Assembly (NCBI GenBank): GCA_018667355.1
Contig: JABIVC010000003.1
Span: forward strand, 1-64,000
Source: Gammaproteobacteria bacterium
Lineage (GTDB): Bacteria; Pseudomonadota; Gammaproteobacteria; GCA-002705445; GCA-002716945
Length of the DNA: 64,000 bases
Direction of reading: 5' to 3'
Shown: piece after piece, positions 1-64,000 of the stretch
Numbering within the stretch: the first letter of the stretch is position 1
Layout: each line of letters starts with the position of its first letter
The notes under the pieces: generated by a model
What the model saw: only the letters and a program-made list of their open reading frames with translations
What the model was told of the DNA's origin: nothing
Databases searched by the model: none
Program-made: the position numbers and the translations under genes

Positions 1-156
1 AGCTGTATTATTTTAGAAAATTGTTATACAAATATTGGGGAAACCTGTAAAACACAAGGATATGTAGTACATGAAGTAAAAAAATCAATGAGTGATTTTA
101 ATAGACCAGACCATTTAAATAGAATTCAGTTCAATTGTGGCTCAATAAAAAAGTAG
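1..156 (+). CDS. 3' end of an unknown gene (51 residues visible)
   Basis: An open frame enters from the left edge and stops at TAG 154-156. The visible 51 residues hold four cysteines (residues 2, 8, 16 and 48) and a polar C-terminus; I recognise no family. It points toward the 3' end of the tRNA-Arg gene and lies outside the conserved chromosomal run that begins with tsaB, so it may be the last gene of an integrated element. Whether it is a real gene cannot be decided from the fragment. Confidence 0.4.
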   Translation, partial: SCIILENCYTNIGETCKTQGYVVHEVKKSMSDFNRPDHLNRIQFNCGSIKK

Positions 157-184
157 CAAATTATTGAGCTGTTTTTAAAGCAAA

Positions 185-205
185 TGGTGGCATATTTGGT
201 GGCAT
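185..205. repeat. Direct repeat TGGTGGCAT x2, 12-bp period
   Basis: TGGTGGCAT occurs at 185-193 and again at 197-205, 57 bp from the 3' end of tRNA-Arg. Short direct repeats beside a tRNA 3' end are what arm-type binding sites of a tyrosine integrase would look like. The repeat is seen directly; the integrase role is inference. The rest of 157-261 is AT-rich with nothing else recognisable. Confidence 0.5.
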
Positions 206-261
206 AAAATTAAGACAATTTAATTATTTGTTGAATACATTGATTTACAGCTTGACAGAAA

Positions 262-334
262 CCTCCCCGCCCGGACTCGAACCAGGAACTAAACCTTAGG
301 AGGGTCTTGTTATATCCAGTTTAACTACGGGGAG
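262..334 (-). tRNA. tRNA-Arg (anticodon CCT)
   Basis: The minus strand folds into a full 73-nt cloverleaf: acceptor CTCCCCG/CGGGGAG (7 bp), D stem GTTA/TAAC with GG in the loop, anticodon stem AGACC/GGTTT with loop CTCCTAA (anticodon CCT, reads AGG), T arm CCTGG-TTCGAGT-CCGGG and discriminator G. The D and anticodon region closely resembles E. coli ArgW. CCA is not encoded (GTTT follows), so a CCA-adding enzyme is needed. E. coli argW is a known prophage integration target. The 3' end points to the left edge of the window. Confidence 0.95.
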
Positions 335-353
335 AATATAATTTATGTATGAA

Positions 354-382
354 TTGTATATAAAAATCTCTTACGGTACTAT
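354..382 (+). promoter_or_regulatory. Predicted promoter of tsaB, start at or next to the ATG
   Basis: A -35-like TTGTAT (354-359) and a -10-like TACTAT (377-382) are separated by 17 bp. The -10 ends 8 bases before the tsaB ATG at 391, so the predicted transcript would begin at about the start codon. No Shine-Dalgarno sequence fits in the gap. This is a consensus match read by eye in AT-rich DNA. Confidence 0.4.
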
Positions 383-390
383 TATTATTA

Positions 391-1053
391 ATGAATATTT
401 TATCAATTGACTCTTCTGGTCCAGTTTTATCATTAACACTTAAACAAAATGATAAGATTTTTAGTTATTCAGATGTTCAGGAAGCTAAGGCAAGCCAAAT
501 CATATTATCTTCAATAGATTCGCTTTTACTGAAATCTAAAATTAATGTGACTGATTTAAATGCAATTGTCTTTAATAAAGGACCAGCAAGTTTCACAGGG
601 ACAAGAGTGGCTGCATCTGTTTGCCAAGCAATTGGTTATTCTCGAAATATACCTGTGATTGGTATTTCCTCATTATCTTTGATGGCTTTCAATTACTTTT
701 TAAAGTCAAACTATTCTTATATTACATGTATTAAGAAAGCTTATAGTGATAAATTTTATGTTGGACAATTTGATGTTAATAATAATGAATATGAAACGAT
801 TAATCCAATATCATTATGCGGTGCCGATCAATTCAAATTCGATAAAACTAATCACTATGTGTCTGACTCTTGGGATAAAATAGTATCTCTGTTAGGAAAT
901 GATGTCTTGAAAGATATACATAATTTCAATGATGAGTCTTCCCTCAATTCTGAAATACTTTTGAAATATGCTGAAAAATATTGTGAGTTTGGAAATTCAT
1001 TTGATCTCAAAAAAACTTTTCCTGACTATGCCAATCATGTCATTAATGTTTAA
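391..1053 (+). CDS. tsaB: tRNA threonylcarbamoyladenosine biosynthesis protein TsaB
   Basis: TsaB is the non-catalytic partner of TsaD in making t6A at position 37 of ANN-decoding tRNAs. The 220-residue length fits the family. The N-terminal MNILSIDSSG matches the ASKHA fold start, and GPASFTGTR near residue 66 matches the GPGSFTGxR signature. The C-terminal half is divergent, as is usual for TsaB. The gene stands alone on the plus strand and its stop overlaps the convergent psd by 4 bases. The ATG at 391 lies just downstream of a plausible -10 box. Confidence 0.9.
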   Translation: MNILSIDSSGPVLSLTLKQNDKIFSYSDVQEAKASQIILSSIDSLLLKSKINVTDLNAIVFNKGPASFTGTRVAASVCQAIGYSRNIPVIGISSLSLMAFNYFLKSNYSYITCIKKAYSDKFYVGQFDVNNNEYETINPISLCGADQFKFDKTNHYVSDSWDKIVSLLGNDVLKDIHNFNDESSLNSEILLKYAEKYCEFGNSFDLKKTFPDYANHVINV

Positions 1054-1910
1054 CTCTTAATCATACCAATCTTATTTCCAACTCTGACATATTTGCCTCT
1101 TTTGAGAGTAGAGCTCAATTTAGCTTTTAAATCGAATAGTAAAATTACTGTAGACCCGCTTTTAAACATACCCACTTCTTTTCCTTTTTCAATAATAACT
1201 TTTTTCTTCTCATAGTCTGTTGTTATAGTCTTTTTAGGCATAGGTGGAGATACTTCACCTTTCCAAGCTACTTCTATAGATGAAACATTAATAGCTGCAA
1301 CAAATATTACTGAAAAATTTATATTTTTATCACGGAAACTACAGACTAATCTTTCATTTCTTGAATAAAGTTTTTTTATATATTTAACCGCATGATCAGC
1401 AACACTAAATAATCTCCCAGGGACTTGAATTGTCCTCATTAATTTTCCACTAAGAGGGCTATGAACGCGGTGATAATCTTTTGGTGAAAGATATATTGTC
1501 ACAAATGATCCATCTTTATATGTATCCTTAGTCTTTTTATTATGATCAAGTAATTCATCGATCGTAATTGTCTTTCCTTTGACCTGAAGAATTGTATTAT
1601 CTTTAATCTTTCCATACTCCAATATTTTCCCATCACATGATGACACAATTGATTCTTCACTATCATCAATTTTATGGATTCCAGATTTTAGTTTCCTGGT
1701 AAAAAAATCACAAAATGTATTATATTTATCGATAGATTGCTGCTCACATTCTTTCATATTCACTTTAAAGAAATTTATATAAGTCCTTATTAGAAAACTA
1801 GTAAGAGGATGATGCGTTCTTGTGATTATATATGTGAACCTAGAAAATAAATGATGTGGAATTATAAATAACCAGTATGCTTTTAATGCTTCTCTAATAT
1901 CTTTTATCAT
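1050..1910 (-). CDS. psd: Phosphatidylserine decarboxylase proenzyme
   Basis: This enzyme converts phosphatidylserine to phosphatidylethanolamine at the inner membrane and uses a pyruvoyl group formed by self-cleavage. Visible motifs are FCDFFTR (family FNxFFTR), SSCDGK holding the triad aspartate, DYHRVHSP with the catalytic histidine, and a C-terminal SGST where cleavage would occur between Gly and Ser. The usual motif is LGST, so one residue before the cleavage site differs. The 286-residue length matches proteobacterial Psd. It lies directly downstream of the SCO1-type gene with no intervening base. Confidence 0.93.
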   Translation of the reverse strand: MIKDIREALKAYWLFIIPHHLFSRFTYIITRTHHPLTSFLIRTYINFFKVNMKECEQQSIDKYNTFCDFFTRKLKSGIHKIDDSEESIVSSCDGKILEYGKIKDNTILQVKGKTITIDELLDHNKKTKDTYKDGSFVTIYLSPKDYHRVHSPLSGKLMRTIQVPGRLFSVADHAVKYIKKLYSRNERLVCSFRDKNINFSVIFVAAINVSSIEVAWKGEVSPPMPKKTITTDYEKKKVIIEKGKEVGMFKSGSTVILLFDLKAKLSSTLKRGKYVRVGNKIGMIKS

Positions 1911-2504
1911 TTATTTTAAATCTCTTGCTATATCTTTATTAATTAAGTCATTAAGTATGGGAGGCGTATATATCCCCAATATCTTTGCTTCGGGTCCTAT
2001 ATAAAATATTGCACCTGTGTGATCATAAAAATCCATTCCATCATCACTAGAAACTTTTTTTGCATAAACCCCTGATTGTTCAATTAACTGATCAAGATTA
2101 TTTTTATCCATTGACATACCTATGAAATCTTTATTAAAGTATTCAACATATTTTTTAACTACCTCAGTTTTATCTTTAGGATCTATAGATATAAAAAGTA
2201 ATTGGAGTTCTTTGTTTTTATTATCATCACTTACAGATTTGAATAGTTTACTCATTTTCGCGAGTGTATCTGGGCAAAAATCTGGGCAATTGGTATATCC
2301 AAAAAAAACAAGCGTTATATGTCCTTTTAGTGATTGGTTAGTAAATGATTCGCTAGATGTGGTCTGATAGCTCTTATTGTTTTCTAAAAACAAGCTGTCA
2401 GCATTAACTCTCGTATAATGATGATTTTCTTGATCATTATCATTGATATAAATAATAGATAATATTATTATTGCCAATCCATATATAAGGTATGATTTCT
2501 TCAT
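1911..2504 (-). CDS. SCO1/SenC family copper protein
   Basis: SCO proteins are membrane-anchored thioredoxin-fold copper chaperones or thiol reductants, usually for the CuA site of cytochrome c oxidase. The 197-residue protein has an N-terminal membrane segment (about residues 5-22). It then carries LVFFGYTNCPDFC with the CxxxC copper motif, and the conserved histidine in YDHTGAI. No cytochrome oxidase genes are adjacent, so the partner is not shown here. It is probably co-transcribed with psd. The copper ligands are all present. Confidence 0.88.
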   Translation of the reverse strand: MKKSYLIYGLAIIILSIIYINDNDQENHHYTRVNADSLFLENNKSYQTTSSESFTNQSLKGHITLVFFGYTNCPDFCPDTLAKMSKLFKSVSDDNKNKELQLLFISIDPKDKTEVVKKYVEYFNKDFIGMSMDKNNLDQLIEQSGVYAKKVSSDDGMDFYDHTGAIFYIGPEAKILGIYTPPILNDLINKDIARDLK

Positions 2505-2518
2505 TATTGCTCTATTAA

Positions 2519-2547
2519 TTCAATTTTCACTCTATTTAATATATAAT
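2519..2547 (+). promoter_or_regulatory. Predicted promoter for the aroC-leu run
   Basis: A perfect -10 TATAAT (2542-2547) lies 17 bp downstream of a weak -35 TTCAAT (2519-2524). The ATG of aroC is 57 bases further on, so this transcript would have a normal leader. The site sits in the only gap between the divergent SCO1 gene and aroC. It is likely the main promoter for the long plus-strand run that follows. Confidence 0.4.
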
Positions 2548-2604
2548 ATGTAGGTAAATATATGTTATTTACACTCAATTTACTAATTATTTGAAGTTCT
2601 AATT

Positions 2605-3666
2605 ATGTCAGGCAATACTTTTGGAAAAATATTTACTCTCACAAGCTTTGGGGAGAGTCATGGAAAAGCATTAGGGTGCATTATAGATGGCTGCCCTCCA
2701 GGAATAGATTTGTCTGAAAATGATATCCAGAAAGACCTAGATAGAAGAAAACCTGGGAAATCAAAATTCACGACCCAAAGAAAAGAAAGCGATAAAGTAG
2801 AGATCCTGTCTGGAACATTCGAGGGTAAAACTACAGGAACGCCTATATGTTTGATTATCCATAATGAAGATCACAGATCTAAAGATTACGGTGAAATTAA
2901 GGATAAGTTTAGGCCTGGGCATGCTGATTTTACGTATACAAAAAAATATGGTTTTAGAGATTACAGGGGAGCTGGTCGATCATCAGCTCGCGAAACTGTT
3001 GCTAGAGTAGCTGGCGGGGCTATTGCCAAGAAAGTTTTAAAAAGTAAAATTGGATTAGAGATTTTTGGCTATGTTTCACAAATAGGTAAGCATAAACCAT
3101 CTACCGTGAATCTAAGTCATATTGAAAACAATCCATTTTTTTTCCCTGACGAAAGCATGATTCCTGTGTTAGAAGATTATATTAATTCAATTCGTAAATC
3201 TGGAGATTCTATTGGAGCAGAAGTTACTGTCAAAGCAGTCAACGTGCCCATAGGTTTAGGTAATCCTGTGTTCGATAAATTAGATGCATTGATAGCATAT
3301 GCGATGATGTCTATTAATGCTGTTAAAGGAGTCGAGATTGGAGCAGGTTTTGATGCAGTGAACCAAAAAGGTTCTGAGTGCAGAGATGAGATTTTACCGG
3401 ATGGTTTTATGTCAAATAATTCTGGAGGAACATTAGGTGGTATTTCTTCTGGACAAGATATAATTGTTAAAATGGCACTAAAACCTACATCTAGTATTCT
3501 TATACCAGGCGCTACAGTTACCAAAGACAATAAGGAAACAAGTATTGTTACTAAAGGTAGGCATGACCCATGTGTTGGTATTAGAGCTACACCGATAGCC
3601 GAAGCAATGCTAGCATTAGTATTGTGTGATTTATACCTTAGAGACAAGGCTCAAAACTCTAATTAA
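2605..3666 (+). CDS. aroC: Chorismate synthase
   Basis: This is the last step of the shikimate pathway, converting 5-enolpyruvylshikimate-3-phosphate to chorismate with reduced FMN. The 353-residue protein has the family signatures [14 protein letters not shown] near the N-terminus, the [15 protein letters not shown] region in the first half, and a C-terminal segment with [17 protein letters not shown]. Length and motifs are normal. It is the first gene of a long plus-strand amino-acid biosynthesis run, and 24 bases separate it from leuC. It works with pheA, hisC, tyrA and aroA found later in the window. Confidence 0.97.
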
Positions 3667-3690
3667 TATATTAGTGCTTACTTAAATATT

Positions 3691-5103
3691 ATGAAAAAAA
3701 CTCTTTATGATAAAATATGGGATGAACACTTGGTTCATGAGAATGAAGATGGCTCATCTCTGATTTATATTGATAGACATTTGGTTCATGAAGTCACTTC
3801 TCCTCAAGCTTTTGATGGATTAGATATACAAAAAAGAGATATTTGGAATAATAATTCTATCTATGCTGTATCAGATCATAATGTTCCGACTCAAAATAGG
3901 GCATCTGGCATAGATGATGAAATATCAAAACTTCAAGTTGATACTTTGATAGATAATTGTAAAAAACATAAAATTAGTTATTTTGATTTAAATAATATCA
4001 ATCAAGGAATTGTTCATGTTATAGGCCCAGAACTTGCTATCACTCAACCTGGAATGACTTTGGTTTGTGGTGATTCTCATACTTCAACACATGGTGCACT
4101 TGCATCCCTTGCTTTTGGGATTGGTACTAGCGATGTGGAACATGTGTTAGCTACGCAATGTATAAACATAAATAAAGAGAAAAACTTTAGAATTAATATT
4201 ACTAATAACCTTAGCAGCCATGTTTCATCAAAAGATTTAATATTACATATTATAAAAATAATTGGGACATCTGGAGGGACTGGTTATACAATTGAATTCA
4301 CTGGTGACTGTATAGAAAATATGAGTATAGAAAGCAGAATGACTATCTGTAATATGAGTATAGAAGCTGGAGCTAAATCCGGACTTGTTGCTTTTGATTC
4401 TAAGACTCATGACTATATGTTGAATAAGAAATACTCTCCTAATAAAAAATACTTGAATGACGCTATTAAATATTGGGAAAACCTAGTTAGTGATTCTGAT
4501 GCGGTTTTTGACAAAACATTATCCTTTGATGCAACCGATGTTTTACCACAAGTAACTTGGGGAACATCCCCTGAAATGACAACTGATATCAATGGAAAAG
4601 TTCCTAACCCTGATGATGAGAATGATTCTAGTAAAAAACAATATATGCAAAGAGCTCTTGATTATATGGGGTTAAAGGCAAATCAAGACATCAACTCTAT
4701 AATGCTTGATAAAATATTTATAGGTTCATGTACTAATTCTAGGATTGAAGATTTAAGGCAAGCTGCAAAAATAGTAGAAGGCTATAAGGTTTCTGATAAA
4801 ATTAAACAAGCAATTGTTGTACCCGGATCGGGTCATGTAAAAGCTGCGGCTGAAAAAGAAGGTCTTGATAAAATTTTTGTTAAATCTGGATTTGAATGGA
4901 GAGAACCTGGATGTTCAATGTGTCTAGGAATGAATAACGATAGTTTATTACCATATGAAAGATGTGCTTCAACATCTAATAGAAATTTTGAAGGGAGACA
5001 GGGAGATAAGGGTAGAACACATTTAGTTAGTCCATCTATGGCAGCCCTGGCAGCCATAAAAGGACACTTTAGCAACGTGATAGATTTTGTGAATGAAAAA
5101 TAA
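3691..5103 (+). CDS. leuC: 3-isopropylmalate dehydratase large subunit
   Basis: LeuC is the [4Fe-4S] subunit of isopropylmalate isomerase in leucine synthesis. The 470 residues match the family. Motifs include [21 protein letters not shown] in the first third, [13 protein letters not shown] (first cluster cysteine) and the later CSMCLGMN pair of cluster cysteines. It overlaps leuD by 11 bases, as expected for subunits of one enzyme. The order leuC-leuD-leuB-asd is the pseudomonad arrangement. Confidence 0.97.
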
Positions 5104-5737
5104 AATTATTGAAGGACAGGTTATTCCATTTGATCAATCTAATATTGATACTGATGCTATAATTCCAAAACAGTATTTAAAATCAATAAAAAAATCTGGC
5201 TTTGGCCCATTTCTATTTGATTCTCTGAGATATACGGATCCTGGTGATTTGAGCACAACTAAGAAGAGAAATATAAATTCTAATTTTGTTCTAAATATAG
5301 AGCCATATTCTAGCGGCAATATTATATTGGCTAATGATAATTTCGGATGTGGATCTTCCCGAGAACATGCTGTATGGGCACTCAAAGATTATGGAATTGA
5401 AGCTATAATATCCACTTCCTTTGCCGATATATTTTATAGAAATAGTTTCAAGAATGGTTTATTACTGATTTCTGTCAATAAAGATGAACTAGAGAATATA
5501 TTCAGTGAAATATCTGAATCTCCTAAATATAATTTGACAATTAACATTCAAAATCAGACAATTACAACCCCTAGTGGTCAAGCATATTCATTTACTATAT
5601 CTGATTCTGATAAAGAGAGAATTATTCTTGAATATGATGATATTGAGTTGTCTTTAAGACATAAAGATAAAGTTAAAAACTATGAAGACAATATGAAACT
5701 ATTAAAACCATGGATTTTTGAGAAGAATAATGACTAA
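5093..5737 (+). CDS. leuD: 3-isopropylmalate dehydratase small subunit
   Basis: LeuD is the swivelling domain that completes the isopropylmalate isomerase active site with LeuC. The 214-residue protein shows the family's [12 protein letters not shown] near residue 20 and the [15 protein letters not shown] motif near residue 85. It overlaps leuC at its start and leuB at its end, implying translational coupling. Nothing in it is unusual. Confidence 0.96.
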
Positions 5738-6809
5738 GAAGAATATTTTATTATTACCTGGCGATGGAGTAGGACCTGAAATTATGGCCGAAGCTATCAA
5801 AGTTATTGATATATTTAATGAAGTAAACTTATGTGACGTTTCATATGATTATGCTGATATTGGAGGTGTTGCTATTGACAATTATGGAAATCCATATCCT
5901 GATGAAACATCTATTAAAGCAAGAAAAGCTGATTGTATTTTACTAGGAGCTGTTGGTACAAAGAAGCATGAAAATAATGATAATAAACTTAAACCTGAGT
6001 CTGGGCTATTAGCATTAAGAAAGTCATTAGATCTTTATATTAATGTTCGTCCTGTATTTTTATTCGAAGCACTTCTTGAAAGCTCAACTATTAAACCTGA
6101 GATAATAAAAAATCTTGATATTGTAATCATAAGAGAATTGATAGGTGGAGTTTATTTCGGTGAACCAAGAGGTTTTAAAGATGGTACAAACAGAGCTGGA
6201 TTTAATACAATGATTTATTCTGAAAAGGAAGTTTCTCGAATTTCTAAGTATGCTTTTAACTTATCGAAGAAAAGGTTATCGAGAGTAACATCAGTTGATA
6301 AAGCTAATGTATTAGAAGCTTCTCAAGTATGGAGAGAAACTGTAAGTAAATTACATGCAGCTGACTATCCAGAGATCGAGCTTGATCATATGTATGTGGA
6401 TAATGCTGCTATGCAATTAATAAAAAATCCTAAACAATTTGATGTTTTATTAACTGAAAATTTATTTGGAGATATACTCTCTGATGAAGCATCTATGTTG
6501 ACTGGATCAATAGGCATGCTGCCATCTGCATCATTATCTGATATAAATGGTGTGTATGAGCCTATTCATGGGTCTGCACCTGATATAGCTGGGCAGGGTA
6601 TAGTAAACCCTATTGCAATGATATTATCTGTTGCAATGATGTTTGAATATTCATTAAATAATATTGGGATATCTAATATTATTAAAACTGCTATAGAAAA
6701 TGTACTTAGGAATGGAATATTTACCAAGGATATAAGTCATAAAAAAGATTTTGTGAGTACATCAGCAATGGGTGATGCAATAATTAAGGAAATTAAAAAA
6801 GATGTTTAA
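5730..6809 (+). CDS. leuB: 3-isopropylmalate dehydrogenase
   Basis: LeuB oxidatively decarboxylates 3-isopropylmalate with NAD+. From the ATG at 5730 it is 359 residues. An upstream in-frame TTG at 5718 is less likely, because the ATG gives the usual N-terminus ending in ILLLPGDGVGPEI. Conserved stretches include RELIGGVYFGEPRG, DNAAMQL, and the cofactor region EPIHGSAPDIAGQGIVNP. It overlaps leuD by 8 bases and asd by 8 bases. Confidence 0.96.
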   Translation: MTKKNILLLPGDGVGPEIMAEAIKVIDIFNEVNLCDVSYDYADIGGVAIDNYGNPYPDETSIKARKADCILLGAVGTKKHENNDNKLKPESGLLALRKSLDLYINVRPVFLFEALLESSTIKPEIIKNLDIVIIRELIGGVYFGEPRGFKDGTNRAGFNTMIYSEKEVSRISKYAFNLSKKRLSRVTSVDKANVLEASQVWRETVSKLHAADYPEIELDHMYVDNAAMQLIKNPKQFDVLLTENLFGDILSDEASMLTGSIGMLPSASLSDINGVYEPIHGSAPDIAGQGIVNPIAMILSVAMMFEYSLNNIGISNIIKTAIENVLRNGIFTKDISHKKDFVSTSAMGDAIIKEIKKDV

Positions 6810-7830
6810 AATTAAAGATAAATACAATATTGCTATTATTGGTGCTACTGGCATAGTAGGCGAGTCTTTGCTTGATATAATCTCAACGAGAAAATTTCCT
6901 ATCAATAAAGTGATTGCAGTAGCTAGTAAAAGATCTGAAGGTAGCAAAGTTAAATTTGGTGATAATTTATTAGATGTTATTGCAATAGATAATTATGACT
7001 TTAAAAATATAGATATAGCTTTCTTCTCTGCTGGGAGTAGCGTATCCAAAGAATATGCTCCTATCGCTGCTAAGGCTGGCGCAATAATTATTGATAATAC
7101 TTCTGAGTTTAGGTATATCGATGATATCCCCCTGATTGTTCCAGAGGTCAATGCTATTGATATTGCTCAATATGAAAAAACCAATATTATTGCAAACCCT
7201 AATTGTTCAACCATTCAAATGTTAGTAGCACTAAAACCTATTCATGATAGATATAAAATCTTGAGTATTAATGTATGTACTTATCAAGCTGTATCCGGAT
7301 CAGGTAAAAAAGGTGTGGATGAATTATTAGCACAATCTCATTCATATATGAACCAGCAAGAAGTCAAACCTTCTGTTTACCCAAAACAAATTGCATTTAA
7401 TGTTATTCCATTTGTTGATAGTTTTTGTGAAAATGGTTACACAAAAGAAGAAATGAAAATGGTATGGGAGACTCAAAAAATTCTTGATAAGAATATTAAG
7501 GTTAATGCAACTGCTGTTAGGGTGCCTGTTTTGATTGGTCACTCTGAGTCAGTAACAATAGAAACACAGTCTCCTGTAGATATTAAAGAAATCATGTCTG
7601 ATTTTGAAAATAATGATGGAATAGAATTAATTGATAAGCCTGATAGCAATGAATATCCAACTGCCTTTCTAAATGGTCATGGAACCGATAAAGTTTATGT
7701 TGGACGTGTTAGAAAATCACTAGATAGTGATAATATTTTGAATATTTGGGTTGTAGCTGATAATGTTAGAAAAGGCGCTGCACTTAATAGTGTACAAATA
7801 GCTGAGCAACTTATAAAAGGTGAAAGATGA
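6802..7830 (+). CDS. asd: Aspartate-semialdehyde dehydrogenase
   Basis: Asd reduces aspartyl phosphate to aspartate semialdehyde, the branch point to lysine, diaminopimelate, threonine and methionine. The N-terminus shows the NADP-binding AIIGATGIVGESLL. The catalytic cysteine is in IANPNCSTIQML near residue 135, and the substrate region includes the histidine of VLIGHSESV. The 342-residue length is normal. Its product feeds dapD at 57091-57906. It overlaps leuB by 8 bases and the fimV-like gene by an ATGA. Confidence 0.96.
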   Translation: MFKIKDKYNIAIIGATGIVGESLLDIISTRKFPINKVIAVASKRSEGSKVKFGDNLLDVIAIDNYDFKNIDIAFFSAGSSVSKEYAPIAAKAGAIIIDNTSEFRYIDDIPLIVPEVNAIDIAQYEKTNIIANPNCSTIQMLVALKPIHDRYKILSINVCTYQAVSGSGKKGVDELLAQSHSYMNQQEVKPSVYPKQIAFNVIPFVDSFCENGYTKEEMKMVWETQKILDKNIKVNATAVRVPVLIGHSESVTIETQSPVDIKEIMSDFENNDGIELIDKPDSNEYPTAFLNGHGTDKVYVGRVRKSLDSDNILNIWVVADNVRKGAALNSVQIAEQLIKGER

Positions 7831-8942
7831 AAAAATTTATTGGGTTTATCGTAATTATTTTACTTTTTGCTTTTGCACCTCTCCAACATATATGGCCGAT
7901 TGATTATTCTTCTAAAGCAGCTAATATATTGATTTTTTTAGGTAATCTTCAGGTTATTATTTTAACTAACTTAACTAATTTAGTTTCTATTTTATTACCT
8001 ATGGTGTCGAGCCTATTGAATATTATAGGTGTATTAGTATCACAAGTAATTCAAATATTAATATCTTTGCCTTATGATAATATTAATCCATGGTATGTGT
8101 TAATAAGTTTATTCATCACTGCGTATTTCTTTGAGAAATTTAGAGTAATTAATAATGAAATATCTAAATTAAACAAAATAATTTTAAAACAGTCGGGTTC
8201 AAGTAATAGTGTTGTTGAAAACCCTTATGTTGATAATTCAGATGAAATCACTAAATTAAATAGTAAAGCTGACTCTATAATGAAACTGCTTATAGAAATA
8301 AATAATGCTGCCGATATATTTAAATCTACAGGCTCAAGATCGAAGAAAATAAGAAGAGAAATACTTCCTGAACCTGTAATCGATAATAGCAAAGAAGTAA
8401 TTAGCTTCTCTAATTTGGATAAATCGGATAATAACATTTCACAAGATATTCGGGATGAGAATCGCGCCAAGGATGAAGAGCAACTAATGAGATTAAGAAA
8501 AGATATTAAGTCTTTAGAACAAAAAGAAAAAGAATCTGACAAAAGTGAAGCTACTGATGAGGTTTCACAAGATATTCGGGATGAGAATCGCGCCAAGGAT
8601 GAAGAGCAATTAATGAGATTAAGAAAAGATCTTAAGTCTTTAGAACAAAAAGAATCTGACAAAAGTGAAGCTACTGATGAGGTTTCACAAGATATTCGGG
8701 ATGAGAATCGCGCCAAGGATGAAGAGCAATTAATGAGATTAAGAAAAGACAAGGAATCCGACAAAAATGATGCTGTTGATGAAATTATGGATGATGATAA
8801 TATTTCACAAATCGATTTAGCAAGAGCCTTAATTGCTAGTAATGAAATTGATGATGCCAAAAAAATCTTAAAAATTATTGTTGAAACAGGTTTAGAAGAT
8901 GACAAGCATGAAGCTAGACTTCTCTTTATGCAGATAAAATAA
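7827..8942 (+). CDS. Reduced FimV-like membrane protein with tandem repeats
   Basis: The position between asd and truA is that of fimV in Pseudomonas. The C-terminal 45 residues (ISQIDLARALIASNEIDDAK and onward) match the FimV C-terminal helical repeat. The rest differs: there is no LysM domain and the protein is 371 residues, where FimV is often above 800. Hydrophobic stretches span about residues 3-20, 33-82 and 89-105. An acidic coiled-coil-prone region follows, with a 40-42-residue unit repeated from about residue 204. FimV organises polar assemblies such as type IV pili; whether this version does is unknown. It overlaps asd and truA. Confidence 0.7.
   Translation: MKKFIGFIVIILLFAFAPLQHIWPIDYSSKAANILIFLGNLQVIILTNLTNLVSILLPMVSSLLNIIGVLVSQVIQILISLPYDNINPWYVLISLFITAYFFEKFRVINNEISKLNKIILKQSGSSNSVVENPYVDNSDEITKLNSKADSIMKLLIEINNAADIFKSTGSRSKKIRREILPEPVIDNSKEVISFSNLDKSDNNISQDIRDENRAKDEEQLMRLRKDIKSLEQKEKESDKSEATDEVSQDIRDENRAKDEEQLMRLRKDLKSLEQKESDKSEATDEVSQDIRDENRAKDEEQLMRLRKDKESDKNDAVDEIMDDDNISQIDLARALIASNEIDDAKKILKIIVETGLEDDKHEARLLFMQIK
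8437..8750 (+). repeat. In-frame tandem repeat, 126/120 bp units, 2.5 copies
   Basis: Copies begin at 8437, 8563 and 8683, each starting TTTCACAAGATATTCGGG. The first two differ by a 6-bp deletion in the AAAGAAAAAGAA stretch, and the third runs to about 8750 before diverging. Copies are nearly identical in DNA, which points to recent duplication. All lengths are multiples of three, so the fimV-like frame is kept. Confidence 0.9.
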
Positions 8943-9727
8943 TGAGAATTGCTTTATCTGTAGAGTATAATGGTTCCAACTACTTTGGTTGGCAAAAACA
9001 AAAAATTCATAAAGAAAAAACAATTCAATATCATATTGATCATGCAATATCCAAAATTGCAAATGAAGAGATACATACAATATGTGCTGGAAGAACTGAT
9101 ACTGGTGTCCATGCTTTTTCTCAAATGATTCATTTTGATACAACAAAGAGAAGACTAGATTATAAGTGGATTAATGGCATAAACTCAAACTTGCCTAACG
9201 ATGTGATTACTAAAAAAATATATCATGTAGATGATGATTTCCATGCGCGATATAGTGCCAGATCAAGGACTTATCGTTACATTATCTTAAATCAAAAATA
9301 TCCATCAACTTCTTTGTCTTCAAATGTTTTACATTTAAGTGATAACATAAGTATCTCAAAAATTAGATCTACTTTTAAATATATAAGAGGAGAAAAAGAC
9401 TTTAGCTGTTTTAGATCATCAGGATGTTCATCTAAAAGCCCAATAAAAGATATTAAATCAATATCCATCAATAGTTATAAAAATTTTATTTATATTGATA
9501 TTACAGCCAATAGTTTTTTGTATCATATGGTTAGAAATATTATTGGCGCTCTTATTGATATCGGTATATCTAAATATGAACCTAAACATATTAAGTATTT
9601 AATCAATTCTCATGATAGAAAAAAATGCAGTAAGATGGTTTTGCCCAATGGTTTATATTTAAAAAATATCAGTTATGATAAGAAATATAATATTATTTCC
9701 GATGACACATTTCCATTCTTTGAATGA
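8942..9727 (+). CDS. truA: tRNA pseudouridine synthase A (positions 38-40)
   Basis: TruA makes pseudouridine in the anticodon stem-loop. The catalytic aspartate is in CAGRTDTGVHAFSQ near residue 50. Other family signatures are YNGSNYFGWQ near the N-terminus, RSRTYRYII, and NSFLYHMVRNIIG in the C-terminal half. The 261-residue length is typical. Its ATG shares one base with the stop of the fimV-like gene, and trpF follows after a 48-bp gap, both as in Pseudomonas. Confidence 0.95.
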   Translation: MRIALSVEYNGSNYFGWQKQKIHKEKTIQYHIDHAISKIANEEIHTICAGRTDTGVHAFSQMIHFDTTKRRLDYKWINGINSNLPNDVITKKIYHVDDDFHARYSARSRTYRYIILNQKYPSTSLSSNVLHLSDNISISKIRSTFKYIRGEKDFSCFRSSGCSSKSPIKDIKSISINSYKNFIYIDITANSFLYHMVRNIIGALIDIGISKYEPKHIKYLINSHDRKKCSKMVLPNGLYLKNISYDKKYNIISDDTFPFFE

Positions 9728-9775
9728 ACCCTCTATTACTTACTCCTTAATATAAATACATGTTAATATATATTG

Positions 9776-10435
9776 ATGAAAAAGACTCTCATAAAAATAT
9801 GTGGTATGACAAATACTGATGATATCAAATGCGCAAATGATATGAGCGAGATTGACTATGTTGGTATGATATTCGCAGAAAAGAGCCCTAGATGTATAAA
9901 TATTGATATTGCGGAAAAACTCATTACTGCATGTGATAATAAAAAAGTTGTTGCAGTATTTATGAATCAAGAAAAAGATTATATCACTAATGTAATCAAT
10001 AATCTTAATCTTGATATTTTACAATTCCATGGCAATGAGTCACTAGAGTTTTGTAATCAGTTTGAGAGACCTTTTATTAAAACTTTCCATGTCAAAAATG
10101 ACTCACTAAATATTCAAGCAGAATTTATCAAGTATGCGCATGCAATATTGCTCGATACTTCGATAAATGATTTAGATGGTGGAACTGGAAGAACATTTGA
10201 CTGGGAGATTATTAATAATAAATTAATAGATGATGTCTCTTTATCTTTACCATACTTCATTGCAGGAGGGCTCAACTCTTCAAATATAAAAGATTTGATA
10301 CTGAAATATAATCCTCCTGGTATTGATGTTAGTAGCGGACTTGAATCAGATATTGGAAAAAAAGACCATCTGTTGATGAAAAAATTTATAGAAAATGTAA
10401 GAATATCTCAATTAGAATATTATGAAAAAAATTAA
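9776..10435 (+). CDS. trpF: Phosphoribosylanthranilate isomerase
   Basis: TrpF catalyses the Amadori rearrangement in tryptophan synthesis. From the ATG at 9776 it is 219 residues; a TTG three bases upstream is a weaker start. [10 protein letters not shown] holds the catalytic cysteine near the N-terminus. The FHGNES, LLDTS and phosphate-binding [11 protein letters not shown] motifs follow, with [10 protein letters not shown] at the C-terminal end. It overlaps trpB by 14 bases. The trpE, G, D and C genes are not in this window. Confidence 0.94.
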
Positions 10436-11621
10436 TTATAAATCATTTCCAGATAAAGAAGGTCACTTTGCTAAATTTGGCGGAAAATATGTATCTGAAA
10501 CATTAATGTATCCACTTAATGAACTTTATAAGGCTTATATTAAAATTGCCAAATCTACTTCATTTAAAAAAGAGTTACTGGGTGAATTAAAAAATTATGT
10601 AGGCAGACCCACGCCTATTTATCATGCCTCTAGAATTAGCAAAGAACTTGGAAGTTGTAATGTTTATCTCAAGAGAGAAGACTTAAATCATACAGGAGCT
10701 CATAAAATTAATAATGCCATGGGTCAAGCTATGCTCGCTAAAGCTATGGGGAAGACACGTATAATTGCTGAAACTGGTGCTGGACAACATGGCGTTGCGA
10801 CTGCTACTGCTTGCGCTCGTTATAATTTAAAATGTGTAGTATATATGGGCAGTGATGATATCCAGAGACAAAAGGTAAATGTATATCGTATGAAACTTTT
10901 AGGTGCTGAAGTTATAGCGGTGGACTCTGGTTCTAAAACTCTAAAAGATGCTTTAAATGAGGCATTACGGGATTGGGTTACAAATGTTGATGATACTCAT
11001 TATATAATTGGATCTGTAGCTGGACCACATCCTTATCCGATGATAGTAAGAGACTTTCAATCTATTATTGGCCGAGAATCTAAACAGCAAATGAAGAAGA
11101 TCAATAAAAAAGCACACATCCTGGTAGCATGTGTAGGCGGAGGTTCTAATGCAATAGGGCTCTTCCACCCATATCTCGAAGATGACGTTGAAATTATTGG
11201 TGTGGAGGCTGGCGGATATGGTCTGAACACAGGGAAACATGCTGCTCCTCTCAATAAAGGAAAGCCTGGAATTTTACATGGCAATCGTACTTATATTATG
11301 GAAGATGAAAATGGACAGATAAAATCTACCCATTCAATTTCAGCTGGTTTAGATTATCCTGGTGTTGGACCAGAACACTCATGGCTCAAAGATAATAAAA
11401 GAGTTAAATATGTAACAGTGACTGATAAAGAAGCACTAAATGCTTTTTATTATTTAACTGAAAAAGAGGGCATTATACCTGCTCTGGAAACTGCCCATGC
11501 ACTAGCTTATGCATTTAAGCTTGCTAAAACTAGGTCAAAAAAGAATATATTGATAAATTTATCAGGTAGAGGAGATAAAGATATTGATACGATAGCATCA
11601 CTTCAAGGAATGAAAGTGTGA
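10422..11621 (+). CDS. trpB: Tryptophan synthase beta chain
   Basis: TrpB condenses indole with serine using PLP. The lysine that binds PLP is in [10 protein letters not shown] near residue 90, the phosphate loop is [10 protein letters not shown], and the N-terminus carries [14 protein letters not shown]. The 399-residue length is standard. It overlaps trpF at the start and trpA by a GTGA at the end, consistent with equal production of the two synthase subunits. Confidence 0.97.
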
Positions 11622-12430
11622 ATAGAGTTGGTAAAATATTTTCTCTTCAGAAAAAAAATAACAGGCCAGCCTTTATAACATATTTAGTATGCGGTGATCC
11701 TGATATAACCACAACATTAAAGATTATGAATTTGATGGTGGATTCTGGCGTAGATATTATAGAGTTAGGTGTCCCATTTACTGATCCAATTGCTGATGGA
11801 CCTGTAATACAAAAAGGTGTAGAAAGAGCTTTAAAAAACAATATTTCACTAAAGAGTGTTTTAAAAGTTGTAGAGTCATTTAGAAAAGAAAATCAGAAGA
11901 CGCCTATTATCTTAATGGGTTATATGAATCCAATTGAAAGAATGGGTTATTCTAAATTCTCAAAACAAGCTAAAGCCAAGGGAGTTGACGGAGTCCTCCT
12001 TGTAGATTCTCCTCCTGAAGAGTCAGAGGATATTAATAAAATACTGATACGAAATAATTTATGTCAGATATTTCTAGCATCACCTACAACTGAAGATAAA
12101 AGGTTAATGTCAATAATTAAATTTTCCAGCGGCTATCTCTATTATGTTTCATTGAAAGGTATAACAGGCTCATCTATTACAAATTTTAATCCAATCAAAA
12201 ATAATGTTAACCGTATTAGAAAGCTATCGAATAACAGTATTCCAGTTACCGTAGGCTTTGGTATAAAAAATGCAATAGCAGCCAAAAATATTGGAAAATT
12301 TTCTGATGGTATAATTATAGGTAGTTCTATAGTAGAATTAATTGAGAAACATGTGAATGATAAAGTTATAATGTATAAAAAAATTAAGTCATTTTTAGAT
12401 AATATCAGTAAAAGTATAGGTGAAAAATGA
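11618..12430 (+). CDS. trpA: Tryptophan synthase alpha chain
   Basis: TrpA cleaves indole-3-glycerol phosphate and channels indole to TrpB. Catalytic residues are visible in [14 protein letters not shown], holding the family glutamate and aspartate. The start is GTG at 11618, overlapping the trpB stop; this gives the usual N-terminus and 270 residues. The phosphate-binding part includes VGFGIKN and [10 protein letters not shown]. It overlaps accD by an ATGA. Confidence 0.96.
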
Positions 12431-13302
12431 GTTGGCTAGATAAAATATTACCTTCAAGAATAAGAGCGGAGAAGGAAGGCAAAGGATCTGTTCCTGAAGG
12501 GCTATGGCATAAATGTCCTAATTGTGATGCAGTAATTTATAGAGCTGAATTTGAAAAAAATCTCAATGTATGTCCAAAATGTAATCATCATGGCAGAATA
12601 TCAGCCCGTAAAAGAGCTGACTTAATCTTAGACAGCGATGATAGAATGGAACTATTCCCTGATATTATGCCTGTGGATATGCTTAACTTTAAGGATAAAG
12701 AGAAATATAAAGATAAATTATCAACTACCCAGAAAAGAACTGGCGAAAAAGATGCAATGTTAGTCTTTAAAGGTAAAATTAATAAGATACCAGCAGTCCT
12801 ATGCATATTTGAATATTCCTTCTTTGGTGGGTCTATGGGATCCGTTGTTGGGGAAAAATTCGCTTTAGCTGTTAAAAAATGTATTGAAGAAAAAAAACCT
12901 CTAATTTGTTTTTCAGCAAGTGGAGGAGCTAGAATGCAAGAATCATTATTTTCTCTATTCCAAATGGCTAAAACAAGTGCTGCTCTTAATGACTTATCTC
13001 ACCATGGCTTACCATATATTTCAGTATTAACAGACCCGACAATGGGTGGAGTTTCTGCAAGTCTGGCTATGCTAGGTGATATTAACGTGGGTGAGCCAAA
13101 TGCCCTCATTGGTTTTGCTGGCCCCAGAGTAATTGAACAAACAGTTGGAGAAAAACTCCCAGAAGGATTTCAACGAAGTGAGTTTCTACAAGATCATGGT
13201 GCAATAGATTTTATATTAGATAGAAATAATCAAAAAGCTGGATTGGCTGAAATAATTTCATCCCTGATGAGTAACTATAATAGTGAAAAAATATCCAAGT
13301 AA
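12427..13302 (+). CDS. accD: Acetyl-CoA carboxylase carboxyltransferase subunit beta
   Basis: AccD with AccA transfers carboxyl from biotin to acetyl-CoA, the first step of fatty-acid synthesis. The N-terminal zinc ribbon is complete: CPNC near residue 30 and CPKC near residue 50. The crotonase-like core contains [19 protein letters not shown] and [15 protein letters not shown]. The 291-residue length is typical. The trpA-accD-folC linkage is widely conserved in gammaproteobacteria. Confidence 0.97.
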
Positions 13303-14575
13303 TTTACAGGAATGGCTTGATTGGCAACAAACCCTCCATCCACAAAACATAGACTTCAAACTAGAACGTATCAAATCAGTATATGAAAAGCTAAATATTA
13401 AAAGCATTGCTGACAAAGTTATTATTGTTGCTGGGACAAATGGAAAAGGTTCTACTGTAGCAATATTAGAGAGTATTCTCTATGAAAACAATTTATCTGT
13501 CGGAACTTTTACCTCACCTCATATTAAACGTTATAATGAAAGAATAAAAATAAATAAAGAAGAAGTATCATCTGATGATTTAATTAAATCATTTAAAATT
13601 ATTGATAAATTAAGAGATGAAACAACTTTAACTTATTTTGAGTTTGCAACATTGACAGCGTTTTATTTATTCAGTAAAAGAAAATTAGATTATGCGGTTT
13701 TAGAGGTAGGCCTAGGTGGCCGGCTTGATGCTACGAATATTATTGACTCAAACTTATCAATAATCACATCTATAGGAATTGATCATACTGAATTTTTAGG
13801 AACTACAATTGATAGTATTGCATTAGAAAAAGCTGGTGTGATGAGACCATTTTCTCCATGTATATATGCAGATCATGAGCCACCTGCAGTATTATTAAGT
13901 TATGCTAAAAAAAATGGGTCTAACTTTTTATATAATCAAAATGATTTTTTCACAAAAATACAAAATGATTCATGGACATGGAAAAGTTACTCAGGTAATG
14001 AGTTAGTCTTACCTCTACTCCCACTGATAGGGGACTTTCAATATAATCATGCAGCAGCTGCATTACAAGCTTTAGAAATCACTGAGCCATCTATAATTAA
14101 TGATACAGAGTCATTAAAAAAGGGTATTGAAAATATTGCGCTGATAGGCAGATATCAAAAAATAACATCTTCACCTGAAATTATTATAGATGTTGCACAT
14201 AATGCAGATTCTGCAGAAAAGTTAATGGATAATATTGGCAGGGAAGAAAAAAAGAATACTTATGCCGTAGTTGGAATATTAAAAGATAAAGACGTGTATA
14301 GTCTAATCAAGCCGATGGCGAACAGTGTTGATAGATGGTTTTGTGGTACAATAAATAGTGAGAGAGGAATGAATGCAGTAGAAATTAAATCTCGAATGTC
14401 TAGTATCATTAATGATGATGAGGTTCTAACTTTTGATAGTATTTATCATGCATGCGCTGAAGCTCTAAAATCTTTAGGTAAAGATGACCGTCTTATTGTA
14501 TATGGTTCGTTCTACACTGTTTCTGAATTTTTAGATTATTATGAGTCGATCGATAAAAATAGAGGAATCATGTAA
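13283..14575 (+). CDS. folC: Bifunctional folylpolyglutamate / dihydrofolate synthase
   Basis: FolC adds glutamate to dihydropteroate and to folates. The ATP loop is [10 protein letters not shown] near residue 50; the Mur-ligase-like features [24 protein letters not shown] and DVAHNADS are present. The start is GTG at 13283, 20 bases inside accD, and yields the expected N-terminal helix with [13 protein letters not shown]. The 430-residue length is normal. Overlap with accD suggests translational coupling. Confidence 0.94.
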
Positions 14576-15018
14576 TGAAATATAAAAATATATACCTAAT
14601 TTTTTCCTTATTATTCGTGCCAATATATATTTTCCATGCGCCAATTATTAGCTATATTCATAATTTTGACAAAATTACTTATTCTTTGACAATGCCTGAA
14701 AACAACTTAGAAACTGATTCAGCAGATATTACAAATTTTAAAGATCTAAATATTTCTAATGATATACCTTTGCGGAAGGTAATTTCTGAATCTTGGATTA
14801 TATCGTTCCCAGAGATTAACTCTGAAAAGCTAGTTAGTAATTTTAAAAATGATCTGAAAAAAATCGGGATAACTTCTGTTATTAAATTAAACTCTTCAGC
14901 TCAAACTAAAGTAGTATCGATAGGACCATTTGTTGATAAAGATATTGCTGAAAGCATAGCGCTTAAAATTAATAAATCCCTGGGTTACTCTGGTGGTGTT
15001 AAGAGATTAAATAATTAA
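14575..15018 (+). CDS. SPOR-domain inner-membrane protein (DedD position)
   Basis: A 147-residue protein with one N-terminal membrane segment (about residues 5-25), a short linker and a C-terminal SPOR fold (about residues 70-145) with a WIISFPEI strand and VVSIGPFVDKDIAESIA. SPOR domains bind denuded glycan at the division septum. The folC-SPOR-cvpA-purF order is that of dedD in gammaproteobacteria. It is shorter than E. coli DedD (220 residues), mostly in the linker. It overlaps folC and cvpA by one base each. Confidence 0.8.
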   Translation: MKYKNIYLIFSLLFVPIYIFHAPIISYIHNFDKITYSLTMPENNLETDSADITNFKDLNISNDIPLRKVISESWIISFPEINSEKLVSNFKNDLKKIGITSVIKLNSSAQTKVVSIGPFVDKDIAESIALKINKSLGYSGGVKRLNN

Positions 15019-15509
15019 TGTCAACTCTGGATATTGGAATCATACTATTTGTAATCTTCTGGGGGGTTAGAGGTTTCTTCAAAGGGTTTGCATCTGAAAT
15101 TATTTCTTTATTAGTATGGGTTTCTGCGTTTTACTTATCAATTAAATATTTTCATATCCCATCAGGAATGATTAATGATTATATTTCATCAGCACAGGTT
15201 TCTTCCATAATTACAGTCATTTCTATATTCGTTATAACTTTCTTGATTGCAGCTATTCTAGGTTTTATATCCTCCAAACTTATTAATTTTATTGGATTAT
15301 ATAATTATAATAAGATACTCGGATTACTTTTTGGCTCAATCAAAGGTTTGGTATTTTTGTCATTTTTTACATATATCATCTATCAAACAGACTCACAAAA
15401 CTATTATATGCTCAAAGAATCAGAGTTTATGCCAATTTTTAAGGATTTTTTAGATAAATATACGCAAAGAGGCAATTCACTCTTTGATAGTTTGGAATTA
15501 AAAATATAA
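15018..15509 (+). CDS. cvpA: CvpA family membrane protein
   Basis: CvpA is an inner-membrane protein named for colicin V production and linked to envelope stress and purine context. This copy has 163 residues with four predicted helices, starting near residues 3, 28, 62 and 100. The N-terminus DIGIILFVIFWGVRGFFKGF is typical of the family. It sits immediately before purF, its usual partner. Molecular function remains unsettled in the family. Confidence 0.9.
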   Translation: MSTLDIGIILFVIFWGVRGFFKGFASEIISLLVWVSAFYLSIKYFHIPSGMINDYISSAQVSSIITVISIFVITFLIAAILGFISSKLINFIGLYNYNKILGLLFGSIKGLVFLSFFTYIIYQTDSQNYYMLKESEFMPIFKDFLDKYTQRGNSLFDSLELKI

Positions 15510-15519
15510 GATATAGCAT

Positions 15520-17025
15520 ATGTGCGGAATAGTTGCGGTTTATGGGACAAATAATGTAGTTCGCGATATTTATGAATCGTTAACTGTGCTGCAACATCGT
15601 GGTCAAGATGCATCAGGAATTCTTACGAATCATGAAGGCAAAATTCTTCTTAGAAAATCTCTGGGATTAGTGAGGGATGGGTTTGATGCTCGTCATATAT
15701 CACGCTTAAAAGGTAAGCTAGGAATTGGGCATGTTAGATACCCTACTGCAGGCCAAGCTGACAGCTCATCAGAAGCTCAGCCTTTTTATGTAAATTCACC
15801 ATATGGAATAGGACTTGCGCATAATGGGAATTTAATAAATTCTGCAGAATTAAAAAGTAACCTTTTTTCTGAAGATTTGAGACATATTAACACTAAATCA
15901 GACTCTGAAATTTTATTAAATATTTTTGCTCATGAGTTGCATTTGCATAGTAAAGAGTCCTTTACTCCAGATGATGTATTTTATGCAGTAGCTGGCGTTC
16001 ATCGCAGAGTAAAAGGTGCTTATGCTGTTGTTACGTTAATATCTGATAGAGGCATAGTTGCATTTCGCGACCCAATGGGTATCAGACCATTGTGTTTTGG
16101 TACTAGAGAAATAGATGGAAAAACTGAGACAATGATTGCCTCAGAATCTGTGGCCCTTGATAGCGCAGGTTTTAAGCTAGAACGAGATATTCTACCTGGT
16201 GAAGCAGTTTTCGTTGATATTGACGGTAACATTCATTCACGATTATGCACAGAAAATACTGGGCATACACCATGTATATTTGAGTATGTTTATTTCGCCA
16301 GACCAGATTCAATTATTGATGGTATTTCTGTTTATACAGCTAGAATGAAAATGGGGCAAAACCTTGCTAAAAAAATTATTAGAACATGGAAAGATCATGA
16401 TATTGATGTTGTTATGCCAATACCTGACACTAGTCGAATATCTGCATTAGAACTATCTGTATCACTTAAAGTCCCATTCAGGGAAGGTTTTATAAAAAAT
16501 AGATATATTGGCCGTACATTCATTATGCCTGAGCAGTCTCAGAGAGCTAAATCTGTAAAAAGAAAATTAAATGCTATAGCTTCTGAGTTCAAAGGTAAGA
16601 ATGTACTTTTAGTAGATGATTCTATAGTACGTGGCACTACATCAAAACAAATTATTGATATGGCTAGAGAAGCTGGGGCAAAAAAAGTTTATATGGCCTC
16701 CGCTGCGCCAGCAGTTAAACATCCTAATGTATATGGTATTGATATGCCAGCTAGTAATGAATTTGCTGCCGATGGAAGGACAGAAAAAGAAATATCAAGT
16801 TTAATTGGAGCTGATAGACTTGTCTATCAAGATCTCTCTGATTTAGTTAAATCAGTTAAAGATTCAGGGTCATCTATAAAAAATTTTGATTCATCTTGTT
16901 TTGATGGCAAATATGTTACAGATGATGTAACTGAAGAATACCTAAAAGAACTTGATGACCTGCGCAATGATGCTGCAAAAAACAAGAACCCTTCAGATTC
17001 ACATGATGATGTTATGGTGTATTAG
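15520..17025 (+). CDS. purF: Amidophosphoribosyltransferase
   Basis: PurF makes phosphoribosylamine from PRPP and glutamine, the first committed step of purine synthesis. The nucleophile Cys1 (after Met removal) begins MCGIVAVYG. The glutaminase domain shows [11 protein letters not shown] and [10 protein letters not shown]. The PRPP loop [14 protein letters not shown] lies near residue 370. The 501-residue length matches E. coli PurF. Confidence 0.97.
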
Positions 17026-17028
17026 ATA

Positions 17029-17625
17029 ATGTCAGATACTGAGCTTTTAATAACAAAAGCAGTAGGCAAGATATTTACCGAAAGATTTCCTTCAATAAAT
17101 TCAGAAAAATATATCTTAGTATTACCATCTAAACAAATGCTTTTTCTAATCACAAGTAGTAGCATTGCCTCATCATACCCTATATCTACATCAAAGTTTG
17201 GACTTGGAAATCAAAATGATTCATTTAAAACTCCATTAGGTCTTCATTACATTTCAGACAAGATTGGAAACGATGCACCAAAGATGACTATATTTAGAGG
17301 AAGAAAGACTTTAAAAGGTGAACTTACGTTATCTGATTTAGATCTTCCTGAAAATAAAGAAATCCGTAATAAGCACTTTTTGTCTCATGAAGATGTAATC
17401 ACTTCAAGAATATTATGGCTAAAAGGCCATGAAGAAGGGATTAATAAAGGTAAAAATATTGATAGTTATTCACGATATATTTATATACACGGAACAGCTC
17501 ATGAAGATAAAATTGGTACACCAGCTTCACATGGGTGCGTCAGAATGAATAATGATGATGTCATTGAGTTATTTAATAATACATTTATTGGTATGCCTGT
17601 CCTCATATCGGATTTAACAGATTAA
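17029..17625 (+). CDS. YkuD (L,D-transpeptidase fold) enzyme without signal peptide
   Basis: The catalytic signature is present near residues 150-170: IHGTAHEDKIGTPASHGCVRM, with His, Ser-His-Gly-Cys and Arg. The protein is 198 residues and starts with a polar segment, with no signal peptide or membrane helix. YkuD enzymes that cross-link the wall are exported. Signal-less relatives such as Acinetobacter ElsL are cytoplasmic L,D-carboxypeptidases that trim recycled stem peptides. Together with mupP about 400 bases downstream this favours a muropeptide recycling role (inference). It follows purF by 3 bases. Confidence 0.8.
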   Translation: MSDTELLITKAVGKIFTERFPSINSEKYILVLPSKQMLFLITSSSIASSYPISTSKFGLGNQNDSFKTPLGLHYISDKIGNDAPKMTIFRGRKTLKGELTLSDLDLPENKEIRNKHFLSHEDVITSRILWLKGHEEGINKGKNIDSYSRYIYIHGTAHEDKIGTPASHGCVRMNNDDVIELFNNTFIGMPVLISDLTD

Positions 17626-17653
17626 TATTACAAACAATCGTGGTGAAATTATT

Positions 17654-18013
17654 ATGACTGAAATATTAATAAAAGATCTGAAAAACATAATATCTGATCT
17701 TATAAATACTCCTATATTGATTGATAAGTTAGATGAATTAAGAATACAATATGCAGAAATAACTGAGAAATTAGAAAATATAGATATAAATAAAGATAGC
17801 AGTCTTTTTGAAACCTTAAAAGATCAAAGGCTTAAACTAGAAAATCCTCTAAAAAATTTCATAAACTATAAAAATACAATCATATTAATAAAAGAATGCA
17901 AAGATACTATCTCAAAAAGCAAAAATAATGAAATTACAACTATTGCAAAAAAAAAATTAAAGGAGAGCTTACGCCTAAAAACAATATTAGAAGAAAGTTT
18001 AATAAGGTTATAA
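17654..18013 (+). CDS. Small helical protein resembling the RF1 N-terminal (PCRF) domain
   Basis: A 119-residue, lysine/glutamate-rich, mostly helical protein. Its second half (YKNTIILIKECKDTISKSKN, then EITTIAKKKLKESLRLKTIL) follows the residue pattern of the RF1 N-terminal domain. In RF1 this reads a YxxxxxxxxEAxxLL helix, then DPEMxxMAxxELxxLxxxxxxLExxL. The gene ends just where RF1 would continue with LLPKDP. No GGQ or PxT domain follows. The match is by eye and may reflect generic coiled-coil composition. It converges on mupP, overlapping it by 6 bases. Confidence 0.5.
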   Translation: MTEILIKDLKNIISDLINTPILIDKLDELRIQYAEITEKLENIDINKDSSLFETLKDQRLKLENPLKNFINYKNTIILIKECKDTISKSKNNEITTIAKKKLKESLRLKTILEESLIRL

Positions 18014-18670
18014 AGCCAATATTTTAATTAAATCTATAGGGTTTGTTATATTTATATCTGCATTCCATGACAGGATATCTTTTTCGGGTCCCACAAAACC
18101 AAAGTCTGCAGCTACTGTCAACATACCTGCATTTTTACCTGCTAAAATATCTCTCTCGTCATCTCCTATATAGACAGTATTTTCAGCAGTCACCTCTGCC
18201 ATATCAATAGCTTTTAATAAACCTTCTGGATTAGGCTTAGTTTCTTTAAGCATATCACCAGTAACTAGATATTTCACATCTCTAGCAATAGTCAAACCTT
18301 CAAGTATTTTATTAACATATTTTGAATGTTTATTTGTTACAATTCCCCACTTAATATTATTCTTTTTTATATATCCTAATAATTTTGAGATACCATCTAC
18401 CATCTTTGTATGAACGAAGGTATTGATTGAGTACTCTTGCAAAAAATCAGCTCTTATGGATGATGAGTCTATCGGTCTCCCATTAACTTTTGAAGCATAG
18501 TCTATAATACCAACTGCACCTTTAGAAATATGAAGCTTCAATTCATTACAACATACATTTATAAATTTTTTTTCTGTCAAGATAGTATTTAATGCATCAC
18601 ACATATCTTTGGAGGTATCTGCGAATGTTCCATCTAAGTCAAATAATATACATTCTATATCTTTGTTCAT
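18008..18670 (-). CDS. mupP: HAD phosphatase, probable N-acetylmuramic acid 6-phosphate phosphatase
   Basis: The HAD motifs are complete: FDLDGTFADT (motif I), VTNKH (II), KPNPEG lysine (III) and YIGDDERD (IV), with a helical cap between I and II. The family includes phosphoglycolate phosphatase (Gph). Linkage to ubiG points to MupP, which in Pseudomonas dephosphorylates MurNAc-6-P during peptidoglycan recycling. The 220-residue length fits. Its start overlaps the ubiG stop by 4 bases. The MupP assignment over Gph rests on context. Confidence 0.75.
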   Translation of the reverse strand: MNKDIECILFDLDGTFADTSKDMCDALNTILTEKKFINVCCNELKLHISKGAVGIIDYASKVNGRPIDSSSIRADFLQEYSINTFVHTKMVDGISKLLGYIKKNNIKWGIVTNKHSKYVNKILEGLTIARDVKYLVTGDMLKETKPNPEGLLKAIDMAEVTAENTVYIGDDERDILAGKNAGMLTVAADFGFVGPEKDILSWNADINITNPIDLIKILAL

Positions 18671-19359
18671 TTTTTTGTGGAGGTCATGAAATAATTGATT
18701 TTAGTCATACTTGATAACGAAAAGGTATGATCTATAGGGTTTAGTTTGACACCAGATACATCATCAATTTTAAATCCAGCAAGCTCCAGTAATAGCGCTA
18801 ACTCTGATGGTTTAATAAACTTTTCATATTGATGTGTACCTTGTGGGACAATTTTTAAAAAATATTCTGCAATAACTTTAGCAAAAGCGAAGGAGACAAT
18901 ATTCCTATTAATCGTTGAGAAGAATAATGTTGAATTCTTTTTTGTAACTTCAGAAATACTATGAATTAGCTTTTCCTGATCAGGGACATGCTCGATAAGC
19001 TCAAAACATATAACTACATCAAATTTTTTTTTATTTTTCTCAATATAAGATTCTAGGGTAGAGCATATATATTCGATATTTAGATTACTTTCTTTAGCAT
19101 GTTGCTTAGCTATGTTGATAGTTTTTTCTGACGCATCTAATCCTGTTATTTTAGCGCCTTTTTTTGATAACTCTTCAGCAAGTAGTCCTCCACCACAACC
19201 TATATCTAGAATACGAAGACCTTTAATATTGATAGTATTCTGAATATAGTCAACTCTTATTGGTGTCAGGTTATGTATTAGTTTGTATGGGCCTCTTTTA
19301 TTCCACCATTCATGCGCATATATATCAAAATTATCTATTTCTTTTTTATCAATATTCAT
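18667..19359 (-). CDS. ubiG: Ubiquinone biosynthesis O-methyltransferase
   Basis: UbiG performs both O-methylations in ubiquinone synthesis, so the organism should respire with ubiquinone. The SAM site is ILDIGCGGGLLAEELSKKG near residue 55, followed by GLDASEKTINIA. FELIEHVPDQEKL and FFSTINRN match the family. The 230-residue length and the N-terminal HEWWNKRGPYKLIHNLTPIR are typical. It lies 3 bases after the amidohydrolase gene and overlaps mupP. Confidence 0.94.
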   Translation of the reverse strand: MNIDKKEIDNFDIYAHEWWNKRGPYKLIHNLTPIRVDYIQNTINIKGLRILDIGCGGGLLAEELSKKGAKITGLDASEKTINIAKQHAKESNLNIEYICSTLESYIEKNKKKFDVVICFELIEHVPDQEKLIHSISEVTKKNSTLFFSTINRNIVSFAFAKVIAEYFLKIVPQGTHQYEKFIKPSELALLLELAGFKIDDVSGVKLNPIDHTFSLSSMTKINYFMTSTKK

Positions 19360-19362
19360 AGC

Positions 19363-20640
19363 TCAAACCTTAGAATTAATCAACCCAGTAAATTCATCAT
19401 ATAACATATTTTCATTCATTGTCAGGAGCTTTTTATTTTTTAATATTTGCTTACCTGAAATCCATACATTTTCAATATTATCAGATATAAGTTCATTCTC
19501 AATAGAGTTATACAAGCTAAGTGAATTTACATCAATATCATCTACTTTTATAGAAATAATATCAGCACTATAATTAGCTTTAATTTTCCCCATATTAAAA
19601 TTAAGACCTAGTGCATTTGCTCCATTATGCATTATTAGCCCCAACAATTCTTTTTTATCTAGATGATTATTTTTATCTTTATTCAATTTTGATAAAAGCC
19701 AAACTAATCTCATTTCTGTGAATAAATCTAGACTATTGTTAATCGCGCATTCTCCTGTTCCGAGCGAAACTTTGATTTTATTTTTTAAAAAATATTCTGT
19801 ATTACATTTCATATTATGATTTATAATATTTGAAGTTGGTGAATGAACAACATGAACTTTATATTTTTTCATTAGATTTATATCTGATTGTATTACATGA
19901 AAAGGGTTAATTGCAGTGAATGTGCTACTCAATAAACCCATTTCTTCTAAAAACCTAATCGGCCTATGTTTATATTTCTTTTTAAATATATTTAGTTTAT
20001 TTAGATCTTCATGTAAATACATCCTGACTGGGACATCTAATTCACTAATTATTTTAGAAACTTTTTCAAATCCTTTCCTTGATAACATATTAATAGAATT
20101 AAGATTTAAATATAATTTAGTAGATGGATTGTCTCTATATTCATCAAAAAAACTAATGCTCTTCTTGAAATACTCTTGTTCTTTATTCGCCCAGTTAGTT
20201 TTATAGCTCATTATAGGTAGTCCAATGTTTGCCCTTATTCCAGATTCAATAGCTGCCTTAAGTACTATGTCTGGATAAGTACTTGTATCTGTGAATGTAG
20301 TTATTCCATTTTTAATCATCTTACAAATTATAACTTTTGCTGATAAGCTTAAATACATTTTATTTTTTAAATCATCTCTATTTGTAATTGTCTTATTTTT
20401 TAAATATTTTTTTGAAAAAATATATGGTGTAGAAATATTATTATTCACTAGGCCGGGAACTATTATATGATTTTTTAGTATTAGATGACTATTTGTTGAA
20501 TATTTGTTTAGTATTTCTCTTGATGGCCGAACTTCTTTTATAATATTCCCCTCAATAGCAATTGAATGATCCTCTAATAAACAATCATTTTTTGATGATA
20601 ATACCCATTTTGGACTTATTATTTTATCAATATTTTGCAT
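19363..20640 (-). CDS. Amidohydrolase homologue (TRZ/ATZ, MtaD-like) lacking metal ligands
   Basis: Position beside ubiG and opposite gyrA is that of the MtaD-type 5-methylthioadenosine/S-adenosylhomocysteine deaminase in Pseudomonas. Overall fold landmarks remain: IVPGLVN, VHVVHSPTSN, NNSLDLFTEMRL and GANALGL. The catalytic positions do not. The HxH after PGLxN reads NIS; the histidine three before the HE of LHED is Tyr; the AH of the AHxxxL strand is Asn; the Asp of GTDGAASNN is Gly. The 425-residue frame is intact, so it looks like a maintained pseudoenzyme rather than a pseudogene. Alignment was by eye. Confidence 0.75.
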   Translation of the reverse strand: MQNIDKIISPKWVLSSKNDCLLEDHSIAIEGNIIKEVRPSREILNKYSTNSHLILKNHIIVPGLVNNNISTPYIFSKKYLKNKTITNRDDLKNKMYLSLSAKVIICKMIKNGITTFTDTSTYPDIVLKAAIESGIRANIGLPIMSYKTNWANKEQEYFKKSISFFDEYRDNPSTKLYLNLNSINMLSRKGFEKVSKIISELDVPVRMYLHEDLNKLNIFKKKYKHRPIRFLEEMGLLSSTFTAINPFHVIQSDINLMKKYKVHVVHSPTSNIINHNMKCNTEYFLKNKIKVSLGTGECAINNSLDLFTEMRLVWLLSKLNKDKNNHLDKKELLGLIMHNGANALGLNFNMGKIKANYSADIISIKVDDIDVNSLSLYNSIENELISDNIENVWISGKQILKNKKLLTMNENMLYDEFTGLINSKV

Positions 20641-20647
20641 ATTAATT

Positions 20648-20653
20648 ATTATA
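20648..20653 (-). promoter_or_regulatory. -10 box 7 bases before the amidohydrolase ATG
   Basis: On the minus strand a perfect TATAAT lies 7 bases before the ATG at 20640. The transcript would start at about the first codon. No convincing -35 is seen at 16-18 bp. The divergent gap 20641-20805 also must hold the gyrA promoter; a weak TATGAT at 20758-20763 is a candidate for that. Confidence 0.4.
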
Positions 20654-20805
20654 CTAAATTTAATATGATTTTAGAGTTAAATCTGTCAAATACCCATAAT
20701 ATCCATTTAAAAGCTATTCTAGCTATCTTATAAATTATGTCGTGTATACCAAAGGTTTATGATAAAATAGTTATTTAATAACGTATAAATGAATATCAGC
20801 AATAT

Positions 20806-23343
20806 ATGCCAGAAAATCAAGAAATAAGATTCGAGCAAGAAATGAGACAATCTTATCTAGATTATGCTATGAGCGTAATAGTAGGTAGGGCATTACCAGA
20901 TGTTAGAGATGGTTTAAAACCTGTCCACAGAAGAGTTCTATTTTCTATGCATGAACTGAATAACGGCTGGAATAAATCTTATAAAAAATCTGCAAGAATT
21001 GTTGGTGATGTAATAGGTAAGTACCACCCTCATGGTGACTCTGCTGTTTATGACACGATAGTAAGATTAGCTCAGCCTTTCTCAATGAGACACCCGCTAA
21101 TTGATGGACAAGGTAATTTTGGTTCGGTAGACGGGGACTCTCCAGCTGCTATGCGATATACCGAAGTTAGAATGTCAAAATTATCTCAAGAGTTATTACA
21201 AGATATTGATAAAAATACTGTTGATTTTTCACCTAACTATGATGGTTCTGAAAAAGAGCCCACTGTATTACCAACGCGTATACCCAACTTACTAGTTAAT
21301 GGGTCTACAGGTATTGCTGTTGGTATGGCAACAAATATACCTCCACATAATCTTACTGAGGTTGTTGATGCAACAATTGCCATAATTAATAATCCATTAT
21401 TATCAGATAAAAATAATATCGATGAATTAATAAAAGTGAGCGGTCTTCAAGGTCCAGACTTCCCAACATATGGTGAAATAAAAGATGATGGCGGTATCAG
21501 AAATGCACTTCTTAATGGCAGAGGTTCTTTTAAGATTAGAGCAAAGCATGTTATCGAGAAAAAAGATAATGATAGAACATCGATTGTATTTACAGAATTA
21601 CCATATCAAGTGAACAAAGCTAGATTAATTGAAAATATCGCACAGCTTGTAAGAGATAAAAAAATTAATGAAATTAGTCATTTGAGAGATGAGTCAGATA
21701 GAGATGGAATGAGATTGGTTATTGAATTGAAACGTGGAGAGCAACATGAGGTTTTATTGGGAGCCTTATATAAACATACTAATGCTCAAACATCATATTC
21801 GGTGAATATGGTTTGTCTAGTTGATGGTGAACCAAAGACATTAGGTTTCACTGAAATATTAAATGAGTTCATTAAACATAGGCGAGAAGTTATAACAAAA
21901 AGAACGCTTCATGATCTTGATAAAGCCAAAAATAAAGCACACATACTTGAAGGTCTTGGAGTAGCATTAATAAATGTCGATGAGATAATCGCGTTGATTA
22001 AAAAATCAAAAAACTCGTCTGAAGCAAAGACTGCCTTGATATCAAAAAAATGGGAGCCTGGTCAATTAACTAAATATTTGGGTATCGTAGATAAGCAAAC
22101 TAATGTCTTTATTAAGAGTGATTCTCAATATGGTTTGCATGGAAAATTATATAAATTATCACCAGTTCAGGCACAAGCAATACTAGATTTAAGACTTCAA
22201 AAACTAACTGGTTTAGAACAAGAAAAAATATTTACTGATTATGAATTAACAATCAATGAGATTAAAGCTTATATTAAAATTCTTACTAATATAGAAGAGC
22301 TTGATAGTGTAATGAAAAACGAGCTTGAGGATGTAAAAAAAGAATATGGTGAATCAAGAAGATCAATCGTTTCAAATGATGAGGGAGAGTTAAGAAAAGA
22401 GGATTTGATTAAGAAAGAAGATATTATAGTAGTCTTAACAAAAGCTGATTATGTTAAACGTCTCCCAGCTGCTGACTTCAAGAGTCAAAAAAGGGGCGGA
22501 AGAGGAATCAATGCAACAAAATTCAAGGATGGCGATGAGGCAAAACTGTTATGCCAAGCTCATACGCATGATATTATATTATGTTTTTCAACATTAGGAA
22601 AAGTCTATGCGATACGAGCTTTTGATATCCCTGACCCAAGTAGACAAGCTCGAGGTAGACCGATTAATAATGTATTACCACTTGAAAGTAATGAATCAAT
22701 TAGCACTTTTGTTGTAGTGAACTCATTTGATGAAGATGCTTATTTATTCATGTCAACAAAAAATGGAATGATTAATAAGATTCCTATTAATTTATTTAAG
22801 AAAATACGTACTACAGGCTTGAAAGCAATTCTGCTTAAACCAGGAGATATTTTACTGGGCGCACATTATACAGATAAAGACGACCTAATCATGTTAGTTG
22901 CCGATAATGGTAAGGCAATTAAATTTTCAGAGTCTGATGTTAGAGAAAGATTCAGAGGCACATTGGGTGTAAAAGGTATTAATTTGTCGAAGAACTCAAA
23001 ACTAGTTTCTATAATAAAACCTTGCGGAGGAGAGATAATCACTGTTACTGAAAATGGATATGGAAATAGAGTTTCTATTGAAAATTACAATACTCAAAAA
23101 AGAGGTGGTGTTGGAGTGATTGGCATCAAAACAAGTACCCGTAATGGAAAAGTTGTTGGTGCAGTCAATGTTGGCCCTGATGACCAAATAATTATGATTA
23201 CAAACAAGGGCAAAACTATTAAGATATCTATAAATGATATGCCTATAATTGGAAGAAATACACAGGGAGTTAGATTGCAAGTTTTACAGGATGGTGAAAA
23301 GCTTGTGGCAATATCAACTGAAACAATTGTAAGCGATGAGTGA
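20806..23343 (+). CDS. gyrA: DNA gyrase subunit A
   Basis: GyrA is the breakage-reunion subunit of gyrase. The catalytic tyrosine is in [12 protein letters not shown] near residue 122. The quinolone pocket [10 protein letters not shown] keeps Ser and Asp at the positions of E. coli S83 and D87, the drug-sensitive state. C-terminal beta-pinwheel blades carry QKRGGRG (GyrA box) near residue 560. At 845 residues it is slightly shorter than E. coli (875), mainly the acidic tail. It overlaps pheA by 8 bases; serC, normally between them in Pseudomonas, is absent. Confidence 0.97.
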
Positions 23344-24409
23344 AGATTTAAAAAAAATTAGGACCCTTATAGATAAGATTGACAAACAGATTGTCAAAAC
23401 TTTAAATGAGCGTGCAAAACTTGCAAAAAAAATTAAAAAAGCCAAAGCGTCGTCCCAAAAGAAAGATATATTTAGGCCGGAGAGAGAAGCTCAAATACTC
23501 AGAAAGATAGGATCAATCAATACAGGCCCACTACAATCTACGCACTTACAGTCGATATTCAGAGAGATTATATCTTCATGTCTATCGCTAGAAACAAGCT
23601 TAAAAGTAAGTTGTTTAGGACCAGAACAATCATATAGTAATCTTGCATTAACTAAGTTTTTTGGTTCATCAGTAGAGATTAAGTTTAATAATTCTATATC
23701 TGAGATTTTTGATGATGTATCCAAAAGAAATGTGGACTATGGAATTGTTCCTATTGAAAACTCAAATCAAGGTAGCATAAAAGAAACTATTGAACATCTA
23801 ATCAAAGACAATAGTCGATTATGTGGAGAAGTAAATCTTGATATTAAGCATTGCTTATTATCCTCTTCTAAAAAGGTTAGCCAGATTAAGAAGGTTTATG
23901 CTCATGAACAAACTTTTTTACAATGTAATCAATGGCTCAACAAAAATATGCCAGATGTCAGAAGAATCTTCACTACCAGTAATTCAGCTGCGGTTCAAAA
24001 AGTTTCTATACTTAAAAACTCTGCTGCTATAGCCAGCAAGAATTGTTCTCCTGTTTATAAGGTTGATATCCTAAAGAACAACATACATGATAGTGCTGAT
24101 AATACGACTAGGTTCATTGTCATTGGGAATGATGATATAAATATTAGTGGTTCTGACAAAACGTCAATTCTAATTTCCATCGATAATAGAGCTGGTGCAT
24201 TAAATGATTTGCTTATGCCGTTGTCAAAGAATAATATTAGTATGTCAAAGATAGAATCCATACCAACAAAGATAAATAATTGGGAATATATGTTTCTATT
24301 AGACATAGATGGTCATATAGAAAATAAGACTGTAAATAAAGCACTTATGGAAATACAGAAAAAAAGTTCCTTTTATAAAAATTTAGGTTCATATCCTAAA
24401 AGTATCTGA
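23336..24409 (+). CDS. pheA: Bifunctional chorismate mutase / prephenate dehydratase
   Basis: PheA converts chorismate to prephenate and then phenylpyruvate. The N-terminal mutase (residues 1-90) shows [20 protein letters not shown] and [10 protein letters not shown]. The dehydratase has [20 protein letters not shown] and the catalytic TTRF motif in [12 protein letters not shown]-terminal ACT domain (from about 275) would bind phenylalanine for feedback inhibition. The 357-residue length is normal. Confidence 0.95.
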
Positions 24410-24411
24410 CA

Positions 24412-25521
24412 ATGGTTAATAAAACATCATCATCAACATATCAGCCAGGTAGGAATATTAATGATATTCAGAAAACCTACGGGATAAAGAAAGTAATTAA
24501 GTTAGCTTCAAATGAAAACCCATTAGGACCGAGTAAAAAGGCAGTAATAGCAGCTAATACAATTACTAAATATTTGAATAGATACCCTGATAGCAAATCT
24601 ATCAATCTCAAGAAAGCAATCCAAGAAAAAATATCTAAGAAAAATATTACAGAAGATAATATAATTATTGGTAACGGCTCAAACGAAATATTAGAATTAG
24701 TCGCCCGGAAGTACCTTTCACAAAACTCTGAAGTTTTATTTTGCAAACATTCTTTTCTGGTATACAAGATTATCTCTAATACAATGAGCGCTAAAATCAT
24801 TGAGTCAAAACCAATTTCTACTAAAGATAATAGTTTTATGGGTGTAGATTTAGACTCTATGAAATCTAAAATTACAAGTAAAACAAGAGTAATCTTCATC
24901 GCAAACCCTGGTAATCCAACCGGTGTTGCTCTACCTATTAAAGACATTGAAGTATTTATTAAAAAAATCTCTAAAAAGATAATTGTAGTTATAGATGAAG
25001 CTTATTATGAGTATTCTTCTTATTATGGTTTTAAGAGCGGTATATCCTTATTAGGAAAATATCCAAATATAATAATCACTAGGTCTTTTTCTAAAATATA
25101 TGCATTAGCAGGAATACGCGTAGGTTATGGGCTAGCATCGAAAGAGATTATAAATAAATTTAATGACATTAGACAACCTTTCAATGTTAATTATATTGCT
25201 CAAAGAATGGCTAAAGAGTCTCTTTCTGATGATAAATACCTTAAGAAAAGTTTAGATCTTAATAATATTGGGATGCAGTTCTTAAAACTAGAATTTGACC
25301 AGTTAAAAATATCATATCTTAAAAGTAGTACTAATTTCATTACATTTTATTTAGGTAATAAGACGCAACAAGTGTATGAGATGTTATTGTCTGAAGGTGT
25401 GATATTGAGGTCGTTGGAGAACTATGGACTCCCGAGTTATCTGAGGGTTACTGTCGGCACAAAAGATGAAAATATCATGTTTATAAAAAAATTAAAAAAA
25501 TCGTTAAAGAGAATATTATAA
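24412..25521 (+). CDS. hisC: Histidinol-phosphate / aromatic aminotransferase
   Basis: A class I/II PLP aminotransferase of 369 residues. Landmarks are KLASNENPLGPS near residue 30, ANPGNPTG, VIDEAYYEY and the PLP lysine in TRSFSKIYALAGIRVGYG. Linkage pheA-hisC-tyrA-aroA suggests it acts on aromatic 2-oxo acids as well as, or instead of, histidinol phosphate. Sequence alone does not separate these activities. It starts 2 bases after pheA and abuts tyrA. Confidence 0.93.
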   Translation: MVNKTSSSTYQPGRNINDIQKTYGIKKVIKLASNENPLGPSKKAVIAANTITKYLNRYPDSKSINLKKAIQEKISKKNITEDNIIIGNGSNEILELVARKYLSQNSEVLFCKHSFLVYKIISNTMSAKIIESKPISTKDNSFMGVDLDSMKSKITSKTRVIFIANPGNPTGVALPIKDIEVFIKKISKKIIVVIDEAYYEYSSYYGFKSGISLLGKYPNIIITRSFSKIYALAGIRVGYGLASKEIINKFNDIRQPFNVNYIAQRMAKESLSDDKYLKKSLDLNNIGMQFLKLEFDQLKISYLKSSTNFITFYLGNKTQQVYEMLLSEGVILRSLENYGLPSYLRVTVGTKDENIMFIKKLKKSLKRIL

Positions 25522-26370
25522 ATGTATAATTCTATTTATATATTTGGTTTGGGCATGATGGGTGCTTCACTGGCATCATCTATCAAGCGTAAAAAACTAG
25601 CAAAAAAGATTTTTGCTTATGATACTGATGTTAGTAGTCTAAAATATGCTAAAAACAAAAAAATAATTAATAATTTTGATAGCGATGATTTCAAATACCT
25701 TAGTGAATCTGATTTTATAATTATATGTGTGCCAATGAGTGCATATAAAAAAATTTTTACAATCATCAATAAACATAAAAGTCCTAATGCTATTATTACT
25801 GACATTGGTAGCACTAAGGAGAATATAATTGCTATTGCAGAATCTACTCTATCAAATAATAGTGATTGTTTCATCGGATCACATCCTTTAACTGGCAAGG
25901 AAACAAGTAAGATAATATCATATGAAGAAAATCTTTTTGATAAGGCCGTTGTTTTAATGACACCAACCAGAAAAAAAAATAAGGCTTTAATTAATAAGGT
26001 ATCTAAGTTTTGGAAATCACTCAAATGTCAAGTGAAGAGTATATCACCGCAGCTACATGATCTTGTTTTATCAGAAACAAGTCATTTGCCACATCTTGTT
26101 TCTTTCGCATTAGTAAATATTATTTTAAATACTAAATCTATAAAAAATATTAAAGATTATACGGGTGGAGGTTTCAGAGATTTTGCTAGACTTGCTCATA
26201 GTGATGGACGAATGTGGAATGATATTTGTAGAACTAATGAAAAAAATATTATTTCTTCAATTAACTTACTAATAAAGGAATTAGGCTCGATTAAAAAAAT
26301 AATTAAAAATAATGATAATTCTCTGCATCAATATCTTAACGGAATTAAAACTAAGTTAGATAAGAAATGA
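25522..26370 (+). CDS. tyrA: Prephenate/arogenate dehydrogenase
   Basis: TyrA oxidatively decarboxylates prephenate or arogenate toward tyrosine. The N-terminal Rossmann motif is IFGLGMMGASLA. Further on are DIGSTKENI, GSHPLTGKE and the helical dimerisation half with SHLPHLVSFAL and GGGFRDFARLA. The 282-residue length is that of stand-alone TyrA. In Pseudomonas tyrA is fused to aroA; here they are separate frames overlapping by 4 bases. Confidence 0.93.
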   Translation: MYNSIYIFGLGMMGASLASSIKRKKLAKKIFAYDTDVSSLKYAKNKKIINNFDSDDFKYLSESDFIIICVPMSAYKKIFTIINKHKSPNAIITDIGSTKENIIAIAESTLSNNSDCFIGSHPLTGKETSKIISYEENLFDKAVVLMTPTRKKNKALINKVSKFWKSLKCQVKSISPQLHDLVLSETSHLPHLVSFALVNIILNTKSIKNIKDYTGGGFRDFARLAHSDGRMWNDICRTNEKNIISSINLLIKELGSIKKIIKNNDNSLHQYLNGIKTKLDKK

Positions 26371-27671
26371 CAAAAAATTCTAATCTAATAATTAATAGCT
26401 CCAATAAACTAGAAGGGTCAATAACCATTCCTGGTGATAAATCGATAACACATAGAGCAATTATGCTGGGGGCATTATCTGATGGCAAAGTTATGATATC
26501 TAATAGCCTCTTATCAGATGATTGTATGTGCACCCTCGCTGCGTTTAAACAATTTGGGATTAATATTCAAATTAGTGGGGATACAATTACTATAATAGGT
26601 GAGGGCTTAAATGGCCTTTCAAAGCCAGAATATCAAATTGATGCTGGTAACTCAGGTACGTTAGCAAGACTGATATCTGGTATACTCTCAACACAATCCT
26701 TTCATAGTTCTATAACTGGAGATAAATCATTGGTTACTAGACCCATGGATAGAATTATAAAGCCGCTTGAATCTTTTGGTGCCATGGTTGAATCAAAAAA
26801 TGGGATGCTTCCAATTAAATTCTCACCATCATCTTCTATGAAATCTATTCGATATCATAGCAAGATACCTAGTGCCCAAGTCAAGTCATCATTAATTTTA
26901 GCTGCACTTGGAATACATGGAGAATCAATTATCAGTGAAGACATTCATACTAGGGATCATACAGAAAGACTTTTGTCATATTTGGACTACCCTATTACCA
27001 TAGATGATAAAACTATAACTATTCAAGGTTGTAAAAAAATAATATCAAAAGATATTATAGTCCCAGCTGATATCTCGTCTGCTGCATTTTTGATAGTAGC
27101 GGCTTTAATAAAAAAAGATTCTAATATCTTATTAGAAAAAATTGGAGTCAACCCATTACGAACTGGAATTATTGATGTTTTATTAAAAATGGGAGCCAAC
27201 ATAAAACTTATTAATCATCGAGTTATTTGTAATGAACCTGTTGCAGATATTAAAGTAAAGTATTCAAAATTAAACCCAGTCAGTATTTCTGGTAAAATAA
27301 TCTCACGTTTGATTGATGAGTTACCTATCTTATTTATTGCATGCGCGACTTGCAATGGCCTATCATTTATAGATGATATAAAAGAACTCAGATATAAAGA
27401 AAGTGATAGGATAAAGACAATGGAGAGTGGTCTTAAAAAATTAGGTATAACATTAACTTCAACTGAAAACTCTTTAGAAATTAATGGCGGCCGTTTTACT
27501 GGCGGTATAATTGATAGTTATGGAGATCATAGAATCGCAATGTCATTTTTAATCGCTGGTTTAGTCTCTGATAAGCCTATAACAGTACTCAATACGAGTA
27601 ATATTAATACATCTTTCCCTGGCTTCGAGGAAATCTTAAGGGACCAAAATATAGATATTTATAATATATGA
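26367..27671 (+). CDS. aroA: 3-phosphoshikimate 1-carboxyvinyltransferase (EPSP synthase)
   Basis: AroA joins shikimate-3-phosphate with PEP; its product is the substrate of aroC at 2605. Signatures are IPGDKSITHRAIMLGALSDG near the N-terminus, DAGNSGTLARLI near residue 90, and RYKESDRIKTM and YGDHRIAMSF in the second half. The 434-residue length is typical. It overlaps tyrA and cmk by 4 bases each. Confidence 0.95.
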   Translation: MTKNSNLIINSSNKLEGSITIPGDKSITHRAIMLGALSDGKVMISNSLLSDDCMCTLAAFKQFGINIQISGDTITIIGEGLNGLSKPEYQIDAGNSGTLARLISGILSTQSFHSSITGDKSLVTRPMDRIIKPLESFGAMVESKNGMLPIKFSPSSSMKSIRYHSKIPSAQVKSSLILAALGIHGESIISEDIHTRDHTERLLSYLDYPITIDDKTITIQGCKKIISKDIIVPADISSAAFLIVAALIKKDSNILLEKIGVNPLRTGIIDVLLKMGANIKLINHRVICNEPVADIKVKYSKLNPVSISGKIISRLIDELPILFIACATCNGLSFIDDIKELRYKESDRIKTMESGLKKLGITLTSTENSLEINGGRFTGGIIDSYGDHRIAMSFLIAGLVSDKPITVLNTSNINTSFPGFEEILRDQNIDIYNI

Positions 27672-28339
27672 TTAATGTACCTATTATCACAATAGATGGA
27701 TTAGCTAGTTCTGGAAAAACTACTATATCTAAATTATTATCCCATCACTTAGGATTCTATACCTTAGATAGTGGAGTTTTATATAGAGCATTTGCATATA
27801 TCAAGACAATAGAGGGCGTAGATGAATATACTACAGATACTATATCTAGAATAATTAACAAAATTAACATGGTCCCCACAAAAACCCTTGGTTTTGATAT
27901 TTTTTATAATAAAAATAATATTACTACGCATCTATATAATGAAGAGGTTGGATTAGCGGCATCTAATATATCAAAAAATGAAGACATTAGGGAAGGCTTA
28001 TTATCAATTCAGCATGGTTCTGTCCAAATGCCAGGTTTGATAGCTAACGGTAGAGATATGGGAACAAAAGTTTTCCCTGATGCAATGTTGAAGATTTATT
28101 TTACTGCCAATATAGATGTTAGAGCAAAGAGAAGGTATGCGCAGTTAATAGAGTCTGGTTCTAGCCCAAATCTAGAAAATATAAGAAAATCATTGGAAGA
28201 AAGAGATCAAAAGGATATGAATAGAGACGTTTCGCCATTAAAAGCTGATAAAGATGCTGTAATAATTGATTCTAGTGCATTAAATATTGATACTATCCTT
28301 GATAAAATCCTTGGATTGTATAAGATATCAAGAGTTTGA
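27668..28339 (+). CDS. cmk: Cytidylate kinase
   Basis: Cmk phosphorylates CMP and dCMP. The P-loop is IDGLASSGKTTISK (most Cmk proteins have GPSGSGKG, so this loop is mildly divergent). LDSGVLYRAFA, ANGRDMGTKVFPDA and KRRYAQL follow. The 223-residue length is normal. Placement before rpsA is conserved across proteobacteria. Confidence 0.94.
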   Translation: MINVPIITIDGLASSGKTTISKLLSHHLGFYTLDSGVLYRAFAYIKTIEGVDEYTTDTISRIINKINMVPTKTLGFDIFYNKNNITTHLYNEEVGLAASNISKNEDIREGLLSIQHGSVQMPGLIANGRDMGTKVFPDAMLKIYFTANIDVRAKRRYAQLIESGSSPNLENIRKSLEERDQKDMNRDVSPLKADKDAVIIDSSALNIDTILDKILGLYKISRV

Positions 28340-28361
28340 ATTAAATGAGGAAAATAAATTA

Positions 28362-29699
28362 ATGGAATCCCAATCAGAATTTGAAGTATTATTTCATGAC
28401 AGTATGAGTAATATTGACATGACTCCTGGTAGCATAGTTACCGCAACAGTCATAGAAATAAGAAATGACTATGTTGTCATAAATGCAGGTCTAAAATCTG
28501 AAGGTATTATCCCAAAAAGTCAATTTCTTAATGTAAAGGGTGAGCTGGAAATAGCATTAGGTGATGAAGTTGAAGTTACACTCGACATGATTGAAGATGG
28601 ATATGGTGAAACTATCATGTCACGTGAAAAAGCAAAAAGAACAAAGATATGGGACGAATTAGAGAAAGTTCAGGCAAGCAAAGAAAATATAGAGGGTCGA
28701 GTTTCAGGTAAAGTTAAAGGTGGCTTCACTGTAGATCTATTAAATATAAAAGCATTTTTACCAGGCTCATTGGTTGATGTTCGTCCAACTAAAGAAACTG
28801 ATTATATAGAAGGAAAGGTCTTAGAATTTAAAATTATTAAGATGGATAAAATAAGAAATAATATTGTTTTGTCTAGAAAAGCTGTTCTTATGGATCAAAA
28901 CTCAAGTCCAGAAGAAATTGCAGAAAAATATACCGAAGGGAAAGTTGTAAAAGGATTTATTAAAAATCTTACAGATTATGGTGCATTTATTGATTTAGGT
29001 GGCATCGATGGTCTTTTGCATATAACAGATATTTCATGGAAAAGGATTAACCATCCAAGTGAATTATTACGAGTGGGTGATGAAATTAGTGTAGTTGTTC
29101 TAAAATATGATACTGAGAAAAATCGAGTTAGTCTTGGCATGAAACAATTGCTAGATGATCCATGGGACAAAATCCCAGAAAAACTAGAATTAAATACTGT
29201 ATATAAAGGTAAAGTAGCAAATATTGCTGACTATGGTGTCTTTGTTGATCTTGGTGATAATGTTGAGGGACTAGTTAGAACATCAGAACTCAATTGGACT
29301 AATAAAAATATCAATCCAAGCAAGGTTGTTAATTTAGGTGATGAAATTGAAGTCAAGGTTATGGAAATTGACAATGAGAAGAGAAGAGTTTCATTGAGCC
29401 ATAAGCAGTGTCTGGAGAACCCATGGTCTAATTTTGATGATAATAATAGTAAAGGAGACATCATCACTAGTCAAATTAAGTCAATAACTGACTTTGGTAT
29501 TTTTGTTGGTTTAGATGGTGGTATAGATGGCCTAATTCATATAACAGATCTAACATCCGAGGATAAACAAGAAGAAGCTATAAGATCATACAAAAAAGGT
29601 GATGATATATCATCGATAATTCTTTCGATCGACGCTGAAAGAGAAAGAGTTTCTTTGGGTGTTAAGCAATTAGAGACAGATAAATCAGAGACTGAATAA
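28362..29699 (+). CDS. rpsA: 30S ribosomal protein S1, five-domain form
   Basis: S1 binds mRNA on the small subunit. From ATG 28362, with GAGG 10 bases upstream, it is 445 residues; E. coli S1 has 557 and six S1 domains. Five are countable here: two divergent ribosome-anchoring repeats (about 15-85 and 100-170), then three typical mRNA-binding repeats, each with DYGAFIDLGG or DFGIFVGLDG-like cores and a closing RVSLGxKQL. The frame ends soon after the fifth, so the sixth domain is missing. Confidence 0.93.
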   Translation: MESQSEFEVLFHDSMSNIDMTPGSIVTATVIEIRNDYVVINAGLKSEGIIPKSQFLNVKGELEIALGDEVEVTLDMIEDGYGETIMSREKAKRTKIWDELEKVQASKENIEGRVSGKVKGGFTVDLLNIKAFLPGSLVDVRPTKETDYIEGKVLEFKIIKMDKIRNNIVLSRKAVLMDQNSSPEEIAEKYTEGKVVKGFIKNLTDYGAFIDLGGIDGLLHITDISWKRINHPSELLRVGDEISVVVLKYDTEKNRVSLGMKQLLDDPWDKIPEKLELNTVYKGKVANIADYGVFVDLGDNVEGLVRTSELNWTNKNINPSKVVNLGDEIEVKVMEIDNEKRRVSLSHKQCLENPWSNFDDNNSKGDIITSQIKSITDFGIFVGLDGGIDGLIHITDLTSEDKQEEAIRSYKKGDDISSIILSIDAERERVSLGVKQLETDKSETE

Positions 29700-29700
29700 C

Positions 29701-29991
29701 ATGGTGTTAAATAGATCAGAATTAATTTCCAAACTTTCAAATAAATTCAAATCTTTTACTACTTCTGATATTGATTACTCTGTCAAAAAAATTCTAGAGC
29801 ATGTCTCAAAGTCTTTATATTCTGGCGACAGGGTTGAGATTAGAGGTTTCGGTACATTCTCGCTACATAATCATAATTCGAGAACAGCTAGAAACCCGAA
29901 AACTGGTGAACTAGTAGCTTTAGAGCAAAGAAATAGTGTTCACTTTAAACCCAGCAAAGAACTTAAGGCAAGAGTAAATAACAAGGATTAA
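29701..29991 (+). CDS. ihfB: Integration host factor beta subunit
   Basis: A 96-residue HU/IHF family DNA-bending protein. The beta-arm region reads VEIRGFGTFSLHNHNSRTARNPKTGE, with the conserved proline at the arm tip. Position after rpsA identifies it as IHF beta rather than HU. It starts one base after the rpsA stop. Confidence 0.93.
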   Translation: MVLNRSELISKLSNKFKSFTTSDIDYSVKKILEHVSKSLYSGDRVEIRGFGTFSLHNHNSRTARNPKTGELVALEQRNSVHFKPSKELKARVNNKD

Positions 29992-30030
29992 CGCTTATTT
30001 TATCTTCAATTAACTATCCTAATAGAATAG

Positions 30031-30036
30031 TATAAT
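30031..30036 (+). promoter_or_regulatory. -10 box 8 bases before the lapA ATG
   Basis: A perfect TATAAT at 30031-30036 ends 8 bases before the lapA ATG (30045), so transcription would start at about the first codon. The -35 region is weak. The gap 29992-30044 shows no terminator for ihfB. Confidence 0.4.
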
Positions 30037-30044
30037 ATATAACT

Positions 30045-30341
30045 ATGTTTAGAGTTTTAATATTTCTTGTCACAGTATCTTTGTTAGCTTTGTCTGTAAC
30101 GATATCTATGCTTAATCCACTGGATTTAGAAATAGATTTGTATTTTCATAAATATACCGCTCCTTTACCACTTTTCTTATTCATAAGCTTTCTGATGGGG
30201 TCTTTTTTGGCGTTACTATTCTTCTTATCTGCGTATATAAAGCATAAACATGAAGCTATGAATCTAAGAAAATCATTAAAAACCAAGGAAGATGAAATTG
30301 ATAGTCTCAGAAGGAACCCGCTTAGAGATGATCACGAATGA
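30045..30341 (+). CDS. lapA: LapA domain membrane protein (YciS)
   Basis: LapA is a small inner-membrane protein that works with LapB to control LpxC and LPS levels. The 98-residue protein has two membrane helices (about 2-22 and 40-65) and a charged cytoplasmic tail with a coiled-coil, as in E. coli YciS. LNPLDLEIDLYFHKY matches the family loop. It overlaps lapB by an ATGA. Confidence 0.88.
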   Translation: MFRVLIFLVTVSLLALSVTISMLNPLDLEIDLYFHKYTAPLPLFLFISFLMGSFLALLFFLSAYIKHKHEAMNLRKSLKTKEDEIDSLRRNPLRDDHE

Positions 30342-31507
30342 CCTACATAGTAATTGGATTAACGTTGGTAATAGTATTATCAGCTTACTTTTATCTTAAA
30401 CCTAAACCAGCAGTAACAAAAAATATATTTAATGCTGAATATTATAGAGGCTTAAACTATTTATTAAATAATGAAGAAGAAAAGGCCTTTAAAATATTTG
30501 CTGCACTAATGGATGTTGACAGTTCTACTATTGAAACACATCTTGCTTTAGGTGGTTTATACAGGAAAAGAGGTGAGTTTGATAAGGCAATTTTAATTCA
30601 TCAGAACTTACTTTCAAGGCCTACATTAGAAATAGAGCTAAAGAATCAAGCTTTATATGAATTAGCTAAAGATTTTTTTTCTGCAGGACTGTATGACCGT
30701 TCAGAGAGGATATTTAAAAATTTATCTGAAATTAAAAGTTATAAAAATTCATCTTTAGAGTATTTGCTTAAGATATATGAGGTATCTAAAGATTGGGAAA
30801 AGGCTATAGAGCTAGTAAAATCTATGGATAGTATAATTAATAATGAAAAAACGTCAGTACTTCTCTCGCAATATTATTGTGAAATCTCTAATAATTATAA
30901 TAAGCAAAACCAAATTGAAAAATCTATAGCTATATCTAAGAAAGCACTGAAAACTAACATAGGCTGTATACGAGCAAATTATCAATTAGCTAAATATTAT
31001 TCAAAGAATGATATAGGGATATCAGTACAGTATTATTATTCTATAATTCTTCTAAATAAAAAGTTCTCAAAATATGTTGTCAGTAAGATAATATCATTAG
31101 CTAAAGAGATTCAGAACACGGGTTTAATTCTAAAAACACTAATGAATATATCTAAAATCAAAGAAATACCATTTATACCAGATATATATTTTTTTATTCT
31201 TTACGAGAAAGATAAGACGGAAGCAATGAACTATATTAATTCTTTTGACAGGAAAAATGTTATTGATAATTTTATAATAACACATACTCTTGCTTCAACA
31301 GAAGAACATACTAATCTTAATGGTATAGTCCATGACTTAGTTAATTCTTATAAGAATATTTTTTCATCAAGTTATTACTTTATTTGTAATAATTGTGGAT
31401 ATAAGTCTAATGAGTTAAACTGGATGTGTCCTAGCTGCAATACATGGGAAACAATAGTTCCTAAATCAGCCATTGATATAATAGTGGATGGAAAGAATAG
31501 TGAATAA
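30338..31507 (+). CDS. lapB: LPS assembly protein LapB (YciM)
   Basis: LapB recruits FtsH to LpxC and so limits lipid A synthesis. One N-terminal membrane helix (about 2-20) is followed by TPR-type repeats (about 30-330). A C-terminal rubredoxin-like zinc site follows, with paired cysteines in CNNCGYKS and CPSCNTW. All four metal cysteines are present. At 389 residues it equals E. coli LapB. The organism therefore very probably makes LPS. Confidence 0.93.
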   Translation: MTYIVIGLTLVIVLSAYFYLKPKPAVTKNIFNAEYYRGLNYLLNNEEEKAFKIFAALMDVDSSTIETHLALGGLYRKRGEFDKAILIHQNLLSRPTLEIELKNQALYELAKDFFSAGLYDRSERIFKNLSEIKSYKNSSLEYLLKIYEVSKDWEKAIELVKSMDSIINNEKTSVLLSQYYCEISNNYNKQNQIEKSIAISKKALKTNIGCIRANYQLAKYYSKNDIGISVQYYYSIILLNKKFSKYVVSKIISLAKEIQNTGLILKTLMNISKIKEIPFIPDIYFFILYEKDKTEAMNYINSFDRKNVIDNFIITHTLASTEEHTNLNGIVHDLVNSYKNIFSSSYYFICNNCGYKSNELNWMCPSCNTWETIVPKSAIDIIVDGKNSE

Positions 31508-32177
31508 TAAGATAATCGTTGCTTTAGATTATAGCGATATAAAACAAGCTCTCAGTTTGTCTGAAAAATTAGACCCAACATATTGTAGATTAAAGGTTGG
31601 AAAACAACTCTTCACGAAATATGGCCCAAGCATAGTAAGTGATCTTCAAAAAAATAATTTTGATATATTTTTGGATTTAAAATTTCATGATATTCCTACA
31701 ACAGTCTATAAAGCATGTGTTGAAGCATATAATCTTGGCGTATGGATGCTAAATATTCATCTTTTGGGTGGTTATGAAATGGCAATTGCAGCCAAAGAAG
31801 CCAGGGATAAAGTTAACAAGGAAGCTAAAATCATCGGGGTAACTCTATTAACTAGTCATTCCAATGATAGCATGTCTCATCTTGGTATGCAGTCGAGAGA
31901 TGATGTTGTTAAGGGTTTGTCAATGATTGCAAGCAAAGCAGAAATAGATGGAGTTGTATGCTCTCCTGGTGATATAAAGGCCATCAATACATTTAGTAAT
32001 AACCTAGATTTTGTTACTCCTGGGATTAGACTTGATAATGAAACAGATGATCACTCCAAGTCATACAATCCTAAAAGAGCTTTAGAATTAGGAAGCTCTT
32101 ACTTAGTTGTTGGTAGGCCAATAACGGAAGCTAATGATCCAATGAGCGTTATAAGTCAGATTAAATCGATGATTTGA
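31488..32177 (+). CDS. pyrF: Orotidine 5'-phosphate decarboxylase
   Basis: PyrF makes UMP from OMP. The catalytic Asp/Lys array is in FLDLKFHDIPTT near residue 65. IIVALDYSD opens the barrel and VTPGIR and VVGRPIT form the phosphate site. The start is ATG 31488 or, equally possible, GTG 31500; both lie inside lapB. The pyrF end converges on the kinase gene with a 17-base overlap. Length 229 is normal. Confidence 0.95.
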   Translation: MERIVNNKIIVALDYSDIKQALSLSEKLDPTYCRLKVGKQLFTKYGPSIVSDLQKNNFDIFLDLKFHDIPTTVYKACVEAYNLGVWMLNIHLLGGYEMAIAAKEARDKVNKEAKIIGVTLLTSHSNDSMSHLGMQSRDDVVKGLSMIASKAEIDGVVCSPGDIKAINTFSNNLDFVTPGIRLDNETDDHSKSYNPKRALELGSSYLVVGRPITEANDPMSVISQIKSMI

Positions 32178-33162
32178 ATTCATTTTGCATTTCTTTATAA
32201 TCATTCGCGTTATGAAACTTCGCACCATATATTTGTATGATTTTTGAAGCACAGTAATTTGCGAATTCCATCGACTCAAGAATATTCTTGTCTTTATATT
32301 TATGCATAAATGCTCCAAGAAACATATCACCAGCCCCCGTAAAGTCTTTAGAGTCAACTTGATGTCCATCAACTCTATGAGTTTCTTTGCCGTCATAGCA
32401 TATAGCTCCTTCACATCCTAATGTTATAATATACATATCAGTCAACCCTTTAAGAAATGTTTGAGCATCATTTAGATTATTTGTTTGTGAAAAATTTAAT
32501 GCTTCTTGTTCATTACAAAAAACTATATGAGCATTATTGTTAAAAAGTTTCATCATGTTATCTCTAAAAAATGAGACAATATTGGGGTCTGATAGGGTAA
32601 TAACAGTTTTTGTATCATTTTGATTGGCACTTTTTATTGCTGATATTCCTACATTAAGTGTTTCTTCTGATGTAACTAAATATCCTTCGATTAATAAATA
32701 AGTAGAATCTTTAATTGACTCTATACTTATATCATTTTCATTTAATAAACTTGATGACCCTAAATAGGTATTCATTGTTCTTTCATTATCAGGCGTAATT
32801 AAAACTAGACATTCGCCACTCTTCTGGTCATTAATTTTTGGGATTACAGTGTTCACGCCAGACTGATTTAGGCAATTAATAAAATTTAGCCCAGAATCAT
32901 CGTCTGATACTTTACCAGAAAAACATACATGATCGGAAAACTGAGCCATGGCATAAACTGTATTTGCTACAGACCCACCTGGTATGATTTTTTCTGGAGG
33001 CCTCATTGTTTTTAATTTCTCATGCAGGTCAAAGTGTTTATCGTATTCGTTTAGAAGCATACATCCTTTTTCAAGACCAAGATCTTCGAGGATCTGATCA
33101 TTAATTTTATATTCATAATCTAGTAATGCATTGCCGATACCATATAGCTTATATTTACTCAT
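32161..33162 (-). CDS. PfkB family sugar/nucleoside kinase, adenosine kinase-like
   Basis: A 333-residue ribokinase-fold protein. The N-terminus GIGNALLDYEY, the IIPGGSVANTVYAMAQF substrate segment and the DFTGAGDMFLGAF anion hole with catalytic aspartate are all present. The pattern resembles the adenosine kinase-like subgroup common in proteobacteria, but substrate cannot be fixed from sequence. It lies downstream of tRNA-Leu on the same strand and may share its transcript. An AAGGA directly precedes the ATG. Confidence 0.85.
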   Translation of the reverse strand: MSKYKLYGIGNALLDYEYKINDQILEDLGLEKGCMLLNEYDKHFDLHEKLKTMRPPEKIIPGGSVANTVYAMAQFSDHVCFSGKVSDDDSGLNFINCLNQSGVNTVIPKINDQKSGECLVLITPDNERTMNTYLGSSSLLNENDISIESIKDSTYLLIEGYLVTSEETLNVGISAIKSANQNDTKTVITLSDPNIVSFFRDNMMKLFNNNAHIVFCNEQEALNFSQTNNLNDAQTFLKGLTDMYIITLGCEGAICYDGKETHRVDGHQVDSKDFTGAGDMFLGAFMHKYKDKNILESMEFANYCASKIIQIYGAKFHNANDYKEMQNEFKSSI

Positions 33163-33201
33163 TCCTTATATTCCTTATAATAATTAATTAGATATTGAAT
33201 C

Positions 33202-33283
33202 TACTCCTACCCCGACTCGAACGGGGACATCCGAAGATACGAGATTTTGAATCTCGCGTGTCTACCAATTCCACCATAGGAGC
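33202..33283 (-). tRNA. tRNA-Leu (anticodon CAA)
   Basis: The minus strand gives an 82-nt class II tRNA: acceptor GCTCCTA/TAGGAGT, D arm with GGTGGAATTGGTAGACAC, anticodon stem GCGAGA/TCTCGT with loop TTCAAAA (anticodon CAA, reads TTG), a long variable arm containing CTTCGG, and T arm CCCCG-TTCGAGT-CGGGG. Discriminator A fits leucine. CCA is not encoded. Confidence 0.96.
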
Positions 33284-33294
33284 AGAAAATCATT

Positions 33295-33323
33295 ATTATA
33301 TCAGAATGAAGATTATTCATTAA
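33295..33323 (-). promoter_or_regulatory. Predicted promoter of tRNA-Leu
   Basis: On the minus strand TTAATG (33318-33323) and a perfect TATAAT (33295-33300) are 17 bp apart. The -10 ends 11 bases before the tRNA 5' end, which leaves a leader of about 4-5 nt for RNase P to remove. It may also drive the PfkB kinase gene. Confidence 0.45.
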
Positions 33324-33406
33324 ATATTTGTTCTTATAATATAAACAACGCGTTATAAAATTTTAAATATTAATAGTATATCTAAAATTATGATATTATG
33401 TTTTGT

Positions 33407-33607
33407 ATGGAAACGTTGCTTATTTATTTTGTTTTAATTTCTTTATTAGTCATTATAGGTGTCTATTTTTATAAACAAATCATGCTTTCCAAGCAAATAT
33501 CGCTCAAAGACACTACTCTTGAAAATATTGAAGAAAAGCTTAAAAAACATAAGTTAATCGGTGGAAGGCACAAGAGAACTAATAAGAAAAACCCTCCGAT
33601 TGTTTAA
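33407..33607 (+). CDS. Small single-pass membrane protein of unknown function
   Basis: A 66-residue protein from ATG 33407, or 69 from ATG 33398. A TATGAT at 33389-33394 favours the later start. Residues 3-23 form a hydrophobic helix, followed by a short charged stretch and a very basic tail (GGRHKRTNKKN). I recognise no family. It sits alone between tRNA-Leu and a convergent gene, and its stop codon directly abuts that gene's stop. Confidence 0.5.
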   Translation: METLLIYFVLISLLVIIGVYFYKQIMLSKQISLKDTTLENIEEKLKKHKLIGGRHKRTNKKNPPIV

Positions 33608-34051
33608 TTAAGAGTTTTCTTTTTTCGCTGATTGAGCTAATTTAGCCATTTCTGGGGTGTATGCTGCTCCTTGCCAGAGCATACTATAGACGATTTCTTC
33701 ATTACCATTTTCACATACATCAATAACTTTTTGAAACAAGGGCTGAAATGTGTCGCTTTTATGGGAATTTTCATGATCCTCATATGATGTCCAGAATGTT
33801 ATAATTAATGCTTCACGCCCCTTAAGTTCTGAGCTTAATGCTTTACCAATATTTGATCCTTCGTTGGATATTTGACCACTATTTAGAACAACCATGCCCC
33901 CAATAAATCCTGTATCCGAATGATATGTTTTAACATTTTCACACATCACTGCCACTCTTTCTTGAAGGTCGTCTAGCGTGTAGTTATCTTTGAGTATAAC
34001 TCTGTTAATTGTTACTATTCCATCATGCGGGAAGTTATTTATTAAGCTCAT
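33608..34051 (-). CDS. Putative dimeric alpha-beta barrel (monooxygenase-like) protein
   Basis: A 147-residue soluble protein. The strand-helix pattern with ALIITFWTSYEDHENSHKSD near residues 80-100 resembles antibiotic-biosynthesis-monooxygenase-type (ABM) ferredoxin-like folds, in which a W/F-x-S-xxD/E-H motif is common. No catalytic assignment is possible. It has no obvious operon partner and is transcribed away from queA. Fold confidence is moderate and function is unknown. Confidence 0.5.
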   Translation of the reverse strand: MSLINNFPHDGIVTINRVILKDNYTLDDLQERVAVMCENVKTYHSDTGFIGGMVVLNSGQISNEGSNIGKALSSELKGREALIITFWTSYEDHENSHKSDTFQPLFQKVIDVCENGNEEIVYSMLWQGAAYTPEMAKLAQSAKKENS

Positions 34052-34113
34052 GGTTTATTAAACCAAAGATGAGCTAAAAAATCAATATTAGAATATACTA
34101 ATATATAATTTTA

Positions 34114-34141
34114 TTGACATAAGATAGATTAAAAGTATTAT
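34114..34141 (+). promoter_or_regulatory. Predicted promoter of queA-tgt-yajC-secDF
   Basis: A perfect -35 TTGACA (34114-34119) is followed after 16 bp by TATTAT (34136-34141). The queA ATG is 11 bases beyond the -10, so the leader would be only about 5 nt. This is the best -35 match noted in the window. Confidence 0.55.
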
Positions 34142-34152
34142 TTTGCATTATT

Positions 34153-36275
<2,123 letters not shown>

Positions 36276-36288
36276 AAATGAGGTTAAT

Positions 36289-36612
36289 ATGGATTTTATA
36301 AATATAGCACATGCAGCTACAGATACTCAGGAACCATCAGCTTTAGGATTCCTATTACCAATTTTTATTCTGATTCTAATGTATTTTGTATTAATTAGAC
36401 CACAGTCAAAAAAACTTAAAGAGCATAAGATGATGCTAGAAGAGTTGAAGGTAGGAGATGAAGTTTCTACGATTGGAGGAATACTCGGTATAATTCTGAA
36501 GATTGGAGAGTCTTATATTCAACTTAAAATTTCTAATGATGTTGTAATTAAACTTCAAAAATCTTCAGTTAGCAAAATATTGCCTAAGAATTCTCTGGAG
36601 TCAATAAAATAG
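36289..36612 (+). CDS. yajC: Sec translocon accessory subunit YajC
   Basis: YajC binds SecDF at the inner membrane. From ATG 36289, with GAGG 8 bases before it, the protein is 107 residues with one membrane helix (about 20-40) ending FVLIRPQSKKLKEHK, the family signature. The cytoplasmic part holds LKVGDEVSTIGGILGII. An in-frame ATG upstream inside tgt is less likely. Confidence 0.95.
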   Translation: MDFINIAHAATDTQEPSALGFLLPIFILILMYFVLIRPQSKKLKEHKMMLEELKVGDEVSTIGGILGIILKIGESYIQLKISNDVVIKLQKSSVSKILPKNSLESIK

Positions 36613-36613
36613 C

Positions 36614-38404
36614 ATGACATCATACCCTCGCTGGAAGTTTATCATGGTTGCTTTGGTACTTATCGTATCCATCATATATTCTATTCCGAATCTATATACT
36701 TCGCATCCAGCATTAGAGGTTATTGATAGCGAAGAGATTAATTTGTCTCAGGTAATTAATGTCATTGATTCTAAAATCAAACCTGAAAATGTAATCAGTA
36801 AAGACAATAAATTTATATTTAAGTTTAGTAATTCTAAAAAACAATTAGAAGCATATAATAAACTAAGCTTGTCAAATATCAGAACAGATTATACATTGAC
36901 TAGTTATACCAATTTACCTGATTGGTTAAATTCTATTAATGCTTATCCTATGTTTTTAGGTTTAGATCTCAAGGGCGGTGTACATTTTTTACTTCAGGTT
37001 GATAGGGATAATATTAAAACAAATTTACTCAGAGAAATTAGTGATGAAGTTAAGGATCTTATGATTGAAAATAAGTTTAGATATGATTCATTTTATAAGA
37101 CTAATGACAAAATTATTGTTAATTTTGATACTGAAAAACCCATTGATGAAATTATCAAAATTACAAAAGAGACGATACCAGACATAGTAGTATCTAAAAT
37201 TACTAATGGTAAAGAAATAAATCTTGAAATCATACCTTCTGAGGATTTAATCAGCAGAGATATTGATAGTTCTGTGGCAAAAAATTTAACAATCTTGCGC
37301 AGCAGAGTGGACGAATTAGGAGTGGCTCAACCCATACTTCAAAAACAAGGCAAAGATAGAATCATTGTTCAACTACCAGGATTGCAAGATTCTACGAGAG
37401 CTAAAGGAATACTTGGCTCTACCGCAACATTGGAATTTAGGCTAACTAAAGGTACACCAGAAGATTGGTATGCTTCTAAAATATCTGGTACACCAGTTAT
37501 TAATTCATCAGTTTTATATAAACATCGTGATAACTCACCTGTGTTACTCTCGCGGAAGGTTATTGTAGCTGGTGAAGACATTAAAGGTGCTAATAGTGGA
37601 TTTGATTCATCAACAAATACACCAGCAGTTTTTGTAAACTTAAGTGATTATGGTGCTTCACGTATGCTTGAGACTACGTCTAAAAATATCGGTAGTAGAA
37701 TGGCTGTGATATTCGTTGAAAAAAATAAAAAAGAAGTAATAAATATTGCGGTAATAAGAGAGGCTTTTAGTAAAAGCTTTCAAATCACAGGTCTAGATAT
37801 AAATGAGGCAACTGATTTAGCTATATTATTGCGATCTGGTGCCTTAAGCGCACCTATGGAAATTGTTGAAGAAAGAACTGTGGGTCCAAGTCTAGGAGCA
37901 TCTAATATTTTAGCAGGTAAAAATTCAATGTATTTTGGCGTATTTTTGGTTGGATTATTTATGCTAGCCTATTATAGATTATTTGGGTTAATAGCAAATA
38001 TCGCACTTGTTGCTAATATAATAATTATTACAGCTATACTCTCAATTTTTCAAGCTACATTAACGTTGTCTGGAATAGCCGGAATAGTTCTAACAGTAGG
38101 TATGGCAGTTGATGCAAATGTTTTAATTTTTGAGAGAATTAGAGAGGAAATTACTAATGGGAACACTCCAAATGCAAGTATATATGCAGGCTATAAAAAA
38201 GCTTTCTCAACAATTTCAGATGCTAATATCACAACATTGATAGCTGCCATAGCGTTACTGACAATCGGAACTGGGGCAGTAAAAGGGTTCGCTATAACAC
38301 TAGTGATTGGAATATTATCTTCTATGTTCACGTCTATCGTTGGAACACGAGCACTAGTAAGTCTCATCTATGAACGAAAAAATAATAAAGGTCTCTCAAT
38401 ATAA
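36614..38404 (+). CDS. secD: Protein translocase subunit SecD
   Basis: SecD with SecF uses the proton gradient to pull exported proteins from SecY. N-terminal helix (about 8-24), then a periplasmic P1 domain with YPMFLGLDLKGGVHFLLQVD, and a C-terminal RND-type six-helix region from about residue 430. That region has GIVLTVGMAVDANVLIFERIREE. The 596-residue length is close to E. coli SecD (615). It shares one base with secF. Confidence 0.96.
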   Translation: MTSYPRWKFIMVALVLIVSIIYSIPNLYTSHPALEVIDSEEINLSQVINVIDSKIKPENVISKDNKFIFKFSNSKKQLEAYNKLSLSNIRTDYTLTSYTNLPDWLNSINAYPMFLGLDLKGGVHFLLQVDRDNIKTNLLREISDEVKDLMIENKFRYDSFYKTNDKIIVNFDTEKPIDEIIKITKETIPDIVVSKITNGKEINLEIIPSEDLISRDIDSSVAKNLTILRSRVDELGVAQPILQKQGKDRIIVQLPGLQDSTRAKGILGSTATLEFRLTKGTPEDWYASKISGTPVINSSVLYKHRDNSPVLLSRKVIVAGEDIKGANSGFDSSTNTPAVFVNLSDYGASRMLETTSKNIGSRMAVIFVEKNKKEVINIAVIREAFSKSFQITGLDINEATDLAILLRSGALSAPMEIVEERTVGPSLGASNILAGKNSMYFGVFLVGLFMLAYYRLFGLIANIALVANIIIITAILSIFQATLTLSGIAGIVLTVGMAVDANVLIFERIREEITNGNTPNASIYAGYKKAFSTISDANITTLIAAIALLTIGTGAVKGFAITLVIGILSSMFTSIVGTRALVSLIYERKNNKGLSI

Positions 38405-39306
38405 TGTTCAAAATTATCAACTCATCTATTAATTATAATTTTTTAGGACAAAGAAAAATTGCTATTGCTATTTCTATTTTTTTGATAGTGATAAGCTTAG
38501 CTAGTTTTGCAATAAAAGGCTTAAACTGGGGAATTGATTTCTCCAGCGGATATATTGTTCAGTTAAAGTTTGAAAAAGAAGTAAATGTTTCAGAAATAAG
38601 AACTATCTTTGAAGATAATGGTGTCACTGACTCTGTCATGCAGTCATTTGGTTCGAATAATGAAGTAATTATTAAACTCAAGGAGGAGAGTAATTTCAAT
38701 AAAGAATCAGTTAATACATTCCTTATAGACACATTATCTAGCAAACATCCCTTTAAAATACTTAAACTTGATTTCGTAGGAGCGCAGATTGGTGATGAGC
38801 TCAGAGAGAAGGGTGAATGGGCTATGCTAGTAGCTCTACTAAGCATCCTTGTCTATATTGGCTTTCGTTTTGAATTCCTTTTCGGCATTGGTGCAATAAT
38901 AGCTTTAATTCATGATGTGGTTATAACTCTAGGCTTGTTTTCTCTTTTTCAGATTGAATTTGATTTGAGCGTACTTTCAGCTATTTTAGCAGTCATTGGT
39001 TACTCATTGAATGATACGATTGTTGTTTATGACCGCATTAGAGAAAATATTAATGTAATAAAAAGTAATTCTTATATAGATATATTGAATATATCTATTA
39101 ATCAAACTCTCACCAGGACTATTATTACATCAATGACAACATTATTCGTTTTAATTTCACTCTTTGTATTAGGTGGCCCAGCGGTCGAGCATTTTGCCTT
39201 AGCTATGATGATTGGGATTCTAATAGGTACTTATTCATCTATATTTGTAGCGAGTACAAGCTTATACTTCCTAGGAGCAAACGCTGAGCAGAGGAGTGAT
39301 ATTTAG
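38404..39306 (+). CDS. secF: Protein translocase subunit SecF
   Basis: SecF completes the SecDF complex. The 300-residue protein has the N-terminal helix and GLNWGIDFSSGYIVQL (family GxDFxGG region). The C-terminal membrane half includes AVIGYSLNDTIVVYDRIREN. It starts within the secD stop and converges on suhB with a 4-base overlap. Confidence 0.96.
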   Translation: MFKIINSSINYNFLGQRKIAIAISIFLIVISLASFAIKGLNWGIDFSSGYIVQLKFEKEVNVSEIRTIFEDNGVTDSVMQSFGSNNEVIIKLKEESNFNKESVNTFLIDTLSSKHPFKILKLDFVGAQIGDELREKGEWAMLVALLSILVYIGFRFEFLFGIGAIIALIHDVVITLGLFSLFQIEFDLSVLSAILAVIGYSLNDTIVVYDRIRENINVIKSNSYIDILNISINQTLTRTIITSMTTLFVLISLFVLGGPAVEHFALAMMIGILIGTYSSIFVASTSLYFLGANAEQRSDI

Positions 39307-40082
39307 CAAATCTCAGGCAATATTTTTTTATGCAACCATTCTTTAGATGCAATTAATGTCTTAGAGTTATAAATATCATCACCACCTTTAAAATCTGTAA
39401 CAAATACACCAGACTCTCTACAAATAAGTATACCCGCGGCTGATTCCCAAATACTTATATCTGGATATATTATTAAATCAACATTACCTTCTGCCATATA
39501 TACTAACTCAGTTGATTTTGAACCTATAACCCTTTCCTTTCCATCTAGCATATTCTCAATATTTAATTTAATTTTTGAGTCATTGATTACATATAATATT
39601 TTGGCTTTAGAGACGCTCCTATTACGTATTTTAACATTCTCATGAATAGCTCCTTCGCCTTTAATTGCAGTTACTAAATCATCTTGAATAGGGTTATAGA
39701 TTATTGCTGCCTCTGCGACACCTTTGTAAAATATAGTAATAGAAATATTAAACAATGGAAGTTTATTAACAAAATTATCATAACTATCAAGAGGGTTTAT
39801 GACCCATACATACCTTTCTTTATCATCATCAATATTATTTATCACATTTCCTTCGCCAGCAATGCTGTTAACTATTTTATAGTCGATATAGGTTGGACCT
39901 AGTGTATCAGTATCACCATATGGATAAGAGTCAGCGATAACCTCTGCTATATGTTGATATAGTAAATCACCAATTTTGTCATAAGACCTCAGATCATCCT
40001 GATCTTTCGATTTATATATCTTTGAAATAATCTCTGAAGCTGACCTGCATGCTTTTAATGCTATATTTAATCTTGGTTGCAT
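39303..40082 (-). CDS. suhB: SuhB-type inositol monophosphatase homologue with degraded active site
   Basis: The 259-residue protein follows E. coli SuhB throughout (MQPRLNIALKACRSAS start, FNISITIFYKGVAEAAIIYN core, and an IWESAAGILICRESG C-terminal half). The metal motif DPLDGTTNF reads NPLDSYDNF, so one metal aspartate is Asn and the Gly-Thr is lost. The later WD is WE, and the GSND/VDK motif is gone. In E. coli SuhB the Nus-like role in rRNA antitermination does not need phosphatase activity. This copy therefore probably keeps only that role. It is divergent from trmJ. Confidence 0.82.
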   Translation of the reverse strand: MQPRLNIALKACRSASEIISKIYKSKDQDDLRSYDKIGDLLYQHIAEVIADSYPYGDTDTLGPTYIDYKIVNSIAGEGNVINNIDDDKERYVWVINPLDSYDNFVNKLPLFNISITIFYKGVAEAAIIYNPIQDDLVTAIKGEGAIHENVKIRNRSVSKAKILYVINDSKIKLNIENMLDGKERVIGSKSTELVYMAEGNVDLIIYPDISIWESAAGILICRESGVFVTDFKGGDDIYNSKTLIASKEWLHKKILPEIC

Positions 40083-40083
40083 A

Positions 40084-40112
40084 TTGTTTTAATTCAGTAA
40101 AATAACCATAAT
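40084..40112 (+). promoter_or_regulatory. Predicted promoter of trmJ, start at or next to the ATG
   Basis: TTGTTT (40084-40089) and CATAAT (40107-40112) are 17 bp apart; the -10 ends 8 bases before the trmJ ATG. The predicted transcript starts at about the first codon. The site fills the 38-bp gap between the divergent suhB and trmJ. Confidence 0.45.
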
Positions 40113-40120
40113 ACTACAAT

Positions 40121-40834
40121 ATGTTTTCAAATGTTCATATAGTTTTAGTTAATACATCTCATCCGGGAAATATCGGATCAACTGCTCGTGCTATGAAAAC
40201 CATGGGTTTTAAAAAATTAATCCTAGTCAATCCAAAAGAATTTCCATCTGAAAAATCTAATGCATTAGCAGTAGGTTGCACCGACGTTCTCAAGACAGCA
40301 AAAGTGTTTCCTAGTCTTGATGTTGCTATAGGAAGCAGTAATATCAATATAGGACTATCTGCAAGAACCAGAAAAGCTTCAATACCCGTGTTAAGTGTTG
40401 ACGATTGCGTTAAATATGTCTTATCAAATAATAGCTTGAAGTATAATATTATTTTTGGTAGTGAAGCCTCAGGTTTATCAAACAGTGATTTACTTAAATG
40501 TGATTATATAGTTTCAATACCAACATATAAAGATTATAGCTCTTTAAATCTATCAGCTGCTGTTCAGTTGATTACTTATGAGCTTTATCAGAAATCAAAT
40601 ATACATAAATTAATTACTAAAAAATCTACTAGTTATGCAACTACAAAAGAAAAAAACTATTTCATTGAATCTTTGATAGATCTTATGAATGAAACTAACT
40701 TTATGAGCGTCAAAAATTCTAAGTCATTGACTAAAAAAATACATATATTATTTAATAAGGCTAACCTTGAATCTGATGAGGTTAATATGTTGCTTGGAAT
40801 GATTAATTCTATCTATAAAAAGCTCAATAAATAG
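40121..40834 (+). CDS. trmJ: tRNA (cytidine/uridine-2'-O-)-methyltransferase TrmJ
   Basis: TrmJ methylates the ribose at position 32 of tRNAs. SPOUT motifs are visible: VNTSHPGNIGSTARAMKTMG near the N-terminus, IIFGSEASGLSN and the knot end YSSLNLSAAVQLITYEL. The 237-residue length and the suhB-trmJ-iscR linkage match E. coli and Pseudomonas. Confidence 0.95.
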   Translation: MFSNVHIVLVNTSHPGNIGSTARAMKTMGFKKLILVNPKEFPSEKSNALAVGCTDVLKTAKVFPSLDVAIGSSNINIGLSARTRKASIPVLSVDDCVKYVLSNNSLKYNIIFGSEASGLSNSDLLKCDYIVSIPTYKDYSSLNLSAAVQLITYELYQKSNIHKLITKKSTSYATTKEKNYFIESLIDLMNETNFMSVKNSKSLTKKIHILFNKANLESDEVNMLLGMINSIYKKLNK

Positions 40835-40863
40835 TTGATAAGATTACTAGGTTATAGGATAAT
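40835..40863 (+). promoter_or_regulatory. Predicted promoter of the isc operon, start at or next to the iscR ATG
   Basis: TTGATA (40835-40840) and GATAAT (40858-40863), each 5 of 6 to consensus, are separated by exactly 17 bp. The -10 ends 6 bases before the ATG of iscR, predicting a leaderless mRNA. IscR represses its own promoter in E. coli, so an operator would be expected to overlap here; no convincing type 1 IscR site was recognised. Confidence 0.55.
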
Positions 40864-40869
40864 TACTCT

Positions 40870-41337
40870 ATGAAACTCACAACTAAAGGACGTTATGCAA
40901 TAATCGCTATGGTTGATTTAGCCATAAATGGAGTAGATGAACCTGCGCCCTTGAAAGAGATTTCCATTAGACAAAAAATCTCTCTTTCTTATCTGGAGCA
41001 GCTTTTTTCTAAACTGAGGATATCTGAGTTAGTTAAAAGTATACGTGGACCAGGTGGAGGCTATATGCTCAATAAAAGCCCTTCAAATCTAAATTTACTG
41101 GATATAATAACAGCTGTGGATGAAAAAATTGATCAGACTCAATGCGGCGGTGCAATGAACTGTATTAATGATAAACCTTGCCTGACTCATTTTATCTGGA
41201 CAGATTTGAATAATAAAATTAATGATTATATGAGAGAGATAACGTTGAGCGATATAACATTAAGAAAAGACGTACAAGGTATTATATTTTTAAGGGAGAA
41301 TAAAAATGTCATCAGGAATCAAAGATCAGAAAAATAA
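40870..41337 (+). CDS. iscR: Iron-sulfur cluster regulator IscR
   Basis: IscR is an Rrf2-family repressor that senses [2Fe-2S] status. The DNA-binding part starts [18 protein letters not shown]. The recognition region includes [14 protein letters not shown] and [13 protein letters not shown]. Cluster ligands are intact: C-x5-C-x5-C with a histidine in CLTH. Length 155 is close to E. coli. It overlaps iscS by 32 bases. Confidence 0.96.
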
Positions 41338-42553
41338 ATTAAGCATACCTATTTATTTAGATTATTCGGCAACTACACCAGTTGATGAGAGAGTAGCTAA
41401 GGCAATGTCTGACTGTCTGACAAAAGAAGGAACTTTTGGAAATCCTGCATCTCGATCTCATCCATATGGATGGGATAGTGAAAAACTTATAGATAAAGCA
41501 AGAATTAATGTTGCTAACTTATTAGGTGCTGACAAAAGAGAAATTATATGGACAAGTGGGGCAACAGAATCAGATAATCTTGCAATCAAAGGAGCCGCAT
41601 ATTTCTATAAAGAAAAAGGAAATCATCTTATTACTCTGTCTACTGAACATAAGGCTGTTTTAGATACAATGAGATTTCTAGAATCTGAAGGTTTTGAAGT
41701 CACATACTTAAATCCAAAAGATAACGGTTTGGTTGATCTTGATGAATTAAAAAAAGCTATTAAGCCCACTACTATCCTTATATCTATCATGCATGTAAAT
41801 AATGAAATTGGGGTAATACAAGATTTAGAATCTATCGGTAAGTTATGCAAAGAAAATAAAATAGTCTTTCATGTAGATGCTGCGCAAAGTCCAGGAAAAG
41901 TTAAGATAGATGTAAATAAGTTTAATATAGACTTATGTGCATTATCTGCTCATAAAGCATATGGGCCTAAAGGTATCGGAGCATTATATGTAAGAAGAAA
42001 ACCTAGAGTTAGGTTGCAGCCACAGATGCATGGCGGAGGACATGAAAGAGGTTTTAGGTCAGGCACGTTACCAACACATCAAATTGTGGGTATGGGAGAA
42101 GCATTTAAATATGCTAAAACCGAAATGACCAAAGATAATAAAAAAATTAAGAAACTTAGAGATATGCTCTGGGATGGCTTAAAAGATATGGAAGAAATAT
42201 ACCTAAATGGTGATTTTAACCAACGAATACCTGGTAATTTAAATATTAGTTTTAACTTTGTTGAAGGTGAGAGTCTTATTATGGCAATAAAGGATATTGC
42301 GGTGTCATCTGGATCAGCATGTACATCTGCTAGTTTAGAACCTAGTTATGTATTAAGAGCCCTTGGAAGAGAGGATGAATTAGCACATAGTTCTATCAGA
42401 ATGACTATAGGTAAATATACCACTGAGGAAGAAATTCTACATACTATAGACTTGTTAAAAAATGCAGTTTCAAGACTCAGATCTTTATCTCCTTTATGGG
42501 ATATGTATAAAGATGGTATAGACCTGAAAACTGTTAAATGGGCATCACATTAG
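41306..42553 (+). CDS. iscS: Cysteine desulfurase IscS
   Basis: IscS supplies sulfur for Fe-S clusters and tRNA thiolation. PLP lysine in [20 protein letters not shown]; mobile catalytic cysteine in [16 protein letters not shown]. The N-terminal [21 protein letters not shown] matches E. coli. ATG 41306 follows GGGAG and gives an extra 12-residue extension, for 415 residues in total. The next gene is iscA; iscU, normally between them, is absent. Confidence 0.96.
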
Positions 42554-42557
42554 ACTT

Positions 42558-42881
42558 ATGAGTATTACGATTACAGATACCGCGGCAAAACATGTTTCAG
42601 CCCATCTTTTATCAAGAGGTAAGGGAATAGGTCTTAGATTGGGTGTAAAGACAACTGGTTGTTCAGGCTTAGCGTATGTAATAGAATTCGCAGATAAAAT
42701 TGAAACTGATGATAAAATATTTGAAGACAAAGGTATTAAGCTAATTATTAATCCTAAAAGTTATGCTTACTTAAAAGGAACTGAACTAGATTTTGGCAGA
42801 GAAGGTCTTAATGAGGGTTTTAAATTTAATAATCCAAATGTAAAAGATAAATGTGGGTGTGGCGAGAGTTTTAATGTTTAA
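42558..42881 (+). CDS. iscA: Iron-sulfur assembly protein IscA
   Basis: An A-type Fe-S carrier of 107 residues. The three ligands are present: one cysteine in [12 protein letters not shown] and two in the C-terminal CGCGESF. It lies 4 bases after iscS, where iscU would be expected, and shares one base with hscB. It should not be mistaken for IscU, which has a different fold and an LPPVK motif. Confidence 0.95.
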
Positions 42882-43396
42882 TGGATATATTAAAGAAGAA
42901 CTTTTTTGAATTATTTAATATAAACATATCCATCGATATAAATAAATCAGAACTTGATGAAAAAGTTAAAATCTTCCAAACTCAGTTCCATCCAGATAAA
43001 TATGCTAATGGCTCAGACTTAGAAAAGAGACTAGCTCTTCAGATTTCTTCACATGTTAATGATGGGTATAAAGTTTTAGGAGATATTGTTTTGAGAATTG
43101 AATATATTCTTAAAATTAATAATTTCACTAAAGATGAATCTAAAACTATTAATGATATTAATTTTTTGCGAGAGCAAATAGAGTATAATGAGCTAGTAGA
43201 ATCATTGGAAGAAAATTTTGACAAAGATATAATTGATGAGCATCTTTCAAAAATTAGATTATTATTAAAAAATACAATAGATAGTATTAAATTATTTTTT
43301 GATTCTGAGGATTATGAAAATATGTGGCAAAATCTGTCAAAACTAAGGTTTTATACAAAAAACATCAATGAACTTATCAAGATGAGAAATAAATGA
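42881..43396 (+). CDS. hscB: Fe-S co-chaperone HscB
   Basis: HscB is the J-domain partner of HscA and delivers IscU to it. The J motif HPD is in [11 protein letters not shown] near residue 30, and a C-terminal three-helix domain follows. The 171-residue length matches E. coli. It overlaps hscA by an ATGA. Confidence 0.93.
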
Positions 43397-45231
43397 GTTT
43401 GCTTCAAATATCAGACCCTTCTATAAAGAACGATGACTTGAAAAAATTTGTTGTTGGAATAGATCTTGGTACAACAAATTCTTTGATAGCGTCATATGAT
43501 TCAGGTTTAATCATTTACGAAGATAATAATTCTAGCCTTATACCTTCCGTAGTTACGATAAATAGTAAAGGAAATATATCTATTGGTGCAGACGCAATAA
43601 AGAATTCAGATGATGATAAATCAATATGTCTTGAATCTATTAAAAGAATAATGGGTTTATCTTATACAGATATAGAAGAGCTATCCCTTAAAGGTGACCT
43701 GCCTTTAATAAAGTCAGATAATAATCTACCTAGTGTAATTGTTAATAATGAAAAATATTCAGCTATTGATATTTCCTCTAAAATACTACTGTATCTAAAA
43801 AAGTTAGCTGAAGATAATGAAAATAAACCTCTGGATGGTGCCGTTATTACAGTACCTGCATATTTTAACGACATCCAAAGACAAGCAACGAAAAATGCTG
43901 CAAAATTAGCAGGAATCAATGTTTTGCGATTATTAAACGAGCCTACAGCGGCTGCATTAGCTTATGGTCTCGAGTCAAATGAAACAGGTTCGTTTATTAT
44001 ATATGACTTTGGAGGAGGCACATTTGATGTTTCTGTACTCACCTTGGAAAAAGGTATTTTTAAAGTTTTATCTACAGATGGTAATACACATCTTGGGGGC
44101 GATGATATTGATTATGAAATATCGAATTGGTTGCTAAACAATCATTCTTTTTTAAAAGGTTATAAAACTGCTGACCTCAAGAAGTATTCTAGAATTCTAA
44201 AAGAGTCAATTATCGATAAAGAATTTACCTCTATGGATATTGATGGTAATACTATTTCTTTATCACAAAATAATTTCTCTAAAATTATTGACCCCATATT
44301 AGACAAGACTTTTGATATTGTTGCAAATGCTTTAGACGCATCAGGTTTATCAAAACATGATATTAAAAATATAATATTGGTTGGAGGTTCAACGAGAATT
44401 CATTGCATCAAATATATCTTAGAAAAAAAATATTCATGTGATGTTCTAAATGATATTGACCCTGATAAAGTTGTTGCTCATGGAGCAGCTATACAGGCAT
44501 CTGTATTATCTGGGAATAATAAAGAGAATATTCTCCTTTTAGATGTACTGCCTCTCTCATTAGGTGTAGAAACTTATGGTGGCCTTTCTGAGAAGGTAAT
44601 ACTTAGAAATACGCCAATTCCCATTAAACTAAGGAAAACATTTACGACGTTTAAGGATGGCCAGTCAAAAATTTTGATTAATATTATTCAAGGTGAACGT
44701 GAACTTGTTAACGATTGTAATTCGCTTGGAGAGTTTATTTTAAAAGATATTCCGTCTATGGTAGCTGGTGGTCCTAGAATAGATGTAGATTTTCAAATTG
44801 ATGCTGATGGAATTCTTTCAGTTTCTGCTACAGAGACTACAACTGGTAATTCATCGATGATTGAAGTTAAGCCATCATATGGGTTATCTGAATCAGATAT
44901 TAGTAGCATGATAGAGGAATCTAATCAGAGCGCGGAAGCTGACATGCAATTAAGACGCCTTAATGAATCAATCGTAGAAGGCAAGAGGGTTATATATGCA
45001 CTAGAGCAAGCACTGAATAGTGATGGAAAGGAACTCCTCTCTACTGACGAATACAATATAATAACCAGAGAGTTAATAGCTCTAAAATCAAGTATAAATG
45101 GTGATGATTCTGAACTCATTGAGGACAAGATTGTGTGTGTAGAAAAGGCATCAGAGTTTTATGTAGAAAGAAGGATGAATAGTAGTATAAAGTCACTTAT
45201 TGCAGGTAAAGGTATAGATGATATACTGTAA
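43393..45231 (+). CDS. hscA: Fe-S chaperone HscA (Hsp70 family)
   Basis: HscA releases clusters from IscU in an ATP-dependent cycle. The nucleotide domain shows [28 protein letters not shown] and [12 protein letters not shown]. The substrate domain (from about residue 390) contains [12 protein letters not shown]. The 612-residue length matches E. coli HscA. Its client gene iscU is not in this operon. Confidence 0.95.
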
Positions 45232-45237
45232 AACGAA

Positions 45238-45576
45238 ATGCCAAAGATAACTTTTTTACCTAATCAAGATGTTTGCCCAGATGGTGCTATAGTCGAAGCA
45301 CCAAAAGGAACGAGCATCTGTAAAGCAGCACTTGATAATGGAATACCTCTTGAGCATGCATGTGAGTTATCATGTGCCTGTACAACCTGTCATATATATA
45401 TTGTTAAAGGCATGGAGTCATTAGCTGATGCAACAGAAGATGAGGATGATTATCTAGATAAGGCTTGGGGTTTGCAACCAAACTCACGCCTAAGCTGTCA
45501 GGCGCTTGTCAGTGATACTGATATAACAGTAGAGATTCCAAAATATACAATTAATCATGCATCAGAGAGGCATTAA
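45238..45576 (+). CDS. fdx: Isc-type [2Fe-2S] ferredoxin
   Basis: Fdx provides electrons for cluster assembly on the Isc scaffold. Cysteine ligands are in [17 protein letters not shown] (C-x5-C-x2-C) plus the distant cysteine in RLSCQALV. The acidic patch [12 protein letters not shown] is typical. Length is 112. It shares one base with iscX. Confidence 0.95.
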
Positions 45577-45773
45577 TGAATATCAAATGGACAGATTCCC
45601 TGGATATTGCAATAGCCCTGGATGACAAGTACCCAAATATCGATCCATTAACAATTAGATTTACAGATTTACATGCCTGGGTTTGCGAACTCGATGATTT
45701 TAATGATGATCCTGACAAATCAAATGAAAAGATATTAGAAGCCATACAAATGGCTTGGATAGAGGAAAAATAA
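45576..45773 (+). CDS. iscX: IscX (YfhJ)
   Basis: A 65-residue acidic protein that binds IscS and modulates sulfur transfer. [20 protein letters not shown] and [14 protein letters not shown] match the family closely. It is the last isc gene and directly abuts ndk. Confidence 0.94.
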
Positions 45774-46178
45774 ATGACAAAAGAACAAACGTTATCTATG
45801 ATAAAACCTGATGCAGTCCAGAGAAATCTTATTGGACCTATAATTTCACTAATAGAGGCAAGTAATCTAGTTATTAAGCAGATGAAAATGCTTCAGTTAT
45901 CGATTGAACAAGCTGAGAATTTCTATAGAATTCATAAAGATAGGGATTTTTACTCGAAACTGATTGAATATATGACCTCTGGTTGTGTTGTAGTCCTCGC
46001 ATTAGAAGGTGATAATGCAATTAAAGTCTATAGAGATTTAATGGGTTCGACTAATCCTCTTGAGGCAAAAGAAGGAACTATACGTAGATTATATGGTACT
46101 AATATCACTCATAATTCTGTTCATGGTTCTGATAGTCTAGAAAATGCTATTATAGAGATTGATTTCTTTTTTAAATAA
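45774..46178 (+). CDS. ndk: Nucleoside diphosphate kinase
   Basis: Ndk balances NTP pools through a phosphohistidine. The active histidine is in HNSVHGSDSLENA near residue 117. The N-terminus EQTLSMIKPDAVQRNLIG is standard. The 134-residue length is a little short (E. coli 143). Position after iscX is conserved in gammaproteobacteria. Confidence 0.96.
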   Translation: MTKEQTLSMIKPDAVQRNLIGPIISLIEASNLVIKQMKMLQLSIEQAENFYRIHKDRDFYSKLIEYMTSGCVVVLALEGDNAIKVYRDLMGSTNPLEAKEGTIRRLYGTNITHNSVHGSDSLENAIIEIDFFFK

Positions 46179-46193
46179 CGAATATCTTGAATC

Positions 46194-47477
46194 ATGAAAA
46201 AAAATACAATTAAATCAATCAAGGGCTTTAAAGATATTTTGCCTGATGAGATTAAGTACTATAGATACTTTGAACTCATCTCTCAAAAAGTTTCTAAACA
46301 GTTTTCGATTGAAGAGTTAAGGACTCCTATAATAGAGAAATCTGAGTTATTTAATAGATCTATTGGAGAAGGTACAGATATTGTTAATAAAGAGATGTAT
46401 GATTTTATTGATAAAAGCGGTGATTCTATTTGTTTAAGGCCCGAAGGTACTGCTTCTATTGTTAGATCAGTCATAGAGCATGCTCTAGTTTATGACCGTG
46501 GGTTAAAAAAACAGAAATATTGGTATCATGGGCCAATGTTTAGACATGAAAAGCCTCAAAAGGGGAGATACAGACAATTTAGTCAATTCGGCGTTGAGTA
46601 TTATGGTTTTTCTGACAGCAATAGTGAGCTTGAATTAATAATGATGGGAAACTCTTTGCTGCATAGTCTTAATATAGAGCAGGCAACACTACATATAAAT
46701 TCTCTTGGCAATAAAGATGATAAAAAAAGTTATGAGAAGATAATCTTCAATCACCTTGGTAAATATAAAAGTAGTCTCGATGAATACCAAAAAGATACAT
46801 TGGCTAAAAACCCCCTAAGACTTTTAGATAGTAAAAACGATAATATTAAAGAGTTATTATTAAATGTACCTACACTGTATGAAACATTATCAGATGCATC
46901 AAAATCTAGGTTTGATATATTATTGAAAAAACTAGATGATCTTGAAATCCATTATCTTTTAGATAATTCCATAGTTAGAGGATTAGATTACTATAATGAT
47001 ACAGTCTTTGAATGGAGACATCAGTCTCTTGGTAGTCAGAATGCAATCTGCGCAGGTGGTAGATATGATGAGTTAGTCAACTCAATAGGGGGTGATGATG
47101 TTCCAGCTGTTGGTTTTGCAATGGGAGTAGAAAGGATAATAGAAATATTGAAGCTCACCGATAACTTGAAAATTGAACCAAACATTGTTATCCCAATAAT
47201 TAATACCTCGTCTGAAGAAAAATCTTATGCACATTTGATTTCTAAAAACTTGAGACAACACTTTGATAAAATTAATTTTTATAATACCGATTCTTCAGTT
47301 AGCTTAACATCGCAATTAAAACATGCGATGAGAATCAATGATAAATTTATTATTATAATAACCGATGCTAATATCAAAAATAACAATTTAACTATTAAGA
47401 GCAATGAAGATAGGATGTCTGATACAATCGTTAGCTGGAAGGAGTTAATTGCATATATGAGTAATAAATATGAGTAG
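46194..47477 (+). CDS. hisS: Histidine-tRNA ligase
   Basis: Class II synthetase. Motif 2 appears as MFRHEKPQKGRYRQFSQFGVE and the histidine-binding VRGLDYYNDTVFEW is present, with GGRYDELV. A C-terminal anticodon-binding domain follows from about residue 325. Length 427 is normal. In many gammaproteobacteria rlmN, pilF, rodZ and ispG lie between ndk and hisS; here they are directly adjacent. It overlaps yfgM by 8 bases. Confidence 0.96.
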   Translation: MKKNTIKSIKGFKDILPDEIKYYRYFELISQKVSKQFSIEELRTPIIEKSELFNRSIGEGTDIVNKEMYDFIDKSGDSICLRPEGTASIVRSVIEHALVYDRGLKKQKYWYHGPMFRHEKPQKGRYRQFSQFGVEYYGFSDSNSELELIMMGNSLLHSLNIEQATLHINSLGNKDDKKSYEKIIFNHLGKYKSSLDEYQKDTLAKNPLRLLDSKNDNIKELLLNVPTLYETLSDASKSRFDILLKKLDDLEIHYLLDNSIVRGLDYYNDTVFEWRHQSLGSQNAICAGGRYDELVNSIGGDDVPAVGFAMGVERIIEILKLTDNLKIEPNIVIPIINTSSEEKSYAHLISKNLRQHFDKINFYNTDSSVSLTSQLKHAMRINDKFIIIITDANIKNNNLTIKSNEDRMSDTIVSWKELIAYMSNKYE

Positions 47478-48087
47478 TGAATATACAGAAGAAGAAGATA
47501 AGTTAATATCATGGTTCAAGGATAATTATAAAAACATTATTATTGGTCTGATATTTGGGACTTCATTAGTTTTTGGTTTTAAATACTATGGAGATATAAA
47601 TACAAATAAACAGTATGAAATGTCACTTAGGTATCAAGAGGCTATAAAAGATTATCAAAATGACAAGTATGAAAAAGTATTGTCTTTATCAGAAGAATAT
47701 CAACTAACAGAGCCATCTAATATATATACTTCCATGATAAATTTATATGCCGCTAAAATATATCATGACAAGGAGATGTACAAGGAATCATTGGAATCTT
47801 TGACATTCATTGTAAATAACTCTAATTCTAAAGAACTACATATGATTGCTAACACCAGATATGCGCGGATATTAATATTGCAAGAAAGGTATGATGAAGC
47901 AGAAAAATTTATTATATCGATACCAGGTTACAATGTTAATATCTTATTAGTTGAACTGCTTGGTGATATCAGCTACTCACAGTCTAATATCAATAAAGCA
48001 AGAGAGTACTACAAAGCATGTTTAGATCTTGAGACGACACCTAATAATAGGAAGATAATAGAGAATAAGCTTAATTCCATTCAATGA
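47470..48087 (+). CDS. yfgM: YfgM family TPR-like membrane protein
   Basis: A 205-residue protein with one membrane helix (about 22-38: IIIGLIFGTSLVFGF) and a periplasmic TPR-like part. YfgM associates with SecYEG and periplasmic chaperones in E. coli. EEEDKLISWFKDNYK before the helix matches the family N-terminus. The hisS-yfgM-bamB order supports the call. It overlaps bamB by an ATGA. Confidence 0.9.
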   Translation: MSSEYTEEEDKLISWFKDNYKNIIIGLIFGTSLVFGFKYYGDINTNKQYEMSLRYQEAIKDYQNDKYEKVLSLSEEYQLTEPSNIYTSMINLYAAKIYHDKEMYKESLESLTFIVNNSNSKELHMIANTRYARILILQERYDEAEKFIISIPGYNVNILLVELLGDISYSQSNINKAREYYKACLDLETTPNNRKIIENKLNSIQ

Positions 48088-49292
48088 TTATGAAAAAGTA
48101 TATAATAATAACTATATCACTATTTTTATCAAGCTGCTCTATGTCAAACCCTTTGTCATATTTTGATTTAATCAATAGTCATAAAGAATTTCAAAATGTA
48201 AATGTAAAACTACTGTGGTCAATAGATATTGGTGAGGATAGAAATTATAAAACAGGAACTTTGCAGCCAGCCTTTTTAGATAATACTTCATATACTATTG
48301 ATTCAGAAGGACTTGTTACCGCCATTGATTTGTTATCTGGAAATATAAAATGGATTTATGACTTAGACTTGAACGTATCATCTGGATTATCGATTCATAA
48401 GGACATACTTTTTTTTGGTACAAGTGATGGAAAATATTATGGCTATAAAATAGATAGTCTATCATCTTCATATGGATTTCTTGATAGGTTGGATATAACT
48501 TCTTTGATTAGAGATTCTTCAGCTGATCCGGATGTTCTTGTTCAGCTTGTTAGCGAGGTTTCATCTCCAGGACTTGGAATAGATAATTTAATCTTTGTCA
48601 AGTTAGATGATGGTGATACTGTTGCAATAAATATTGATAATTCTAATATAGAATGGCAGTACAAAGGTAGAAATGTGCCTCTGAGCATGAAAGGGTCGGG
48701 TTCAATAGCAAAACTAAACAATAATTTATTTATTGCAAGAGATGATGGAAACTTAATCTCTCTTAGAATGAAGACAGGTAAGTTAAATTGGCTAATGTCT
48801 ATTTCTCCCAGATCTGGCCGAAATGAATTGGAGTCACTACGTGATATAGAAATGACACCTTATGTTAAGGACGGTGTCCTTTTTGTAGGTTCCTTTCAAG
48901 GAAATCTTATCTCAGTAGATGCTCTTACTGGTAACTTGATATGGTCTATACCAATGTCTGTGCTATCAAATATTGATATTGATAATAATTATGTATACAT
49001 TGCAGATAGTAATGGTTCTATATTTGCTTTAGATAGGTTCTCTGGTTTTACAAAGTGGAAATTAGATTTGGATGATAACTTGGTAGGAACTCAGTCTTTT
49101 TCATATAATAAATATATCATTAATATTTCAACAAAAGGACACGTGATGGTTATCAATAAATCTGATGGTCAACTTATGACTTCGCTTAGTCTTATCAATG
49201 ATGTCGACAATCAGGTTAAGGGGTTATTATTAGATAAAACTCTTTATATACACAGTAAAGATGGTAGACTCAACGCAATTAAGATTGACTAA
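48084..49292 (+). CDS. bamB: Outer membrane assembly lipoprotein BamB
   Basis: BamB is the beta-propeller lipoprotein of the BAM complex. The signal peptide ends with the lipobox LSSC (cysteine near residue 18). PQQ-type propeller blades follow, with recurring IDLLSGNIKWIYD-like and ALTGNLIWSI-like strands. The 402-residue length is normal. Two in-frame ATGs (48084, 48090) could serve as start. Confidence 0.94.
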   Translation: MIMKKYIIITISLFLSSCSMSNPLSYFDLINSHKEFQNVNVKLLWSIDIGEDRNYKTGTLQPAFLDNTSYTIDSEGLVTAIDLLSGNIKWIYDLDLNVSSGLSIHKDILFFGTSDGKYYGYKIDSLSSSYGFLDRLDITSLIRDSSADPDVLVQLVSEVSSPGLGIDNLIFVKLDDGDTVAINIDNSNIEWQYKGRNVPLSMKGSGSIAKLNNNLFIARDDGNLISLRMKTGKLNWLMSISPRSGRNELESLRDIEMTPYVKDGVLFVGSFQGNLISVDALTGNLIWSIPMSVLSNIDIDNNYVYIADSNGSIFALDRFSGFTKWKLDLDDNLVGTQSFSYNKYIINISTKGHVMVINKSDGQLMTSLSLINDVDNQVKGLLLDKTLYIHSKDGRLNAIKID

Positions 49293-49300
49293 TTGTACCT

Positions 49301-50611
49301 ATGAATGAAAGTATTGCCATTGTCGGCAGAACAAATGTAGGAAAATCACTACTATTTAATAAATTAACTAAAGCTAGAAAATCTTTGGTCATGAATCAGC
49401 ATGGTGTTACCAGAGATATTAATTCTGGCTATCTAGAGATAGATGGTAAAACTATTTATATAGAAGATACAGGAGGTATTCCTGAAATTGCCGACGAATT
49501 TAGTCAATTGATTATTGATAAAGTATTAAAGTCCATTTCTCAAGCAAAACTAATATTATTTGTTGTATCTGCAGCAGATGGGTTAACTAATCAAGACCGC
49601 GAGATATGTAGAATGTTACGAAAACTTGATAGAAAAACTGTGCTGTTAGTAAATAAATGTGATTTAACTAGAAAATCACAGCCTATTAGCGAGTTTTATG
49701 AGTTAGGAATAAAAGAGGAATTTATAATATCTGCTAAAAATAATATTGGTTTACTAGAATTAAAAGAAAAAATAGCAAGTATAGGATCTGACAAAACATT
49801 TGTAGAAAAAGATATTTTCAGAAGAATATCTATTATTGGAAAGCCTAATGCTGGTAAATCTACACTCATCAATACTCTATTGAATGAAGAGAGAATGATT
49901 ATCTCTGATATAGCAGGCACAACATTAGATGCTATTGAAATACCCTTCACTTTTAAAAATAATAATTTCTTATTATATGATACAGCTGGTATTACAAGAA
50001 AGTCTAAGACACTGACGACGATTCAGAAATTCAGTATTGGGTCTACTTTAGATACTATTAAAACAACTGATATTTGTGTATTTATGATTGATGCAGAAGA
50101 GGGTATAACAAAACAGGATAAGATTATACTTAATATAATAAAAAAATTTAATAAAGCGTTCATAATTGTGCTTAATAAAATTGATACAAAATCAAGACAA
50201 GAGATTAAGGAGCTAAAGAGAGAATTAGAGTATTTTTCTAACATTATAGATAATGCTTCTATAATACTAATATCTGCAATAAATAATCAAAATATTAAAA
50301 AGTTACTCTATACTATCAGTAATATTTCTTACTCTATATATAAAAGATATAAATCATCTTTGCTAACCCAGATATTGAATGATGCATTAGAAGAGCATCA
50401 GCCTCCGATGATAAATAATCGTAGAATTAAACTCAAATTTGCACAACAAGCAAAATCTGATTCCCTATCAATTATAATCTTCGGTAATCAGACTGATAAA
50501 TTACCGACTTCGTATGAGAAGTACCTTAAAAACTTTTTTATTGAGAAATTGAAACTGGTTGGCGTGCCATTAAAAATTACTTTATCTAAACAAAAAAACC
50601 CATTCGAGTGA
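49301..50611 (+). CDS. der: Ribosome-assembly GTPase Der (EngA)
   Basis: Der has two tandem G domains and acts in 50S assembly. G1 loops are GRTNVGKSLLF and GKPNAGKSTLI; the usual first loop is GRPNVGKS, so one Pro is Thr. DTGG, NKCD, DTAG and NKID are present. A KH-like domain closes the protein. Length is 436. Its stop codon lies inside the stem of the terminator that follows. Confidence 0.96.
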   Translation: MNESIAIVGRTNVGKSLLFNKLTKARKSLVMNQHGVTRDINSGYLEIDGKTIYIEDTGGIPEIADEFSQLIIDKVLKSISQAKLILFVVSAADGLTNQDREICRMLRKLDRKTVLLVNKCDLTRKSQPISEFYELGIKEEFIISAKNNIGLLELKEKIASIGSDKTFVEKDIFRRISIIGKPNAGKSTLINTLLNEERMIISDIAGTTLDAIEIPFTFKNNNFLLYDTAGITRKSKTLTTIQKFSIGSTLDTIKTTDICVFMIDAEEGITKQDKIILNIIKKFNKAFIIVLNKIDTKSRQEIKELKRELEYFSNIIDNASIILISAINNQNIKKLLYTISNISYSIYKRYKSSLLTQILNDALEEHQPPMINNRRIKLKFAQQAKSDSLSIIIFGNQTDKLPTSYEKYLKNFFIEKLKLVGVPLKITLSKQKNPFE

Positions 50612-50620
50612 ATGGGTTTT
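50595..50620 (+). terminator. Intrinsic, probably bidirectional terminator after der
   Basis: A perfect 11-bp inverted repeat AAAACCCATTC / GAATGGGTTTT with loop GAGT. A-runs on one side and T-runs on the other make it work for either strand, which suits the convergent der and DUF4242 genes. The der TGA (50609-50611) lies in the hairpin. It is the only clear intrinsic terminator I saw in the window. Confidence 0.85.
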
Positions 50621-50644
50621 CATACTCTATAGTTAAATCCTTTA

Positions 50645-50917
50645 TTATTCAGCTGTTTTTGGGCTGATAATATTTTTAACCTCAGATATTTTGTTTGCTG
50701 GAAATCCGCCTGTAGAAGCATGTTGCTTTATAAGTTCTTCGTTTTCTGCATTATATACACAGTAAACTTTATCTCCTGTTACATAGCTATGGACCCATTC
50801 AATCCCAGTACCCATATCTTTCAATATCCCACACGATTTTTGCGAAATACCTTGTAAGTCAGCTTGTTCTAAATCACCAGCTCCTGGGATTTCTCTTTCT
50901 ATTACATATTGTGGCAT
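50645..50917 (-). CDS. DUF4242 family small protein
   Basis: A 90-residue soluble protein, MPQYVIEREIPGAGDL at the start, with SQKSCGILKDMG, WVHSYVTGDKVYCVYNAENE and GGFPANKISEV. These match the DUF4242 family (ferredoxin-like fold; some members are called nickel-binding). The conserved cysteines and histidines are present. The physiological role is unknown. It has an unusually strong Shine-Dalgarno sequence, suggesting high expression. Confidence 0.8.
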   Translation of the reverse strand: MPQYVIEREIPGAGDLEQADLQGISQKSCGILKDMGTGIEWVHSYVTGDKVYCVYNAENEELIKQHASTGGFPANKISEVKNIISPKTAE

Positions 50918-50921
50918 TATA

Positions 50922-50930
50922 CCCCTCCTT
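50922..50930 (-). promoter_or_regulatory. Strong ribosome binding site AAGGAGGGG
   Basis: On the minus strand AAGGAGGGG lies 4 bases before the ATG of the DUF4242 gene. It is far closer to the anti-SD complement than the sites before most genes here, many of which have none. Confidence 0.75.
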
Positions 50931-50960
50931 TTTTATGATATATTCTATTCTGCTATGTAT

Positions 50961-51812
50961 TCATTCAACCTTCAAGGAGAAATAATCAATTATTTGGTTA
51001 CTTAAAAAATACTCTGGATTTATATATGTTTTATTAAGTAATAAAGACCAATGTAAGTGAGGGCCTGATGATTTACCTGTATTACCTATCTTACCAATGT
51101 TTTCCCCTTTACTCACAACCTGCCCTTTTTTAACGAGTATTTCGTCAAGATGTATGAATATACTTTTTAGTCCTTTTCCATGGTCTAGTAAAATAAATTT
51201 CCCATTATAGTAATAATTACCCGTTAGTATAATTTTCCCACCAGATGGAGCAATTATCAAAGTACCTTTTTTTGCACCAATATCTAAACCATTATGAGGA
51301 TTTCCTTCTTCACCATTATAAAATCTTTTTGTACCAAATCTTCCAGTAGTAATTCCATCAGCAGGAATGATAAAGCTTAGATCAGGAATATTATTATACC
51401 AATAATCTTTTGCTACCTTTAGATTTCTTCTTTCAGTATCAATCCTATTTTTATTCTCAAGACTAGGTTTTATATATTTTTTATCAACAATTATATTCTG
51501 AACATCAAAAAATTTTGGCTTGACTATAAAATGTAGATTGTATGAATTATCATCAATCATTATATTAATATTATTTTTTCCTAATTTCATCCCATATGGA
51601 ATTCCATATAACAAATAAGATTTATCTTTATAACTTATGGTTAATAATTGCTGATTATCTAAGAACGCATCAGGCGTAAGTTTATCATTACTAATCTTAT
51701 GTATATACACACCCCCTTTAGTATTTAATATCACATTGCTAGATGCATTCAATATTACGGAAGAGGGAATAAAGAAAATAAAAATAGCGAGAAATAAACT
51801 AAAAGGTTTCAT
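50961..51812 (-). CDS. Exported M23 family peptidase
   Basis: A 283-residue protein with an N-terminal signal peptide (about 1-24). The C-terminal LytM/M23 domain (about 155-270) has zinc ligands in HNGLDIG (HxxxD) and the final HLHW. Such enzymes cleave peptidoglycan cross-links; both metal motifs are intact, so it should be active rather than an activator. The N-terminal 150 residues resemble no domain I can name. It starts 3 bases after the queF stop. Confidence 0.85.
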   Translation of the reverse strand: MKPFSLFLAIFIFFIPSSVILNASSNVILNTKGGVYIHKISNDKLTPDAFLDNQQLLTISYKDKSYLLYGIPYGMKLGKNNINIMIDDNSYNLHFIVKPKFFDVQNIIVDKKYIKPSLENKNRIDTERRNLKVAKDYWYNNIPDLSFIIPADGITTGRFGTKRFYNGEEGNPHNGLDIGAKKGTLIIAPSGGKIILTGNYYYNGKFILLDHGKGLKSIFIHLDEILVKKGQVVSKGENIGKIGNTGKSSGPHLHWSLLLNKTYINPEYFLSNQIIDYFSLKVE

Positions 51813-51815
51813 TGC

Positions 51816-52202
51816 TTAGATTAGGATATTATTTTTATCCTTCCAACCCTTTTTTATATTTTTAGTAGTAATTGTCGTTATTATACCACCCCTAACTTTC
51901 CAGTATCCAATTACTGATATATATCTTGGCTTTATAAGCATTGATATATCTTTTAGAACATTATTTGTATTGTCTTCATGAAAAGCACCAACGTCTCTAA
52001 AAGAACCCATGTATAACTTAATAGATTTTAATTCTACACATAACTTGTCTGGCACATAATTTATAACAAATTCAGCAAAGTCAGGCTGTCCTGTTAGAGG
52101 ACAGAGGCATGTAAATTCAGGTATTTCCATTGTTATGAGATAGTCTTCTTTTATATGAGGATTTTCAAATACATCCAAAAACTTATTTTTTGATTTCACC
52201 AT
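51816..52202 (-). CDS. queF: NADPH-dependent 7-cyano-7-deazaguanine reductase, short type
   Basis: QueF reduces preQ0 to preQ1. The catalytic cysteine is in TCLCPLTGQPDFA and the substrate motif ELKSIKLYMGSFRDVGAFHE is present. At 128 residues it is the unimodular YkvM type, not the two-domain YqcD type found in E. coli. AGGAG precedes the ATG. Its product is the substrate for tgt at 35181-36275. Confidence 0.94.
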   Translation of the reverse strand: MVKSKNKFLDVFENPHIKEDYLITMEIPEFTCLCPLTGQPDFAEFVINYVPDKLCVELKSIKLYMGSFRDVGAFHEDNTNNVLKDISMLIKPRYISVIGYWKVRGGIITTITTKNIKKGWKDKNNILI

Positions 52203-52222
52203 TGTTTTCTCCTGATAGTAGT

Positions 52223-52228
52223 ATTATA
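52223..52228 (-). promoter_or_regulatory. Predicted -10 box for queF
   Basis: A perfect TATAAT on the minus strand, 20 bases before the queF ATG, leaves room for the AGGAG ribosome site. No clear -35 was identified. It lies back to back with the smc -10. Confidence 0.35.
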
Positions 52229-52241
52229 CCTGAGATAATAT

Positions 52242-52247
52242 TATAAT
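52242..52247 (+). promoter_or_regulatory. Predicted -10 box for smc
   Basis: A perfect TATAAT ends 17 bases before the smc ATG at 52265; AAAGGG (52253-52258) between them is a plausible ribosome site. The -35 would lie in the queF promoter, so the two may compete. Confidence 0.35.
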
Positions 52248-52264
52248 CTATTAAAGGGATATCT

Positions 52265-57902
<5,638 letters not shown>

Positions 57903-57906
<4 letters not shown>

Positions 57907-59303
57907 AAGGTATCAGGGATTCCATTGTCTATTTGTTTATTAATCGTATTATCTTGTGAGTCTAAGAATACAAGGATATCATAATATTGTCTAATATTTT
58001 GTACATACTTCAATGTTTCCCAACCTCTAGCATATCCATATTTTGTTTTTTTATAATACTTAGATTGACTTAATTTTAAAATATATGGTTCTAATACTGT
58101 CCAGTCACCAGAATCAACATTATCTTCATTAGCCATTTGCATAGCATCTTCAATATGTTTAAAACCAATATTATATGACGCAATGGCAAACCATATTCTA
58201 TCTTTATTATTTATTATTTCAGGAAGATTATTTAATAACTTTCTTAAATATTTTGCTCCGCCTTCTATACTCTGCACAGGATCTTCTCTATCTTTAATCT
58301 TAACTTCTTTAGCAGTATTTTTTGTTAACATCATTAGCCCTCTAACACCTGTATATGAAACAGCATCTTTATCCCACTTTGATTCCTGATATCCAATGCT
58401 TGCTAATAATCTCCAATCATGTTGATATTTATCTGCATATTTTTTAAAATGAAATTCATATAAGGGGAATATATTTATTAAATCACTAAGAAAACTCCTT
58501 GTCCCTACAAACGTATATTGAAGCTTGTCAGTAAAGTGTTTCATATAAATATTTTTTAATTTATTATCTTTAAGTAACTCCGTAAAATATTCTGAAATCT
58601 TATTTTCAAATACATAACTAGTATTCTCTGGTATAGCCCATGATGAATTGATATTTTCTCTGATTTTGAAAGCAATTTTAATTTGCGGATAATATTTATT
58701 ATAGATTTGTAACTCATTATAACTGACAACTGTAAAATCAATTTCATTATCTTTTAATAAATTTATCATTTCATCAATGTTCTTATCTTTGGCGATAGTA
58801 TAGTTAATATCTATATTTTTAGTGAATATATTAAAACTATCTTTAATAGAACTGGAGTCTATAATTTCAATTCTTGACTTTCTAAGATCACTTATTTGAT
58901 TTGGTTTAATCATGTAATCAGAATTATAGACAATATAATGACTTACTTTATTATATGAATAGGAGATCTTAACATCATTCACGACACCCATATTTGCAAG
59001 CATATCAACCTCTCTATTATTAAGTGCTATTTTTGCTTGCTGAAGATTATCCATTGTTATTACTTTTAATTTAACACCTATAAATTTTGCGAAATCACTT
59101 ATCAAATCATATGTATATCCATTTTCTTCATTTTGAATTTCATAGTAATTTGTCGGCCCAAATCTTGTAACAACTCTTATTTCGCCATTTTTAATTATAC
59201 GAGAAAAATCATTTTTATTAAAAGGATTATAATCTTTAACTAGGAATAGAAGACCACTAATAAATATTGAAATAAAAAATATCCTAGTTAAGAATTTGAT
59301 CAT
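57903..59303 (-). CDS. mltF: Membrane-bound lytic transglycosylase MltF
   Basis: MltF combines a periplasmic solute-binding-type regulatory domain (about 35-270, starting [15 protein letters not shown]) with a C-terminal SLT lysozyme-like domain. The catalytic glutamate is in [19 protein letters not shown], followed by GVRGLMMLT and [14 protein letters not shown]. The N-terminus (about 5-24) is a hydrophobic signal or anchor with no lipobox cysteine seen. The 466-residue length matches E. coli MltF. It shares one base with rne. Confidence 0.93.
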
Positions 59304-61162
59304 TAGACATTTTTATTCTTTTTCATATCAGCAGCAGTCGATGATTTTTTAGCAGAATTATTATTCTTGTTAAAGTAAGGCTTCTTTTTATTAAAAGATT
59401 TATATTTATTATTGCTATATTTTGAATAATTGTTCTTATTATTATATTTCCTTCTTCCGTTAAACTGTCTGCCTCTGTATACTTTTTTAGGTTTCAAACC
59501 GATTAATGATTTGAAAAAATCTATAACTTTTTTAAATATACTTTTCTTTTTATGATTAAAAGGTTTTTTTTGTTTTATAGATGGTTTTGGTGGGACACTT
59601 TTAGGTGTTACTGCTTTAACTAATGCTTCTTCATAATGCGAACTTGTTTCATTTAAAGTTTTTTTATCTTTATTATTATGCTTTGCAATAGATGCCTTAA
59701 AAGCTTCTGTTTCCATATTTTTTTTATCTATTAGATAATTTGCCCCTTCAATAGTATTATCAGGCATAATTTTAACATCAATCTTTTGTCTTTTTTCAAT
59801 ACCCTCAACTATTTCTTTTTTTTCATTGAGTAAATATGTAGCTAACCTTACCGGAAGGTATACAGTCATCGGCTTGTCTGTCTTCATTGCCTCTTCCTCT
59901 AGTAATCTTGCTAGATTTATAGATAATGTTGACAAAGATTTAATCTCACCACTGCCACCACAAGTAGGGCAACTCTCAGTATTATTATCAATAATAGAAG
60001 ACTTGAGCTTTTGCCTAGATATTTCCATTAAGCCAAACTTAGATATCCTGGTAAACTGCATTTTAGCTTTATCTATTTTTGAGAGATGAGCCATTTTTGA
60101 CATTACAGATATTTGTGAATTGAGTGACATCATGTCTATAAAATCTACTACTATCAATCCTCCGATATCTCTCAATCTCAGTTGAACAGCTAATGAGTCC
60201 GCAGCTTCCAAGTTTGTATTAAGCGCAGTTTCTTCTATGTCACCACCTTTAGTTGATTTAGCAGAGTTTACATCTATGCTCGTTAAAGCTTCAGTTGTAT
60301 CGAAAACTATATTACCACCTGATGGTAATGTAACTTTTTTTCTATAGACGCTCTGAACTTGTCCTTCAATACCAAAATTACTAAATAGGGGAACAGATTT
60401 TGTATAGTGTTCAATCTTAATTTTTGAATGCGGAATAAAATGATCTTTGCCATTTATAAAATTATTATAATATTTTTCATCATCAATTATAACTTCTTGA
60501 ACTGTCTCATTGATATAATCTCGAATGACTCTAGCCAACATACTACTTTCTTCATATATTAAAAAAGGAGCTTTCTTTAATACTGAGCTTTCTAAGATTT
60601 GCTCATATATTTGAATTAGATAATTCATATCCCATTCAAGTGTTTCTTTCGTGCTATCTAACCCTGAAGTTCTGAGTATTATACTCATGTTTTCTGGGAT
60701 ATCTAATTCACTGAGTAATTTTTTTGCAGACATTCTATCATTACCTTCGAGTCTTCGTGAGACCCCTCCAGTGTTTGGATTTTTAGGTAATAGAACTAGA
60801 TATTTGCCAGCAAGACTTAGGAATGTGGTTAATGCTGCTCCTTTGCTCCCTCTCTCTTCCTTATCAACTTGAATAACAATTTCTTTCCCAGGCTCAATAC
60901 AATCTCTAGCAGATCTTGATTTTCCAGGAACAAAAATATCCTCAGCTATTTCTTTAAACGGTAAAAAACCATGTCTGGTTCTACCAAAATTTACAAATGC
61001 AGCTTCTAGACTAGGTTCTACTCTAGAAATTGTTCCCTTGTAAATATTGGACTTGATGTTCTTTGATGGTAAGTCTATATCTAGCTCTGTAAGTTTGTTG
61101 TCCTCGACAATAGCTAGCCTGACCTCTTCTCTCTGAGAGGCATTTATTAATATTTGTTTCAT
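59303..61162 (-). CDS. rne: Ribonuclease E/G
   Basis: The catalytic half is intact: MKQILINASQREEVRLAIVE start, S1 domain with YKGTISRVEPSLEAAFVNFG, the metal region LTSIDVNSAKSTKGG and VVDFIDM, and the zinc-link cysteines in CPTCGGSGE. At 619 residues it lacks most of the E. coli scaffold. The tail has a hydrophobic amphipathic segment (IFKKVIDFFKSLIGL), like the membrane-targeting helix. An extremely basic Asn/Lys/Tyr-rich stretch follows, likely RNA-binding. Placement opposite rluC is the standard one for RNase E. Confidence 0.93.
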   Translation of the reverse strand: MKQILINASQREEVRLAIVEDNKLTELDIDLPSKNIKSNIYKGTISRVEPSLEAAFVNFGRTRHGFLPFKEIAEDIFVPGKSRSARDCIEPGKEIVIQVDKEERGSKGAALTTFLSLAGKYLVLLPKNPNTGGVSRRLEGNDRMSAKKLLSELDIPENMSIILRTSGLDSTKETLEWDMNYLIQIYEQILESSVLKKAPFLIYEESSMLARVIRDYINETVQEVIIDDEKYYNNFINGKDHFIPHSKIKIEHYTKSVPLFSNFGIEGQVQSVYRKKVTLPSGGNIVFDTTEALTSIDVNSAKSTKGGDIEETALNTNLEAADSLAVQLRLRDIGGLIVVDFIDMMSLNSQISVMSKMAHLSKIDKAKMQFTRISKFGLMEISRQKLKSSIIDNNTESCPTCGGSGEIKSLSTLSINLARLLEEEAMKTDKPMTVYLPVRLATYLLNEKKEIVEGIEKRQKIDVKIMPDNTIEGANYLIDKKNMETEAFKASIAKHNNKDKKTLNETSSHYEEALVKAVTPKSVPPKPSIKQKKPFNHKKKSIFKKVIDFFKSLIGLKPKKVYRGRQFNGRRKYNNKNNYSKYSNNKYKSFNKKKPYFNKNNNSAKKSSTAADMKKNKNV

Positions 61163-61259
61163 TTATAATCCTGTAATTCATTTTCTCTTTTTTGTTATGA
61201 TTTTTAATTAAGTTGGTGCAAGCACTAGCTTATTCTGAATATGGTAACTCTTACCCTAT

Positions 61260-61276
61260 AATATTTAGCAAATATT
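61260..61276. repeat. Perfect palindrome AATATTT-AGC-AAATATT
   Basis: A 7-3-7 inverted repeat in the 291-bp divergent region between rne and rluC. It could be an operator or part of the rne leader. In AT-rich DNA chance occurrence is quite possible. Confidence 0.3.
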
Positions 61277-61295
61277 GTTTAATTTACTTATATAT

Positions 61296-61363
61296 ACTGC
61301 TGTGTGGTTATGTATTCTAATATCAGCAGTCTTTATCTTCAACAGTTAAGCCGTTTTTTGGCT
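61296..61363 (-). promoter_or_regulatory. Possible rne 5' leader hairpins
   Basis: Two hairpin-forming elements lie in the region expected for a long rne leader. ACTGCTG/CAGCAGT has a 21-nt loop (61296-61330), and AGCC/GGCT has a 7-nt loop (61349-61363). In E. coli the rne 5' UTR folds into hairpins that RNase E itself recognises for autoregulation. Similarity here is only positional. The remainder of 61163-61453 is AT-rich, with a TATAAT at 61437-61442 as candidate -10 for rluC. Confidence 0.25.
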
Positions 61364-61453
61364 ATTTCCTTTAAACAATATAAAAATCTTTGAATTAATA
61401 TATCAATGATCTACACTATCTTCAATTAATATTACATATAATTGCCACTCATA

Positions 61454-62392
61454 ATGTCTGATTCTAATCATATAAAAGTCAGAAAAATAGTAATTCCTGC
61501 CGAACAGCAAGGCCAAAGATTAGATAATTATCTGAGAAAAATACTTACAGGCGTACCGAATAGCCTGATATATAAGATAATACGTGATGGCCAAGTTAGG
61601 GTTAATAGTGGAAGAGTAAGACCTTTATATAGATTAAAAGCTAAGGATATTCTTAGAATACCTCCGGTTTCAGTTGATTTAACGTCTCAGACTATATCAA
61701 ATTTCTTAACAAGAGGTCTGAAAAAGATTATTTTATATGAAAACGATGATTTCATGGTTATCAATAAACCCCCTGGAATAGCTGTTCATTCTGGCTCAAA
61801 AATTGAACATGATATAATGTCATCACTCAAATCAGTTGATAAGTATAAATCTCTTTCGCTAGTCCACAGATTAGATAAAAATACTAGCGGGTGTTTGATA
61901 CTTGCGAAAAATTATCAGACTGCCTCGGCATTAGGAAAAATATTTATGTCTGGTGCAGTTGAGAAAAATTATATTTCTTTATTGTCTGGGACTTTGACAG
62001 GAGATCGGATTGCAGTAGAACATTCTTTGACTAGAAACAAAGGTAACGCATCTAATTCCGTATCCATATCGGAGGATGGAACAGGTAAAGTCGCGTCATC
62101 ATATATTTCGTTATTGAGGCAATACAAGGAATGTTGTCTGGTAAACATTAAAATTGAAACTGGTAGAATGCATCAAATTCGTGTGCATGCATTGAGTATA
62201 GGACAACCCGTATGTGGTGATACTAAATATGGTGATAAAGAAGTTAATAAAAGATTAAGAGAATATGGACTGAAGAGAATGTTTTTACATTCAAAAAATC
62301 TCTCATTCTTTTATAAGAGAAGACATATTATTGAAGCCCCTCAGCCAGATGATCTTACGTTAGTTATTGATAATTTAAAAAATGGTCTATAA
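61454..62392 (+). CDS. rluC: 23S rRNA pseudouridine synthase RluC
   Basis: RluC modifies positions 955, 2504 and 2580 of 23S rRNA (E. coli numbering). An S4 RNA-binding domain comes first (about 15-75, QRLDNYLRKILTGVPNSLIY). The catalytic aspartate is in LVHRLDKNTSGCLIL, and GRMHQIRVHALSIGQPVCGD follows. ATG 61454 is preferred over TTG 61442, which falls inside a TATAAT -10 box. Length is 312. Divergent placement from rne is as in E. coli. Confidence 0.94.
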   Translation: MSDSNHIKVRKIVIPAEQQGQRLDNYLRKILTGVPNSLIYKIIRDGQVRVNSGRVRPLYRLKAKDILRIPPVSVDLTSQTISNFLTRGLKKIILYENDDFMVINKPPGIAVHSGSKIEHDIMSSLKSVDKYKSLSLVHRLDKNTSGCLILAKNYQTASALGKIFMSGAVEKNYISLLSGTLTGDRIAVEHSLTRNKGNASNSVSISEDGTGKVASSYISLLRQYKECCLVNIKIETGRMHQIRVHALSIGQPVCGDTKYGDKEVNKRLREYGLKRMFLHSKNLSFFYKRRHIIEAPQPDDLTLVIDNLKNGL

Positions 62393-62424
62393 AATTAATT
62401 ATAGCTTATAGATAGAGTGATAAT

Positions 62425-63324
62425 ATGGAAGATAATAATCTCACAAAAATTTTGGTTGATTCTTTGGTTAAAGAACGAGAGTCTGAGAGGAAATTTAAGT
62501 TTATTAGAAGAGTGATAGTTTTTGTACTATTCATTTTGATACTTATATCAATCTTAATGGCTTCTTCAGATATAAATTATTCAAAAGAACATGTGGCACT
62601 AATAAATATAAATGGTGAAATATCAGCAACTGGCCCCGTGAATGTTGAAAGTGTTATTCCTTACATCAAAAAAGCTATCAATAATGACTACTGTCTAGGA
62701 GTAGTTTTAAAAATTAATAGTCCTGGCGGTAGCGCTACACAGTCGAAAATCATATTTGATGAAATAAATAAACTCAAGAAAATCAATGACAAAAAAGTTT
62801 ATGCAGTCATAGAAGATGTAGGAGCATCGGGTGGTTACTATATTGCTGCTAGTGGAGAAATGATATTTGCAAATGCATCTAGTATAGTAGGATCTATAGG
62901 AGTGCGATTGGATAGCTTTAACTTATCATCATTAATGAAGAAGTTAGGTATTGAGGCTCAAGTTATATCTTCTGGCGAAGATAAAACAATGTTGGATCCA
63001 TTCAATAAACTATCTGAAAAGCATAAACTTCACTTGGAATCACTCCTTTCAAGTATTCACAATCAATTTATAAGTGATATTAAAAAATCAAGAGCAAGTA
63101 AGATAAATGAAAACAATGTTTTTACTGGTTTATTTTGGACAGGTACAGAAGCTCTAAAGATTGGATTAGTTGATGAAATAGCATCTATATATGATGTAAA
63201 TGAGAAATACTTTGATACTGCTGAACTTATTACCTATAACAAAAAAGATAATTTATTAAATGAATTAATGAATGCAAACTTTAAGATATCTTTAGAAAAT
63301 TCTATTCATGGGATTAAGTATTGA
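62425..63324 (+). CDS. sppA: Signal peptide peptidase SppA (S49 family, short form)
   Basis: SppA degrades cleaved signal peptides in the membrane. One N-terminal helix (about 28-48) leads to a single S49 domain. The catalytic serine is in EDVGASGGYYIAASG and the probable catalytic lysine in SGEDKTMLDPFNKL; KINSPGGSATQS is the substrate loop. At 299 residues it is the short, single-domain type found next to rluC in Pseudomonas, not the 67-kDa E. coli form. Confidence 0.92.
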   Translation: MEDNNLTKILVDSLVKERESERKFKFIRRVIVFVLFILILISILMASSDINYSKEHVALININGEISATGPVNVESVIPYIKKAINNDYCLGVVLKINSPGGSATQSKIIFDEINKLKKINDKKVYAVIEDVGASGGYYIAASGEMIFANASSIVGSIGVRLDSFNLSSLMKKLGIEAQVISSGEDKTMLDPFNKLSEKHKLHLESLLSSIHNQFISDIKKSRASKINENNVFTGLFWTGTEALKIGLVDEIASIYDVNEKYFDTAELITYNKKDNLLNELMNANFKISLENSIHGIKY

Positions 63325-63328
63325 AAAC

Positions 63329-64000
63329 ATGAGGTATCAGGTATTTATCAAAAATATTGATAGTCACAAAAATACTTACTCTTTTGCTCTAGAATCCATA
63401 AATAAAAAATATTTGCCCATATATTTTGATATTCCATTTACCATGGATACATATAAAAAAACATTTGGCAAAACAATAATTCTAGGAGGGGCTCCTGGGT
63501 ATTTTGGAGCCATTGCTATATCAGGTAGAGCAGCTTTATACTCAGGATCAAGGTATGTTGAAATCATGACAACTAAAGAGCATTCTGAGGTTTTACCAAT
63601 ATATCAGCCAGAATTAATCACATCTTACAAGCTATCTGATTTTCATAAGAAAATTTTATCTTATAAGAATTTGCTCATAGGACCGGGTATGTCTGATGAT
63701 AAATGGTCACATGATCTGTTTACGCTTATGAAGAAATACTTATGTAGTCAACACTCAGAGATAAAATGTATTATAGATGGAGGTTTTTTGTCCATTCTCT
63801 CTAAAAAACCTTTTAAATACGATAATTGGGTTATGACTCCTCATATCGGAGAGGCAGCTAAGCTATTAAATAAGAAACCTAGAGACATAGAAATTAACCG
63901 CATAAAGTCAGCAAAAGAACTGCAATCTGTTTATGGAGGGATTATAGTTCTCAAGGGACCAAAAACTATTGTCCAAACAAAATCTAACACTTATGTATGC
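63329..64000 (+). CDS. nnrD: NAD(P)H-hydrate dehydratase domain protein, cut by the window edge
   Basis: The frame from ATG 63329 stays open for 224 codons to the edge. ADP-dependent NAD(P)H-hydrate dehydratase (YjeF C-terminal, ribokinase-like) motifs are GGAPGYFGAIAISGRAAL, LIGPGMSDD, MTPHIGEAAKLL and IVLKGPKT. These enzymes repair hydrated NAD(P)H. The N-terminal epimerase domain usually fused in front (as in E. coli Nnr) is absent. The usual LDAD motif reads IIDGG, a small divergence. The catalytic GTGD region lies beyond the edge. It follows sppA by 4 bases. Confidence 0.8.
   Translation, partial: MRYQVFIKNIDSHKNTYSFALESINKKYLPIYFDIPFTMDTYKKTFGKTIILGGAPGYFGAIAISGRAALYSGSRYVEIMTTKEHSEVLPIYQPELITSYKLSDFHKKILSYKNLLIGPGMSDDKWSHDLFTLMKKYLCSQHSEIKCIIDGGFLSILSKKPFKYDNWVMTPHIGEAAKLLNKKPRDIEINRIKSAKELQSVYGGIIVLKGPKTIVQTKSNTYVC

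Follow-up and report, generated by a model that had tools for sequence, protein, structure and literature searches.

An MtaD orthologue without metal ligands, encoded beside ubiG in a gammaproteobacterial order, is probably a selected pseudoenzyme

In animals, the CRMP/dihydropyrimidinase-related proteins have an amidohydrolase fold without metal ligands and are kept for protein-protein binding. A bacterial case was described in Pseudomonas, where aspartate transcarbamoylase fails to assemble without an inactive dihydroorotase subunit (pDHO, PyrC'), and related pseudo-DHO domains miss the zinc ligands and substrate residues and keep the fold (PMC7053772). Here we describe pseudo-MtaD, a protein of 425 aa that has the amidohydrolase fold but neither metal ligands nor catalytic His nor substrate lid. 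It belongs to this known kind, the amidohydrolase-superfamily pseudoenzymes. Like, very probably, pseudo-MtaD, pDHO is an inactive member of the superfamily that is homologous to an active enzyme, and it is kept for another enzyme. However, pDHO comes from the dihydroorotase branch and both its partner and the requirement for it are proven, whereas the partner of pseudo-MtaD is a candidate and its gene has been deleted in some lineages. The CRMPs are animal proteins of the hydantoinase branch, without close sequence relation to pseudo-MtaD. In the literature that we searched we found no description of an order-wide pseudo-MtaD, and nothing relevant on the mtaD-ubiG-mupP block as such. The best explanation of our results is probably that a former MTA/SAH-type deaminase (MtaD) has become a pseudoenzyme that is under selection and serves as a scaffold or binds a partner.

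The locus and the lost active site

The window, that is, the whole stretch of 64,000 nucleotides analysed here, comes from a genome of 1.03 Mb in 17 contigs. The pseudo-MtaD gene lies at 19363-20640 on the minus strand, with an ATG start and zero internal stops in 425 codons; the first-pass annotation had likewise given an intact frame of this length. That annotation also made it the first gene of a tight operon with ubiG and mupP, and we found the same arrangement: 3 bases separate its stop from the start of ubiG (ubiquinone methyltransferase; 18667..19359, minus strand; TIGR01983, 259 bits, cut-off 103), which overlaps by 4 bases with the third gene, encoding a mupP-type phosphatase (18008..18670, minus strand; best model NF009696 MupP, 150 bits, below the cut-off of 359). 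The divergent neighbour gyrA (20806..23343, plus strand; TIGR01063, 1073 bits, cut-off 877) was used as synteny anchor. An own promoter had been proposed as well. A possible sigma-70 site, TTGACA-16-CATATT with 10/12 matches, is indeed present at 20662..20689 on the minus strand, but promoter-like sites near the operon amount to 23 against 21.4 in shuffled sequence, which is chance level, so the promoter is no more than plausible. Between a YkuD gene and mupP there is also a plus-strand ORF of 119 aa (17654-18013) without Pfam match, with a counterpart at the matching place in genome G006 and none in more distant genera.

Pseudo-MtaD belongs to the amidohydrolase superfamily by its match to Amidohydro_1 (PF01979; 91.6 bits, cut-off 25). 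Among the NCBIfam models, it matches the TRZ/ATZ hydrolase PRK09045.1 best, with 263 bits, well under the 540-bit cut-off, and by this score it would fall outside the MtaD lineage; fold (TM 0.91 to PA3170) and synteny beside ubiG, mupP and gyrA place it inside. The closest solved proteins are 4f0r and PA3170 (4dyk/4gbd), both of the MTA/SAH-deaminase type. MtaD/PA3170 and its solved relatives (also 4dzh and 3lnp; TRZ/ATZ, PRK09045) are alike to pseudo-MtaD in fold and length, at ~24-30% identity, and the synteny with gyrA, ubiG and mupP is common to related genomes. In G046 and G043, distant members of the class, an active mtaD stands in this gene order, and G026 carries mtaD-ubiG-mupP. Pseudo-MtaD is, then, orthologous to the MTA deaminase MtaD/PA3170 both by position and by sequence, in a conserved block of gyrA followed by the divergent mtaD-ubiG-mupP. 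Unlike MtaD/PA3170, it lacks the metal ligands, the catalytic His228, the lid and His173, and it scores under the NCBIfam family cut-off.

For the active site we use the numbers and known roles of TM0936 residues H55, H57, H200, H228, D279, E203, W75, E84 and H173. In the alignment with active orthologues, H55, H57, H200, H228 and D279 correspond to N68, S70, Y208, N245 and G296, and E203 is retained as E211. The first-pass annotation, with N and S for the HxH pair, Tyr, Asn and Gly for the other three and Glu203 as the only listed residue kept, agrees with this alignment at every residue. With codons counted from the ATG at 20640, and all on the minus strand, codons 68-70 (N-I-S), which replace the HxH metal pair, lie at 20431..20439; codons 208-211 (Y-L-H-E), with His200 changed to Tyr and Glu203 kept, at 20008..20019; codon 245, Asn in place of the catalytic His228, at 19906..19908; and codon 296, Gly in place of the metal ligand Asp279, at 19753..19755. 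The loss is larger than had been stated, as it extends to H173 and to the lid LADDLPLMxWLxxHIWPAE, which contains W75 and E84. No copy of the order has the full ligand set HxH/His200/Asp279, His228 is found in 0/20 copies, and none of W75, E84 and His173 is found in any of these 20. Judged from these residues, pseudo-MtaD is almost certainly non-catalytic as a deaminase.

Distribution and selection across the order

We compared 25 genomes of the order, from one family and six genera, which provided 20 readable intact copies; a marine setting is suggested by the sample names of sister uncultured-Gammaproteobacteria MAGs and by the genome type. The gene is at the same position in 21/25 genomes (7/7 of g1, 5/6 of g6 and 9/9 of g5), all with the synteny of gyrA and pseudo-ubiG-mupP. 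One g5 copy is broken, that of G024, a MAG of 69% completeness, and the g5 copies are shortened to ~360 aa, so that even their fold may be reduced. The gene is cleanly absent from G007, G008, G009 and G017, where gyrA and ubiG are adjacent and ubiG is kept. The active site is missing in 20/20 readable intact copies: at the nine active-site columns the ancestral residue occupies 19 of 180 cells, and the Glu203 column accounts for ten of these. Outside the order, 45/45 orthologues from the class have the nine residues unchanged, and the loss in the order is therefore not due to chance. In a seven-gene tree, the basal split separates g5 from all other genera, and the deletions correspond to about three events. 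Since both sides of this split, the deepest in the order, are site-less, the sequences place the loss of the active site before it, and this is no local decay.

The open frame has been held in 20 genomes despite divergence to ~25% identity; a neutral ORF of the same composition would be expected to contain ~5 stops after 0.05 changes per site and ~39 after 1.0. In pairs with dS <1, dN/dS was 0.120, 0.189, 0.198, 0.235, 0.242, 0.250 and 0.290, with bootstrap upper 95% limits <=0.52 in all of them. The comparison of orthologues proposed in the first-pass annotation thus points to purifying selection in the order, and lost catalytic residues and purifying selection are found together, as in a pseudoenzyme. 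We are highly confident that pseudo-MtaD is selected as a protein.

This selection goes along with fast change. Between G000 and G001, identity is 42% for pseudo-MtaD and 74% for UbiG, and pseudo-MtaD is the fastest-changing gene of the block, whereas in active lineages MtaD (58%) and UbiG (59%) evolve at equal pace. The much faster change than in ubiG, together with the four clean deletions, suggests a gene that is real in its role but dispensable; as the genomes without it keep ubiG, no partner strictly needs pseudo-MtaD. Additionally, between G012 and G022 (L033 and L032) ubiG and mupP differ by a synonymous distance of 0.28-0.31, the pseudo-MtaD gene and gyrA by one of 0.11-0.14, a contrast that may reflect a recombination breakpoint or uneven rates.

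Fold, constraint and rival explanations

The AlphaFold2 model of pseudo-MtaD reached a mean pLDDT of 86.9 and a pTM of 0.90 with a 15-sequence alignment, and that of a g6 copy (~30% identity) has the same fold (pLDDT 82.4, TM 0.83 to 4f0r); the input alignments include active relatives, and these may favour the predicted fold. Foldseek superposed the pseudo-MtaD model on PA3170 (4gbd/4dyk) with the TM of 0.91 given above, and the structure prediction that had been suggested as a check indicates that the MtaD fold is kept. The constraint is found elsewhere than in the old pocket. In every gene pair compared, the segment with HxH and the lid ranks first or close to first among seven segments in dN (0.32-0.94), and the former active-site lid is now free to vary. 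The retained columns are structural in type (W12, P62, G112, T114, A359, W393 and G396). A metal site formed by other residues, which would have spoken against the pseudoenzyme, is not visible: the alignment of g1 and g6 copies has no invariant His or Cys, and the lid is variable. A free-varying lid and structural retained columns argue against a new chemistry or ligand there, and suggest that the role lies with the body of the protein.

These observations bear on two explanations that keep the pocket in use. The alternative raised in the first-pass annotation was a switched chemistry, in which the barrel would use a different metal through other residues, catalyse without metal or hold a ligand in the same pocket. 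The retained fold, E211 in 10/20 copies and the isolated His residues that some copies retain at ligand columns would be consistent with it; however, the pocket residues vary from genus to genus, and with no conserved His or Cys and the fastest change in the lid and HxH segment, a switched metal chemistry is improbable. It could also be thought that the protein binds its old substrate without turnover, as a sensor of MTA or SAH that regulates methylation or MTA use, given that the family binds both compounds and the gene adjoins one for a SAM-dependent methyltransferase. The lid (W75, E84) and H173 are nevertheless lost in every copy, so the purine-nucleoside pocket was dismantled together with the metal site, and we give a sensor hardly any credence.

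We weighed two further explanations. In a slow decay, use would have been lost in the ancestor, selection would be only weak, and deletion or shortening would be the end points of a gene on its way out. The clean deletions, the broken G024 copy, the g5 shortening and the accelerated evolution all fit this course, but 20 frames are still open although catalysis had gone before the order diversified, all close pairs have a dN/dS well under 1, and a genome of ~1 Mb would be expected to drop unused genes readily; we regard slow decay as unlikely, although it deserves more weight than the explanations based on the pocket. Alternatively, only the translation of the frame might matter, as a leader ORF coupled to the translation of ubiG. 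The 3-base gap in the window, and a 4-base overlap in several g5 genomes, would suit such a coupling, which would however keep the frame and not the amino acids, against a dN/dS of 0.12-0.29 and a kept fold; also, ubiG is still present in lineages without the pseudo gene. A leader ORF is thus very improbable. The selected pseudoenzyme, put forward in the first-pass annotation as the simplest reading, is supported by dN/dS, the kept fold and the lack of a new metal site, with the addition that the gene is dispensable.

MTA metabolism, candidate partners and meaning for the order

Pseudomonas first deaminates MTA and then phosphorolyses the product, MTI (PMC6302742). The source genome has apt in an operon with an MTA phosphorylase gene (TIGR01694, 293.9 bits, cut-off 274.85), and this presence makes the deaminase step probably redundant; judged by gene content, MTA is probably handled by MTA phosphorylase. 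There, on contig C15 (L112:1426-3411, minus strand), apt and the MTA phosphorylase gene are followed by that of a 191-aa nucleosidase-like PNP_UDP_1 protein that scores under all family cut-offs. MTA phosphorylase matches are found in 21/25 genomes of the order, 13 of them over the cut-off. Across the 25 genomes we did not find a strict complementarity of the pseudo gene with MTA phosphorylase or mtnA, and MTA phosphorylase co-occurs with the pseudo gene. mtnA (PF01008), for the methionine-salvage step after MTA phosphorylase, was found in only 6/25 genomes. We also considered a hidden active MtaD paralogue in the source genome, where the other strong PF01979 match is a dihydroorotase and no second MtaD was found; a further, weak PF01979 match lies in a 555-aa frame.

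In the mechanism that we propose, MTA phosphorylase and adenine phosphoribosyltransferase would already cover the removal of MTA, so that deamination was no longer needed. By analogy with pDHO, the best precedent, the protein would be kept because another protein is bound and stabilised by its body, the beta-sandwich and outer helices. For such a protein-binding or scaffold role we consider the chances about even. UbiG would be the first candidate partner, because it is translated directly after pseudo-MtaD from the same operon, and a self-standing homo-oligomer the second. That UbiG is the partner is a tentative suggestion with a rather low chance of being right, and the more specific proposal of an ancestral, order-wide pseudo-MtaD that acts as assembly or stability subunit for UbiG is, if anything, slightly more doubtful. 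We looked for coevolution in UbiG, where residue 171 is Val in 19/19 examined genomes with the pseudo gene and Ile in 4/4 without it. This is the single tracking column and the gyrA control also has one, so V171 is perhaps due to chance and we did not count it.

Homology-based annotation would credit these genomes with an MTA deaminase that is absent from them. The chemistry was lost once, deep in the order, in bacteria whose genomes of ~1 Mb do not normally keep unused genes, and the protein still persisted under selection. The active outgroups, the many diverged pseudo copies and the independent deletions form a natural series for mapping a role of an amidohydrolase other than catalysis. If the proposed role beside UbiG is true, pseudo-MtaD would be another, independent gammaproteobacterial case in which an amidohydrolase came to serve as scaffold for the enzyme of a neighbouring gene, and ubiquinone biosynthesis would have a new component in streamlined marine bacteria.
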